A DNA stretch of 64,000 nt from a virus. Location: the IMG/VR virus record IMGVR_UViG_3300035181_001013, positions 114,797 to 178,796 of that record; one strand, 5' to 3'. The position numbers were made by a program, and so were the translations under genes. The notes under the pieces were generated by a model. The model was not told where the DNA came from and made no database searches. It saw nothing but the letters and a program-made list of their open reading frames with translations. How positions within the stretch are numbered: position 1 is the first letter of the stretch; each line of letters begins with the position of its first letter. Below, piece by piece: positions 1 to 64,000 of the stretch.

Positions 1-4
1 TGTT

Positions 5-370
5 TTACAGGTAGCTTGTTTGATAACTGCCATCTGAAGTATCAATATCTGGAGTTTTGGGTGATGCTAAAATCGAAGGACCTGCAGGTGGTGGAATATA
101 CGTATCAAAAGCACTACTGAATCCCTGTGAGGGGGATGGCATAGGCATAGGCATAGGCATAGGACTCATATATTGAGGGGTATTCACAACAGGTGAGTTG
201 TTTTGTCTATATGGTGCTTGTTGCGCATCATCAAGTAAATTAATTTTCGATCTTATTTTTTTCCACTGTACTGCATTAGGAATCCAATCATCCTCTTGCA
301 TATCCTCAACTCCCTGGAGCCAAGACTTAAAATCCTTTAATGAAATGGTATCTTCTTTTTGTTCCGACAT
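5..370 (-). CDS. Hypothetical small protein with Pro-Met repeat
   Basis: This 121-residue protein is not recognised. The first half is charged and helical-looking, with several Trp residues (WLQGVED, DDWIPNAVQWKK). The second half is low-complexity and rich in Pro, Ser and Met, with a short PMPMPMPMP run encoded by a tandem hexamer (about 138-165). It ends right at the window edge and lies 10 bases downstream of the M15 peptidase gene on the same strand, so it is probably the last gene of that operon seen here. A structural or assembly role is possible from context, but nothing in the sequence proves it. Confidence 0.6.
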   Translation of the reverse strand: MSEQKEDTISLKDFKSWLQGVEDMQEDDWIPNAVQWKKIRSKINLLDDAQQAPYRQNNSPVVNTPQYMSPMPMPMPMPSPSQGFSSAFDTYIPPPAGPSILASPKTPDIDTSDGSYQTSYL

Positions 371-380
371 AATGTGTTCC

Positions 381-890
381 TTAAACTATTGTGAAAAGTT
401 CGTGTCTGTTGTGGGTTGAGGAGAAACTAACATGAACCCAACCAGAATGAGGATCATTCGGTTTTGGAAATTCACGAATTAATTGGTCATATTCAATATT
501 ATCTGCAATCCATTTTAACAAATCATCATTTTTTATTCCTGGAATTTTTATGTCTACAGCTTCACCCCTTGGATGACTTTTTAAAACAAAATATTGTTGC
601 CACGAGTCTTTGTTAACACTTAACCCTTTTCTATTACACCACTGTTTGTATGGAATCTCATTAATAAACTTTTCCAACAATTCACCTCTATACCAAGAAT
701 TTGGTGAAAATGGGATTCCGAAGTAATTCCGAATTGGTTCAAGTACTTTTTTTGCAGTTAAAGTAGCAGCTTCCAAAATTGGTGAAGTTGGAATGTTGTC
801 GATATTATTCCTAGAAGCAACGCTCGATTGCATTACCTCATACATTTTAAAATGTTCAGAAATATTAGAATTTGGATCATAAATTAGCAT
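381..890 (-). CDS. M15-family peptidase (D,D-carboxypeptidase/endolysin-like)
   Basis: The 169-residue protein has the zinc-ligand layout of peptidase family M15: SHPRGEAVDI (His106, Asp113) and GWVHVSF (His153). Enzymes of this family cleave D-Ala-containing peptide crosslinks of peptidoglycan. In phages they act as endolysins or virion-associated wall hydrolases. No signal peptide or membrane segment is visible, so export would need a holin or virion delivery. The gene lies 12 bases after the stop of the 161-residue unknown gene and starts with the same MLIY tetrapeptide as that neighbour. The family assignment is good; whether it is the lysis enzyme or a tail enzyme is not decided by the sequence. 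Confidence 0.85.
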   Translation of the reverse strand: MLIYDPNSNISEHFKMYEVMQSSVASRNNIDNIPTSPILEAATLTAKKVLEPIRNYFGIPFSPNSWYRGELLEKFINEIPYKQWCNRKGLSVNKDSWQQYFVLKSHPRGEAVDIKIPGIKNDDLLKWIADNIEYDQLIREFPKPNDPHSGWVHVSFSSTHNRHELFTIV

Positions 891-902
891 TTGTTTGTCT
901 CC

Positions 903-1388
903 TTAACACAAATCACCCACAATAGATTCTTTTAGATATTTACTATATGTATCAATGGGGGATACATTAATCCAATACCCAGGGGCAACTGGATGACACA
1001 ACAGTTGGTGTTTATTGAGAGATGGACCAACGTGTTTAAATAATGGTTTATAATCAACGGGAGTGGCATAAATCGGGACAGCTCTTGTTATGTTTGGTCC
1101 ACCACCTAAAATTGTGTGAACTTGTCCTGTTAACTCTGAAATCTGTACAACGTCTAATTGTGTTGTTTCTAAATCATAAACTACTACAAACCAGTTTGAT
1201 GGGAGAGTAAATTGAAAACCCAACACATCAAGAGTTATTGCTGGTGAATAAATTTCCTCAAGCATTAAAATTGGTGCTAATGTATAATCATACAACTCTA
1301 CATCTAAAACCCACATGTGTGTTGAATCGAGAGGAGTGTGAATACTTTCAATAAACATTGGTTCTGTTTGGTCATTATATATTAACAT
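903..1388 (-). CDS. Hypothetical protein, 161 aa
   Basis: Not recognised. The 161-residue product looks like a compact beta-rich globular protein with many aromatic and aliphatic residues (FTLPSNWFVVVYDLE near residues 60-75), and no membrane segment or signal peptide. It shares the first four residues (MLIY) with the downstream M15 peptidase, which may reflect a duplicated translation-start region. Its place between a wall peptidase and uvsW gives no firm functional hint. Confidence 0.7.
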   Translation of the reverse strand: MLIYNDQTEPMFIESIHTPLDSTHMWVLDVELYDYTLAPILMLEEIYSPAITLDVLGFQFTLPSNWFVVVYDLETTQLDVVQISELTGQVHTILGGGPNITRAVPIYATPVDYKPLFKHVGPSLNKHQLLCHPVAPGYWINVSPIDTYSKYLKESIVGDLC

Positions 1389-1435
1389 AATTTTCCTTAT
1401 TATAATCGTTAATACACATTATAACTCAATAATGG

Positions 1436-2944
1436 TCAAACATCAACAAGTTCATTGTAATTTACAACAATTTTTTTGTGTTTATATTTAGCTTCTTTGT
1501 AATATTTTATTCGAGCTGATAAATGCCGTCGAGAATATTCGAGGTTTCCACATATATCAATTATGTCAACACTGTCCTTATCTTTTCCTATACGAAGCCC
1601 CCTTCCTATTGCTTGGATAACACGAACGAAAGATTTTCCACCATCAATGAATATTAAATTAAAGATTCTATCAATACTTAACCCTACCCCTGCAATTTGC
1701 ACTGTAGCAATTACTATAAGGTCATTAAACGTCTCAAATAAATCATAAACTGCTTGTCTAACTTTTTGTTTATCTTTACCATACAAAAACTTCGAACTTG
1801 GAATAATCTTCGATAATTTTTTTCCTATCTTAATGGAATTAACCAAACACAAGACATTTCCTTTATAAGCAGAACCTTTTTCGATAACAAAATCTGCAAT
1901 CCACTGCAATCGAACTTTATCTTGTTGGAGAAACGCAGTTTCGTTATCGTAAGTAAATTTTTCCGTATCATTGTTAGGTTTGCTTGTTTCTCGTAATAAT
2001 TGATTAAAACGATCTTGGTCATCGAGCTGAATTATAGTAATATTAGGGGTCGCCAACCATCCATCTTTTATTAACACTTCTGCTGGAATAGTATACTTTA
2101 TAAATCCAAGACTTGTGTTAATGGTCATTGCATCAGCTTTATTTTTTGGAAATGTTCCTGTTAAACCGAACCGATGAGCAATATTTTTGCCATATTCTTT
2201 AATTAAAGTTCCAATAACATTTGCTTTAGCACCTTGACATTCATCTATTACAAGGACATCAAACTCACTTACCATTTTTGGATTATATTGTAACGCTTGC
2301 CACGTTGACACAACGTGGAGGTGATTGGTGTCTTTTAAATCACCACTATATTCTCCCACGTCTAACTCAAAAGCTCGGAACGCTTTGGTTGTTTGAGATA
2401 CAAGAGAAATATTGGGAACTACCGTAATTGAGCGTAAACCCTTTTTACCGTACAAGTCAACAAGGGCTGCATTTATTGTAGTTTTTCCTGCCGAAGTTGC
2501 TGCAACAACGATCCCTCCACCATCAGCTGTTAATTTATTAACAGCTTCTATCTGATATGGTCTAATCTGATATGGTTCATTGGTCTTTGGATTTGTAATG
2601 TGTTGAAAATAGTCTTTGTCTATAGGATCGACTTCCTCAAATACACCAACACGTTTATCATTTAATTTGATTTTATATCCAAATGATTTTATTGTTGGAA
2701 TTATTTGATCTAATAAATGATTATAGGTGTTACCAGCTGATGTAAAGAAACGAACTTTGCCATCCCACACACCTAGCTTATATTTTGGTTTAAAAAAATA
2801 CCCTTCAGACAAATAGGCGAATTGATCCTCAAAATATTTTGAATCGTCAGGATGAAGACCAGACACAATACACTGAACTTCGTTTTTTAGTGTTATCGTG
2901 ACTGACTTGGCGTATGTTTGCTCAACAAAGTGTTTTATGTCCAT
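1436..2944 (-). CDS. uvsW: UvsW-like SF2 DNA helicase
   Basis: This is a T4 UvsW-type ATP-dependent helicase (502 residues; T4 UvsW is of similar size). UvsW unwinds R-loops, drives branch migration and fork regression, and helps switch from origin- to recombination-dependent replication. Visible motifs are Walker A (AATSAGKTT, about 149-157), the DEAD-like box DECQ (235-238), a TGTF motif III (about 262) and motif VI QAIGRGLR near residue 445. The N-terminal region up to about residue 110 fits the small UvsW substrate-binding domain. The ATG at 2944 overlaps the uvsY stop as TGATG, which indicates translational coupling. A further upstream TTG in frame is less likely to be the start. Confidence 0.93.
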   Translation of the reverse strand: MDIKHFVEQTYAKSVTITLKNEVQCIVSGLHPDDSKYFEDQFAYLSEGYFFKPKYKLGVWDGKVRFFTSAGNTYNHLLDQIIPTIKSFGYKIKLNDKRVGVFEEVDPIDKDYFQHITNPKTNEPYQIRPYQIEAVNKLTADGGGIVVAATSAGKTTINAALVDLYGKKGLRSITVVPNISLVSQTTKAFRAFELDVGEYSGDLKDTNHLHVVSTWQALQYNPKMVSEFDVLVIDECQGAKANVIGTLIKEYGKNIAHRFGLTGTFPKNKADAMTINTSLGFIKYTIPAEVLIKDGWLATPNITIIQLDDQDRFNQLLRETSKPNNDTEKFTYDNETAFLQQDKVRLQWIADFVIEKGSAYKGNVLCLVNSIKIGKKLSKIIPSSKFLYGKDKQKVRQAVYDLFETFNDLIVIATVQIAGVGLSIDRIFNLIFIDGGKSFVRVIQAIGRGLRIGKDKDSVDIIDICGNLEYSRRHLSARIKYYKEAKYKHKKIVVNYNELVDV

Positions 2945-3408
2945 CAATCTATCATATAATCAGCCATGTCTGAACTGACTATTCTTGTAATGTTATTTAA
3001 TGCATATCCCCGAGCCTTAAATGCATCGACTACAGAAACGTATTGTTCGTATAAGTCTTTTAGTTCGAGATATAATTCATACGTATCAAGGTATGTTGGT
3101 TCATGGTTTATGTATTGTTCTTTGTCTTTTGCTTGAAGTTCTCTAGAGTAATTTTCTGTGTAATCTTTCCATAATTTCCCTCGAACTTTCTGAACTTGAA
3201 CTTCCATATATTCTAAAGCAGATTTTAATTCTGAACGTCTGGAATCATAATAAACTAACCACCCAGGTTGTTCATTATTTGCTACAACTAAATTTTTACC
3301 TTGAAGTCGAAGGTGGTCTTTGTAATTGTCTAGGTATTGTTCATACACATCGAGTATGCGGACAATGTTTGTAACGTTTTCGTGTAATAATTCTAATGGT
3401 CGTTGCAT
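2944..3408 (-). CDS. uvsY: UvsY-like recombination mediator
   Basis: The 154-residue product matches T4 UvsY (137 aa) in size and helical character. It ends with a segment like the UvsY C-terminus (here DAFKARGYALNNI; in T4 an IKSRGFAIKHI-type sequence). UvsY helps load the UvsX recombinase onto gp32-coated single-stranded DNA. The gene directly precedes uvsW with overlapping stop and start codons. This uvsY-uvsW order is conserved in T4-like phages and supports the call. Overall sequence conservation is low, so the identification rests on the C-terminal motif, length and gene order. Confidence 0.82.
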   Translation of the reverse strand: MQRPLELLHENVTNIVRILDVYEQYLDNYKDHLRLQGKNLVVANNEQPGWLVYYDSRRSELKSALEYMEVQVQKVRGKLWKDYTENYSRELQAKDKEQYINHEPTYLDTYELYLELKDLYEQYVSVVDAFKARGYALNNITRIVSSDMADYMID

Positions 3409-3409
3409 T

Positions 3410-3895
3410 TCAGTGTAATGTTCGTTTGGGAACAGATTTTTTCTCTATTTCCATATCATTATCACCGTCTTCTTCTAAATTGTCAACATCATCAAAAGAA
3501 TCATAAACCATTGAAATGTCTTCTGTATAATTCTTAATAAGTTCCATTAATTCTTTTTCTCTTGTCACTCTTAAAGCTTCAGCTTGTACAAAAAACTCTA
3601 AAACTTTTTCCTTTGATTGTGTTTTTATAACTTCAAGAGGAACTCCAACAGACAACACGTTTTGTTGTTTGGCTGTTTCACCTGGAATTTTTGCGACGAC
3701 GACAAGTAAATCATCAGACACTTCAATGCTTTCCCATTCCATCTCATGGGCGTTCTGATTTAAATGTTCAATGATTGCTTCAAAAACAAAATCTATTTTT
3801 TTAGCGATACCGTTTGTAACACGTTGATATACAAAATTACGCTTGTTTAACGTATCTATGATTTCAATTAAAAAATCTTTAGATGTTTCGACCAT
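3410..3895 (-). CDS. Hypothetical acidic-tailed protein upstream of uvsY
   Basis: This 161-residue protein is not recognised. The chosen start (ATG at 3895) has a good ribosome binding site (AAGGA) and lies just downstream of a perfect late promoter core at 3922-3929. A longer frame from 3976 would overlap the preceding gene and lacks such signals. The protein is helical and charged, with an acidic stretch (DDVDNLEEDGDNDME) before a basic C-terminus. The stop is one base before the uvsY start, so the two genes are probably co-translated. Its own late promoter suggests that uvsY and uvsW can also be expressed late. Confidence 0.7.
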   Translation of the reverse strand: MVETSKDFLIEIIDTLNKRNFVYQRVTNGIAKKIDFVFEAIIEHLNQNAHEMEWESIEVSDDLLVVVAKIPGETAKQQNVLSVGVPLEVIKTQSKEKVLEFFVQAEALRVTREKELMELIKNYTEDISMVYDSFDDVDNLEEDGDNDMEIEKKSVPKRTLH

Positions 3896-3921
3896 AAAAG
3901 TAATTCCTTGTTCTTCAAAGT

Positions 3922-3929
3922 TATTTATA
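3922..3929 (-). promoter_or_regulatory. T4-type late promoter core TATAAATA
   Basis: The minus strand reads TATAAATAACTTTG, the gp55-dependent late promoter consensus, 27 bases upstream of the ATG at 3895. It lies inside the end of the RlaP fragment gene, so it drives the small acidic gene and the uvsY-uvsW genes behind it. Confidence 0.75.
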
Positions 3930-3953
3930 AAAAGAACAAGGAAGCTACACATT

Positions 3954-4631
3954 TTACCAGACCGAATTTTGCACATCCATAATCAGCTTTGTAACTTGAA
4001 TTAAATCTACATCTTTTCGAAGTTGCGATGTTTTCAGCGCTTTATCCACTTCTGCGTTCATGTGTTCTGCATATTCCACGACTTGCTCATATGTCCAAGC
4101 GCCAGCTCGAATTGATAGTAATTCTTGAGCATCAGGGCGTCGAACTCTAATCACACCTTCTGTTAATGCTTCGTGACCCATCCGCAACAAACGCACAAGA
4201 TGCATTGCATGTTTAGTATCGTATCCAAATTGTTCCTCTAATGCTGATCGAGATGAATTTCGATTAAGTTTCCATTCCCAAAATTTATCATAATTTGATT
4301 TAGCGTGTTGGTAAGATGGTTCATCAAAGAACAATATACCGATTATTGTCCCATTGGATTTTCCATCACCAACATTTAAATCACCACTTCGTGTAAATAT
4401 AGTACTTCGTTTGTTGGTACTTTTTACTATATCAAAAGAAGTTGAAAATCTGTGTTGAAGTATGTATCCCTCCAAGTTTACATCAAAGTTAACACGAAAT
4501 GGGTTTAGAGACTGAGTTAAATAAATGTTGGTGTGTGTTGCTTGGCTTGGCTTACATACGCGTTTCATTTGTTCCGCTTTTGTCGCTTCAACTTGATATG
4601 TTTTAAAGAGTTGCTCTAATGATGTCACCAT
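3954..4631 (-). CDS. RlaP-type nucleotidyltransferase, C-terminal fragment (split gene)
   Basis: This 225-residue product is the C-terminal half of a predicted nucleotidyltransferase of the RlaP family (RNA-ligase-associated DNA polymerase beta-like). It carries the conserved segments YDTKHAMHLVRLLRMG and VRRPDAQELLSIR typical of the family's C-terminal helical part. It has no catalytic Asp pair of its own; those are in the fragment at 5674-6219. The two fragments read through as one protein if the endonuclease gene between them is removed (...LENKYLV / VTSLEQLFKTYQ...). Its ATG at 4631 lies inside the last codons of the endonuclease gene (29-base overlap), so the insert supplies the start codon. 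Fragment complementation would be needed for activity. Confidence 0.82.
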   Translation of the reverse strand: MVTSLEQLFKTYQVEATKAEQMKRVCKPSQATHTNIYLTQSLNPFRVNFDVNLEGYILQHRFSTSFDIVKSTNKRSTIFTRSGDLNVGDGKSNGTIIGILFFDEPSYQHAKSNYDKFWEWKLNRNSSRSALEEQFGYDTKHAMHLVRLLRMGHEALTEGVIRVRRPDAQELLSIRAGAWTYEQVVEYAEHMNAEVDKALKTSQLRKDVDLIQVTKLIMDVQNSVW

Positions 4632-5637
4632 AATTGTGTTTTAGCCTTTCAAGTTGAAATAAAGAAATTTCTAATATACCAGATTTTATATAATAATCAA
4701 TCTTGTTTTGTTTAATAATTGTTTGAATAAAATTACTAATTTGTTTAAACCCCACCAACTCACAAACCAATTGTGTATGAGTTTCTTTTAGGGTATTAAA
4801 TTTTTGCAATACTTCTACGTTTGTGTGAAGATTTTCTGGTTTAATTTCCACCAACGTGTTAGTTTCATTTATAAAAAAATCAGGTGAATATGTTCGTTTA
4901 ACTCCACTGGAATTAATATACTTGACCCGAAACTTAATGTTTTCAGCACTGACAACATTAACATTGTTTTCATACCAATACATTAAATATAACATTTCTA
5001 AACTACTACGAAAGTGTAAATTGTTAAATTTTCCATTAATCCCCCTCCCTGCTTGTTTGGATGGGGATTTCCCATATTGAGGATTTTTTTCTCCCTTTAA
5101 ACCAGTTCCAGGTCGCCTTTTTCCGAAGTTAGGATTTAATTCCCCACACAATCCAAAATTCCATGGTGTTTTTCCATATTGAGGATTTTTTTCTCCTTGT
5201 TTTTGTTGACTTAATAATTCAATCGTTTTTTCTCTGTTCACATAATATCCGTTTTGTTTTCTTTTTTGTTTTCTTTTTTGTACTTGTTCTTTTGTCAATT
5301 TTTGTCCCATAAAATGTTTACTGGTTCGGTCCGATGCCTCCTCAGAAGTTACAGCACATTTTTGACTACAAAAGCGAAGATACTTACATAAGCGGGTATT
5401 CCACATCAATTCTTTATTACATTCTGTGCATGTAGGAACATTTTTTCCGTTTTGTATATGCCACCATCTCTGAGAAAAAGAAATATCGTTGTTAAGGTAG
5501 TTAGTACTTTGTATTATTTCTTGAATTAATTGTGTATTACGCACACTTTTTATAGCTGGAGAATTAATTTTTCCATCTTTCCGTATCAGGGAGCTATTTT
5601 TAATTCGCTCAATAAAATTATTGTTAATATCTTCCAT
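4603..5637 (-). CDS. Free-standing homing endonuclease (NUMOD3 + PD-(D/E)XK)
   Basis: A 344-residue mobile endonuclease inserted in the RlaP gene. In order: a Cys4 zinc-finger-like region (C70, C73, C90, C94), a Lys/Arg-rich linker, three NUMOD3-type repeats (GEKNPQYGK, GELNPNFGK, GEKNPQYGK; about 148-190) used for DNA binding, and a C-terminal Vsr-like PD-(D/E)XK nuclease (SPDFF, D253; VEIK, E264 and K266). Such enzymes cut alleles that lack the insert and spread by recombination. The start at 5637 is preceded by GGACGG; an in-frame ATG at 5673 directly abuts the stop of the N-terminal RlaP fragment. Late-promoter-like boxes lie just upstream. The insert is nearly all coding, which leaves no room for a group I intron core. 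Confidence 0.88.
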   Translation of the reverse strand: MEDINNNFIERIKNSSLIRKDGKINSPAIKSVRNTQLIQEIIQSTNYLNNDISFSQRWWHIQNGKNVPTCTECNKELMWNTRLCKYLRFCSQKCAVTSEEASDRTSKHFMGQKLTKEQVQKRKQKRKQNGYYVNREKTIELLSQQKQGEKNPQYGKTPWNFGLCGELNPNFGKRRPGTGLKGEKNPQYGKSPSKQAGRGINGKFNNLHFRSSLEMLYLMYWYENNVNVVSAENIKFRVKYINSSGVKRTYSPDFFINETNTLVEIKPENLHTNVEVLQKFNTLKETHTQLVCELVGFKQISNFIQTIIKQNKIDYYIKSGILEISLFQLERLKHNYGDIIRATL

Positions 5638-5670
5638 TATGACCGTCCATGCCTTTAAGTTGCATAAGAG

Positions 5671-5691
5671 CATTTATACTAAGTATTTATT
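5671..5691 (-). promoter_or_regulatory. Two overlapping late-promoter-like boxes before the homing endonuclease
   Basis: The minus strand contains AATAAATA (5691-5684) followed by TATAAATG (5678-5671). Each is one base off the late consensus. They sit at the boundary of the RlaP N-terminal fragment and the endonuclease gene, so the mobile gene may be expressed late on its own, as T4 homing genes often are. Confidence 0.45.
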
Positions 5692-6219
5692 TTCTAACAT
5701 ATAATTTAAAACGTTATTTCCACAGTGTTCTTCGATAAAGTTTTTATCAATATTACCATCTTCGACAGCTCGTTTTAACAGAGAACAAAGGTCATTTAAT
5801 GGTTCTAAACTGTTTACATTTTTTTTGGAATTTTTCATTCTGGAAAGTTGAGAAAATGCATATCCAGAAGTTGCGAATGCAACCTTGGATGTTAGCAGGT
5901 TGCCTCTAGCTTGCCGGAGCAATTCGTACGCAGGAGATGACATGATGATGTCAGGTCCACTTGTCCACAACAATTCAACAACATTTGGATTTTGGTCTAC
6001 AACTAACTTTATAAATTTATTTAACTCAAAAAATTTAATATCATTTTCTGGAAGTTCCACTTCATCTACATGAAAGAAAGGTGTTCGAATACTCACAGGA
6101 TCCCCAACAAAAATTCCTCGAATGTCAATATCAGACGTAGGAAGACTTGTTCCGTATGCTCGTGAGCCTGCATACATTTCAACAATTTTATTTCGTTCTA
6201 AAACTTTTCTTTGGTCCAT
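5674..6219 (-). CDS. RlaP-type nucleotidyltransferase, N-terminal catalytic fragment
   Basis: The 181-residue product is the N-terminal, catalytic half of an RlaP-family nucleotidyltransferase. It has the GS-x-DxD signature of the polymerase beta superfamily: AGSRAYGT followed by SDIDIRG (about residues 17-34). The family is named for its association with RNA ligases and is predicted to act in RNA repair. Here the remains of an RNA ligase lie immediately upstream, and their frame overlaps this start by 22 bases. The protein stops after LENKYLV, where the homing endonuclease gene is inserted; homologues continue into the sequence found at 3954-4631. Both halves look undamaged, so the split enzyme could still assemble. 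Confidence 0.85.
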   Translation of the reverse strand: MDQRKVLERNKIVEMYAGSRAYGTSLPTSDIDIRGIFVGDPVSIRTPFFHVDEVELPENDIKFFELNKFIKLVVDQNPNVVELLWTSGPDIIMSSPAYELLRQARGNLLTSKVAFATSGYAFSQLSRMKNSKKNVNSLEPLNDLCSLLKRAVEDGNIDKNFIEEHCGNNVLNYMLENKYLV

Positions 6220-6544
6220 TGTTTTACCTTTAAAAGATTTGGTGTTATTCTTTGATAGTCCCAGTGGTGTGCTGCTGTTTGCACGTGTCCCTTCCGGACA
6301 ACTTTCCCAACATTGTTGCGAAAGTTTCCATAAGAGAAACTATCTGCTATTCTAATAACATAACCTTCATGACTAGACCAGTCATTATCAGCTACAACAG
6401 AACGAACACTTTTTCGTTGTATATTCCATCGTATATCGCTGGAACGTGTTGAATTTCAAGTATGTTGAACCATTCAATTGTATCGTTCCAACTTAAACAA
6501 TTATTTTTATCATCCCAAACTGAGAATCCTATAAAATATATCAC
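6198..6544 (-). pseudogene. Truncated, frameshifted RNA ligase relic
   Basis: The minus strand encodes the C-terminal part of a phage/bacterial RNA ligase in two frames. The first reads VIYFIGFSVWDDKNNCLSW then EIQHVPAIYDGIYNEK and stops after a frame break at an A5 run (T5 on the plus strand, 6410-6414). One extra base there restores SHEGYVIRIADSFSY, VRKGHVQT and TPNLLK, all hallmarks of the family's C-terminal domain. The N-terminal nucleotidyl-transfer region with the active-site lysine is absent, because the uvsX stop is only about 20 bases upstream. The only possible start is a GTG at 6544. The end overlaps the RlaP start, as expected of an old ligase-RlaP operon. I call it a pseudogene; a one-base sequencing error could explain the frameshift but not the truncation. 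Confidence 0.78.
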
Positions 6545-6564
6545 CTCTACTTGATTTATTCGAT

Positions 6565-7650
6565 TTATTCATTTTGTTCTCCTAGTGCTTTTGCGACTCT
6601 TTTACTCTTTGATGATTTACCACTCAGATCTTCCTTTTCACCTTCCTTGAGTTCTACCTGAAGGAACGCATCAGACTTTGCTTCACAAGCCATTAATACA
6701 TCAACGGCTACACTACCAAAATCTTTTGATTGAAAATTTTTCTCTCCAAAGTAATACCAAGCACCTTTTTTCGTGAGAACCCCCAATGCTTCTGCGGCAT
6801 CCATTAAACCATTGAATGGGTCCATTCCAGTTTCATAAGGAACTTCAATTGTTACTGTCTGAAATGGTTGTGTAAAACGAGTTTTATAACCTTCACACTT
6901 CATCCTAATTCCACGGACCTCACCAGCAACATCACCTTTAAGTTTCAATTTGGTCAACAGCGTAATTTGTGATAATGAATACTTAACAGCTTCATTCACA
7001 ATCCACACCCCTTCACCGTTCGTTATATCCTGATTTCTGTACACTTGGTGAGTCACTATAATGCTTACATTTTGGTGTTTAATGGCGTGTACAAATTGCC
7101 TTAACACAGATTTTATCTGTTTGCTACGTTGACCTTGGTCACCTTTTAATACACCTCTATCAAAGTTTTCTTCTTCTGTTTCTGTCATTAACATATCCAA
7201 ACTGTCAACAACTATGAGAACTTTGGGTGCATCTGGATTACCAATACCATATTCTTTTTCGTACGATTTAAGGAAAGATGAGATATATTTCTGCATTTGT
7301 GGGATTGTATCTAATTCACCATACAAATATGAGTCTTCGCTTACATCAACTCCAATTTTTGAAACAAAACTGTTATCCAATGCGTGTTCACTGTCCCCAA
7401 CAACTACAAAAATATCTTCTTTCTGTGCTTCTCTCATACAATTACACAAAGTAAATGTTTTTCCAGAACCAGAAGGACCAGCAAAACACACAACTCTTCC
7501 TTGTGGAATTCCTCTAAAAAAACTTCCTGATATTGTTTTGTTTAAAGCATAATTTCCTGTTGAAAACCAATAGCGGGGAGGATCGGAATCTCCTAAATCT
7601 ATTCCAGCCTTCTCCATATCTTTTTCAAATTCTTTTCTAAATTTTAACAT
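6565..7650 (-). CDS. uvsX: UvsX RecA-like recombinase
   Basis: A 361-residue strand-exchange protein of the UvsX/RecA family (T4 UvsX is 391 aa). It forms filaments on single-stranded DNA and catalyses homologous pairing for recombination-dependent replication. Visible are Walker A GPSGSGKT (58-65), the Walker B strand VLIVVDSLDML, and the following SKQIKSVLRQFVHAIKH helix region. The C-terminus is acidic then basic (KEGEKEDLSGKSSKSKR). The start at 7650 has an ideal GGAG site. Translating from 7701 would run through the hairpin and ribosome binding site between gp32 and uvsX, so that start is rejected. It follows gp32 on the same strand, coupling the two partners of presynaptic filament assembly. 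Confidence 0.95.
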   Translation of the reverse strand: MLKFRKEFEKDMEKAGIDLGDSDPPRYWFSTGNYALNKTISGSFFRGIPQGRVVCFAGPSGSGKTFTLCNCMREAQKEDIFVVVGDSEHALDNSFVSKIGVDVSEDSYLYGELDTIPQMQKYISSFLKSYEKEYGIGNPDAPKVLIVVDSLDMLMTETEEENFDRGVLKGDQGQRSKQIKSVLRQFVHAIKHQNVSIIVTHQVYRNQDITNGEGVWIVNEAVKYSLSQITLLTKLKLKGDVAGEVRGIRMKCEGYKTRFTQPFQTVTIEVPYETGMDPFNGLMDAAEALGVLTKKGAWYYFGEKNFQSKDFGSVAVDVLMACEAKSDAFLQVELKEGEKEDLSGKSSKSKRVAKALGEQNE

Positions 7651-7671
7651 AAAAATCTCCAGTAGTGAATT

Positions 7672-7692
7672 GGGGTGCCTAAAAAGCACCCC
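7672..7692 (-). terminator. Stem-loop between gp32 and uvsX
   Basis: A perfect 7-bp GC-rich stem (GGGGTGC/GCACCCC) with a 7-base loop lies between the gp32 stop and the uvsX ribosome binding site. On the minus strand it is not followed by a run of U, so it is more likely an mRNA 3'-end stabiliser, attenuator or processing site than a strong intrinsic terminator. Confidence 0.5.
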
Positions 7693-7704
7693 GTAACTCA
7701 AAAA

Positions 7705-8649
7705 TTATTCTGCTTTTGTTTTACGACGAGCGCGCAAACGTGCTAGAATAGCTTCTGGATCTTCTTCAGAATCACCATCAGAACTGCTTACTGGTTCTTC
7801 TTTTGTTTGAACTGGTTCTGGAGTCTTTGCTTTCGTTGACTTTGACGCAGCTTCTTTTACAGAGCCAACTTTTTCAGTAAGAACGTCATCTTCGTCACTA
7901 GAGTCGTATCTATCGCTATCCGAACTATCACCAATGTTATATTCCTCGCCTGTCATTGCAGCCTTTAACATAGCCTCAACTTTATCAACACCTGGGTGTT
8001 TTGGAAGAAGAGTTGAAAGATCGATGATAGACGACGACACATGTTCAACTGTGTCTTCATCCAAATCGCTTGGATTTTTTGCAAACGAGCTGCGCGAATA
8101 ATCAGCATAATCACCAGACTGGCGTTTCTTAATTATAAAGTTTGTTCCATTTTCGTATAGATAAGGAGGATATTCAAGATCACCACTTTCAAACGCATCC
8201 TTAATAGATTCATAAAGTTTGTTACCAAGAGCCAGATAACGAACCTTCCCTTCGTGTGTTTCTCCGGTATCTTTATCGACCGGAAGTGGATCACTAATTA
8301 TGAGAGCCTGAGCGAGATACTGTTTCTTGCGATAGTATTTCTTTCCATTATCTTTATCGTCTTTCTTATAAAATGCTGTAGAAACCTTACAAATCGGACA
8401 ATCTTCTCCATACATTTTTAAGCATGGGACGGATTTCTTTTCTCCATTAATTTCTAATGAATGCATCATTTTTTCAACTAAAAATCCTCTTGGATTGTCT
8501 TCATTCTTGTCTGGGAGAATACGAACTATTGATTGTTCACCAATTTCCATATTCCAGAATGGGTAATAATTATTTTGACCACTACCACCTTCGTTTGTAT
8601 CTGCTTTTTTGAATTGTGCCCGTAGGGCCTCCATTGAGAGTTGAGCCAT
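7705..8649 (-). CDS. 32: gp32 single-stranded DNA-binding protein
   Basis: A 314-residue gp32 homologue (T4: 301 aa). It coats single-stranded DNA in replication, recombination and repair and contacts the polymerase, UvsX and UvsY through its acidic tail. The zinc site is visible as His-x12-Cys-x7-Cys-x2-Cys (HSLEIN...VPCLKMYGEDCPIC), close to the T4 spacing of His-x12-Cys-x9-Cys-x2-Cys. The C-terminal third is acidic and Ser-rich (SSDSDRYDSSDEDD, DGDSEEDPEA), the expected protein-interaction tail, and ends with a basic patch. The start at 8649 has an AGGAG site; an upstream in-frame start at 8718 would add an unlikely Lys-rich leader. Confidence 0.95.
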   Translation of the reverse strand: MAQLSMEALRAQFKKADTNEGGSGQNNYYPFWNMEIGEQSIVRILPDKNEDNPRGFLVEKMMHSLEINGEKKSVPCLKMYGEDCPICKVSTAFYKKDDKDNGKKYYRKKQYLAQALIISDPLPVDKDTGETHEGKVRYLALGNKLYESIKDAFESGDLEYPPYLYENGTNFIIKKRQSGDYADYSRSSFAKNPSDLDEDTVEHVSSSIIDLSTLLPKHPGVDKVEAMLKAAMTGEEYNIGDSSDSDRYDSSDEDDVLTEKVGSVKEAASKSTKAKTPEPVQTKEEPVSSSDGDSEEDPEAILARLRARRKTKAE

Positions 8650-8794
8650 TGTTGTTCTCCTTTTCGCTTTTCTCGTTATATCTACATTTAAGTAGTTTTT
8701 CTTCTTTTTAGTTTTCACTTCTAATATAATACAAATTATTTTAATTCACATCAAGGGTTATGATAAAATATATTTCAATATCTTATCACATGAG

Positions 8795-8802
8795 TATTTA
8801 TG
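8795..8802 (-). promoter_or_regulatory. Late-promoter-like box CATAAATA upstream of gp32
   Basis: The minus strand reads CATAAATACTC, one base off the late consensus, in the 180-base gap before the gp32 start. An imperfect hairpin (about 8760-8790) follows in the leader. Both are compatible with late expression and regulated translation of gp32, but the leader function is inference. Confidence 0.4.
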
Positions 8803-8829
8803 ATGTTCCCCTCAACAGACACCAATAAA

Positions 8830-9480
8830 TTAATGTCTTTTTTCCCAAACCACTTCAAAGTCTGGACATTCTAAAAACATTTGTGGGTCCAAATTTCCGT
8901 CTGCTGAAATCATTGCTTCAAAGTTTGCAAAGTTTGTTAAATAATCTGGGTCGCCTTTCAAAGCATCACGAATCAACTCCACACAAGAAAGAGCGTTGTC
9001 ATCTGCAAGATTGAATAAAGTATCATAAGGACGTCCCAGATATGTTTTCGATGCGTCTAAAACTGCTGTCCAATCTGATAAAGGCATATATTTGGGTTTT
9101 AATAATGCAACTGAACTAGTTTGATTATCAAATACAGTACTAAATCCTGAATAATGAACACCAGTTCCCGTAGCTTCGATAAACCTATAACTATCATCCG
9201 ATTCTACTGTATCTTCAAGGTTCATGAATACATGACCGTAATACCCTCTTTTTCCAGTTAACACACAATGAGCAATTTCTATGGCGTAAGTGGACAAGTG
9301 TCCATCGTGTCTTGAAGCAATTATGTAATAGTTATCTACTAACAATTTTCGAATTTCGTCAAATTCTTCTGGAGTTAACGTTTTTTTAGTAACCCAATTA
9401 ATTTTTCCAATTGTAGTCGAAATGAAATTTTTTATATTATTCCACGTTGTTGTTAACACACATTTTGCTTTTGCCCACAT
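8830..9480 (-). CDS. Permuted papain-like (YiiX/NlpC-P60 type) amidase or protease
   Basis: The 216-residue product has the order of active-site elements typical of circularly permuted papain-like enzymes (YiiX, family C92): a catalytic His in YYGHVFMN (His83) followed by the Cys in ALSCVELIRDAL (Cys166). A conserved GRPYDTLFN segment lies just before the Cys. Members of this group hydrolyse amide or thioester bonds in peptidoglycan or lipids. The N-terminus has a weakly hydrophobic stretch but no clear signal peptide. It is the last gene of the fibre cassette, so a role in wall remodelling at entry or lysis is plausible. The substrate is unknown. Confidence 0.72.
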   Translation of the reverse strand: MWAKAKCVLTTTWNNIKNFISTTIGKINWVTKKTLTPEEFDEIRKLLVDNYYIIASRHDGHLSTYAIEIAHCVLTGKRGYYGHVFMNLEDTVESDDSYRFIEATGTGVHYSGFSTVFDNQTSSVALLKPKYMPLSDWTAVLDASKTYLGRPYDTLFNLADDNALSCVELIRDALKGDPDYLTNFANFEAMISADGNLDPQMFLECPDFEVVWEKRH

Positions 9481-9495
9481 TACGTTCTCCTTATA

Positions 9496-9957
9496 TTATG
9501 CCGCCGGAACTTCTTCTGGTTGAATTGGAGCAGTTAAAATAGTATTTGCTCTACCCGGTCCAATTAATCCATACGTTTCAAGAGCCTGAACTCCAGCAAT
9601 CGTGTCTGGACGTGCAAGATTTACATTTGACGCATTTGACATATCTGCAGCCATTACCCGAAGGGCTGCAGATAATTGTCTTGTTGCTGCTGGTGCTGTG
9701 GGGTTGTCTATTGACGCTAAATCAATTGTAACTTTTTCTGTTTGTGTGAAACGATTTCTAAATGCTAGCTTTGTGATTATTGTGTTATTTACTGTAACAT
9801 CTGGGTTAGCACCAATCCATGCATCTAGTGTTGCTTGATCGGGAATTGGAGAACCTGCATCCCAAACGAGATCAGAATACACAGAACCATCACCAAGTGC
9901 GTGACACTGAACTGCTGGGAAACCGATTCCAATTGCTTGTATATACGTCATTGCCAT
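9496..9957 (-). CDS. Hypothetical protein of the tail-fibre cassette
   Basis: The 153-residue product is not firmly recognised. The N-terminal segment (AVQCHALGDGSVYSDLVW) followed by IPDQATLDAWI resembles small proteins encoded beside phage tail fibre genes. The middle is Ala/Asp-rich and helical. It has a late-promoter-like box 22 bases upstream of its start and sits directly after the short fibre genes, so it may be a fibre-associated or baseplate accessory protein. This is inference from context. Confidence 0.65.
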   Translation of the reverse strand: MAMTYIQAIGIGFPAVQCHALGDGSVYSDLVWDAGSPIPDQATLDAWIGANPDVTVNNTIITKLAFRNRFTQTEKVTIDLASIDNPTAPAATRQLSAALRVMAADMSNASNVNLARPDTIAGVQALETYGLIGPGRANTILTAPIQPEEVPAA

Positions 9958-9978
9958 TTTTTATCTCCTAATTTTATG

Positions 9979-9986
9979 TATTTATG
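9979..9986 (-). promoter_or_regulatory. Late-promoter-like box CATAAATA
   Basis: The minus strand reads CATAAATACAT 22 bases upstream of the ATG at 9957. It differs from the TATAAATA consensus at the first base only. Confidence 0.5.
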
Positions 9987-10013
9987 GGTAAATGTTAACT
10001 TATTGTTTAAATT

Positions 10014-10817
10014 TTACTTAAATTCAATAATTATATAATTGCTGTCTCCACTTCCTCCTAGACTTGCAGTTGAACCTCTATTAACGTAAGATGTCCCTGA
10101 ACCATTGGCTCCCAGTCTTGCGGAATAAGTAACCGTTGAAACTGAACCAGGTTTGTCTGTTCTTGATATTGTTGTATTAATTGGTCTTCCTGCAGTTCCA
10201 ACGTTAGCAGAGGTAGCTCCAATTAACGTGGTATTACGAAATACAGCAGTTGTTATTGTTCTACCGGACGTTGAATTATCCAACATTAAACTAAACAATA
10301 TCATCACGGTAGAATCAGGGAGAAGTGGCGTAAATGGTTGACTCCAAATTTGAAAACCTCCAGAAGAACTTGGAGTTGTATTATCATAAGGAATTTGTGC
10401 TGTTCCTGTTTGATTAGGAATATTTCCTGTAATTAACTGAACAACCTGACCGAAAGGAATCCATTGTGTTGTATATCGTTCATAATTTCCTAAATCTGTA
10501 TTTCCTCTAATCATTCCGAATGTAGGAGATGCTGGACGTTGTGCAGTTGTTCCCACAGGAACAGTAATTGAACCTGTTCCTGAAAACACTTGATTTGGAT
10601 CAACACCACCAATTAATATCCAACTTGTGCCTGTATCTTGATACATTGCTGCTGCATCTGTTGCAATGTAAATATTCCCTGTATTGCCAAATGAAGGACG
10701 AGCTGATAAAAGTCCAGAAGACATTTGAGGATTCCCACCACCATTTAATAATACAAGTTTTCCGTTAACGTCTGGCGTATTTGAAAAACTATATGAACCT
10801 AAAACTGGAGTTGACAT
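10014..10817 (-). CDS. Tail fibre or virion surface protein
   Basis: A 267-residue, Gly/Ser/Thr-rich beta protein typical of phage fibre tips. An N-terminal stretch has the pattern YIATDAAAMYQDTGTSWILI, seen in many fibre proteins as a repeat unit around a W-x-x-I/L strand. A second unit reads QRPASPTFGMIRGNTDLGNYERY. The C-terminal half looks like a jelly-roll domain. It has a perfect late promoter 22 bases upstream of its start. No enzymatic motif is visible. It is likely a receptor-binding or decoration protein of the distal tail; which fibre it belongs to cannot be told. Confidence 0.7.
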   Translation of the reverse strand: MSTPVLGSYSFSNTPDVNGKLVLLNGGGNPQMSSGLLSARPSFGNTGNIYIATDAAAMYQDTGTSWILIGGVDPNQVFSGTGSITVPVGTTAQRPASPTFGMIRGNTDLGNYERYTTQWIPFGQVVQLITGNIPNQTGTAQIPYDNTTPSSSGGFQIWSQPFTPLLPDSTVMILFSLMLDNSTSGRTITTAVFRNTTLIGATSANVGTAGRPINTTISRTDKPGSVSTVTYSARLGANGSGTSYVNRGSTASLGGSGDSNYIIIEFK

Positions 10818-10839
10818 TTAAAATTCCTTTTAACAAATG

Positions 10840-10847
10840 TATTTATA
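10840..10847 (-). promoter_or_regulatory. T4-type late promoter core TATAAATA
   Basis: The minus strand reads TATAAATACATT, a perfect late core 22 bases upstream of the ATG at 10817. Confidence 0.75.
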
Positions 10848-10849
10848 TT

Positions 10850-11917
10850 TTATCCAAGTAAAAATCTTGTATCACACTGAGCATAATCTTGAACATACGT
10901 TGGAGACACATATCCTGTTCCTGTAGTTGTAAGTGACATAACGTTCCCATTTCCACTATAATCAACACATGAAGTTACAATTGTGTCAACTGGACTTTCA
11001 TTAAAATCGTATCTTCCCACTAATCCGTATGTTATTCCATCACTCATTCCTTTAGTAGTATAAATTGTTTGAATTTCTTCAGAAGACAACAAACGATTAA
11101 AATAATAAACATCATCAACTTTAGTATTATTTGATTCAGCACCTGTATAACCAGGTATTACAGGGTATCCATTTACATAAATCATCGTAGGCAATCCTGC
11201 TATCTGAATTGCATTTGAAGCAGTGTTGTTGAGAAGTCCATTGATATAAATACTATGAATTTGAGTCCCGGCTGTTCCTACTCCATTTGATGAAACTGTG
11301 CAACTGTATGCACAATGAACCCATGTATCGATGGGAGAAATATATCTTCCGTTTATTGTACCAGAAGCTGCAGTTTGGGCAGGTTGAACTACATATGTTC
11401 CTGTTCCTCCTGAACCAGTCAATTGTGCAACAATCTGGGTTCCATTTTGAATATTAGTTCCGGATATCCCCTTCCCCACAACAACTGTTCCAGCTGTTAC
11501 ACCAGTCACTGTTAAAGTATTACCAGAAATGGAACCAGTAACAACAAAAGTAGGAGAAATTGTCCCTGTCAATCCAACACCATTTGAAGTTACTAAGTTT
11601 GCTCCTCCCCATGTCCAACATGTTAACGTTCCTGGGGCAGTCGAACCTGTGCCACCTTGATTCATGCCCATCTGCATACCAGTTGTAGTTGTTCCATTTT
11701 GTTGTTGATGGGAACCATTATATACTCCAACCATACTTGATGCTGTACCACCACCTCCACTTGTTGCGGCAATAGAAGCCGTATTCATCCAAAACATCAT
11801 GGTATATGCTCCCGTTGTATCAACAGGAATATTAGGAACTCCGGTGGTTTTTAAAGGATATGCAGACAAAAATGAAGCGTTTCCTGAGGAGGTTGCTATA
11901 TAATTTTGAAGTGCCAT
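10850..11917 (-). CDS. LamG/concanavalin-like adhesin protein
   Basis: The 355-residue product looks like a laminin-G/concanavalin A-like lectin domain. It shows the pattern AYTMMFWMNTAS near residue 40, WVHCAYSCTV and the closing segment KVDDVYYFNRLLSSEEI that marks this fold (usually DDVRIYNRALSxxEI). Inserted in the middle (about 110-190) is a Gly/Thr-rich stretch that resembles a small tail-fibre repeat (TGTISPTFVVTGSISGNTL). Such proteins bind carbohydrates on the host surface. It is in the fibre cassette and very likely a virion adhesin. Confidence 0.75.
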   Translation of the reverse strand: MALQNYIATSSGNASFLSAYPLKTTGVPNIPVDTTGAYTMMFWMNTASIAATSGGGGTASSMVGVYNGSHQQQNGTTTTGMQMGMNQGGTGSTAPGTLTCWTWGGANLVTSNGVGLTGTISPTFVVTGSISGNTLTVTGVTAGTVVVGKGISGTNIQNGTQIVAQLTGSGGTGTYVVQPAQTAASGTINGRYISPIDTWVHCAYSCTVSSNGVGTAGTQIHSIYINGLLNNTASNAIQIAGLPTMIYVNGYPVIPGYTGAESNNTKVDDVYYFNRLLSSEEIQTIYTTKGMSDGITYGLVGRYDFNESPVDTIVTSCVDYSGNGNVMSLTTTGTGYVSPTYVQDYAQCDTRFLLG

Positions 11918-11928
11918 ATTTTATCCTA

Positions 11929-13017
11929 TTAAGTAAACGCTAAACTAATTTCAGATAATAACCAATTACTTGCAAGATTTCCTGAAACACTATTGTTTCT
12001 TGTAAACTCAAATTGATAAAGAGTTCCAGGTGTAAGCGATAAAGACGCTAGTGTTACTGTTTGCGAATAATACTGAAAATAGTTGTTTGTTGGAACAGAT
12101 AACACTCCAAGCGTAGAGATTAAATTCCAGGAACTAATAGGTCCATTATTTGGAAGACTTCTAACATAAAGTTTGGGTTGTATGGATGCCGTTGTTCCTG
12201 GAGCAGTTTGTGCCCTCCCCTTATAATAAAACGTTAAATTTGTTGCGCCTAATGGAATTGATACATAACACCCAACTCCCTGTTCAACAGTATTTGAAAA
12301 TTGGCGAACATTTAAACCAATATTATTCGGATCGGTTACAGTAGGAGCAAGAGCATTAACAGCCCAATCTGCATTATTTGGTGAATCTAAACTAGCTGGG
12401 AAATACGTAAATGTTCTGAGAGGTGGAATAATTGAAGTTAATCCAGTAATATCTGAAGGAACAAGAGTAACTGCACCCGTTTTCCCCGCAACAGATGTTA
12501 CGGCTCCAGAGCCAACGACAGTTAAACCATTTGCAACGATAACGATTCTGATCTGTCTTGTATTTCCTGCAACTTTAACAGTTACTGTATTTGTAGAAGT
12601 CAACACAACACTATCCGCCTGAATTAAAGCGTTTGTGGAATTATCGAACAAAGAAACAACAACGTTTTGTGTTCCAAGATTATGAGTTACATCTGCATAA
12701 TATATGTTTCCCGAAACGAGTGTCCATGATGAAATTACAGTAGAATAAGAGCTTGGAGTAGTGGCATTATTAACCCACACGCTTCCATTGTAATACAAGA
12801 CCTGTCCAGTTGTGGGTGATGTTAGATTAACATCTGTTAATCCAGATAATGCTTCTGGTGGTCCAACTTGAACAACAGAATCGGTTCCATTGTTCTTTTT
12901 AATATACATCTTACCATCATACGTATTAATGGCAATTTCACCCAACTGCAAATCAGTAGTAGATGGAACCTTCGCTGCAACTGCTGATCTTTTAATTAAA
13001 ATTGTATTTGTAGCCAT
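11929..13017 (-). CDS. Tail fibre protein with LGEIAINTYDGKMY module
   Basis: A 362-residue fibre protein. The N-terminus has the widespread phage fibre module KRS...KVPSTTDLQLGEIAIN followed by TYDGKMYIKKNNGTDSVVQV, which usually marks the attachment end of a trimeric fibre. The same module opens the 1028-residue fibre encoded next door. The C-terminal part (about 195-362) is a separate beta-rich domain. The ribosome binding site GGAGG lies 6 bases from the ATG. Two palindromes sit between this gene and the long fibre gene upstream. Confidence 0.8.
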   Translation of the reverse strand: MATNTILIKRSAVAAKVPSTTDLQLGEIAINTYDGKMYIKKNNGTDSVVQVGPPEALSGLTDVNLTSPTTGQVLYYNGSVWVNNATTPSSYSTVISSWTLVSGNIYYADVTHNLGTQNVVVSLFDNSTNALIQADSVVLTSTNTVTVKVAGNTRQIRIVIVANGLTVVGSGAVTSVAGKTGAVTLVPSDITGLTSIIPPLRTFTYFPASLDSPNNADWAVNALAPTVTDPNNIGLNVRQFSNTVEQGVGCYVSIPLGATNLTFYYKGRAQTAPGTTASIQPKLYVRSLPNNGPISSWNLISTLGVLSVPTNNYFQYYSQTVTLASLSLTPGTLYQFEFTRNNSVSGNLASNWLLSEISLAFT

Positions 13018-13040
13018 ATGGCCCTCCTATATAGGAAAAT

Positions 13041-13137
13041 ACCTTGTATATACAAGGTTTTATTACTTAATATACCTTTTATGATCATACGGTTTATGTC
13101 TTCTATGAATACTTCTCCATAAAAGAAGTATTCATAG
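13041..13137. repeat. Two perfect inverted repeats in a fibre-gene spacer
   Basis: The 131-base spacer holds an 18-base perfect palindrome (13041-13058, arms ACCTTGTAT/ATACAAGGT) and a 14-bp hairpin with a 7-base loop (13103-13116 with 13124-13137, arms CTATGAATACTTCT/AGAAGTATTCATAG). Neither is followed by a clean U-run on the minus strand. They may act as RNA stabiliser, attenuator or processing signals, or as a recombination hot spot between fibre genes. Confidence 0.6.
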
Positions 13138-13148
13138 TATTAAAATGT

Positions 13149-16100
13149 CTAAAAAGTTCCTCCGTCAATAACCTGTCCAACGATCATTGCATCTGTAATT
13201 CCATAACCAACAGTAGTTGTTGGAGTTGTGGTAACTTGTGAGAATGGAACTGTAATATTCACTGCAGTTCCAACTGAAGTTATTAAACCTTTAGCATTAA
13301 CTGTAATTGGATAGTGGTTTGAGCCACCTGTGTTATACGTTCCAGCAACAACACCACTATTTGCAAGTGTTAACGGAATGCTTGTTGTTCCAGAACCAGT
13401 CGCATCACCTGTACAAGTAATTGTTTGATTTCCAGTTAAATATGCAGTTGTGGATGCAGCAGTTACCTGACCTTGGGCGTTCACACTAAATGTATTATAC
13501 CCAGAACCTGCAGTAACTGCAGTGTTTGTAATACTAAATGTGTTTCCAGTTAACGTTAAACCTGTTCCAGCAGTATATGTATTAGCTCCAGTAAACTGTG
13601 AGAACGTAAGGTTTGTTGTTCCTACTGTAATTGGGCCAGAAACTGACTCTGTCCAACCAGTACTATTTAAAGTTGTTCCTTGATCGACATAAACTGCCAT
13701 ACCAGCAACTTGAGCAGAAGTTGTTGCATCTGTAGCACGACCCCAAGCACCAGCAGCAACAACGTAGATACCATTTTGGGAGGCTGTTGTTTGATTCTTA
13801 ACGAGAACGCGGTCTCCAGCTATAACTGCAACACCATCAATTGTTTGTGTTCCAGAAAGGGTAATATTTGCTGTAGTTGCAACCTTAACAGATTCTTTCC
13901 AAGATAAGCCGGCAACTGCATTATCAACGTATTGTTTTGTAGCAGCTCCAAGAGCAACTGTTGGATCTCCAGAAAGAACCAATAAACCAGTCATTGTGTC
14001 TCCAGCCTTGTTGACTGGGGAGAAACCCAAAGCTGTTGTTACGTCTGTTGAAGTCAATGTTACTACACCAGTTCTTGTATTAAATGAAAGTACACCAGTG
14101 TTACCAAATGTTATGTTTCCTGTTGCACTTGAAACACTAATTCCCGAACCTGCAACAGCTGACAACACACCAGTGTTTGAAATTGTTACTGTTCCAGTTG
14201 TACTAGACACTCCAATACCGGAACCTGCAACGTTTGATGTTACACCAGTATTTGTTATTGTTAATGTCCCTGTTCCGTTTGTTACACTAACACCGGAACC
14301 TACTGAAACTGTTTTATATTCAAGTCCAGTAGCTCCAGAGTTAACTCCAAGAATTTGGTAAGCAGAACCAATTGAGGATAAACCAGTTCCACCATAACCA
14401 GTAGCAACTGTTGAACCATTCCAGGTACCAGAAGTGATTGTTCCAACTGTTACGATTGAACTACTACCTGCAACTGGGGCACGAGAAGTGTCTGTTGGGT
14501 GAATGTGGTCTTGACGTGAATATAAATAAGAAGTTCCAACTGCAACTGTCCCATCCATAATTGGATTTGATGTGCCTGCTTGACCAAGGACAAATGCTGT
14601 TGTGGCAATTTGTGTTGTATTAGTATTTGAAGGCGCAGTGGGGGCAGTAGGAGTTCCCGTAAAAGACGGAGAAGCAAGTAACGCATAAGACGCTGCTGGT
14701 GTTCCACCTAAACTTGTTGCGTTTGCAGCAGTCCCAGTAATGCTAATTCCCCAAGTTCCAGAAGCTCCTGTACCAGTTAATGTAGGAGCATATACAGAGT
14801 TTATGTCTGTAATACCATATCCCGCAACCGTTGTTGGTTTCATTGTAATTGAACTAAAGGATGGAGTAATTGTGACTGCAGCACCAGTTGCTGTTACACG
14901 TCCTTTTGCATCAACCGTAAATGGTGTAACTGCTGTTGCACTATTATTATACGTGCCTGCTGTAACTCCAGAGTTTGCAAGAGTTAACGTAATAGCAGTT
15001 GTACCTGAACCTGTGACATCCCCTGAACACGTAATCGTTTGATTTCCAGTTAAATATGCTGTCGTAGAAGCTAGTGTGACCTGACCCTGGGCATTAACAC
15101 TGAAAGTATTGTAACCGGAACCGGCTGTTACTGCAGTGTTTGTAATACTAAAAGCATTTCCAGTTAATGTTAAACCTGTTCCGGCAGTATATGTTCCAGC
15201 ACCTGTAAATTGTGAAAACACGATATTTGTAGTTCCAACTACAATTGCACCTGACGTTGTTTGTGTCCAACCCGTATTTGCTTGAGTTGTTCCTTGGTCA
15301 ACGTATACTGTCAACCCTTGGAATTCAGCATTTGCATCTGCATCTATTGAACGTGTCCAAGTACCTGTCCCAGCAACATAAATACCATTTTGAGTTGCAT
15401 TTGTTTGATTTTTAACAAGAACACGTTCACCAGCAACTGTTGTGTGGCCATCAATAGATTGGAGACCCGAAAGGGTAATATTTGCTGTAGTTGCACACGT
15501 AACGGCTTCTTTCCAAGACAAACCAGCAATAGCATTATCAACATATTGTTTTGTTGCAGCACCAAGAGCAACTGTTGGATCTCCAGAAAGAACCAATAAA
15601 CCAGTCATTGTGTCTCCAGCCTTGTTGACTGGTGTATATCCTAACGCTGTTGTAATATCACTAGAACCAACTGCTGTGGTTCCAGTAACTAAACCTTTGG
15701 AACTTCTTGTAAATTTTAAGAATGTTCCCGAACCACTGTCAACAATAGTTGCAAGTGTTGTTGTAATTGCTGTTGTACCCGAACCAGAGACGTCTCCAGA
15801 TAATGTAATTGTTTCGTTTCCAGAAAGAGGAGTGTACCCAAGAGCTGTACTAATATCAGACGATAATAATGTTATGGCACCTGTTCTCCCAAATACTGAA
15901 GTGACTGGGAATGCAATTGCAACTGAAGAGGCTGTTGTAACTAAACCTTTTCCATTTACTGTAAATGCTCCAACATGAGTACTATCTCCAAAAGAACCTG
16001 TATTTGAATTAACTGTTGCTAACGTAAGAGTAACAGCGTCACCACTTACTGAACCGGATACGTCACCAGAGTAAGTATATGCTCCAACCTGAATAATACT

Positions 16101-16235
16101 ATCAACACCGTTGTTGATGTGCATATACATTTTACCGTCATACGTATTTAATCCAACTTCACCAATCGCGATATCGGATGTTGTTGGAACTTTACCTTGT
16201 GTTGCTGTTCTTTTTAAGAGAATTTGATTTGACAT
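13149..16235 (-). CDS. Long tail fibre protein with internal duplication
   Basis: A 1028-residue fibre. It begins with KRTATQGKVPTTSDIAIGEV and TYDGKMYMHINNGVDS, the fibre attachment module shared with the neighbour at 11929-13017. A roughly 240-residue block (SSDITTALGYTPVNKAG, DTMTGLLVLSGDP, KQYVDNAIAGLSWKE, RVLVKNQT..NGIYV, TAGTGLTLTGN) occurs twice, starting near residues 190 and 728, with an offset of 538 residues (1614 bases). Parts are almost identical at DNA level. Between the copies are many collagen-free beta-strand repeats of the VTNTGTLTITNTGV type. No chaperone or peptidase domain is evident at the C-terminus. It probably forms a trimeric host-recognition fibre. Confidence 0.85.
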   Translation of the reverse strand: MSNQILLKRTATQGKVPTTSDIAIGEVGLNTYDGKMYMHINNGVDSIIQVGAYTYSGDVSGSVSGDAVTLTLATVNSNTGSFGDSTHVGAFTVNGKGLVTTASSVAIAFPVTSVFGRTGAITLLSSDISTALGYTPLSGNETITLSGDVSGSGTTAITTTLATIVDSGSGTFLKFTRSSKGLVTGTTAVGSSDITTALGYTPVNKAGDTMTGLLVLSGDPTVALGAATKQYVDNAIAGLSWKEAVTCATTANITLSGLQSIDGHTTVAGERVLVKNQTNATQNGIYVAGTGTWTRSIDADANAEFQGLTVYVDQGTTQANTGWTQTTSGAIVVGTTNIVFSQFTGAGTYTAGTGLTLTGNAFSITNTAVTAGSGYNTFSVNAQGQVTLASTTAYLTGNQTITCSGDVTGSGTTAITLTLANSGVTAGTYNNSATAVTPFTVDAKGRVTATGAAVTITPSFSSITMKPTTVAGYGITDINSVYAPTLTGTGASGTWGISITGTAANATSLGGTPAASYALLASPSFTGTPTAPTAPSNTNTTQIATTAFVLGQAGTSNPIMDGTVAVGTSYLYSRQDHIHPTDTSRAPVAGSSSIVTVGTITSGTWNGSTVATGYGGTGLSSIGSAYQILGVNSGATGLEYKTVSVGSGVSVTNGTGTLTITNTGVTSNVAGSGIGVSSTTGTVTISNTGVLSAVAGSGISVSSATGNITFGNTGVLSFNTRTGVVTLTSTDVTTALGFSPVNKAGDTMTGLLVLSGDPTVALGAATKQYVDNAVAGLSWKESVKVATTANITLSGTQTIDGVAVIAGDRVLVKNQTTASQNGIYVVAAGAWGRATDATTSAQVAGMAVYVDQGTTLNSTGWTESVSGPITVGTTNLTFSQFTGANTYTAGTGLTLTGNTFSITNTAVTAGSGYNTFSVNAQGQVTAASTTAYLTGNQTITCTGDATGSGTTSIPLTLANSGVVAGTYNTGGSNHYPITVNAKGLITSVGTAVNITVPFSQVTTTPTTTVGYGITDAMIVGQVIDGGTF

Positions 16236-16256
16236 ATATTTTTCCTGTTGTTATAT

Positions 16257-16808
16257 TTAAAATGTTCCTGCATCTAATGATATTTCTAAATCTTGTGCTG
16301 ATGTTACTCTTCCAGTACTGTCTACGGTAAACTGTCCAACAGAACTTACAGTTCCATATATTCCTGGAGTTACTCCATTGTCCTTTAACGTTGTATTTAT
16401 ACTAACATTAGTAGAACCATCAAATGATGTGTTACCTATTACATCATTAGTAAGTGAAATATTGACAGGAGTTGCAAGCTTTACAGCTTCTGCAACTGAT
16501 CCAGTTGAAATTGCATTATTAATCTGTGTAGATGACCACAGAATATTGGTTCCAGTAGATGAATCGTCTACAACTGTCTCGTTTGACGATATGTCTGTAA
16601 CAACAGGGCAAACAAACGTAGATAGTAAATCTTCGAATGCTGTTTGTTGTTCTGTATCTAGTGTGGTTTCAAAATAAAATTGAAGTTGTGGAGAACCATC
16701 ATCCACAATCTGTTCGAGTAATATACCAATTGTTGGTGTATTGTTGATTGCATCAAGCAATGCCCCAACGCACGTTGTATAATATGTTGGACTATATATT
16801 GTTGACAT
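16257..16808 (-). CDS. Short fibre-related protein
   Basis: A 183-residue protein. The N-terminal half (about 1-90) is unrelated to known motifs. The C-terminal half has fibre-type repeats such as YGTVSSVGQFTVDSTGRVTS, which match units in the long fibre encoded downstream (there TPFTVDAKGRVTAT). It may be a fibre adaptor, or a proximal segment that shares the repeat with the long fibre. It lies 21 bases before the long fibre gene in the same transcript. Confidence 0.7.
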   Translation of the reverse strand: MSTIYSPTYYTTCVGALLDAINNTPTIGILLEQIVDDGSPQLQFYFETTLDTEQQTAFEDLLSTFVCPVVTDISSNETVVDDSSTGTNILWSSTQINNAISTGSVAEAVKLATPVNISLTNDVIGNTSFDGSTNVSINTTLKDNGVTPGIYGTVSSVGQFTVDSTGRVTSAQDLEISLDAGTF

Positions 16809-16813
16809 TTAAT

Positions 16814-17437
16814 TTACCTTTCCATCACAATATTTAGCCTACACCCATTTGCTTGTGTTACAAGAGAGCCACTCCCGCTAAACCGAGAACTCGCAACCTT
16901 TATCGTGTCTCCAGAAGAAGCAGGAACCATAATAGAAGAAGAAACAGTAAAAACTCCATTAGATGAAGCTGAATGATTACTGTATGATAAAGAACCAGGA
17001 ACAATAACATTATTTTTGTAAATCCCTGTTTGACTTGCTGTTACGTTGTTGGTTGTTGATGCAAATGAGACATCAAAATTGATTAAATAATTTCCTGTAT
17101 TGTTAATAGTTACAACACCAGAATTATATGTATAATTGCTGTCAGTACGAACATTTGTCCCAAACAACAATGTTGTTAGTGTTGTTGAAAATGTTTGTGA
17201 AACGTTTCCATTATGTCTTGATAAAATAACAGATGTTGTTGTTAATAACATCCAATTAGTATCCAACGGGCCAGTTTTTACATATACCCCACTGTTCGTT
17301 CCTGAAGAACGAAGAAAAAGAGAACCTTCTGGGGCTTCAAACCCTACCCCAGAAGGATCAATCGTGCCTTGTGTAATTAAAGTAGCATCAGAAAGTGATA
17401 ATGTACTAATTCTAAATGCTTTGTCTATATGAGCCAA
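16814..17437 (-). CDS. Virion protein with C1q/TNF-like C-terminal domain
   Basis: A 207-residue protein. The first about 80 residues resemble a fibre module (PEGSLFLRSSGTNSGVYVKT with a W after it). The rest has strand patterns of a C1q/TNF-like jelly roll: SNYTYNSGVVTINNTGNYLI, FDVSFAS and a closing GCRLNIVMER. Such domains form trimers and are found at phage fibre tips and in bacterial surface proteins. A receptor-binding role is likely. The fold assignment is from pattern only. Confidence 0.68.
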   Translation of the reverse strand: MAHIDKAFRISTLSLSDATLITQGTIDPSGVGFEAPEGSLFLRSSGTNSGVYVKTGPLDTNWMLLTTTSVILSRHNGNVSQTFSTTLTTLLFGTNVRTDSNYTYNSGVVTINNTGNYLINFDVSFASTTNNVTASQTGIYKNNVIVPGSLSYSNHSASSNGVFTVSSSIMVPASSGDTIKVASSRFSGSGSLVTQANGCRLNIVMER

Positions 17438-17459
17438 GACTAACTTCCCCTTTTATATA

Positions 17460-18560
17460 TTAAATTGCTGTTAAACGTTTAATTTTAATCGTTGTTGCGT
17501 TTGTTGTACTAACAGAAAGAACTAAATCTGCAGTTGATAACGAAACATCAACTGTAAGTCCATCAATTGCAGCACCAAGACTTAAAATGCCGTATTGGTT
17601 AAAATCAACGTCTGTTCCATTTGTTGCTGCAAACACTTCAAAAGCAGACACATCAGCAGCTGTTGTATTATCTTGTACATAAACTAACCACTTTACCATA
17701 ACAGCGGCGACGGTGTCAGTTACAGCAGATGTTCCACCTGTACCAGAAGTTGTTTGTGTTAATGATTCAACATAAGTAGAAATTGCTTGAATATTTGCAT
17801 CAACCGAATTTGTAGAAGTAATAATAGAATCAGTTGTAACACCAGAACCAATAGCACTATCCAACTGAGTTAATACGTTTGTTATGCTAGTTGGGCTTGT
17901 GACGTTGTGAAATGTTGCCCCTGCTACATTAAATGTACCATCAGACTTAACTAATGGACCCGCTGATGCTTCAATATTATTAACTTCTGTTTGCAAATTT
18001 CCAGTAGAAGTTTCAAGATCAGAAACACGAGTTACAAAAGCAGAGTCAATCCCAATTGTATAACCTGTATCTGTAGAACCTGAAACAGAAATTTCATTTG
18101 CAGTACCGGTAACTGTTGAATTTGTGTTGTCTATAATATCAACACCGCTTGCTGTGTTAAATACTAAACCATCATTGACGTTTGCATAGAATGGTGTTCC
18201 TGTTCCTACTCGAAACCATCCAGCAGTTGAGACTTTATAATAGTCACCGGCGTGTGTATTTGAAAGAGTTGTTACATCTAAAGCGTGTGTATTATCTACT
18301 CCACCAACAACTGTCCCATAATAAACAAAAGCATTACCTAAACTAGTAATATCTGACGATTTTGCTAATTTGGACCATTTATTTGTACCAACACCAGATA
18401 AAATCTTTGTATATGAATCCCCGTTTGTATTATCTAAATAAAACGAACCTACAGGTGCAAGACTTGGATCACCTGAAGCTCCTGGAGCTCCCGCTCCTTC
18501 TAAGATTTGAATATCGTCTAATTGGAGACCTTTTGTAATTTTAAACATTGATAATGCCAT
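17460..18560 (-). CDS. Fibre-like structural protein with shared C-terminal domain
   Basis: A 366-residue protein. The N-terminal segment has a fibre-type unit (PVGSFYLDNTNGDSYTKI then KWSKLA). A short coiled-coil-like part lies near residue 180 (TRVSDLETSTGNLQTEVNNI). The last about 90 residues (TDTVAAVMVKWLVYVQ, SAFEVFAATNGTDVDFNQYG, LVLSVST) are similar to nearly the whole of the next protein downstream in transcription, at 18630-18974. No enzyme motif is seen. It is probably a fibre or whisker component. Confidence 0.72.
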   Translation of the reverse strand: MALSMFKITKGLQLDDIQILEGAGAPGASGDPSLAPVGSFYLDNTNGDSYTKILSGVGTNKWSKLAKSSDITSLGNAFVYYGTVVGGVDNTHALDVTTLSNTHAGDYYKVSTAGWFRVGTGTPFYANVNDGLVFNTASGVDIIDNTNSTVTGTANEISVSGSTDTGYTIGIDSAFVTRVSDLETSTGNLQTEVNNIEASAGPLVKSDGTFNVAGATFHNVTSPTSITNVLTQLDSAIGSGVTTDSIITSTNSVDANIQAISTYVESLTQTTSGTGGTSAVTDTVAAVMVKWLVYVQDNTTAADVSAFEVFAATNGTDVDFNQYGILSLGAAIDGLTVDVSLSTADLVLSVSTTNATTIKIKRLTAI

Positions 18561-18608
18561 GATATGTTCCTTTAATGTAGTTAAAAGTTGAAATTCTATT
18601 CATAATAT

Positions 18609-18616
18609 TATTTATT
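18609..18616 (-). promoter_or_regulatory. Late-promoter-like box AATAAATA
   Basis: The minus strand reads AATAAATAATATT 48 bases upstream of the ATG at 18560, in the gap between two fibre-type genes. It is one base off the late consensus. Confidence 0.4.
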
Positions 18617-18629
18617 ATAATTTTATAAT

Positions 18630-18974
18630 TTATAACCCTATGTGAACAATCGTGACAAAAAAATCAAAAGTATCAAGGTTAATTACGTTCAATACAATTT
18701 CATCATTTATAATGCTTATGTCTAAACCAAATTGAATGTTATCACCAACTTGACCATAAATTGAGTAAATTGCTTCAGTTCCTTTTTTAATTGCCATTAT
18801 TTCTGTAGCTGAGACAATAGAAGAATCTGCATTACTTATCGTTATAATCCATTTAATTGATACACCTTTTGCAGTGTCAACAAACAAATTTTGGGTAACA
18901 GGAATTGTAATGTTATTAGCAATTGTTTGTACAGTACTGCTGGTTATACTCGGATTGGTTAAAACAAGGGCCAT
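18630..18974 (-). CDS. Small protein homologous to a fibre C-terminal domain
   Basis: A 114-residue protein starting at the ATG at 18974 with AAGGA just upstream; a TTG start six codons earlier is less likely. After a short N-terminus, the product (DTAKGVSIKWIITIS, SATEIMAIKKGTEAIYSIYG, GLDISIINDEIVLNVINLD) follows the same pattern as the last about 90 residues of the protein encoded at 17460-18560. It is therefore a stand-alone paralogue of that domain. It may cap a fibre or decorate the tail. Function unknown. Confidence 0.7.
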   Translation of the reverse strand: MALVLTNPSITSSTVQTIANNITIPVTQNLFVDTAKGVSIKWIITISNADSSIVSATEIMAIKKGTEAIYSIYGQVGDNIQFGLDISIINDEIVLNVINLDTFDFFVTIVHIGL

Positions 18975-19006
18975 GACATCCTTTCCAGTCAACTCAAAGT
19001 TAGATT

Positions 19007-19030
19007 TATAAATATTTAGAGGTATTTATG
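19007..19030. promoter_or_regulatory. Back-to-back late promoters in a divergent gap
   Basis: The 121-base divergent gap holds a plus-strand TATAAATA (19007-19014), 82 bases before the ATG at 19096. It also holds a minus-strand CATAAATA (19030-19023), upstream of the gene starting at 18974. Together they would fire late transcription in both directions from within 24 bases. Confidence 0.65.
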
Positions 19031-19095
19031 AAATTAAAATCTTTGAATCAAACAAAACAATAAATAAACACATAATAACAAAGGTAATTACAACA

Positions 19096-19830
19096 ATGAA
19101 CGTAATCATAACTTCATTCTTTACACAAAGTGGGAACCCAGCAACAGGATTAACCCCCACAATTCGCATTTGGAACGTTGAAGATACATCAAACACTTTA
19201 ATAGTTCCATCATCTGGACCAGATCCAATAATGAGTGAAGTGGGTGATGGTTTTTATAACTTTGTATTTACTACAACTCTGGGTTTTGATCCATTAAAAA
19301 CATATGTAACAAGAACAGATGGTGGTTCCTCCTTATCTATAACCGATGGTAGATATCAAACCTCTTCGATTGATTTAACTGAAAACACAAGTAACACTAC
19401 AACAATAACTACAGCTGATATTACTGCTATTGTTGATGGAGTTTGGAATGAACCAACTGCTTCTCACACATCTAGTGGAACTATGGGATTAGCTCAAGTT
19501 GTTAACATTGGTGCATACCCCACACTATCACAAATTGCATCAGCTGTATGGGATGAACCGGCTTCTACACACTTAATACCAGGGAGTGTGGGTGTTTTTC
19601 AAAATGAAACCCACGCCGACGCACAACAATTACGAATAGATGTTACAACAGCATTGAGTTTACTTGCTACCTTATTGAAATATGAAACGAATAGAACTAA
19701 AATTGATAAAATAGCAATGACACTCACAGTGTATGACGATGATGGAGTAACACCCTTGAAAGTTTTTAGTTTAAAAGATAGCACTGGTGCTTCCAGTGTT
19801 ACAGAAGTTTGTGAACGACGCCCAATATAA
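19096..19830 (+). CDS. Probable virion protein with VWDEPASTH-type repeats
   Basis: A 244-residue protein. The N-terminal about 100 residues look like a beta-sandwich (RIWNVEDTSN, VGDGFYNFVFTTTLGFDP). The middle has two copies of a short motif common in phage tail proteins (VDGVWNEPTASHTSSGTMG and SAVWDEPASTHLIPGSVGVF). The C-terminal portion has a helical region followed by MTLTVYDDDGVTPLKVFSLKD, a typical fibre/tail accessory segment. It opens a three-gene plus-strand island in the middle of the minus-strand structural region. A tail or fibre role is likely; the exact part is unknown. Confidence 0.68.
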   Translation: MNVIITSFFTQSGNPATGLTPTIRIWNVEDTSNTLIVPSSGPDPIMSEVGDGFYNFVFTTTLGFDPLKTYVTRTDGGSSLSITDGRYQTSSIDLTENTSNTTTITTADITAIVDGVWNEPTASHTSSGTMGLAQVVNIGAYPTLSQIASAVWDEPASTHLIPGSVGVFQNETHADAQQLRIDVTTALSLLATLLKYETNRTKIDKIAMTLTVYDDDGVTPLKVFSLKDSTGASSVTEVCERRPI

Positions 19831-19841
19831 AGGATTATTAA

Positions 19842-20309
19842 ATGGATTACATGGGTGGTATTTTAACAAAAGGTTTAGGTGGACCGGCTTGTTGTGGATT
19901 GATTATTGCCCAATTCAATTTAGCTAAATGTTGTCAATATACAGTAACTGTAACCCCAGCACAATATGATGGTGGTTCTCTACCATTAGCTCCTGGACAA
20001 ATTCAGAATTTTTATTCACCTGTTAATCCTGATGGAACATCATCAAACAAATTAACACCATTACCTTATCTTACTCCAGTTGCAGCCCCAAGAGAAATTG
20101 AAAAAATATCAATAACGCTCAAGGTAAAAGATAGAGATGAACCATTATTAAAAGAATATTTTGTTCCAAAATATAAATCAAAGGTGCTAATAAATATTAC
20201 AAGATTCGTAGCAAGTTCATTTGGAATAGTAAGTGTTACTACATCCAACCTGAAAACTAAAACCGAAAACAGAATTCGTGTGTTCGCCGAGAAGTTACGA
20301 AAGAGATAA
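19842..20309 (+). CDS. Hypothetical virion-associated protein, 155 aa
   Basis: Not recognised. The N-terminus is Gly/Cys-rich (GGPACCGLIIAQFNLAKCC), followed by a Pro-rich linker and a beta/alpha C-terminal part (IEKISITLKVKDRDEPLLKE). The C-terminus is basic (RVFAEKLRKR). It starts 11 bases after the preceding gene in the same orientation, so it is co-transcribed. The four cysteines close together could bind a metal or form a disulphide in the virion; this is speculation. Confidence 0.62.
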   Translation: MDYMGGILTKGLGGPACCGLIIAQFNLAKCCQYTVTVTPAQYDGGSLPLAPGQIQNFYSPVNPDGTSSNKLTPLPYLTPVAAPREIEKISITLKVKDRDEPLLKEYFVPKYKSKVLINITRFVASSFGIVSVTTSNLKTKTENRIRVFAEKLRKR

Positions 20310-20312
20310 ATA
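20305..20312 (+). promoter_or_regulatory. Late-promoter-like box GATAAATA
   Basis: The plus strand reads GATAAATACATA 20 bases upstream of the ATG at 20332, inside the last codons of the preceding gene. It is one base off the late consensus. Confidence 0.45.
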
Positions 20313-20331
20313 CATAAAAAGGCTTATTATA

Positions 20332-20904
20332 ATGGATACAATTACAGTTAATCGCTCTAAACCAACAGAAGTGGAATTCGATATGAGAATTGATGGTGCA
20401 TCAACAGATGAAGCTGATGCAAAATTTGTTATTCATTGTGACGAATTTGATATTCGTTTTGATTGTAAACACACATCTCAATATACGTTTACAACGCATA
20501 TTCCAGCAATTACTTTTTTACAAAAAGGTGTTCATGATTGTTCAGTAGAAGTTGTCGTCAATGGACAATTATTTAAACCATTAAAGGGAAACGCAACGAT
20601 TGTGGATAATATTAAAGTGGAAGTTTCGACAGAAAAACCCAAAGAGAAATCTGAAGAAGCAGAAGAAATAAAACAAGTTCCTCCTTTTGATGGAGAACCC
20701 AAATCGTCATTAAGTCCGTTTGCACTTGCAAAGTATTTGCAAAATAGAGATGTTGCTGATGAACACGAAGAAGTATCAGAAAATGTAAAAGATAAAAAGG
20801 TTCGTGAAATCCTCGAGGAAATGCAAATTGTTCCAATTAAAAAGCCTAGAACAAAACCACGCTCTCTTAAAAATATAACAGAAAGTAAAAGATTAGCGAA
20901 GTAA
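20332..20904 (+). CDS. Hypothetical protein, beta domain plus charged tail
   Basis: A 190-residue protein starting at ATG 20332, 19 bases after a late-promoter-like box; a start at 20278 would overlap the preceding gene. The N-terminal about 95 residues form a beta-rich domain (DAKFVIHCDEFDIRFDC, TFTTHIPAI, CSVEVVVNGQLFKPL). A similar domain occurs in T4-like marine phages in proteins of the structural region, but I cannot name it. The rest is acidic then strongly basic (KKPRTKPRSLKN). It converges with and slightly overlaps (12 bases) the SWIM-protein gene on the other strand. A head or core role is possible. Confidence 0.65.
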   Translation: MDTITVNRSKPTEVEFDMRIDGASTDEADAKFVIHCDEFDIRFDCKHTSQYTFTTHIPAITFLQKGVHDCSVEVVVNGQLFKPLKGNATIVDNIKVEVSTEKPKEKSEEAEEIKQVPPFDGEPKSSLSPFALAKYLQNRDVADEHEEVSENVKDKKVREILEEMQIVPIKKPRTKPRSLKNITESKRLAK

Positions 20905-21405
20905 TCCGACCGTCTCTAGTTGTTCTTCAAGTTTATGTAAGTGTTTACACATTCCAGGGGCATTCGTTGGATTGACAGAAGGTCTATCCGTTTTCTTTAC
21001 ATATGGTGGAGGTGGTTCACCATCTAATCCATCATTTTGATAATTCGCTTGTGCAAACCTATAATAAAAATCCATACACGAACACTTAACTTTAACATCA
21101 TTCACTTTTGTATTTAACGGGTGAATGTTATGTTCAACTCCATCAACTCCCTCAAACGTCACTAATTGATTAGAAGGTGCTTGCTCGTAATATACATCTT
21201 CAAATAACATAGAACATTCGTATCTCTTTGGACCACTGACTGCTGTTGCATTAACTTTTAACAAATTTGAATCTTGATACGGAACATATTTGATATTCGA
21301 TATCCCGATTGTAGCTACCGCATGTTGACGTTTTTCAGTATCAGGAAATGAACTTTGTGTAGATTGTTGCAATTTTTGAAGGGTAATCTCTAGTAATGAT
21401 GCCAT
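20893..21405 (-). CDS. SWIM-like zinc-finger protein
   Basis: A 170-residue protein whose C-terminal half has the CxC...CxH arrangement of SWIM zinc fingers: VKCSCMDFYYRF (two Cys) and MCKHLHKLEEQL (Cys and His), separated by a Pro-rich insert of about 40 residues. SWIM domains bind DNA or proteins. The N-terminal half is beta-rich (YVPYQDSNLLKVNATAVSG). It lies downstream of gp17 in the packaging operon, with its own late-promoter-like box. It may be a virion or packaging accessory; similar proteins occur in other T4-like phages. Confidence 0.68.
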   Translation of the reverse strand: MASLLEITLQKLQQSTQSSFPDTEKRQHAVATIGISNIKYVPYQDSNLLKVNATAVSGPKRYECSMLFEDVYYEQAPSNQLVTFEGVDGVEHNIHPLNTKVNDVKVKCSCMDFYYRFAQANYQNDGLDGEPPPPYVKKTDRPSVNPTNAPGMCKHLHKLEEQLETVGLLR

Positions 21406-21562
21406 TTTTAAACTCTTTCTTTTTATTTTATTTATCCTGTTGACAAAACATTTTTTATAGTAGACAATATTACTGTCCCCCGGCCATATAGAAACTGGTT
21501 CTAATTGTTGTGTTACTATTTTATACTATATTTTTACTATATTTTTACTATTCGTTTTAGGG
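21406..21562. other. Non-coding gap downstream of gp17
   Basis: The 157-base gap holds a minus-strand late-promoter-like GATAAATA (21429-21436), 24 bases before the SWIM gene start. It also holds an AT-rich tandem repeat of a 12-base unit (CTATATTTTTA-type, about 21519-21552) directly behind the gp17 stop. No hairpin terminator of clear quality was found. Confidence 0.45.
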
Positions 21563-23182
21563 TCATGTTCCACCAAAGGGATCAAAGCTGTTTGGGTCGT
21601 TCGGATCAGAAAATGACCCAGTTTGTTTGTATCCATATTGACTTCCTCCAAACAACGCTCCTGTAGGTTGTGCGTTTTCGTCATATTCTGAAGTTTCTCC
21701 ATTATCATCAATGAATTCTTCATCTCCCAAATTATACAACATCTCAAAAGCTTTGTCTTCATATGTTGATATTTCTTCCAATAATCGAATCACAATTAAT
21801 GTTGCTGATATTGAATCATCTGTGGAACCATATTGAGCTGAATACGAACCCAACTTCCTAACAAAACCCTTAAGCTCTGTTAACAATAGTTTCGATTTTA
21901 TTTTTATTTTTCCTTTAGTCACCAACTCTTTCAAGTTCATACACGCTTTAATCTTCGATTTGCCGGTCGTTGTCATTCCCAATCGACCCTTTCCTGCCTC
22001 TGATATGAAGTTTGATTCGGGTGGATTCTCGTCGTTCTGATAGAGAGCAATAATACCTTCCCCCACCCCATTATTCTCAACAGAAAAATAAGACATTATT
22101 TTTCGTTTCTCTAAATTTTTAATTACACTCTTGAGTGTTTTGTATAAATCCACAGAAGAAGTGGTATTTGATCTAAATTCACCAACTTGAATTAGACTTG
22201 GAAAGTCATAAATTTCTATTGAACTCATATCACTACCTGAACCTGTTGCAGGGTCAATTCCAATTAACAATGTTTGGTTTTCTTGTAATTCAGAAAACCA
22301 ATGAATTCCCTGAAAGTCTGGTTCAGGTAATGCAGGAACAACAATATTGTTTAATACGATTGAGCTAATGAGTAGAGCATCAGACGATAAGAACTCACAT
22401 TCGTATTCTTGTCGCCAACGAAGTTCACCAATTTTACCAATTTCTTTTTGTTTAAATTCCTCGTCTCTGCCAGGAGGTTCATCCCATTTAACCCACGTAG
22501 ATGTAAAACCATTAATTTCCAACTCTGCTCCACGCCAAAGTTGTGCAAATAAGTTTGAATCACCATTTGGAGTAGATGCAATAATGCACGATCCACCAGT
22601 TGCCAATGTAGGAGATATAGATGCCCAAAATTCTTCTTGAATTCCAGGCTGAACAAATGCAAATTCATCACAAAATAACAACGATATAGATAAACCACGG
22701 CCGGAACTTTCAGATGTTGCTTGTGATACGATTCTACTTCCGTTATCAAACCCAACATTATGTTTATTCCATCCATCGTCTGTAATACCAGGTTTTAACC
22801 AAAGTGGAAGACTTTCATATGCGAAACGAATACGAGAGATCATTTCCATAGCATTGTCATTCTTATTAGAAACAATCAATACTGTCTTATCTTCGTGAAA
22901 TGTAGCAAACCAAAGTAAGTATGCAGCAGATGTTGTAGATTTACCTGTCTGTCTCGCAGATAATACGATATTGAACCTATTGTTTTGAAAACTCTTAATT
23001 AATCTCTTTTGATAGGGGTAGAGAACGAAATCAATTGTTCCTTTAACTGGGTGTTGGATTTTTACATATTTTTCAATGAAATATATTGGATCATGAGAAC
23101 ACCTTAATAGTTCTTGAACCAAATTGGGTGTATATTCGACGGGTTGATGGGCCCGTTTTATTAAAGGATTCTTTTTTGCCAT
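21563..23182 (-). CDS. 17: gp17 large terminase subunit
   Basis: A 539-residue packaging motor (T4 gp17: 610 aa). The N-terminal ATPase has Walker A SARQTGKST (75-83) and Walker B with catalytic Glu, LLFCDEF (D172, E173). The C-terminal RNase H-like headful nuclease has GIDPATGSGSD (Asp310), a SVENNGVG segment and STDDSIS as the further acidic positions. It docks on the gp20 portal, translocates concatemeric DNA and cuts it. The C-terminus is Gly/Asn/Asp-rich (FSDPNDPNSFDPFGG), shorter than in T4. It follows gp16 with one nuclease-like gene between them, unlike T4, where the two genes are adjacent. Confidence 0.96.
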   Translation of the reverse strand: MAKKNPLIKRAHQPVEYTPNLVQELLRCSHDPIYFIEKYVKIQHPVKGTIDFVLYPYQKRLIKSFQNNRFNIVLSARQTGKSTTSAAYLLWFATFHEDKTVLIVSNKNDNAMEMISRIRFAYESLPLWLKPGITDDGWNKHNVGFDNGSRIVSQATSESSGRGLSISLLFCDEFAFVQPGIQEEFWASISPTLATGGSCIIASTPNGDSNLFAQLWRGAELEINGFTSTWVKWDEPPGRDEEFKQKEIGKIGELRWRQEYECEFLSSDALLISSIVLNNIVVPALPEPDFQGIHWFSELQENQTLLIGIDPATGSGSDMSSIEIYDFPSLIQVGEFRSNTTSSVDLYKTLKSVIKNLEKRKIMSYFSVENNGVGEGIIALYQNDENPPESNFISEAGKGRLGMTTTGKSKIKACMNLKELVTKGKIKIKSKLLLTELKGFVRKLGSYSAQYGSTDDSISATLIVIRLLEEISTYEDKAFEMLYNLGDEEFIDDNGETSEYDENAQPTGALFGGSQYGYKQTGSFSDPNDPNSFDPFGGT

Positions 23183-23233
23183 TTAAACATTCCAATAGTT
23201 GAAATATTTAGTTCGTATATTTTAAGTGTTACC

Positions 23234-24124
23234 TTAAAATACTCTCAACACATTTGGATTCAATCGCTTCTCATAAGATGCAAGAACTCGTAATCCTCTA
23301 TAAACTCCAGAAGTTCGTGTTTTGTCATTTCGGATTAAGAACCACACTTGTTTATCCTCGGGAATATTATCAGGTGATGTTATAATCGATGAACATGAAA
23401 TTGTTAACTGATTATCGAGAAAAAGAAAATCGTTTGAATTAAATGTTCTAGTAATAACAGCACCACAATTTAAAATATCTGAACCAAAAACAACATCTTT
23501 GACTTGCTCTGGTGTAGCTTTAATTGCAATATTGGGGGTTATTGTAAAATATCCAAGTTCGTGTTGTTTGATTTCAATCTTGTTAGAATTCTTTAATTCG
23601 TTAATATGGTGTTCAGCTTGTGTTCGAAATAACGTATCAGCTGATTCCCAATATTCAGCATTATCCTTTTTAAGAGATATATTATATTCACCATATAAAG
23701 TGTGAATTTTTACATCAGCTTTCTTTCTACCAGCAGTAGAAGTTCCAACACTAGAAGCACTAATAACGTTCGTGATAATATATTCAATGTTATTATCAAA
23801 AAAACGGATATTGATTGGATTATTGGTTGTATATTTGTTGATATTATCAACAAGAGTTTGTTCATTTTCTATACCAGCCGAACAAACCCCTTGTTTTCCA
23901 TTTGGTTTAACTATAATAGAAATTCCTCGGACGTCTTTAATTAAACCAAGACTTGATGTTGATGTAGGAGTTCTATCATAAACAGAGTGTATCAATTTGG
24001 ATGTAATATCATTTATAACATCCAATCTCTTATTATCTGTAAAAACTATTAGTGTCTTTTTAGACTTTTTTTTATAATTTGTATAACCAAATGATTCTAA
24101 ATCTTTAATAACTTCATTTATCAT
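23234..24124 (-). CDS. Possible PD-(D/E)XK-type nuclease between gp16 and gp17
   Basis: A 296-residue protein, not firmly recognised. The central segment GRKKADVKIHTLYGEYNISL followed by KK resembles the D...(S/E/Q)xK core of restriction-endonuclease-like enzymes: an Asp in a beta strand, then about 14 residues later a strand with Ser-x-Lys. The C-terminal third is beta-rich. It sits between the small and large terminase genes, which suggests a role in DNA maturation or protection, but this is inference. It could also be a non-catalytic relative. Confidence 0.6.
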   Translation of the reverse strand: MINEVIKDLESFGYTNYKKKSKKTLIVFTDNKRLDVINDITSKLIHSVYDRTPTSTSSLGLIKDVRGISIIVKPNGKQGVCSAGIENEQTLVDNINKYTTNNPINIRFFDNNIEYIITNVISASSVGTSTAGRKKADVKIHTLYGEYNISLKKDNAEYWESADTLFRTQAEHHINELKNSNKIEIKQHELGYFTITPNIAIKATPEQVKDVVFGSDILNCGAVITRTFNSNDFLFLDNQLTISCSSIITSPDNIPEDKQVWFLIRNDKTRTSGVYRGLRVLASYEKRLNPNVLRVF

Positions 24125-24127
24125 ATA

Positions 24128-24547
24128 TCATATATCTACGTCTTTTAACATTTTTAATAATTCATTTCTATCCATAATCAGATTGTTGTTAACTGTAGAT
24201 GGAACACCTTTGAGAATTTTTTCCTTACCGAGTTTCAAAAGAGATTTTTCTCTGGCAGCTGAAAGAGCAGTATTCAAAAAAGCATTGGCAACTTCCATAT
24301 TTCTTGAACGATATTTTGGGTCAGATTGAAGTAATAAACCAGCTTGGTCTGCAAAAGAAGTCATCGCAGTGTCATACACTTCTTGGAACTGGCTTTCAAT
24401 TTCACGATCTTTTTCATCGTATGAATCCAATGTAACTAATTCACCGGACACAACTTCCTCCACAACAACTTCAGTCGTTCCAGGTTCAATATTAAAAATT
24501 GCTTCCATTGGATGTTCTATAGTTTTAATTTCGGTTATGGTTTTCAT
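24128..24547 (-). CDS. 16: gp16 small terminase subunit
   Basis: A 139-residue protein with the DPKYRSRNMEVANAFLNTAL segment that marks gp16-type small terminase subunits of T4-like phages. Helices lie around it (FQEVYDTAMTSFADQAGLLL before it, AAREKSLLKLGKEKI after it). gp16 forms oligomeric rings that recognise phage DNA and stimulate the gp17 ATPase. The start codon overlaps the gp4 stop as ATGA. The family is poorly conserved, so the call rests on the DPKY motif, the length and the position upstream of gp17. Confidence 0.85.
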   Translation of the reverse strand: MKTITEIKTIEHPMEAIFNIEPGTTEVVVEEVVSGELVTLDSYDEKDREIESQFQEVYDTAMTSFADQAGLLLQSDPKYRSRNMEVANAFLNTALSAAREKSLLKLGKEKILKGVPSTVNNNLIMDRNELLKMLKDVDI

Positions 24548-24972
24548 TTAAACAATTCCTTTTCAGTAATAATGCGAAAAGTTACTCCGAAACGTTCACA
24601 CCATTTTTTAGCGCTTTCCCATTTAGCTGTGTTGACTGCATAGGTTAGTTGTTCATATAGATTTGCACGTTTCGATAATGCTGTTTGAGTTGATGGTTTA
24701 ATTTCAATAATCTCTTTGTGGATAAAACCATCAACGTCCTTATACATAACAAAGTAATCTGGATAATATTTATGCACTTTTTGATCAGTCGGTTTAACAT
24801 AAGGGATCGCGACACATTCTGAACCCCACTTGATAACATTAGGATTTCCATCCAAAGAAATGTTAAAATTGAGTTCCCAAGAAGACCGATAAATTATTCG
24901 ATTAACATCCCCAACATACTTTTCTGGATATCTTGGTTTAAAAAATCCTTGAGAGAAATTACTTTTAGCCAT
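24544..24972 (-). CDS. 4: gp4-like head completion protein
   Basis: A 142-residue protein similar to T4 gp4 (150 aa), which is needed to complete filled heads before tails attach. It has the typical order: KPRYPEKYVGDVNRIIYRSS WEL, then VIKWGSECVAIPYV, then a PD-(D/E)XK-like core HKYYPDYFVM and EIIEIKPS. The nuclease-like residues (PD, E-x-K) are intact, so it may trim DNA ends or be a structural relic of a nuclease. It starts on the last base of the preceding stop (TAATG overlap), so the genes are translationally coupled. Confidence 0.88.
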   Translation of the reverse strand: MAKSNFSQGFFKPRYPEKYVGDVNRIIYRSSWELNFNISLDGNPNVIKWGSECVAIPYVKPTDQKVHKYYPDYFVMYKDVDGFIHKEIIEIKPSTQTALSKRANLYEQLTYAVNTAKWESAKKWCERFGVTFRIITEKELFK

Positions 24973-26417
24973 TATTTAAATGGAGTAAGGGAATATTTCA
25001 AACCTGTTACAACAACTGAGGAAGGTTGTGAATTTAATGTGGAAACTGATGTGGGGATATATGTGTTTAAAGAAGTATTAACAAAAGACTCCGTTGTTGG
25101 TAATCCAGGAGGGAATAGACTTGTATATCCAGAACCATTTGGTGTAGAAGCTAGTGAGGTAATTGAATTTTGTTGAATGAATGATGTAAAGTTTACTCCT
25201 TGGGAGCTTGTTTTAGGAGCCGTTGATATACTTAAGTTAGTCAAACCTGTTGGTTCTGAATATTTTCTACTAACAATATTGTATTGAGCGCTTGGCATAA
25301 TTCCTCGACCAAAATTCGGTCCAAAAGAATTGGTTTGCTTTTGAACTTCAATATAATATCCATCAAATACAAATTCAAAATTTACAATGTTACCTTTAGT
25401 AACCTCCATATCAAATCCATCCATAGTGATACTTGTAAATTTTGGATTGTAGAAATGATACACATCAGTATAACTACCAAAATCATAAACATGATAAACA
25501 ATGATTTCTTTAAAAATTGTTTTTAAACTATCATCAGGTCCATCTGTTTCATACAAACCGTATGCATTGCTTTGTCTTTGCTGAATTGTTCCAAAATTAG
25601 CACCATTAATTGAATCAAATTCCATACCCCCTGTTCCCTCTGCTGTATTAGTAGGAAAATTAAAGATTGGGCTAATAGTTCTTAAATAACCAACTATAAC
25701 AGAAAGAGTGTCACTTTTTATATCATCATGAACTGTAAACGAGGCTGGTCCGTATTTAACATTTTTTGGAACTTGTGTTCTAAAATTATACAAATTAACT
25801 TCTTCGTGTTCTATTTCAACTTTCGGACGATCAAATTTATGAACTACAAGATTCATTTCGTTTTGAAATAATTTGACAAATTCTCCCGAAGCTGTCGCAT
25901 TAGGAACAAATTGAACCATAAACATGAAACCATATTTTGGTGTATACACATTTGCAATATCTGTTGCATACGGAGAATCATATGATGGGTCAAAATTATT
26001 TTGGCGCAATGCATTTGAAACCATGCCATTCAGAGAGCTGACAAGTCCTGATAATGTGTTTAAGTGAAATAAATCTGTAGCATGAGGATTGTTAGCAGAC
26101 ATACCTGCAATAACTGAATCCATTGTACTAAATTGAGCTAAAGTCCCTGAATTAAATGCCCCACTTAAAATATTATTAAACATACTTCCTGCAGCATTTA
26201 CACCAGCATTAACTATTCCAGCGTTAATATTCATTACAGCAGCTCGTATTGCCTGTGGAGCACCAATAGAAGACAGAATTTGTTCACTTCCTTTGGTGAT
26301 GAAGCCATTTAAATTTGTATTAACAGCAGTACTAAAAGTTTTAAGCACACTAGATACTCCGTTATTGACGGTTGAATTTACTTCACGTGTGATTAAACCC
26401 GAAAAATCGAAAGTCAT
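24972..26417 (-). CDS. Baseplate tail-tube initiator-like protein (gp54/gp48 family)
   Basis: A 481-residue protein. The N-terminal about 150 residues are Ala/Gly/Asn-rich and helical. From about residue 160 it has a tail-tube-like beta domain: MFMVQFVPN, VHKFDRPKVEIEHEEVNLYN, KNVKYGPASFTVHDDIKSD and VNFEFVFDGYYIEVQ. Proteins of this type (T4 gp54, gp48) sit on the baseplate hub and start tube polymerisation, and they share the tube fold with gp19. It is encoded next to gp19 and has its own late promoter. A gp48 homologue is encoded elsewhere (53504-54265), so this is best taken as the gp54-type protein. Confidence 0.72.
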   Translation of the reverse strand: MTFDFSGLITREVNSTVNNGVSSVLKTFSTAVNTNLNGFITKGSEQILSSIGAPQAIRAAVMNINAGIVNAGVNAAGSMFNNILSGAFNSGTLAQFSTMDSVIAGMSANNPHATDLFHLNTLSGLVSSLNGMVSNALRQNNFDPSYDSPYATDIANVYTPKYGFMFMVQFVPNATASGEFVKLFQNEMNLVVHKFDRPKVEIEHEEVNLYNFRTQVPKNVKYGPASFTVHDDIKSDTLSVIVGYLRTISPIFNFPTNTAEGTGGMEFDSINGANFGTIQQRQSNAYGLYETDGPDDSLKTIFKEIIVYHVYDFGSYTDVYHFYNPKFTSITMDGFDMEVTKGNIVNFEFVFDGYYIEVQKQTNSFGPNFGRGIMPSAQYNIVSRKYSEPTGLTNLSISTAPKTSSQGVNFTSFIQQNSITSLASTPNGSGYTSLFPPGLPTTESFVNTSLNTYIPTSVSTLNSQPSSVVVTGLKYSLTPFK

Positions 26418-26438
26418 AATAGCTCCTTACTATGGAAC

Positions 26439-26446
26439 TATTTATA
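26439..26446 (-). promoter_or_regulatory. T4-type late promoter core TATAAATA
   Basis: The minus strand reads TATAAATAGTTCC, a perfect core 22 bases upstream of the ATG at 26417. The upstream T-run overlaps the gp19 terminator U-tract. Confidence 0.75.
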
Positions 26447-26452
26447 AAAAGA

Positions 26453-26474
26453 AAGGGGAGAACAATCTCCCCTT
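26453..26474 (-). terminator. Intrinsic terminator after gp19
   Basis: A perfect 8-bp stem AAGGGGAG/CTCCCCTT with a 6-base loop is followed on the minus strand by TCTTTTT. It lies 20 bases after the gp19 stop and directly before the next late promoter. Confidence 0.75.
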
Positions 26475-26494
26475 ATGTTTTGAAATGTTTTGAA

Positions 26495-27100
26495 TTAAAT
26501 TCCACCTGCAGAACCAGCAGCACCACCAGTTGCAACACCCTGTCCATCTGGATATTGATAAATTTCTTGACGAGCATTATCAAACCGGATTGTCAGTGCA
26601 ATTGTTACTTTTTCGTTTGCACCATAATCAAGTTCACCGAAATTTGAATTCTTAATCCAAGCACCTTCAAGATACCAACGCTCTAACACGAATGATGCTC
26701 CGTCAAGCATTTCAATTTGAAGCGAGAACTTATAAGCAGAACCTTCAGGTGCAGATTGTAACCATGGACCATCAGCACCAATTAACCACTTTTGTCTTTG
26801 AAGTTGCGTTTGAAGAATTTTTGTCGCAGAGCCTGTAACATCGTCTTCAATAGTCATCTCACATTCAGCCCATGTGTGTTTTCCAGCAATCCATGCTCTT
26901 GAATTGTAACGATGAAGCTCGATTTCTTCAAAAGACAAGTTTGGGCGAGATACTTTTACTGCTTGAAATGATAAATTCTTGGAATCAACTCCACTACCAC
27001 CTATATTATTAAAAATAACACGCCAACGGTCTTGGAGTTTAGGTTGTAAAAGACCACCTGAACCAACACCCGGAATACCAAAATCTGAAATTGTAGACAT
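26495..27100 (-). CDS. 19: gp19 tail tube protein
   Basis: A 201-residue major tail tube protein (T4 gp19: 163 aa). It forms the hexameric inner tube through which DNA passes. Family features are DRWRVIFNNIG, the loop RPNLSFEEIELHRYNSRAWI, and WAECEMTIEDDVTGSA, followed by LERWYLEGAWIKNSNFGELD. The C-terminal tail is Gly/Ala-rich (GVATGGAAGSAGG). It lies directly behind gp18, with its own late promoter (27132-27139) and its own terminator, so it is probably made at a high level as an abundant virion protein. Confidence 0.93.
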   Translation of the reverse strand: MSTISDFGIPGVGSGGLLQPKLQDRWRVIFNNIGGSGVDSKNLSFQAVKVSRPNLSFEEIELHRYNSRAWIAGKHTWAECEMTIEDDVTGSATKILQTQLQRQKWLIGADGPWLQSAPEGSAYKFSLQIEMLDGASFVLERWYLEGAWIKNSNFGELDYGANEKVTIALTIRFDNARQEIYQYPDGQGVATGGAAGSAGGI

Positions 27101-27131
27101 ACACTTACTCCTGTTTAATCATATATGGAGG

Positions 27132-27139
27132 TATTTATA
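27132..27139 (-). promoter_or_regulatory. T4-type late promoter core TATAAATA
   Basis: The minus strand reads TATAAATACCTCC, a perfect core 32 bases upstream of the gp19 start. Confidence 0.78.
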
Positions 27140-27183
27140 ATATGCTATTGAAAATACCAAAAAAATCGTTTGTTTTAGTGAAA

Positions 27184-27207
27184 GCAAGGGGTATTAATAC
27201 CCCTTGC
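27184..27207 (-). terminator. Perfect palindrome after gp18
   Basis: GCAAGGGGTATT/AATACCCCTTGC is a 24-base perfect palindrome 10 bases after the gp18 stop, followed by TTTCAC on the minus strand. With a short loop it can form a strong stem, a likely terminator or 3' stabiliser for the gp18 transcript. Confidence 0.65.
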
Positions 27208-27217
27208 GATCTTTTGA

Positions 27218-28981
27218 TTACATTGATGCACCAGTTGCCAAGATACGAATAGGAATGTAAATAAATTCTATTGCTTTAGTTGGTTTCAACGCGATGTCAA
27301 CATACAACTCATTACGATCAATACGATCTGGAGTATTGTTGGTTGAATCACACAACACAGCAAAGTCGTATAAACCACGTTTAACGAGAATGTCTTGTAA
27401 AAACGCATCAACAACAGCCTTCACATTGTTTTGAGTTATCGTATCATTCGGTTCAAATAAGAAAGGAACCGTGTTTTTACGAAGTTGACGTTTGATATAC
27501 TTGATTAAGCGGGAAACGTTAACTCTATCCATTGCACTTGCAGTACCTTGAGACGTCTTCTGACCAAACACAAGAATTCCTCTTCCTGGGAGATTAGCAA
27601 TAGGATTAATGTTTGTGAAATATTTGTACATATTGTCACGTTGACCTTGATTCAAAGCCGTAGGGACAAAAGTAGTTGCAGAACCTAAAGTTCCCACAAC
27701 ATAACCTATTTGACTAACACCAGACACCAAACCACGATTGGTTCCTGCAGGTGCAAACCAAAGTTGTGAAATATTATCACTGTATGCATATGTCCTTAAA
27801 GCGATTCCAGATGCTGCTACCATAACATCAGCACCATCCAAGTTGGAAGCTAAACCATGTGGGTAGTAATAAGCAACGTTGTTACTATGCTGTCTTGAAC
27901 TTGTTAATGAATCTCCCCAAGCAGAAACAAGAGCATCAGGATCCACATTCATAGGAGTTTCACCAATAACAAAAGCTTCTTCGTTGATGTCGATCGACAA
28001 AGCAATCATTTCATCTACAACTTCAGGATAACCTGGGCAGAGAATCAAGTTGAATTCATACTGATCAGAACGAATTGCTTGATTACTGTTAATTGAAGCT
28101 TGCAACGCTTGAACGATTGCAACGCGGCGGGCGGCATCGTTTGCACCTAACATCGTTGAATTCAAGAACTCAACTGTAAACTTGAATGAAGTTGCTGCTT
28201 CTATTAATAATGCAGATGCTTCAGTCGCCGTCCATTCAGTCTCGTGTCCTGTTGTTGAACCTGAATTATTTGCAACCCATTCCGCAGCTAATCCTGCAAG
28301 ACCAATGTAACCACCTGATGCTGGTAAAGCAAAACCATTCGCATATACACAAAATCCAGGAATTGTGGCAGAACACACAGCAGTTGAATGATCGTTTTGA
28401 AACAATGGCTCCAAATTTCGGAACGAATACATATCATACACAGCTTGTAACGCAGAAGTTGCATCAGAAATAAACTCTGTTTTTGTCACTGTTGTTTTAT
28501 ATAAAGGATTGCTTGGAATATATAGGTTTGTGCTGTTATATTCTTGAAGACGTGCAGCAATTAATTGTTCCATAACATTACTTGCATTTTGAATAGCACT
28601 ATCCCACATCGTCATAATGTTACTTGGATCATCATCCAAATTCACATTAGCGCGAATAACATATGCTTTACTTCCAATCCCAAGGAACTGATTAAGCGCA
28701 AACACACCATACTCATTACGGCAATCGCCGTGTTGTGGATTCCCTTGGGAATTTACAATAAAGCGTGGAACACCGTACAATTGAGTGCTTTGTGTTACTG
28801 ACGTAACTGTTTCAATAACGTCATGTTCGTACGTTCCAGTTGCTGGCGTAACGCCATCTGGTCTAAACTTTTGATCTGCTGTTGCAATAAACAGTAATGG
28901 AACCGTTGGTGCTGTTGCTGGAATGAAGAAAGATTCATCAGTAACAGTTACTGAAACTCCAGGGGAAACTAACATAGCCAT
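27218..28981 (-). CDS. 18: gp18 contractile tail sheath protein
   Basis: A 587-residue sheath subunit (T4 gp18: 659 aa). It assembles around the gp19 tube and contracts on infection. The N-terminus, VSPGVSVTVTDESFF, and the conserved C-terminal region with LIKYIKRQLRKNTVPFLFEP, FLQDILVKRGLYDFAV and the closing KPTKAIEFIYIPIRIL are typical of the family and carry the inter-subunit strands. The central part contains the more variable, outward-facing domain. It has a perfect late promoter (29061-29068) matching TATAAATACTATT, the fullest match in the window, as expected for an abundant protein. Confidence 0.95.
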   Translation of the reverse strand: MAMLVSPGVSVTVTDESFFIPATAPTVPLLFIATADQKFRPDGVTPATGTYEHDVIETVTSVTQSTQLYGVPRFIVNSQGNPQHGDCRNEYGVFALNQFLGIGSKAYVIRANVNLDDDPSNIMTMWDSAIQNASNVMEQLIAARLQEYNSTNLYIPSNPLYKTTVTKTEFISDATSALQAVYDMYSFRNLEPLFQNDHSTAVCSATIPGFCVYANGFALPASGGYIGLAGLAAEWVANNSGSTTGHETEWTATEASALLIEAATSFKFTVEFLNSTMLGANDAARRVAIVQALQASINSNQAIRSDQYEFNLILCPGYPEVVDEMIALSIDINEEAFVIGETPMNVDPDALVSAWGDSLTSSRQHSNNVAYYYPHGLASNLDGADVMVAASGIALRTYAYSDNISQLWFAPAGTNRGLVSGVSQIGYVVGTLGSATTFVPTALNQGQRDNMYKYFTNINPIANLPGRGILVFGQKTSQGTASAMDRVNVSRLIKYIKRQLRKNTVPFLFEPNDTITQNNVKAVVDAFLQDILVKRGLYDFAVLCDSTNNTPDRIDRNELYVDIALKPTKAIEFIYIPIRILATGASM

Positions 28982-29060
28982 AATAAAATCTCCTTTTAGT
29001 GTATCATGATAAACTCACAATACTCGTTGTTTTAGATCATATGTGAGTGTTCTATAATAG

Positions 29061-29068
29061 TATTTATA
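29061..29068 (-). promoter_or_regulatory. T4-type late promoter TATAAATACTATT for gp18
   Basis: The minus strand carries the extended late consensus, including the downstream ACTATT, 80 bases upstream of the gp18 ATG. Confidence 0.8.
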
Positions 29069-29171
29069 AAAAACTCCATAAATCCCCGAAGTTAATGAAA
29101 AAGTTAGAGATGTTATTTGACGTTAAATTTTATAAACCACTAGGTTTGAGGGTCTATCTATGATATGGTGT

Positions 29172-29930
29172 TTACTTAACGATCAAATCGTCAGTGGAAA
29201 CAATTAACTCATAGTTAATATTCTGTTTATCTAGTTGATCAATGATTTCTTCATTTGAAAGATTTTGGCCTTCAACAATTCCTATTCTGGCGTATATTTG
29301 TTGAATGAGTTGATTTTTTAAATTAGCAGGAGCTGAAATATAAATCGGAATATCAAATGTGATAGTTGTGACAATCATTCGTCTATCCGTACCAGCAGGA
29401 TAATTTTCTTCATAATTTATATTTCGGAGAAACACAGTTGTCAATTTTGTCCAATCAAAAGCCGAATCAGAGATTTGAATTTGTAAAATAGGATCAAATA
29501 ACATAAAAATTTGTTCCAAGATTTGATGTTGAGTATTAATATTACTCGTAAAGATTGACAAAGACATCGTTATGTCATATGGATTTGGCATTAGTTGATG
29601 AACCACTTTTGCGTCTTCGGGTAATAATCCACCACGTGGAACATATGGAGTAGTTCTCATTGTCCCAACCCCTTTTTTTCTGTTATCTGCGTATGTGATT
29701 CCAGAAAGAAAACAACTCATTACAGGTAACCTTAACGGTTTGTTTTGAGTGTTATCATTTAATATAGAAGATGCTACACGGTCTTTACTACCATACTGAA
29801 TCGGAACAAGTAAAGATTGTTCAGTTCCATTTGCAGCTTTTCCTGTCATAACTGTTAAGCCATTAAAAATATTCATAAATTGAACAATATATCTTGCAAA
29901 TTGACTGTTAAAGTAATATGTATTAATCAT
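29172..29930 (-). CDS. 15: gp15-like tail sheath terminator
   Basis: A 252-residue protein matching T4 gp15 (272 aa), which caps the sheath and tube after assembly and binds the neck. Shared features are the start TYYFNSQFARYIVQFMNIF, the segment LLVPIQYGSKDRVAS, NPYDITMSLSIFTSNINT and QILEQIFMLFDPILQIQI. The ATG at 29930 is preferred over a TTG five codons upstream. It lies between gp14 and gp18. A possible late promoter TATAAATG sits at 30018-30025. Confidence 0.85.
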   Translation of the reverse strand: MINTYYFNSQFARYIVQFMNIFNGLTVMTGKAANGTEQSLLVPIQYGSKDRVASSILNDNTQNKPLRLPVMSCFLSGITYADNRKKGVGTMRTTPYVPRGGLLPEDAKVVHQLMPNPYDITMSLSIFTSNINTQHQILEQIFMLFDPILQIQISDSAFDWTKLTTVFLRNINYEENYPAGTDRRMIVTTITFDIPIYISAPANLKNQLIQQIYARIGIVEGQNLSNEEIIDQLDKQNINYELIVSTDDLIVK

Positions 29931-30017
29931 AATTTTGTATTCCAAAAGAATTATTCTTAAATCTCATTACAATCTCCATATATGTACACACTATTTACTA
30001 TCTCTTTGTCGTTTGTT

Positions 30018-30025
30018 CATTTATA
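30018..30025 (-). promoter_or_regulatory. Late-promoter-like box TATAAATG
   Basis: The minus strand reads TATAAATGAAC 88 bases upstream of the gp15 start. The last base of the core differs from the consensus. Confidence 0.4.
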
Positions 30026-30044
30026 TGATACGTTTAACTTCTTC

Positions 30045-31598
30045 TCACGACGTGATTTCATTGTTGTTTACTTTGTTAGGATCCTGAAGTAACGATTGTA
30101 ATTGTGGTTTAGGGTTAACCAATAACGAACGTCGATCCTCTTCAACGAAAATCCACCGATTCTTCAACACACTATATTTGTGCAATCTAACTGGAATATT
30201 AAATTTTGCTTCATACGTCAAACGATGATAATCTCCATCCTTCGGATGTGTAGGAAATGATGTTCCTTCAGTATAAGGTTCTCCATTTGGTGGAAGCCCG
30301 TCTTCAACATAAACTCCACGTTGATTAAAATTGAACTTACCAAGATCGACACCTTGTGATGCAGCACTTTTAATTTCTTCATCTGTAAACACTCGTATGT
30401 TGGCAGTATCTTCACCACCTTCTGGAACTTGAGTGTTTGCTGCAGCTGATGCTCTTATATTTGAAACAAACGCTTCAGGATTAAATGCTGACTGTTCAAT
30501 ACCAAGAAAATCGTTTAGGTTAGACGGTGGATTTATGTCTCCAATAATATCCATTGTTTCTTGGCTCGCCAACATAGGCATAGCAGCAACACGAAGTAAA
30601 GTTGGTTTCCATCCTGGAGTAAATCCTTCTGTTGCCCAACCCACATCTGTTACTTCGAGATATTTCTTTATAGGTTTTAAAGTGGGAGAATATTGTGTTT
30701 CACTTGGAACTTCAAATATGTCACCTATAACAATTGGTCTTCCAATCATTTTAACAGCAGTACTAAAAGCAATTTTAAATACATACGTTTGAGTAGAACT
30801 CATATCAATTCCGAATCTTGATAAGTTTGTTAAATATTCTTGTAAATCATAATATCCTTTAATTTGGATACTATCAGCTGAATATGATCTATCACGATTT
30901 TCCAAAAACCCCAATTCATCTTGAATATTTGATAACTGCGTGGCAGTTAAATCAGTTAAGGTGAGTTGTTTTACAGCCCAATAATCTTGTGTCCCACCAT
31001 TAAATGTGATTGGTCTAATTCTCCAATACCTTGAAGCAGCCGATTGTCTGAAAGAAATTAATTCAAGGTTAAAGGTATCTGGTAAGGTAACGACATCAAC
31101 ACCAAACCACTGAACCCCATCATTTGATCGTTCAATTCGTGCTTTAACGACCCGGTTATTACTTTCACAACCTTGTTGTATCTGTATCGATGTTATATGG
31201 TGTTTAACTTGTGTGTCGACTGAATAACGTAAGCGACCGTTGTCCAACCTAATCGGCCCAAAATCGTAACCAATATATGATGCTGTGACAACTAGTGAAC
31301 CTTTTTGTGTTGACCGCCATTCATCAAAATTTTTATTAAATGCAAATGAAGCTGGGTAATCTTTATATTCTCCACTCGAGATTGGTGTACCGGATCCCGT
31401 TAAATCGATCAATTGACCTTGTTCGTGTACTCCTAATAACTTAAACACATTAACAGGAGCAGATGCAAGATTTAACGCTTCCGCTACCAAATCTTGAATA
31501 TAACAATTCGCTGGATCTGAACTTAAATCATAAGGAGAGCACACCGATTCGGAGTTGCAATCAGTCGCTAAATTGTTAACACTTCCACACGTTGACAT
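30045..31598 (-). CDS. 14: gp14-like neck protein with discoidin-like domain
   Basis: A 517-residue protein. The C-terminal half has neck (gp14-like) features: GRPIVIGDIFEVPSETQYSP, KKYLEVTDVGWATEGFTPGW and LASQETMDIIGD. The N-terminal half (about 90-215) resembles an F5/8 type C (discoidin) domain: FIGYDFG-type start (here YIGYDFG), RIERSNDGVQWFGVDVV and ASRYWRIRPITFNGG. T4 gp14 is only 256 aa, so this is a roughly doubled version. The neck joins head and tail and holds whiskers; a carbohydrate-binding domain there could decorate the collar. It lies between gp13 and gp15, which supports the call. The discoidin assignment is by pattern. Confidence 0.75.
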   Translation of the reverse strand: MSTCGSVNNLATDCNSESVCSPYDLSSDPANCYIQDLVAEALNLASAPVNVFKLLGVHEQGQLIDLTGSGTPISSGEYKDYPASFAFNKNFDEWRSTQKGSLVVTASYIGYDFGPIRLDNGRLRYSVDTQVKHHITSIQIQQGCESNNRVVKARIERSNDGVQWFGVDVVTLPDTFNLELISFRQSAASRYWRIRPITFNGGTQDYWAVKQLTLTDLTATQLSNIQDELGFLENRDRSYSADSIQIKGYYDLQEYLTNLSRFGIDMSSTQTYVFKIAFSTAVKMIGRPIVIGDIFEVPSETQYSPTLKPIKKYLEVTDVGWATEGFTPGWKPTLLRVAAMPMLASQETMDIIGDINPPSNLNDFLGIEQSAFNPEAFVSNIRASAAANTQVPEGGEDTANIRVFTDEEIKSAASQGVDLGKFNFNQRGVYVEDGLPPNGEPYTEGTSFPTHPKDGDYHRLTYEAKFNIPVRLHKYSVLKNRWIFVEEDRRSLLVNPKPQLQSLLQDPNKVNNNEITS

Positions 31599-31620
31599 AA
31601 GATCTCACACTAATTCTAAT

Positions 31621-31628
31621 TATTTATC
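31621..31628 (-). promoter_or_regulatory. Late-promoter-like box GATAAATA
   Basis: The minus strand reads GATAAATAATTAG 23 bases upstream of the gp14-like start. It is one base off the consensus. Confidence 0.4.
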
Positions 31629-31702
31629 ATTCTAATACTTCATTGTATTATTTGTATTCGTTTTTAAACTTTGAAGTATTCGTTGTTCCAATATTTTATG
31701 GC

Positions 31703-34700
31703 TTAACCCATGATAATCTGTGATCCTAATCCAATGTCTTCAAAATTGCTATTCGCGATGTAGTTATCAAGCTCATCAATACACTGTTGAAATTCCTTTT
31801 CCGCTCTTGCTCTTAAATCAACAGCATTTAATGTAACACCACCACCTGCTCCTGGTAAATTGCCGAACTTGCCACGAATTTCAGCCAATATCAAACAAGC
31901 TTCACCAGTCGCCCAGGTTTGAATCCAGTTATTTAAAAAACGATCTGCCATAATATCTTGTTCTGTTCGTTCTATCATTACATCCATTAATACTCGTTCA
32001 TCTCTAAACAAATTTTGGTGAATTGATAATAATCTTGGTTTTTCTCTCCACGTATACATGATGTTTGCAGCAAATAATTTCTCCATTAATTCTGTATATT
32101 CATTAATAATGTGATAACTCACTAAATCAAACGTTCCCATTTGATACAAATGTTGTAACACCAATTGACCATATACACCCTGTCCTTCAGCAGAACCGAG
32201 AATAGCAGCAGTCATTCTATAAATTCCCATGATGTTAACAATTTTATGGAAACCAACTGTTTTATCTGTTAATTTGTAAGTTTGTTGTCCAGCTTTCATA
32301 TCCATAAAGAAAAATGCTCGTTCATATCCTGAAGAGCCCATTCTCCTTAATGTTTGCAAACCTTGATCGACACAGAAGTTTAAATGTTCTTTTGTTAATT
32401 CAACCTGAACGACGGGATATCCAAATTGAATTAAAATCGTCTCAATCATTTCCCTACGTTCTTCGGAAGTACCATCTGTTCCCACGCCTTGTTGAAGATA
32501 AGAAGGTGTTGGAAGAAGTCCGTCTGTTCCTCTCGTTGGTGGGTTAATCGCACCTCTTGGAATCAAATTCGCAAATAAACCATTTGGTGATACTCCATCT
32601 GTTACAATAATCGTAGATTTGGAACCAGTCGTTCCACTTGTAAATACCAAATTTCCTAATTCATTCAAGGAAACACGAGGAACACTCGCAACTACCCACG
32701 AACTACCATTCCAACTATACAAAGATTTTTCAGTTGTATTATACCACAACGAACCAGTAGAATAAGAAACTGGTTGTGTTTGAAATATAAGTGAAATCCA
32801 AGCAATCCCATTCCAAACATACAAAGAATTAAGTTGAGGATTGTACCAATATTGTCCAGGTAATATAGAAGTTGGAGGTATGTTAAATTCTGCATAAGGA
32901 ATTATTACCCAACTTCCGCTTTGATGAATACTCCAGGAATTTGTTAGTGTATTATTCCACAAAATCCCGTCACTAATAGTTGCGGGATCATTTGCAAATG
33001 ATATTGCCGAAATTACAACCCACTGCATTCCATCCCAACATCTTAAGGTTGTTCCATCATTCCAGCAAACATTTTTTTCAATAACGACTTTTTCTGAAGG
33101 ATCAAGTGAACTTTCCACAAAATTGTTAACTAATTTCCATTGTTGACTTACTTGGTCCCACACAAATAAGTTATCATTCCATAATAATTCTCCTGCAGAA
33201 GGGGTAGTAGGATCTGTTGCCCATACGATCATTTCATTTGATGAAATAACCCAATTAACTCCATCCCACTCATATAACGTATCAGTAGATGTGTTCACCC
33301 ACAACGTTGAAATAACATAACTTGAAGGAGGAGTAACATCACTAACAACAACTTGGTAAGATGGAACACTCCAAGTATTAACATTCCTTACCTGTAATTT
33401 ATTCACAGAAGTATTAAACCAATATACTCCATCTAAAATAGTTCTTGGATCTTCATTCCAATCCAAAACATTAACTTGTGTCCAGATTCCTTCTGTTAAT
33501 TCCCCATTTTTACATGAACCATTTGAAGTTATCCATTGGAACATTTGATTTGTTGTTGAGTTTAACCAGAACATCCCACATGGAAGAACTGGAGCACTTG
33601 AAGGATCTGATATTTGGTTTATTGTTATTTGTGGTTTCCAAATAGTTCCATCCCACTGAAAACATGTCGTTCCGTTAAACCAATATGTTCCACACTCTGG
33701 AACAGAAGGATCAGAAGCAAAATTAATCGATTTTTGTAAAACCCAGGACGTTCCATTCCATTTACTCATTGTTTGAGTAGTTGAATTTAACCAAAAATCG
33801 TTAACAGTCGGTGAAGTTGGATCACTGATACTCGTTAGAGTGTTTTGTAATACGTTGTGTGTTCCATTCCAAATATATGCTTCGTTCGTTAGTTGATTTA
33901 CATAAATTGTTCCAGTTCCAGGGGCGTTAGGACCCTGAAATGGGTTATTCAATGTTGATAAATTAAAATTAATTAAATCTATTAATTGTTGATATGTCTG
34001 AGCCTGACTTCCACTAATTGAAATTAGTGGACCTTTAAAATTTTGACTTAATAACGTACTCTGATTTAGTGTATTTAAAAATCCATCATTAAAACCATCA
34101 AATTGATCATACACACTATTCAAATCCATATTATCAAAGCCTGGGTAATCTACAGAAACATTGAAAGTATAAGTGTTTGTTGAAACGAGTCCAGTACTAT
34201 CTGATGACAGAACTCCAAGTTTTATTGTTTGACATCCTGCCGTATCAGGATCATGAGGGGTTTCCTGATAATCTTGTGAATATGAATGTGCTCCTTCTAA
34301 ATCATACGTTCCAACATTATCTACAGCAAAACCCGTGATATAATATGGTGTGTTTAATTGTAAACCTGAAATATCTAAAGAAGTGGTTGTTTTATCGTCA
34401 TAAAAAGCACCAATTACTAACCCTGTTCCTATTTTACTTCCAGCATGTAGATTGCGATCCACAGTTGGATCTCCAGTGTAATACTTTTGATTGGTTGGAG
34501 TTTGTTCTTGTTTTATAGGAACTGTGTCTGCGACAACCAAAATTCCATTATATGATAAATCATCAACAGAACACCCTGGTGCACCTTTTGGAAGGGTCCA
34601 ACTAACCTTTGCCGTTGATGGACTTGTTTTTTGTAATTTTAGAGTTATTTCACGCCCTTCGCTGGAAATTTTTCCAGGAGCGTCAGTGTAAAAACCTAGT

Positions 34701-34708
34701 GTTGACAT
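31703..34708 (-). CDS. 13: gp13-like neck protein fused to W-rich repeat region
   Basis: A 1001-residue protein. Residues about 710-1001 are a gp13-type neck protein (T4 gp13: 309 aa): ERAFFFMDMKAGQQTYKLTD, KTVGFHKIVNIMGIYRM, GVYGQLVLQHLYQMGTFDL, IERTEQDIMADRF and KFGNLPGAGGGVTLNAVDL. In front of it are an FnIII-like domain (about 20-160; TAKVSWTLPKG, SLDISGLQLNTPYYITGFAV) and about 11 repeats of 35-40 residues (about 262-675) with the pattern YW-N....L..W-G..W. Such repeats occur in phage adhesins. The fusion would place a large glycan-binding or fibre-like appendage on the neck. Confidence 0.85.
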   Translation of the reverse strand: MSTLGFYTDAPGKISSEGREITLKLQKTSPSTAKVSWTLPKGAPGCSVDDLSYNGILVVADTVPIKQEQTPTNQKYYTGDPTVDRNLHAGSKIGTGLVIGAFYDDKTTTSLDISGLQLNTPYYITGFAVDNVGTYDLEGAHSYSQDYQETPHDPDTAGCQTIKLGVLSSDSTGLVSTNTYTFNVSVDYPGFDNMDLNSVYDQFDGFNDGFLNTLNQSTLLSQNFKGPLISISGSQAQTYQQLIDLINFNLSTLNNPFQGPNAPGTGTIYVNQLTNEAYIWNGTHNVLQNTLTSISDPTSPTVNDFWLNSTTQTMSKWNGTSWVLQKSINFASDPSVPECGTYWFNGTTCFQWDGTIWKPQITINQISDPSSAPVLPCGMFWLNSTTNQMFQWITSNGSCKNGELTEGIWTQVNVLDWNEDPRTILDGVYWFNTSVNKLQVRNVNTWSVPSYQVVVSDVTPPSSYVISTLWVNTSTDTLYEWDGVNWVISSNEMIVWATDPTTPSAGELLWNDNLFVWDQVSQQWKLVNNFVESSLDPSEKVVIEKNVCWNDGTTLRCWDGMQWVVISAISFANDPATISDGILWNNTLTNSWSIHQSGSWVIIPYAEFNIPPTSILPGQYWYNPQLNSLYVWNGIAWISLIFQTQPVSYSTGSLWYNTTEKSLYSWNGSSWVVASVPRVSLNELGNLVFTSGTTGSKSTIIVTDGVSPNGLFANLIPRGAINPPTRGTDGLLPTPSYLQQGVGTDGTSEERREMIETILIQFGYPVVQVELTKEHLNFCVDQGLQTLRRMGSSGYERAFFFMDMKAGQQTYKLTDKTVGFHKIVNIMGIYRMTAAILGSAEGQGVYGQLVLQHLYQMGTFDLVSYHIINEYTELMEKLFAANIMYTWREKPRLLSIHQNLFRDERVLMDVMIERTEQDIMADRFLNNWIQTWATGEACLILAEIRGKFGNLPGAGGGVTLNAVDLRARAEKEFQQCIDELDNYIANSNFEDIGLGSQIIMG

Positions 34709-34737
34709 TAATAACCTCTTTTGTATAGTTCAACATT

Positions 34738-34745
34738 TATTTATA
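34738..34745 (-). promoter_or_regulatory. T4-type late promoter core TATAAATA
   Basis: The minus strand reads TATAAATAAATG, a perfect core 30 bases upstream of the gp13 ATG at 34708. Confidence 0.75.
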
Positions 34746-34766
34746 CAAAGTAGGTATTGATTTACT

Positions 34767-35102
34767 TCACGGTGTTACTTCATTAGTATTTTTTGATAAC
34801 CAACTCTTTAATTTAGAACCTTTCCAGTTCGTAAAATAATCAGTTTCATTTAAAGTTGGATTTTTTTCATCTTCAAACCGAATATGAACAGGTGTTGGAT
34901 CGTTCACATCTTCATATTTCCATTCCACAACCACTTGTTGTTTTGGTTTTAACAACAACGTAATCTTACTGTCATCTTCTCCATACACAGCAAGTTTACA
35001 ATATCGAGAAATATCATAAACAGATCGTTGAACAGGCGATTTTTGTATTGCTTCTAACAGCCTATTTTTTGAATCCAAATATTCTTTAAATGTTAATTTC
35101 AT
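34767..35102 (-). CDS. Small protein with capsid-targeting-like N-terminus
   Basis: A 111-residue protein starting at the ATG at 35102 (the GTGATC before it is weak as a ribosome site; a TTG three codons earlier is possible). The N-terminus KLTFKEYLDSKNRLLEA resembles the short capsid-targeting segments of T4 internal head proteins (pattern MKTYQEFIAEA). The rest is a small beta domain (ITLLLKPKQQVVVEWKYED). It has a perfect late promoter and lies between gp23 and gp13. An internal head or head-neck protein is one possibility. I cannot assign it to a named family. Confidence 0.6.
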   Translation of the reverse strand: MKLTFKEYLDSKNRLLEAIQKSPVQRSVYDISRYCKLAVYGEDDSKITLLLKPKQQVVVEWKYEDVNDPTPVHIRFEDEKNPTLNETDYFTNWKGSKLKSWLSKNTNEVTP

Positions 35103-35135
35103 GATCACCAATAAAAAGATGTTTTTGTTGTAGAG

Positions 35136-35143
35136 TATTTATA
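35136..35143 (-). promoter_or_regulatory. T4-type late promoter core TATAAATA
   Basis: The minus strand reads TATAAATACTCTAC, a perfect core 33 bases upstream of the ATG at 35102. It lies directly after the homing endonuclease gene and restores late transcription downstream of the inserted element. Confidence 0.75.
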
Positions 35144-35159
35144 GGTACTTGATTGTAAA

Positions 35160-36782
35160 TTAAAATTGGGTGTTGTTTTTCATGGAAAATTTTAGGGTTC
35201 CACAATCCCAAACTCTATAATATCCATGGTTTGTCATGTTTTGATATTCTGTTAGTTTAACATCGTAGTTCGGTAATGTATTCTTTAATATGTCTTTTCG
35301 GTAATTCCATCTGTGTTTTCGTACTCCTTCAATAACATAAAAATAATCTGGAGGGTTATCGATAACCAATTCGAATCCAAGTTGATAATACATGTTCCCC
35401 TTACTCCACCGCTTATCAGCGTAACTGTAAATCTCCACCCAATTGGGATGATGACGTTGAAAATATTTTAACAAACGAGAAGCTATGCCAGGAATACGAA
35501 AATTAACATCAGTGCAAAATCGACTAAGTTCCCACTGACCCTCTCTATCTTTTTTTCCTTTTTGCCCCAACGCGACTCTTGGACGTGAAAAAGTCATAAC
35601 AGCCACCAATTGACCATTAAAATAAGCTCCATAATTAAATTGAGCAATATCATTTCCTTGTAAGTGGTTGGCGTCTAATAAAACTTTTTTCTCCTCTTTT
35701 GAACATTCTCGTATAATACACGCACGAGAATGGATGCGTTCGAGGTTTTGATTTTGGTTTGTATAATGACGCAATTTTGCCTGTATCAATTTAGTGTTGA
35801 ATAATTCATCTTCAAAAATAATAGTTGTGTTGATACCCAATGCCATCAATGTTTTATATGCGTTATAACCATTTTTCTGATTAGCGTGTATTTGATCAAT
35901 TGGAACTATTATGATAGCCCTATTCGTTGTTTGATTGTATAATGTTACAATTATATCAGCTATAGATACAAAAGATTGACTGTTTGGTAAAAACGTTTGT
36001 ATAGTTTCCACATAACGCTTTATTCTATCATATGATGGAATATATTGAAAAAATAAAGGAGGTATAGTTCCTTTAATGTGATTTCGTGATCCTACATTCT
36101 CTCGCCACCCAATCATTTGTAAATTTGATTTATCGGAACATGCACTAACTGGTACATCATTTTCGAAACAAAATCGTTTAGGAACGATGTGATCCAAATG
36201 ATATGCTCCATCAACACCGGCTTTGCCTCTGGGTAAGTTTTCTGGGTTTATGTATTTCTTGTATTTTTTATACGTTTGTTCTGTTTGAGAAGTGACCTCT
36301 GCTTTATATAACTGCCATTCAGAAGCTGTCTCTTTCCACTTTCGTGAATTCTCTTTCGACCAAGCTGTAAGAGGCGCAATCCGTTTTTGAGGGCCGCAAA
36401 CAGAACAATCAACTTCTGCTTGTATCAAATTATTAGCAGAAATCCAAAATGTGTGTCCACATCTGGTATTAGTTACTTTAATCTTTTCGGATGTGTGTCG
36501 TCCATCATACCAATCTGTTAGAACTACAATTCCTCTAACTTTTAATCTTTCCAGTGTTTTTTGCCGCGAAATATCATATGTTGTATGTTTACGTTGTTTA
36601 TTACATACAGGACAACCACCCACTCCATATTTTTTAAATGTTTGTTGTTTTGATAATGGTGTAGCAGACCATTCATGTTTGCACACCAAACACTGCATTT
36701 TGTGGTGTTGTTTTACATTCTTCAGCGGTTCGAGTAGTTTGATTTTATTGTTCTGTTCTAATGATTTTGCATAGTCATTCAT
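35160..36782 (-). CDS. HNH homing endonuclease with zinc ribbons and Hef-type C-terminal domain
   Basis: A 540-residue free-standing endonuclease. It has CxxC zinc-ribbon pairs (C31/C34, C57/C60, C126/C129), then an HNH nuclease (HLDHIVPKRF, H195, D197, H198; DKSNLQMI, N220; NHIKG, H235). The C-terminal domain (about 350-540: NHLQGND, MTFSRPR, WELSRFCTDVNFRIPG, SYADKRWSKGNMYYQLGF, VWDCG) is frequently fused to phage homing endonucleases. It looks acyltransferase-like, but its role is not known to me. The start at 36782 has a GGAGG site; a longer frame from 36824 would cross a late promoter. It sits between the gp23 terminator and a small late gene, so no essential gene is disrupted. Confidence 0.87.
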   Translation of the reverse strand: MNDYAKSLEQNNKIKLLEPLKNVKQHHKMQCLVCKHEWSATPLSKQQTFKKYGVGGCPVCNKQRKHTTYDISRQKTLERLKVRGIVVLTDWYDGRHTSEKIKVTNTRCGHTFWISANNLIQAEVDCSVCGPQKRIAPLTAWSKENSRKWKETASEWQLYKAEVTSQTEQTYKKYKKYINPENLPRGKAGVDGAYHLDHIVPKRFCFENDVPVSACSDKSNLQMIGWRENVGSRNHIKGTIPPLFFQYIPSYDRIKRYVETIQTFLPNSQSFVSIADIIVTLYNQTTNRAIIIVPIDQIHANQKNGYNAYKTLMALGINTTIIFEDELFNTKLIQAKLRHYTNQNQNLERIHSRACIIRECSKEEKKVLLDANHLQGNDIAQFNYGAYFNGQLVAVMTFSRPRVALGQKGKKDREGQWELSRFCTDVNFRIPGIASRLLKYFQRHHPNWVEIYSYADKRWSKGNMYYQLGFELVIDNPPDYFYVIEGVRKHRWNYRKDILKNTLPNYDVKLTEYQNMTNHGYYRVWDCGTLKFSMKNNTQF

Positions 36783-36813
36783 ACTAACCTCCTCTTTGAG
36801 GGATATTATAATA

Positions 36814-36821
36814 TATTTATA
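36814..36821 (-). promoter_or_regulatory. T4-type late promoter core TATAAATA
   Basis: The minus strand reads TATAAATATATT 32 bases upstream of the homing endonuclease start at 36782. The endonuclease therefore has its own late promoter behind the gp23 terminator. Confidence 0.7.
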
Positions 36822-36930
36822 CATTTGAGGAAACAGTGTTGAATGTAACGGGGTTTAAATATTAAAAAAAAGCCAGATTTTTGAAGATAACTTAACACCA
36901 TAATGATGAGGTGAGTTGCCTACAGCAAAT

Positions 36931-36959
36931 AAAAAACCGGCGCATAACGCCGGTTTTTC
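36931..36959. terminator. Strong bidirectional terminator after gp23
   Basis: CCGGCG/CGCCGG with a 5-base loop (36937-36953) is flanked by A6 and T5 runs. On the minus strand it gives a GC-rich hairpin followed by U-tract, 19 bases after the gp23 stop. It is the clearest intrinsic terminator in the window. Confidence 0.9.
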
Positions 36960-36977
36960 TGTACTATTTGGAAACAA

Positions 36978-38327
36978 TTAAGCCAAGGACATTCCTGTGA
37001 CATTAATTTTACCATAATAATCCGCACTATTTCCAAGAGATGTTGCTTTGTTGGTAAATGTGGTCTTACCATAACGAGTCATTAATGAAACGACTGGTTG
37101 GAAAGTAACTGGGTTAATAACAACACCAGAAGACATTAATGGGATGTATGGGCAGTAGAAGTAACCAGAATCAGTTTCACCATTTCCACCCTTGTAACCA
37201 ACAAGAATACTGTCGTTACCAGTTCCACCAAAATCTGTTGAATCAACTTGGTTCCACAAATATGTGTAAACCTTGATAGTTGAATTCAAAGTTCCGGCAA
37301 GCATTGTGTTGTTAGGACCCTTGAAAGAACCCTGAACAGCAGGAGCAAAAACGCTCTTTGCAGCTGATTGAAGAACTGAAACAATCATTGGTGATACAAC
37401 GATGAAGTTACCCTGTCCACGACGAGTCTTACGAGCAATCTCGTTAGCGACGTAGTTGATCATAACACCAAGGTTAGCCAAACGATCACCAACGAATGTT
37501 GGACGATAGTAACCTGGAGCTGCTGGTAATGAACCATCAAATGTTGCAACTGTTCCAGCAAGACCTAAAAGGTCAGTAATAATTTCGTTGTCGATTTCTT
37601 GAACGATTTCTGCTGAAAGAGCCTTTGTCATTTCGTTTTCAAGATCAAGACCGTGCTGTGCTTGTAAATCTTGCATAGCTTCAATTGTCCAACCTGCTTG
37701 CAACTTACGTGAACCAGCTTCAACAGCTTGTGACATAACTTGCACAGTCATACGACGACCACCAGAAGCTTCAATAGTACCACCCGAACCACCAACAGTA
37801 CAACCATCCAAAGATGAGAAACCTGCATTAGCACCCCAAGATTTTCCTTGTGCAACACCAGTAATTGATCCTGGAGCTGGAGCACCCATACCATCAGCAC
37901 CTGCAACTTGGGAAGCACCTGTTGTGCCAGAATAGAAACGACGCATTGCATTCAAGTTACCAAAAGCTTCAAAGTCTGTTGGGTCACCAGCATTTGGAAT
38001 ATCACCTTCTGGAGTAACACTTGTAGTGATACTATCAGCATATTTGTAACGTAAAGAATACACAAGACCAACTGGACCTTGCATAGGTTGAACACCAACA
38101 ATTTCCGTAGCAATAGTGCTAGGAATAATACGACGGATCATTGGGATGATGATCTTACGGAAACCAGCAATAGATGCTGCATCTGTAGATCCTGCTGCTG
38201 CGGTTTCTGTTAAAACCTGTGTCTTCTGATTTTCAAGAAGAGTTCCTGTGATCTCTTTCTTTGAACCATCAAGACCTTCTAAAAGGGCTTCCTTAATTTC
38301 GCCCCAGTTTTCTAAAAGTTCATTCAT
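36978..38327 (-). CDS. 23: gp23 major capsid protein
   Basis: A 449-residue HK97-fold major capsid protein (T4 gp23: 521 aa before cleavage). It forms the hexamers of the prohead and is trimmed by the gp21 protease. A plausible cleavage point is after LTE in QVLTETAAAGST (about residue 41), in line with the (I/L)-x-E preference. The mature part includes FRKIIIPMIRRIIPSTIATE and GPVGLVYSLRYKYA, both strongly conserved. The C-terminal region has NPVTFQPVVSLMTRYGK. It lies behind gp22 in the canonical 20-67-21-22-23 order and ends at a strong terminator. No vertex protein gp24 paralogue is visible next to it. Confidence 0.96.
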   Translation of the reverse strand: MNELLENWGEIKEALLEGLDGSKKEITGTLLENQKTQVLTETAAAGSTDAASIAGFRKIIIPMIRRIIPSTIATEIVGVQPMQGPVGLVYSLRYKYADSITTSVTPEGDIPNAGDPTDFEAFGNLNAMRRFYSGTTGASQVAGADGMGAPAPGSITGVAQGKSWGANAGFSSLDGCTVGGSGGTIEASGGRRMTVQVMSQAVEAGSRKLQAGWTIEAMQDLQAQHGLDLENEMTKALSAEIVQEIDNEIITDLLGLAGTVATFDGSLPAAPGYYRPTFVGDRLANLGVMINYVANEIARKTRRGQGNFIVVSPMIVSVLQSAAKSVFAPAVQGSFKGPNNTMLAGTLNSTIKVYTYLWNQVDSTDFGGTGNDSILVGYKGGNGETDSGYFYCPYIPLMSSGVVINPVTFQPVVSLMTRYGKTTFTNKATSLGNSADYYGKINVTGMSLA

Positions 38328-38358
38328 TTTAAACTCCCTGTAAGTAAGTTGTTGTAAA

Positions 38359-39291
38359 TTATTCCAAACCAGCTAAACGTTTAAATGATTCTGTTACCTT
38401 ACGGGATTTTTCAGAAACATCCATTCCGTCTTCTTCTTTGGTGCTTTCGTAAATTGGATCACCTGTTCTTAAAAAGGCATCACTCAATTTAGGCTTTTCA
38501 GCGTTTTTGGACTTACTTTCAGCAAGTACTGACTTTTCCTTCTCTGATCTATTGTCCCCAGACTCCTTTAACACTCGACCAATAAAGGTCTTGTATGCTT
38601 CTTCCAACCCTTCAGTTGGAACACTCTTCAAAATAGTTTCCATGATTTCACGAGTTTTACCATTCAACGGAGCAAGAATTTTGTCCATCTTAAGTTTACG
38701 TTCTACCAAATTGATACTTTCTTCAAGAGTTTTAACTTGTTGTGCTTTTTCTTCATACTGTTCACGAACTTCACGAAGTTCAGCTTCAGTAGAATCTTCA
38801 TTAACGAAGTTTTTACGATATTCAGTTACAAATGATTCAAAGACCTTACGACCAAACTGAAGTTTTTTACTTTCATTAATTTCCTCTTTTAATTCTTCAA
38901 ATTCTGCATTTAAACGAATTTCCAAGAAGGAATCTAACTTTTCAACTAATTCAGCCAAATCATTTTGTAATTCTTCAGCCATTTCTGTTTTTGCTTCAAC
39001 CAAATGTTCAGCATAATCAGCTTCAAGATCACGGTAAGCCGACACGTCCTCATAAAGTTCCTTGAATTCTTCTTTTAAAAATTCCTCAACCTTATCATCA
39101 ATTGCTTCAATTAAAGCATCACGTTCTGTAATCCACTGTTCTGTAAGCTCAACACGTACTTGGTTTGTTGCTTCCAATTTTGCCGCTTCTACAGCTTCTT
39201 GAATCTGTACGCTCATTGCTTCTTCAAGTTCCTTTCTGGTATCTTCAGAAAGAATGTCAGCTTCAAGTAGCTTTTTAAGAAGTTCATTCAT
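38359..39291 (-). CDS. 22: gp22 prohead core scaffold protein
   Basis: A 310-residue, highly charged, almost entirely helical protein (T4 gp22: 269 aa). It forms the inner scaffold of the prohead and is degraded by gp21 during maturation. Long Glu/Lys-rich stretches such as DDKVEEFLKEEFKELYEDV and EELKEEINESKKLQ indicate coiled coils over about residues 10-220. The C-terminal part has a conserved block (KILAPLNGKTREIMETIL). It starts 140 bases after gp21 and has its own perfect late promoter. Confidence 0.9.
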   Translation of the reverse strand: MNELLKKLLEADILSEDTRKELEEAMSVQIQEAVEAAKLEATNQVRVELTEQWITERDALIEAIDDKVEEFLKEEFKELYEDVSAYRDLEADYAEHLVEAKTEMAEELQNDLAELVEKLDSFLEIRLNAEFEELKEEINESKKLQFGRKVFESFVTEYRKNFVNEDSTEAELREVREQYEEKAQQVKTLEESINLVERKLKMDKILAPLNGKTREIMETILKSVPTEGLEEAYKTFIGRVLKESGDNRSEKEKSVLAESKSKNAEKPKLSDAFLRTGDPIYESTKEEDGMDVSEKSRKVTESFKRLAGLE

Positions 39292-39321
39292 TTTGTATCT
39301 CCTTGTTTTCTTTGTTGTATA

Positions 39322-39329
39322 TATTTATA
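39322..39329 (-). promoter_or_regulatory. T4-type late promoter core TATAAATA
   Basis: The minus strand reads TATAAATATATAC, a perfect core 31 bases upstream of the gp22 start. It would drive high late expression of gp22 and gp23. Confidence 0.75.
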
Positions 39330-39431
39330 ACCTACTGTGTTTAAAGGGATTCTACGTAGTTACGTAGTTTATTTTTCCCTGAAAAAACAATGAGTTACAA
39401 TCCAATTTTTTTCCAAAATATTTGAAAATTG

Positions 39432-40067
39432 TTACCTCTTGGCGAATAAATTTTCACCTAGAAACTTCATAATTTCCTGTTTTAAGTACTTTTGTGCAGC
39501 TGGATCGTGTTGTACTTGTTCTGCTAAAGTTAAGACGTTCCGACCACTCTTCATCATTTCCAAAGACTCATATATTGATGTAGGCATTGCTCCTGGTGCA
39601 GATGGAGTAGCAACAATATCAACAGTAACAAATGAAAACAATTTGACTGTTCCACTATCCCCAACTTCGCCGGCACCTCTTGAACTAACTCCCAAACGAA
39701 CACCACTTTCAACCAAAGTTTTTGCGATGTTTCCCATTGGAGTAGGAAGAAGTTTTGCGCGACCATATGCATTAGAACCTTCCATTCTCAAATCCGTAAT
39801 AGCATGTGAAATGCGATCCAAATTAATAGACAGAGTTTGTGGATGATCAAGTTCTCCAAAAATACCATTCATCTCTTGAATTTTTAAAGATGCTTCAGTT
39901 ACAGCACGAGAAATTTCATCTAATGGGTAAATCCGATTATTCCGGTTTTTGATATCAGCCTGCATAAAGATACCAGACAACCAAACATTTTTCCCATCAG
40001 AAGACGATTCCTGGATAATTCCACTTTGTGCAGGAGAGAGTTCCTCTATTAAGAGTTGTGTGCTCAT
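39432..40067 (-). CDS. 21: gp21 prohead maturation protease
   Basis: A 211-residue serine protease of the herpesvirus-protease-like fold (T4 gp21: 212 aa), which digests the scaffold and trims capsid proteins. The catalytic triad can be placed as His75 in GELDHPQTL, Ser129 in VSSRGAGEV and Asp150 in FVTVDIVATPSAP. The C-terminal about 45 residues form the likely autoinhibitory or self-cleaved tail. It lies between gp67 and gp22. It starts with MSTQLLIEELSPAQSG, with an AAGGAG-type site upstream. Confidence 0.94.
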   Translation of the reverse strand: MSTQLLIEELSPAQSGIIQESSSDGKNVWLSGIFMQADIKNRNNRIYPLDEISRAVTEASLKIQEMNGIFGELDHPQTLSINLDRISHAITDLRMEGSNAYGRAKLLPTPMGNIAKTLVESGVRLGVSSRGAGEVGDSGTVKLFSFVTVDIVATPSAPGAMPTSIYESLEMMKSGRNVLTLAEQVQHDPAAQKYLKQEIMKFLGENLFAKR

Positions 40068-40085
40068 TTTAATTCTCCTTTACGA

Positions 40086-40397
40086 TTAATCGTCATCCTC
40101 ACCTTCTTCGTCATCCTTTTTCTGGTCCTTGGCTAACCTTTCGATGTCTTTGTCGACTTTTTTGTCATATTTCTTTTTGTCGTCGTTGTCCTTCTTTTCT
40201 TTCTTTTCTTCATCCTCATCGGAGTCTTCTTTGTCTTCTAAATCACCCTCATCTTCATCATCTTCATCATCTTCATCACCGACTTCAATGATGGTTTTGC
40301 TTCTTTCGACTACATAGCTACGAAAAACTTCACGAGCTGTATCCTCATCTTCGTTAATAAGAGCGTTGACGAGAGTCTTTAATTGTTCTTTAAACAT
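40086..40397 (-). CDS. 67: gp67-like acidic prohead core protein
   Basis: A 104-residue, extremely acidic protein (T4 gp67: 80 aa). The N-terminus FKEQLKTLVNALINEDEDTA is helical, followed by a long Asp/Glu/Lys tract (EDDEDDEDEGDLEDKEDSDE). T4 gp67 is a core protein that is cleaved to internal peptides and influences head length. The start at 40397 has a GGAGG site; a longer frame from 40493 would cross the gp20 terminator. Its position between gp20 and gp21 is the same as in T4. No separate gp68 gene was found. Confidence 0.85.
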   Translation of the reverse strand: MFKEQLKTLVNALINEDEDTAREVFRSYVVERSKTIIEVGDEDDEDDEDEGDLEDKEDSDEDEEKKEKKDNDDKKKYDKKVDKDIERLAKDQKKDDEEGEDDD

Positions 40398-40485
40398 AGT
40401 ATTCCTCCTTGTTGTTATTGGTTTTTGGAAAGCTGATAATAATACAACACCCAGCTTTACACTGATATTTACAGAAAAACGTATT

Positions 40486-40519
40486 AAAAACAAAGGGTAA
40501 GTAGTAACCCCTTGTTTTT
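40486..40519 (-). terminator. Terminator between gp20 and gp67
   Basis: AAAAACAA-A-GGGT with ACCC-C-TTGTTTTT forms a 12-bp stem with one mismatch and an 8-base loop. On the minus strand it ends in TTTGTTTTT, 30 bases after the gp20 stop. Confidence 0.65.
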
Positions 40520-40548
40520 ATTGATTATTATTGAAATAACTTTGGAAA

Positions 40549-42315
40549 TTAAATGGCCGGCTGTTTAGTTCCACCTGGTGGTGGTTGGGTTCCAACTCCT
40601 TGGTTAGGAGGTTGTTGTCCTCCGACTGGTGGAATTCCACCCCCCAAATCTAATCCACCCTTTCCTGGAGGAAGTTGTTCTTCACCACCCATTCCACCAC
40701 CGAAATCACCACCCACTCCACCACCGAAATCACCACCCATTCCGCCTCCGAAGCCGCCTCCCATTCCACCACCGAAGCCGCCTCCCATTCCACCGTCAAG
40801 ACCAATCTCTTCGCTACCATAAAGAAGTGCAATGTCAGAACCATCTGGTGATTGTTTAACTTTCTTCTCTTGTCTTAATAACATTTCATTCTGAACTATC
40901 TCGTCATCTGTCAATTGCAAATAACGTGAAAGAGCAAATCGTTTGGATAAGTAAGGAATACTTTCAGCTGATGCCATATTATTGATTAGATTAGAATCTA
41001 AGTCAGCTCTTCTGTGTTGTTCATAATTATTTGGTGCTGGAATTCTAATTCTGTATGTAGATTCATCAATATTGATGTTACAATTACGGAGATATAATTT
41101 AAATTCTTTGTCAATAACATTTTCAATAGGAGATTGAAGTCGTTCCACAAAACGAGCAAATTGCAGTTCCTCTATGTAAGCTGCCCCAACTTTACCATCA
41201 TTAAATATACCACCCTCTGCCCCTGGTTTCATCCAAGATTTTGGAACACGCAATCCACGTAATACTTTATCAACAAAATAATCCAAATCTGTTAATTCTC
41301 CCAAACCTTGTCCACCTGGAAGTGTTTCTACTTTTGACCCACGACCATCTGGATGGGAAGCAAAAAAGAAATCCTCTGTCATAGATTGAGGGTTATATAC
41401 TGAATCAATAGATTCTTTTCCACCCATTTGAGATGGGATTTTCTTTTGTCTAATTTCATTCTTTACTGTTTCAAGATACTGTTTAACGCGGTGGGGTGGC
41501 ATTTTCCCGACATCCATATAAAACACACGACGTTCCGGGGCTCTAACGATTCGGTAAATTATAATTGCATCTTCAAGTAACTCTTTTTGTTTGTGTGAAC
41601 GATACACACTACGAAGAACAGAATCACCAAAAGGAGCAGATTCAGACATATCGTCATTCAAAGAAAATCTAACAAGATCTTGCATCATCACATATTCTGT
41701 TTCATACGGCTCACCAACGGAAACAGTGTTCATTCCGGGAGTTCCATCTCCAGGCGCACCACCTGCAGTTCTCGGTCGTTTTGTATCTGTTCTGATTACA
41801 AAACCCTTAACTTTAGTTACATCGTCTGCGTCAACATAAGCCGCTATCACATTTGCTGCTGGTATCCATTCCCATGGAGTATGAGGAGAACGTTTTCGGA
41901 AAAAACAATCACCATATTTGATTGTATTACGAGAAATTTTAAACAATCTTGTTTTCCAATTATGAATTCCAGACCAATGACGTAAAGCAGCTCTTATCGT
42001 CATAACTAAAGTATCATCAACTAATAAACCTTCTTCTGTTTCAATTTCAACATCTAACGGTAAATTAGTTGCCGCATTTTTTGTTGTCATTTCTTCGGCA
42101 ATGGTATCCAACGCTCGAGTAATTTCAATATCGTTGTCCATAATATCATATTCACGATATCGTGTTAACCGTGTGGCTGAACCTTGAACGAGTCTTTGAT
42201 ACCATGTATAATTTCCGTATGTAGCATATTGTCCATCCACCCCCTGGCTGTCCTGAACTACAGATGTTTCTTGGTTTGGAGATACAAACTTGAAATAATC
42301 TACAAATTTTCCCAT
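40549..42315 (-). CDS. 20: gp20 portal vertex protein with Gly-rich tail
   Basis: A 588-residue portal (T4 gp20: 524 aa). It forms the dodecamer at the packaging vertex, starts prohead assembly and docks the terminase. Conserved portal segments include REYDIMDNDIEITRALDTIA near residue 55, YKEYGDCFFRK-type (here IKYGDCFFRKRSPHTPWEW), and GLRVPKSWMKPGAEGGIFN. The C-terminal about 75 residues are an unusual Gly/Met/Phe-rich tandem repeat (GGMGGGFGG, GGDFGGGVGGD), then Pro/Gly/Gln. That tail is absent from T4 gp20. It starts just downstream of the tape-measure gene, with a late-promoter-like AATAAATA at 42341-42348. Confidence 0.94.
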   Translation of the reverse strand: MGKFVDYFKFVSPNQETSVVQDSQGVDGQYATYGNYTWYQRLVQGSATRLTRYREYDIMDNDIEITRALDTIAEEMTTKNAATNLPLDVEIETEEGLLVDDTLVMTIRAALRHWSGIHNWKTRLFKISRNTIKYGDCFFRKRSPHTPWEWIPAANVIAAYVDADDVTKVKGFVIRTDTKRPRTAGGAPGDGTPGMNTVSVGEPYETEYVMMQDLVRFSLNDDMSESAPFGDSVLRSVYRSHKQKELLEDAIIIYRIVRAPERRVFYMDVGKMPPHRVKQYLETVKNEIRQKKIPSQMGGKESIDSVYNPQSMTEDFFFASHPDGRGSKVETLPGGQGLGELTDLDYFVDKVLRGLRVPKSWMKPGAEGGIFNDGKVGAAYIEELQFARFVERLQSPIENVIDKEFKLYLRNCNINIDESTYRIRIPAPNNYEQHRRADLDSNLINNMASAESIPYLSKRFALSRYLQLTDDEIVQNEMLLRQEKKVKQSPDGSDIALLYGSEEIGLDGGMGGGFGGGMGGGFGGGMGGDFGGGVGGDFGGGMGGEEQLPPGKGGLDLGGGIPPVGGQQPPNQGVGTQPPPGGTKQPAI

Positions 42316-42340
42316 AATTTTCTTCTTTGTTGTTAATAAG

Positions 42341-42348
42341 TATTTATT
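42341..42348 (-). promoter_or_regulatory. Late-promoter-like box AATAAATA before gp20
   Basis: The minus strand reads AATAAATACTTAT 26 bases upstream of the gp20 ATG; one base off the consensus. Confidence 0.45.
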
Positions 42349-42372
42349 GTTAAATATCCGGAGGAATTCTTA

Positions 42373-49949: not shown

Positions 49950-51724
49950 ATTTGTTCCGTTACATCTTTGATAGAACTAAATCCTTTTTGCATTTGAACC
50001 ATCATTGTCCTATCAAAGATATTCCCAATCTCATCTCTGTGTGAAATGATAAAGATGTTCAGATTTTCATCTCGAGCTTTCTTTTTTAGCATTCTTCCAG
50101 CAGATTGAACACCAACCGCGTCTAACCCAACATCAAGAACTTCATCAAGTAAACATATGTTAATTGGAGTATGTAATTTTTGGAGAACGTCTCTAAAAGC
50201 TAACGCGAGAGCCAAATTTACTCTCGCGCGTTGCCCATTAGACAGGTTGCCAAAACTCAACGGCCTTCCAAACAAACTAATATTGGCAGTCATTTCATGA
50301 GTGAATTCAACTTTGTGTGTTAAACCCAACTGTGTTAAATTGTGGTGAAGTCGTGTATTCAAGAATGGTAAGTTCTTATTTAACAACGCTTTACGAACAA
50401 AACTGTCTTTTTTCGTTAAGAGTTTTAGTAAGAATTGTTGATGGTCTTGAGTTTTCTTCAACTTATTCAAGTCAGAATAATCAATTGTGTCAAGATGATA
50501 ATCTTCTAATTCCTTAAGCGGTTCTAAAAATGGATTTTCAGCATTTTTTAAGTCTTGAACTTTTTGATGTATAGTTTGTTTATGTGAATGTATTTCCAAT
50601 AATTGGTCTACGTCATTAACCTGTCGCCTCTTTTTTAATACTTTTAACAACTGCTGAAGGTCATGTTCGTCCTCTTCTATAAAACCAAGTTCTTTCATGA
50701 GTTTTTCGTGTTGTGTATTTGATGTTTCAATTCTTTCTTTACACGAGTCGATTTTAGAGTCGGCATCAGCATATTGTTGTAAACAATATGGACATCGTTG
50801 ATCTGTTAAGTGTTTAAGTTCATGAGTACTCTCATCAATCATCTTTTTATACTTTTCAATCATTGATTTGGTTTGTTTCTTTTCTTGTAAAATTTCCCGA
50901 GATTTTCTTTCCAATTCATCAATCTCGTGATGAAGTTTTTGCTCTTCATCGACATTAATTCCTTCAGCTTCTGTTAACTGGCGTTCGTACGTTAATATTG
51001 TTTTAGAGTTTGAACTGTTCCAATTCTCAACTCTCATTTTTGCTGATTTGATTTGTTCTACAAAACGCATGTGTTCTTTTTCAAGCTGTTCTATCCGCAT
51101 TTTGTTGATATTCATAGAATCTTCTGTATTTTTAATCAAATCTTTTAACATAACAGCTTGTTCAGATAATACAGTAAGATTAAATAGTCGTTCTATAAAA
51201 TCAGTCTGATTTGCTTGGTAGTGAGAATTAACAGGCATATCAAGGAATGGAGAGTGTGTTGCAGAAATAACAACAATACGAACGAACATATCATAAGGCA
51301 TTCCAATGATATCAAGAATTACTTTATCCATAATGTGTGGACCACCTCTTGTCTTATCTTTTCCATCAATAAACAAATGAACAGTGTTATCTCTTCCACT
51401 TTTTCCTGATTTTCTTCTTCGTTCCACACGATACGGAATACCACCTTTTACAAATTCTACAATAACTTCCATATGAGTTTTATTAACATTATTAATAAGC
51501 TCATCGATTTTAATATCTGAAATTGGTCTATCGTATAAAGCATATGTTAAAGCATTCATAACAGTCGTTTTCCCAACACCGTTACTACTTTGTCCTTCGG
51601 TAGTATTATCTAAATCTTCACCAAGGATTAAAGTTGTTCCGGTTCTTTGTAAGTCAATAACTGTTTTAACTTTTCCATAAGACATAAAATTCGTTAAAGT
51701 TAATGTTTTAAATCTAATTTCCAT
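49946..51724 (-). CDS. 46: gp46 SMC/Rad50-like recombination nuclease subunit
   Basis: A 592-residue Rad50/SbcC-type ATPase (T4 gp46: 560 aa). With gp47 it resects DNA ends to give single strands for UvsX. Visible are Walker A GQSSNGVGKTT (44-54), a zinc-hook CPYC (about 311-314) at the tip of a long coiled coil, an ABC signature LSNGQRARVNLALAL and the Walker B NICLLDEVLDVGLD. It is encoded directly after gp47 with a 2-base gap, as in T4. Confidence 0.95.
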   Translation of the reverse strand: MEIRFKTLTLTNFMSYGKVKTVIDLQRTGTTLILGEDLDNTTEGQSSNGVGKTTVMNALTYALYDRPISDIKIDELINNVNKTHMEVIVEFVKGGIPYRVERRRKSGKSGRDNTVHLFIDGKDKTRGGPHIMDKVILDIIGMPYDMFVRIVVISATHSPFLDMPVNSHYQANQTDFIERLFNLTVLSEQAVMLKDLIKNTEDSMNINKMRIEQLEKEHMRFVEQIKSAKMRVENWNSSNSKTILTYERQLTEAEGINVDEEQKLHHEIDELERKSREILQEKKQTKSMIEKYKKMIDESTHELKHLTDQRCPYCLQQYADADSKIDSCKERIETSNTQHEKLMKELGFIEEDEHDLQQLLKVLKKRRQVNDVDQLLEIHSHKQTIHQKVQDLKNAENPFLEPLKELEDYHLDTIDYSDLNKLKKTQDHQQFLLKLLTKKDSFVRKALLNKNLPFLNTRLHHNLTQLGLTHKVEFTHEMTANISLFGRPLSFGNLSNGQRARVNLALALAFRDVLQKLHTPINICLLDEVLDVGLDAVGVQSAGRMLKKKARDENLNIFIISHRDEIGNIFDRTMMVQMQKGFSSIKDVTEQI

Positions 51725-51726
51725 TT

Positions 51727-52779
51727 TTATACCTTCAAAGATTTGTATATTTCGATTAACATTTCATTATCAATATGTTCTGTATCAATACTACTTAATA
51801 GTTGAAGCATCATATCACTTATTGTCATTAATTCATTTGTGTCGATATCAATTTCTGTTCCACTGATAACATTTGCAATTTCATCAGAATCTTCAATAAC
51901 TAATTCTCGTAGTTTATAAGATTCAATAAACGTCTGCCTTAACACACTAACTTCTTCATACGATAAAGCAATATCAGCTACACACTTCACTCGCGATTCA
52001 GGTAATAAAATAGTTTTCCCATCTACCAAAGACGAGAGTGATGTTTTTGTGTACTTTGGACAATTACCCCAATCAATAAATTCAATTTTATCATTCACAT
52101 AGTCATATGTTGTCATTCCACGAGAAGTATCACCTGCATCACTGAAATCCATTGGAAAAGTATTTCCAATATAAACTACGTTTTTGTTTGCTTGCCTTTT
52201 ATGAAAATGTCCCGAAAATATATGCTTCGGCTCTTTAAAGTCATCACAATTGGGACCAGTTGGCATAACATTATTATATCCTGTTATCATAAATCCCTGG
52301 AATTCAAAATGACCAAACCAAATTGGAAGTTTTAAGTACTGTGATAATTCAACGTATTCATGATGAAACAAATATGGACATAATAAAATTGGTTTGTAAG
52401 TATCTTCACATACAGTCGGTTCGTCAATTATATTAAAATTAGACAGTGATGAAAAGTGAAACAAAGAATGAATATCTCTTGTGTGTCTATAATACAAATC
52501 ATGATTTCCAACTATAAAATAAACTGGTAGGCCGAGATTGTTTATTATTTTTGCACCCTTAAAGGAATACAACATCGTTGAAATATTCAAAGCACTTCTG
52601 TTTTCATGCCAATCTCCCATGAAAATAATATGATCAATTTCAGGATCTTTTTTAACTTCTGAACAAAACCACTCCAGAAAATTGATACAATCTTGATTAT
52701 GTTGATCGGAGTTAGATTTCCGACCATAGTGAAGATCGGTGAAAACTGCGGCTTTTTTCAGTTTATTTTGTTTGTTCAT
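51727..52779 (-). CDS. 47: gp47 Mre11-like nuclease subunit
   Basis: A 350-residue Mre11/SbcD-type metallophosphoesterase (T4 gp47: 339 aa). It supplies the nuclease activity of the gp46/gp47 complex. The five phosphoesterase motifs are visible: FTDLHYGR, FMGDWHENR, VGNHDLYY, WFGHFEFQG and FSGHFHKRQ, together giving the Asp/His/Asn metal ligands. The C-terminal about 100 residues form the gp46-binding and capping part. It lies just after gp55 in the same operon. Confidence 0.95.
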   Translation of the reverse strand: MNKQNKLKKAAVFTDLHYGRKSNSDQHNQDCINFLEWFCSEVKKDPEIDHIIFMGDWHENRSALNISTMLYSFKGAKIINNLGLPVYFIVGNHDLYYRHTRDIHSLFHFSSLSNFNIIDEPTVCEDTYKPILLCPYLFHHEYVELSQYLKLPIWFGHFEFQGFMITGYNNVMPTGPNCDDFKEPKHIFSGHFHKRQANKNVVYIGNTFPMDFSDAGDTSRGMTTYDYVNDKIEFIDWGNCPKYTKTSLSSLVDGKTILLPESRVKCVADIALSYEEVSVLRQTFIESYKLRELVIEDSDEIANVISGTEIDIDTNELMTISDMMLQLLSSIDTEHIDNEMLIEIYKSLKV

Positions 52780-52787
52780 AAAAGATT

Positions 52788-53357
52788 TTATTCTTCTGTA
52801 GGAGTATCTGTCTCTGTTTTAACTTCATCAGGATCACTGAATTCTGTATCTTCAACGATCGTTACGTTATTCCTCGCATATTCATCTAAATTACCGTTTA
52901 TCATTGCTTCTCGCCGTTCATGAAATTCTTCTTCATGGTCAAGAGTGTAACTCAAAGATGGATTAAACCCGTTTTCTATTAGTGATTTGTTTTTGATGTC
53001 TCGAACTCTACGTTCTTGGTTTAAGTATTGAATAAAAGAATGTTTAATACATTGGGTAAAAAAAGCAAAGGGGTTTGAACTCTTGTTTTCATCGAATGCC
53101 GACCAAGTTTTACAAAGCATTAACATAGCATAAGCCTGCATGTCATCGTTATAAGAATAGTTCGCGAAATTGCCTTTTTTTGCGTAACGACTAGTCAAAG
53201 TTAGTAACATATTGGCTAATTCATTTGACATGATACCCCTTTTCTTGCTTGTAACTACTTGAAAAAGTAAATCTTTGTTGTTGAGGTAATTTTTCTTTGG
53301 AGAGGTTGGTGCTACTACTTCGGTTGTTACTGGTGTTTCAGTTATTGGATTGCTCAT
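52788..53357 (-). CDS. 55: gp55 late sigma factor
   Basis: A 189-residue late-gene sigma factor (T4 gp55: 185 aa). gp55 replaces sigma70 on host RNA polymerase and recognises the TATAAATA late promoter, which is frequent in this window. The region-2-like core is visible: YNDDMQAYAMLMLCKTWSAF, NPFAFFTQCIKHSFIQYLN and QERRVRDIKNKSLI. The N- and C-terminal tails are polar and acidic (DEVKTETDTPTEE). The start at 53357 has an AAGGA site; an earlier start at 53444 lies within the divergent promoter region and is not supported. It heads the operon with gp47 and gp46. Confidence 0.93.
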   Translation of the reverse strand: MSNPITETPVTTEVVAPTSPKKNYLNNKDLLFQVVTSKKRGIMSNELANMLLTLTSRYAKKGNFANYSYNDDMQAYAMLMLCKTWSAFDENKSSNPFAFFTQCIKHSFIQYLNQERRVRDIKNKSLIENGFNPSLSYTLDHEEEFHERREAMINGNLDEYARNNVTIVEDTEFSDPDEVKTETDTPTEE

Positions 53358-53423
53358 TGGCGGTCCTTTATTATAATTATTATAGATGTATATTATACAA
53401 TTTTTTGTATCACGTGACAACAA

Positions 53424-53431
53424 CATAAATA
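53424..53431 (+). promoter_or_regulatory. Late-promoter-like box CATAAATA before gp48
   Basis: The plus strand reads CATAAATATCAAC in the divergent gap between gp55 and gp48, 80 bases before the gp48 start. It is one base off the late consensus and probably serves the gp48-gp53-hub operon. Confidence 0.45.
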
Positions 53432-53503
53432 TCAACACAGTCACATAAGTAAGAACAGACTTTACTCATATAACAACATATTTATGTTTTAATGGAACCA
53501 TAT

Positions 53504-54265
53504 ATGCCAATTGTTCAACCACCAACAACAGAAGATTTTAAAGTTAAACTAATTTCAGCGATTGATCAATCAGTTTATTCTGATAAGACACAATATTCAC
53601 AAAAGGTTGTGGTATTAAACGTATCTCCTCAAATTGCAGAAAATGGTCAAGTTTTGTATGATGCTATCCAAGTTCTTCATGGCCCTACATCATTTCAAAT
53701 GTATAAGGGTACACCATCAAGAACATATAATATGAACGATGTAAAATTGATATCAAGAACACCATCAGAAGCTCGAGATAACATTCAAACATTAAACATC
53801 TTACGTTCTTGGAGAATGCCTTATTATGGTCAAACTGAATTTGACCAATCACAACTCAACGCATTTTTCACTCAAATTCAATCAGGTGAAACATTGAATT
53901 TAGATCCTTATTCAAGATTGCAAGCAGAAACCAAATCATTAAAGAAACGATTGGGTGCTCCACCAGAAATTCTCTATTTTTCTGCATACACCCAAGTAAG
54001 TGGAAATCAATCCAAACAAGAATCTAAAACTTATATGGGAAACATAAACCGAGTCCCTGTTGTATTATCTAATTTATCAATAACCTATCCAAATGATGTT
54101 ACGTATATTCCAACAGCAATGAGAGGGCAAATTGACGCCTTAGGAGGTGTCCCTTTCCCTGTTATAATGTCGGTTAGTATTGATTTAACAGAATCTCATG
54201 CACCCCAAGAAGTCAATCAATTCAACCTCGCTAAATACACAAGCGGAATATTGGACGGATTTTAA
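53504..54265 (+). CDS. 48: gp48-like baseplate tail-tube cap protein
   Basis: A 253-residue protein of the gp48 type (T4 gp48: 364 aa), which binds the baseplate hub and starts the tube. Family features are YNMNDVKLISRTPSEARDNI, LSITYPNDVTYIPTA, VPFPVIMSVSIDLTESHAPQE and FNLAKYTSGILDGF. I chose the ATG at 53504, which has a GGAA site; another ATG four codons earlier (53492) is possible. The stop overlaps the gp53 start by one base (TAATG), so the baseplate genes are coupled. Confidence 0.8.
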   Translation: MPIVQPPTTEDFKVKLISAIDQSVYSDKTQYSQKVVVLNVSPQIAENGQVLYDAIQVLHGPTSFQMYKGTPSRTYNMNDVKLISRTPSEARDNIQTLNILRSWRMPYYGQTEFDQSQLNAFFTQIQSGETLNLDPYSRLQAETKSLKKRLGAPPEILYFSAYTQVSGNQSKQESKTYMGNINRVPVVLSNLSITYPNDVTYIPTAMRGQIDALGGVPFPVIMSVSIDLTESHAPQEVNQFNLAKYTSGILDGF

Positions 54266-54573
54266 TGTCAACAAATTCAACTAAAAATTTAAAATCAAGA
54301 TATGTTAGAGGTGGAATCACCGAACAGTTCCCAACCCGTTTGGGGTGGTGGGAACGTATTGTTTTTACACAAAGCAAAGATGATATTTTGCTCACAATAA
54401 ATTCAAAATATCATCTTCGCCCTGATTTACTGGCATTTGATGCATATGGTTCCCCATCATATATGTGGGTTATTCTTCAATACAACAATATACTAGATAT
54501 TAATACGGAATTTGTTGAAGGAATGAACATTGTTATTCCAACCCCAACACGAGTTAATACTGAAATAATATAA
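54265..54573 (+). CDS. 53: gp53-like baseplate wedge protein
   Basis: A 102-residue protein similar to T4 gp53 (196 aa), although shorter. The segment YHLRPDLLAFDAYGSPSYMW followed by VILQYNNILDINTEFVEGM is the conserved LysM-like core of gp53. In T4 this subunit joins neighbouring wedges. The C-terminus IVIPTPTRVNTEII also fits. It overlaps both neighbours by one base (gp48 upstream, hub downstream). The short length suggests that only the core domain is kept here. Confidence 0.88.
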   Translation: MSTNSTKNLKSRYVRGGITEQFPTRLGWWERIVFTQSKDDILLTINSKYHLRPDLLAFDAYGSPSYMWVILQYNNILDINTEFVEGMNIVIPTPTRVNTEII

Positions 54574-57188
54574 TGATTTACGACGAAACACTTAATGATC
54601 CAACACTCAACCCTAAAGCTAACCGATTAAAAGATTTTAGGTCCTATTCTTATCATCACATATTGTTGGGTGTTAATGATAGTTCAGTTATTGACGCACT
54701 GAATTCTCCTCTTGGGACTAACGTTGACGTATACCAACACCCTGATATGTTAGGAACTGGTCAAGAGCGATACACTACACGTTCGATTGATACTGCTAAT
54801 GGTTCTAAACCATATGTTGTTATTTTAAATTCAATGACAGATTCTTATCTCCAAATAGTAAACCTTGAAATGACAACATATGTTATTGGTGGAGAACCTC
54901 CAGGAAATCTTCATGACGTTGAAACCAAAACAGCTTCTCCAGGTCTTTTTGGTGCAGTCACGTCTTTGACTATAACAGAACCATTTGGGACACGCTTTAT
55001 TGAATTCTTATTAGCTGCTCAAAATGCTTTAGGTGCGACTCAAACAACTATTCAGTATGTGTTAAAAACTATATTTGTGGGGCACAGATATGACGGTTCC
55101 ATAGAAACAATATCTGATATTGCTCCGTATCCTTTAAAAATAATAAACATTGATTTTGAATTCACAAATACAGGAACAACATATGTAATTCAGGCTCTTC
55201 CAATCTCTGATGGTAGTGCAAATTCCCCAATAACAGGAACTGCAGGTGGCCACCCGTTTGTTGTACAAGGATTTACCTTAAAATCGTTTGCTGATTCATA
55301 TAACAAAAACTTAAATGAACTTGGTTCCAAAACAATCCAGACACTTGTTGATAATAAAATAACCAACCAAATTGTTCCAACATATGAAATTGTTTTAGAT
55401 CCAACGTACCAAGGTAGTGAATATTCGCTGGAGAGCGGAATAAACGATTACTTAAAAACTACAAAAAATGAATGGGTTTTTTCACCCACTCTTGGCGCAA
55501 CAATAGTTAGAACTTTATACAATCTAGTTGGTTTCTGTAAACAGATTAGAGATGAAATCAAAATTCCTCAACCCACTGATGACCCCAATGTATTTTATGT
55601 GTATCGTCCCGAGGTTCATACAACTGTTCGTCAGACAACAGATAAAAATAATAAAGTAACTTCAACGAACGTGTATAAACTTGTTCGAATTCCTGTTGCA
55701 GTTTTTAAAAGTTACACATCCAAAACAGGACAAACAGATGCAAATCAAACCTCTGTGACAAAAGCTTTAGATCCAGAACAGTTTAATTCGTTTTTACAGA
55801 AACAATTGACAGAGGGTAAATTGTTACAATATGATTATATGTTTTCTGGAAAAAATGATGATGTTATTGATTTTGGAATTCATTTCGATCATATCGGGCA
55901 AGGATTGTTATATGCAAAAACAGTAACCGAGCAAGCAACAGCCCAAAAAACACAAACTGGACAAACGAAAACAAATGTGTTATCTGCTGTTCCACCAAGA
56001 ACAACTACGGATACCACTACTGATTCATTACTTCCCAGTATTCCGTTTTCGAGGTCATCTCCTTTAAAAGATGCAGTTGAATACGATGCGTTCCAAGATG
56101 CACTTCGAAAATATTCAGCAATTCAAGCAATAACAGCAGAGCTTACAATAACAGGAAACCCAAGATTGTTTGCGTCTGAAATACAAAAGTTTCAACCTTC
56201 GGGTGTTGCAGCTACCCCATATTACGTTAAAATCAACGTGTATATGCCTTACGTTGATTTGACTACTGGTTTCGTTGATTTTAAAAATGGTAATTATCCG
56301 GATCAAAAAGCATTTCAAAATCCATTTTGGTTTAATGGTATATTTTTTGTAATGTCTGTGGATAATTCTTTTAATAATGGTATTTTTACACAAAAATTGC
56401 ACCTTGTTCAGGTTTCTAATGTTGATAGTTTAACCGATGAGTCACCCGTGGCAACGACGGATAGTGGAAAAACAACCGGAACAGCAGAAAACAGAACAGG
56501 ACACCAAGCAAAATCGTCTGCTGCAAAAGGAACAAAACAAACAGGGGGCTGTGTTAAGAGTAGACCATTAATCAAAATCAACGATGGTGGTGATGGTCAA
56601 ACTGGAAGTAAAAACGTTCAAGCGTTCCTTAAAATGTTGAGATATGCTGAAGGAACTTACCAATCAGATGGCTGGACGAGAATAGTCGACGGATTCGTTG
56701 TTATGTGGGCCGGAATTGGTGCAGCAGAATCACCAGGAACTTGGGTATTCCCAATTGACCCTAAACTTTTATTATCAAAATTAGGAGTGACAGGAACGCT
56801 AACGAGTCTTGGTTCCTTTACAAACATGCATTTTTCAGACTTCTCAAAACACCCTCAAGTATATGTAAAATATAAAAAAGATGTGTCATTACCATCTTCA
56901 GCAGCAGGGGCATTTCAAATAACATATTCAACGTGGAAAGGTTTACAGAAAAACTATCCTTCGTTATTTAAAACATTCACAGTTCAAGAACAGGAACGTG
57001 CCGCTACAATCCTATTTTCAGAACATAATGCGTTGACAGACATTAAAAATGGAAATATAGATTCAGCAATTCAAAAACTCAACAAAACATGGGCTTCTCT
57101 TGGTCCAGCATCTGGACAGGGATATATTTGTCTTGAACAGTTAAAGGCTGAATATCAGTTAAATGGTGGGTTATTTACACCCCAATAA
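54573..57188 (+). CDS. Baseplate hub protein with lambda R-like lytic transglycosylase
   Basis: An 871-residue protein. Residues 1 to about 640 are a large structural part with beta segments (YHHILLGVNDSSVIDALNSP, KPYVVILNSM, NPFWFNGIFFVMSVDNSFN, KLHLVQVSN). They resemble hub/tail-tip proteins of T4-like phages. A linker (about 645-680) follows. Residues about 684-865 resemble the lambda R endolysin: FLKMLRYAEGTYQ (catalytic Glu near 692), HFSDFSKHPQVYV, SAAGAFQITYSTWKGL and IQKLNKTWASLG. T4 gp5 carries a T4-type lysozyme instead, so the wall-cutting domain here is from another family. The C-terminal match to R is good; the structural part is assigned by context with gp48 and gp53. Confidence 0.82.
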   Translation: MIYDETLNDPTLNPKANRLKDFRSYSYHHILLGVNDSSVIDALNSPLGTNVDVYQHPDMLGTGQERYTTRSIDTANGSKPYVVILNSMTDSYLQIVNLEMTTYVIGGEPPGNLHDVETKTASPGLFGAVTSLTITEPFGTRFIEFLLAAQNALGATQTTIQYVLKTIFVGHRYDGSIETISDIAPYPLKIINIDFEFTNTGTTYVIQALPISDGSANSPITGTAGGHPFVVQGFTLKSFADSYNKNLNELGSKTIQTLVDNKITNQIVPTYEIVLDPTYQGSEYSLESGINDYLKTTKNEWVFSPTLGATIVRTLYNLVGFCKQIRDEIKIPQPTDDPNVFYVYRPEVHTTVRQTTDKNNKVTSTNVYKLVRIPVAVFKSYTSKTGQTDANQTSVTKALDPEQFNSFLQKQLTEGKLLQYDYMFSGKNDDVIDFGIHFDHIGQGLLYAKTVTEQATAQKTQTGQTKTNVLSAVPPRTTTDTTTDSLLPSIPFSRSSPLKDAVEYDAFQDALRKYSAIQAITAELTITGNPRLFASEIQKFQPSGVAATPYYVKINVYMPYVDLTTGFVDFKNGNYPDQKAFQNPFWFNGIFFVMSVDNSFNNGIFTQKLHLVQVSNVDSLTDESPVATTDSGKTTGTAENRTGHQAKSSAAKGTKQTGGCVKSRPLIKINDGGDGQTGSKNVQAFLKMLRYAEGTYQSDGWTRIVDGFVVMWAGIGAAESPGTWVFPIDPKLLLSKLGVTGTLTSLGSFTNMHFSDFSKHPQVYVKYKKDVSLPSSAAGAFQITYSTWKGLQKNYPSLFKTFTVQEQERAATILFSEHNALTDIKNGNIDSAIQKLNKTWASLGPASGQGYICLEQLKAEYQLNGGLFTPQ

Positions 57189-57260
57189 TATTGTTGTCAT
57201 ACCCTTTTTAGTAATTTATAATTATTAGATAAATTAAAACAACTAAAGGGAGATACTATT

Positions 57261-57575
57261 ATGCGTATTAAAAAAGAAAAAGAAACAGCCCCGGTAAATA
57301 ATTCTGCCCCATCATCACCCGCTGATCGTGACAAGCTTCGGACAATGTTGGAAGAAATCGTTCACGCATTAAGACGAGCTGATGATGAGAAAATTTCTAT
57401 CAAAGAAATTAAAGATGAGATTAAAAAGCAGTTTGGTATCGCTCCGAAGTATTCGGGAAAAATGGCCAAGACAATGTATAAACATGCTTTTGATGAAGTT
57501 AAGGCTGAAAATAGTGAATTTGAAGAACTATACGAACAGATTGTCGGTGGAGTAGAACATTCTGATGAGGACTAA
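57261..57575 (+). CDS. dsbA: DsbA-like dsDNA-binding late regulator
   Basis: A 104-residue protein like T4 DsbA (89 aa), which binds double-stranded DNA near late promoters and supports late transcription. The shared part is KISIKEIKDEIKKQFGIAPK, followed by YKHAFDEVKAENSEFEELYE. It starts with a basic, Lys-rich extension (RIKKEKETAPVNNS). The AAGGGAG site is ideal. It begins an operon with the zinc protein and gp43 in this phage. The assignment is based on the helical core and length. Confidence 0.8.
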   Translation: MRIKKEKETAPVNNSAPSSPADRDKLRTMLEEIVHALRRADDEKISIKEIKDEIKKQFGIAPKYSGKMAKTMYKHAFDEVKAENSEFEELYEQIVGGVEHSDED

Positions 57576-57576
57576 A

Positions 57577-57885
57577 ATGTTCCAACAATTTTTGGAATAC
57601 GTCAAACAAAAATATGTTTTGTTGTGTTCATCTTGCGAAATCAGAAAAGATGTTTGTGAAAGGAAACATATAGCAAAAGCATTTAATAACAGATATACTT
57701 ACAGACATGAATATGATCCATATAAGATGTCTGGTGGTAACTATTCATTAAATGCTTGGATGTGTCCAGAGTGTAATATGATTCATCGTCCAATAGAGTT
57801 TTATGGTATTGCAGGATTGCAATATCCCACCTGTTGTTCTTCATTAAAAGGACCCAGATTAAACGTAGGTATAAAAACAAAATAG
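57577..57885 (+). CDS. Small zinc-binding protein next to gp43
   Basis: A 102-residue protein with several Cys/His pairs: LCSSCEIRKDVC, WMCPECNMIHRP and YPTCCSSLKG. These could form one or two zinc ribbons. The ATG at 57577 lies just after the DsbA stop and has a GAGG site; an ATG at 57565 inside the dsbA end is less likely. The gene is co-transcribed with dsbA and DNA polymerase. A role in late transcription or replication is suggested only by this context. Confidence 0.7.
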   Translation: MFQQFLEYVKQKYVLLCSSCEIRKDVCERKHIAKAFNNRYTYRHEYDPYKMSGGNYSLNAWMCPECNMIHRPIEFYGIAGLQYPTCCSSLKGPRLNVGIKTK

Positions 57886-57892
57886 GGAAAGA

Positions 57893-60800
57893 ATGAGTTA
57901 TATTTCAGCATTATTTAATAAAAACGAAAATGAAGTTGTAGTATGGGAAAGAAACAACGGGGTTCGGGAAGTAAAGACTTACCCAGCTCCGTTGTATTTC
58001 TATACAGAAGCCGAGAATGGGAATTATACAAGTATTTTTGGTAAGAAGTTAATGAGGCATGACTTTGACACATATGCACAATTTTCAGAAACAAAAAGAA
58101 AATTAACACGTACAACACTGTATGAATCTGATATAATGCCAGATATTAAGGTGTTATCTGAGCATTATTATAATGTTACACCCCCAACTCCAAATATAAC
58201 TTTATTGGATATTGAGGTTGATTACAATCCAAAAATTGGATTCTCTTCAGCGAAAAATCCATATGCACCAATAAACGCAATAGCACTACACCATATTCAC
58301 ACGAATCGTTCTATTGTCATTGCGATACCACCACCAGGATGGGACCCAACTACGTTTGATACAGCTTTGGAAGAATTATCGGAAATTGTCATAGTTCCAA
58401 ACGAAAAAGAATTAATTAATATATTACTAGAAGAGATTGAAGATTCTGATATTTTATCCGGTTGGAACAGTGATTTCTTCGATATACCATATATTGCAAA
58501 ACGAATCGAAAAAACCTTAGGAAAAAGTGCATTACGTCGTTTATCGTTTGATGGTGCTAATTTACCGAGATACCGTGAAGTTGAAGTGTTCAAACAACAG
58601 GCAATAACTTGTGACTTATCTGGGCGTGTTCATTTAGATTATATGAATTTATTCAGAAAATATGAAGTTGCTGAACGCCCATCTTACAAATTAGAGTCAA
58701 TTGCAGAAGAGATTCTCCCACATTTGCCTAAATTAGAATATGAAGGTTCTTTAGCTGAATTGTATAAAAATGATTTCAATCATTTCATTCGATATAACAT
58801 TCGAGATACAGAAATTCTGAAAGGATTTGAACAGAAATTAGGATATATTGCACTTGCAAATGTGATGTGTCACACATCAACGTCTCAATTTAAAGATGTG
58901 TTTGGAACATTAAAATTATCTGATTTCGCTGTGGTAAATTACTGTCATTACGAACTTGACGTTAAAGTTCCTGATTGGACTGAAAAACCAGACGGAAGGA
59001 TTCAGGGAGCATATGTTCTATTACCACAGATTGGAATGCATGAGTGGATTGGTTCTATTGATATAAATAGTCTGTATCCAAGTTCAATACGAAGCATTAA
59101 TATCAGCCCGGAAACGTTGATTGGGCAGTTCACAGGAAATATATCTGATTGGGAAGAGATCGTTGCAAACTCTGATAATACAATAACGCTGGAATACGAC
59201 AACGGAGAATTACAAGAAGGAACTGCAAGTGAGTGGAGACAATATCTAAAACAGAAGAAGTGGGTTGTTAGTGGTTTTGGAACTGTGTTTGATCAAAATA
59301 AACCAGGGATTGTTCCAACTATTCTTGCAAAGTGGTATAAGCAGAGAAAAGAATACCAAAAGTTAAAGAATGAATATTACGAAAAAGCTCAACTCGCTTC
59401 TGACGAAACAGAAAAAGAAGAGTTGATGGAACAATCAGCATACTATGATAGATTGCAGTATGTGTTTAAGATTAAATTGAACAGTTTTTATGGAGCATTA
59501 ACAAATTACTACTTCCGATTCTTTGATTTAAGAATGGGTGAATCAACGACCGGAACTGGAAGAGCCATTCTACGTCACCAGGTTCGTAAAACAGCCGAGA
59601 TTCTTGATGACGAGGAATACGACACAAACTTTCCATTATATAGTTCTGTGAAAAGTGCTGAAAAGGACGGAAACGATCCAACATATGCACTCGATGGATC
59701 CGAATTCAAAGGAATATTTCCTGCAGAATCAATCATCTACGGTGATTCTGTGTCTGGTGATTCCGTTATCAATACAGCAATGAAAGAGATTGAAATACAA
59801 ACACTTTTCACGAAGGTTGATTATGTTCGTGGAAACAAAGAATATTGTATTACAGATTTACCACAGGTGTTAACGTATAATGAAGAATTAAACAAAACCG
59901 AATATTCACAAATCAATTACGTGATGAGACACAGGTGTAATAAAAAAATGTATCGAGTGTGGATTACAAACAGTCAATACATTAATGTTACTGAAGACCA
60001 TTCTCTCATGGGATACGTAAATTCGAAATTTAGGAAAAAATACAACAATGCTCACATATCTAAAGTTAAACCGACGGATTTGGGAACAGAAATCAAGACT
60101 CTGATATACCAAAAAACTCTCCCTCAAACAATCATTGAATCAAAAGAACTTTCAACTGAGATGTACGTGTTAATGGGATATGTGTTGGGAGATGGGTATG
60201 TAGATACAACAGACACAGGTGGAGTTCTGTTATCGTTAGGTAAACAAGATTTAGACGAAGTTGTTTCTAAACTGATAGTCCCACTAAAACAACAAGGTTG
60301 GTTGTCTTCCTACACAGTTAAACCTAACGTCCACGATATTCAAATCAGTGGAACCCAACTGAAAAAGTTTTTACGAAGAGAGTTGTATTCAACTGGAAAT
60401 AAACAAATCCCTGCTTGGATGTTCAATGAAATTCCAAGCAACATATCGTCTTTTATGAAAGGATGGTTCTCAGTAGATGGGTTTGTTAATATGAACGGAA
60501 CCGTCGGATTGTGTAATATCGATGAACAGTTAATCGTTGGTGCACAAAAGTTATTATTTCGTTGCGGGATTTCATCCACTTGGTTCTCCGAACAAACCGA
60601 AAATTCGTATAAAGGGACATTCTCCGGAACATTCACAAAACGGCTTACAGTTAAGAATGCAAATGATTTTTTTAATGTGGTTGGGTTTGTTCAAAACAGA
60701 AAACAAGATAAAATGCATTTAGTTAAAAACGGAAAAAGAAAATCTGAAATTTCAAAGTATGATTTTGAATTAGTAAATGTTTATAAGATAGAAGAAATAC

Positions 60801-64000: not shown

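Follow-up and report, generated by a model that had tools for sequence, protein, structure and literature searches.

Introduction

To our knowledge, there are few studies of genes that an endonuclease gene has split where neither an intron nor an intein is present. In Aeromonas phage Aeh1, nrdA is divided into two open reading frames (ORFs) by mobE, no intron is present, and uninterrupted homologues are found in related phages (PMC2988022). Endonuclease genes are also associated with the split topoisomerase genes 39/60 of T4 (mobA) and, in Aeromonas phage 25, with the split gene 43A/43B (PMC2988022). Regulation has been described for I-TevI: the operator is similar to the homing site in sequence and shares DNA with the late promoter (PMC2988022).

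The locus described here lies in a window of 64,000 nucleotides (the whole stretch of DNA analyzed) taken from a virus record of 178,796 bases that belongs to a T4-like phage. It concerns RlaP, a probable RNA-repair enzyme that is believed to work alongside RNA ligases (PMC7824862). We consider it likely that the rlaP gene of this phage has been split by a selfish homing-endonuclease gene (HEG) of the PD-(D/E)XK/NUMOD3 kind. As in nrdA/mobE, a phage gene occupies two ORFs around an endonuclease gene, the relatives are intact, and neither an intron nor an intein is found; mobE has its own regulation, and the HEG of the window is preceded by a late-promoter-like box. In contrast, MobE is an HNH enzyme, whereas the HEG product appears to combine a PD-(D/E)XK nuclease domain with NUMOD3 repeats. 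The start codon of the second rlaP half lies inside the HEG, the halves carry extra segments and have lost a conserved motif, and their reassembly is proposed from sequence, all of which sets the locus apart from nrdA/mobE. The T4 39/60-mobA and phage 25 43A/43B arrangements are likewise split genes of T4-like phages but involve other genes and other endonuclease families. Similar to I-TevI, a late-promoter-like box and a homing-site-like sequence lie just upstream of the endonuclease start, although here the operator is a sequence resemblance of modest significance and the homing site a presumed one.

Fractured genes with split inteins, in which an endonuclease gene lies between the gene pieces, were reportedly described by Dassa and colleagues in 2009 (cited in PMC10448857). 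There too the gene is in two pieces around an endonuclease gene, but no intein halves were recognized at the break in the window. A split that recurs in a further gene family and has uninterrupted alleles close by would allow tests of gene survival after splitting, and the rlaP case could show whether an invader brings its own damage repair and what a phage RlaP enzyme requires.

Layout of the Split rlaP Locus

Three consecutive ORFs occupy the minus strand, A (6219-5674), HEG (5673-4603), and B (4631-3954). A reading of the sequence made without database searches (the sequence-only reading) had placed three ORFs here, and family matches now support the identity of each. The features are as follows.

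6228..6538, minus strand: RNA ligase relic; C-terminal part only, frameshifted; PHROG 24030 is matched by two separate pieces that are not in one frame
5674-6219, minus strand: N-terminal half of RlaP (A), 181 residues; Pfam RlaP PF10127, E = 2.6e-11; PHROG 388, E = 1.4e-33
5842..6219, minus strand: N-terminal core of RlaP (A residues 1-126); Pol-beta nucleotidyltransferase domain, GS..AYGT..SD.D.RG
5674..5841, minus strand: A tail (residues 127-181 and stop codon); helical extension where intact RlaPs have KGHNKWINNP
5671..5678, minus strand: TATAAATG, late-promoter-like box; overlaps the stop codon of A and lies 41 nt ahead of ATG 5637 of the HEG
5630..5674, minus strand: possible operator, or a fossil; the rlaP codons for (Y)AxSQLKRIKGHN(KW) recur here in degenerate form, immediately ahead of the HEG start
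4603..5637, minus strand: homing-endonuclease-like gene; open from the ATG at 5673, probable start at the ATG at 5637
5356..5430, minus strand: zinc-finger-like CxxC...CxxxC; C82, C85, C102, and C106 invariant in both homologues
5074..5232, minus strand: NUMOD3 repeats (DNA-binding); PF07460, E = 1.2e-7, in two stretches; DNA repeats spaced by 51 nt
4834..5013, minus strand: PD-(D/E)XK-type nuclease domain; SSLE226 ... SPD265F ... E276-I-K278
4603..4631, minus strand: HEG/B overlap, 29 nt; the HEG end, NYGDIIRATL, encodes the start codon of B
3954-4631, minus strand: C-terminal half of RlaP (B), 225 residues; PHROG 388, E = 1.6e-28, C-terminal part of the profile
4542..4631, minus strand: B head (residues 1-30); common to the B half of contig L023, missing from intact relatives in the clade
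3954..4541, minus strand: C-terminal part of RlaP; PHROG 388; conserved core begins at B residue 106

The Pol-beta nucleotidyltransferase signature of RlaP (PF10127), GS..YGT..SD.D.RG, is present, and neither half contains a stop codon or frameshift. In the window, the ribosome-binding site of B has an unfavorable position, which counts against the proposed arrangement. The neighborhood is T4-like, with uvsX and a UvsY-like gene by PHROG assignment and a helicase ORF that is read as uvsW.

Comparison with Intact Relatives

RlaP is encoded by one intact ORF in annotated phages and IMG/VR contigs (e.g., L001, L022, and L060). A pattern search covered 81 RlaP loci; 73 (62 distinct) are single ORFs spanning both halves, and for the eight that escaped the pattern, full-length matches are listed for the loci or their contigs. 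The nearest intact relatives, L001 and L002, have an RlaP of 353 residues and the same neighbors as the window. In a tree of the core, the window pairs with L001 (support 0.91) within an intact clade that includes L022 and L060 (1.0).

DNA homology between the window and L001 ends at 5849 (75% identity down to this point) and restarts at 4297 (73% from there on). The stretch between these break points is ∼1552 bp in the window and ∼348 bp in L001, longer than the 1.0-kb insert estimated from the sequence alone. Nor is the proposed smooth join of the halves supported: compared with the intact RlaPs of the clade, an A tail of ∼50 residues and a B head of ∼27 residues have been added, and KGHNKWINNP is missing. 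These three differences depart from a simple insertion that leaves both halves otherwise complete, a yardstick that is our own and not an established requirement for arrangements of the nrdA/mobE kind.

The motif R-x-[KRT]-x-H-x-x-[WYF] is found in 72 of the 73 intact ORFs, and by eye the remaining one (L125, RINGHNKW) also has the histidine and tryptophan. H131 and W134 of the KGHNKW motif are absent from the split proteins of both the window and L023, and R-x-K-x-H-x-x-W does not follow the first domain in A of either. This motif is near-universal among the RlaPs compared here and is not a published defining feature of the family. The AlphaFold model of L001 RlaP has a fold similar to that of kanamycin nucleotidyltransferase (best Foldseek E = 1.9e-3). 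In this model the KGHNKWINNP segment is found where helix 113-136 ends and in the loop after it, so that it links the nucleotidyltransferase domain to the remainder of the protein. In L001 and L002, the nearest intact relatives, large free-standing endonuclease genes border the rlaP region (L001:1997-3694 and L002:6077-7546).

A Second Split rlaP

The same order of genes is present in an independent contig, L023 (A′, 7336-7899; endonuclease, 7939-8952; B′, 8915-9616), so the arrangement is not an assembly accident. The two HEGs are 56% identical. Initiation of B at an ATG within the last HEG codons, as read initially, is confirmed in the window and occurs at the same place in L023, where the overlap is 38 nt and the HEG residues NYGDIIRAT are identical. 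In the core tree, L023 groups with the intact L030 (support 0.93). Each case is thus nested among intact relatives and the arrangement is present in two lineages, by either separate invasion or transfer. The recurrence in L023 and the intact relatives around both cases uphold the central proposal of the sequence-only reading, that rlaP is split by a homing-endonuclease-like gene.

Both added segments are common to the window and L023 (shuffle z of 24.7 for the A tail and 10.6 for the B head). Differences between the two tails at the three codon positions are 0.48/0.28/0.70, which marks constraint at the protein level. A search with the tail alone returned L023 as the sole match. Pairwise, the window tail shows weak links to the tail of L056 (z 6.5) and to slurp01 (z 4.5); the L023 tail alone gave no such link to this long-form insertion, and comparison of the window and L023 tails with the long-form insertion of jumbo phages was not significant by HMM or hhalign.

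The Endonuclease Gene and Its Upstream Region

The HEG had been thought to start directly after the TAA of A. An adjacent ATG does exist at 5673, but alignment with L023 places the probable start at 5637, 36 nt past the stop codon of A. The nuclease domain matches TnsA-like PF08722 (E = 0.0016), DUF7487, and PHROG 218 (E = 6e-9), and E226, D265, E276, and K278 are kept in the L023 HEG. Taken with our reading of the motifs, these weak domain matches fit a PD-(D/E)XK class. No solved structure was matched by the HEG. It is single-copy in the 178,796-base record, and single-sequence and profile searches of viral contigs found L023 as the only homologue; one weak match was obtained in annotated phages and none in genome contigs. 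Because just two loci carry the HEG, we infer its mobility, from its distribution and the boundaries of DNA homology: the endonuclease would cut an uninterrupted rlaP allele and its gene would be copied in. By eye, a near-identical CAACTT(G)AAAGGC (minus strand) is seen at both ends of the HEG (5651-5663 and ∼4643-4655); this direct repeat was not listed by the repeat search.

Across both strands of the window, TATAAATA, the late motif of T4, is enriched (16 occurrences versus 6.3 expected) and is often located 29-39 nt upstream of ORFs, while the variant before the HEG, TATAAATG, is itself not enriched in the window. L023 carries GATAAATA at the same distance before the HEG ATG. The 45 bases upstream of the HEG ATG are identical at 30 positions between the window and L023 without a gap (P = 4.5e-4 against a 41% background). 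The HEG seems to have a late promoter of its own.

The segment at 5630..5674 is the top-scoring of 127,936 sites in the window for the rlaP codons around QLKRIKGHNKW. Correction for the choice of codon window and for place gives p = 0.007-0.08, and the equivalent copy in L023 alone is not significant; for these reasons the degenerate motif is a lead that faintly hints at an operator like that of I-TevI.

Proposed Mechanism

The target of the endonuclease would be an rlaP without the insert, and the cut would probably fall at or close to the conserved codons for QLKRIKGHNKW. Upon repair from an occupied copy, the HEG would be brought in along with the A tail and the B head, the tail and head taking the place of that stretch. 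The HEG seems to be transcribed from a late promoter of its own. Because the start codon of B lies within the last HEG codons, deletion of the HEG would silence B. A and B would be made as separate proteins, with the helical tail and the head forming part of the contact between them. A bolder proposal, which we regard as rather improbable in its entirety, is that HEG, tail, and head constitute one mobile cassette that cuts the motif it replaces, carries matched helical pieces for reassembly, ties the start of B to the HEG, and controls itself through a target copy at its own late promoter.

Possible Function of the Halves

Among 61 near-invariant core residues, one is changed in the window, as in the intact L001; five are changed in L023, and 0-5 in intact relatives. 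The identity of the window core to outgroups is the same as for intact relatives. Survival of the core residues in both halves makes reassembly into an active enzyme plausible, and because these residues are conserved, association with retention of some function is slightly favored. The AlphaFold model of A is poor (mean pLDDT 59.7), with the tail predicted to be helical (pLDDT about 78-85).

The RNA ligase relic lies directly upstream of rlaP, the neighboring ligase gene thus being a pseudogene, and no other RNA ligase copy was found in the genome record. Selection on RlaP may therefore be relaxed. This, like the loss of the KGHNKW motif from both split proteins, speaks against function of the halves. 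Yet the partial contigs L001 and L002 yielded no RNA ligase, and their RlaP is intact. At the place of the relic, L060 has a ligase ORF of 209 residues.

Alternative Explanations

Conserved cores could also be seen if the HEG had entered rlaP recently and the gene were now in decay. It is possible, though we doubt it, that the HEG broke an rlaP no longer needed after its RNA ligase partner was wrecked and that the halves are non-functional leftovers. The truncated and frameshifted ligase with no second copy in the record would be expected from such decay, as would loss of GHxKW, a motif that every intact RlaP examined possesses. Against it, both halves remain open, the core has changed no more than that of the intact L001, the A tail is constrained as a protein between the window and L023, and L001 and L002 keep RlaP intact with no ligase found in their partial records. 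We regard splitting by a selfish HEG, into halves that may still associate, as the more likely reading.

Endonuclease ORFs are often located in phage introns, and the non-homologous stretch, at ∼1.5 kb, is larger than first estimated, yet a group I or group II intron whose splicing leaves RlaP whole is very unlikely: no Rfam match to either group was obtained at the gathering or a permissive threshold, in agreement with the initial exclusion of a group I intron; the tail and head show protein-level homology to L023; and the missing codons for KGHNKWINNP would not be regained at any junction. Joining of the halves by protein trans-splicing, as in a fractured gene with a split intein and an endonuclease gene, is more improbable still. 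The arrangement is known in phages and intein-like inserts occur in RlaP (L008 and L056) and UvsW (L023 and L026) of related phages, but the A tail and B head have no Pfam intein domain, by reading they lack a Cys/Ser N-terminal block and an HN-C/S/T end, and the A tail weakly resembles the helical insertion of long-form RlaPs. Finally, A and B are separate ORFs in both the window and L023. That they are normally separate genes in this phage group, with an endonuclease gene merely between them, is scarcely credible given the 73 single-ORF loci among the 81, the full-length matches listed for the other eight or their contigs, and the intact nearest relatives on both branches.

Other Interruptions of RlaP and UvsW

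L056 and L057 have a long-form RlaP with an interruption in the region where the rlaP of the window is split. The interrupting sequence is a short ORF, which we read as a GIY-YIG-like fragment, and an in-frame insert in the C-terminal part of this RlaP reads as an intein; Pfam named neither the ORF nor the insert. Intein-like in-frame inserts in RlaP occur at FGYD|C...SN|SKHA in distant phages (L056:9402-11225 and L008:1991-4324, also L057 and L009), a second insertion site within rlaP. In UvsW, intein-like in-frame inserts are located at the GAGK nucleotide-binding loop (L023:10941-12160 and L026:10703-11860).
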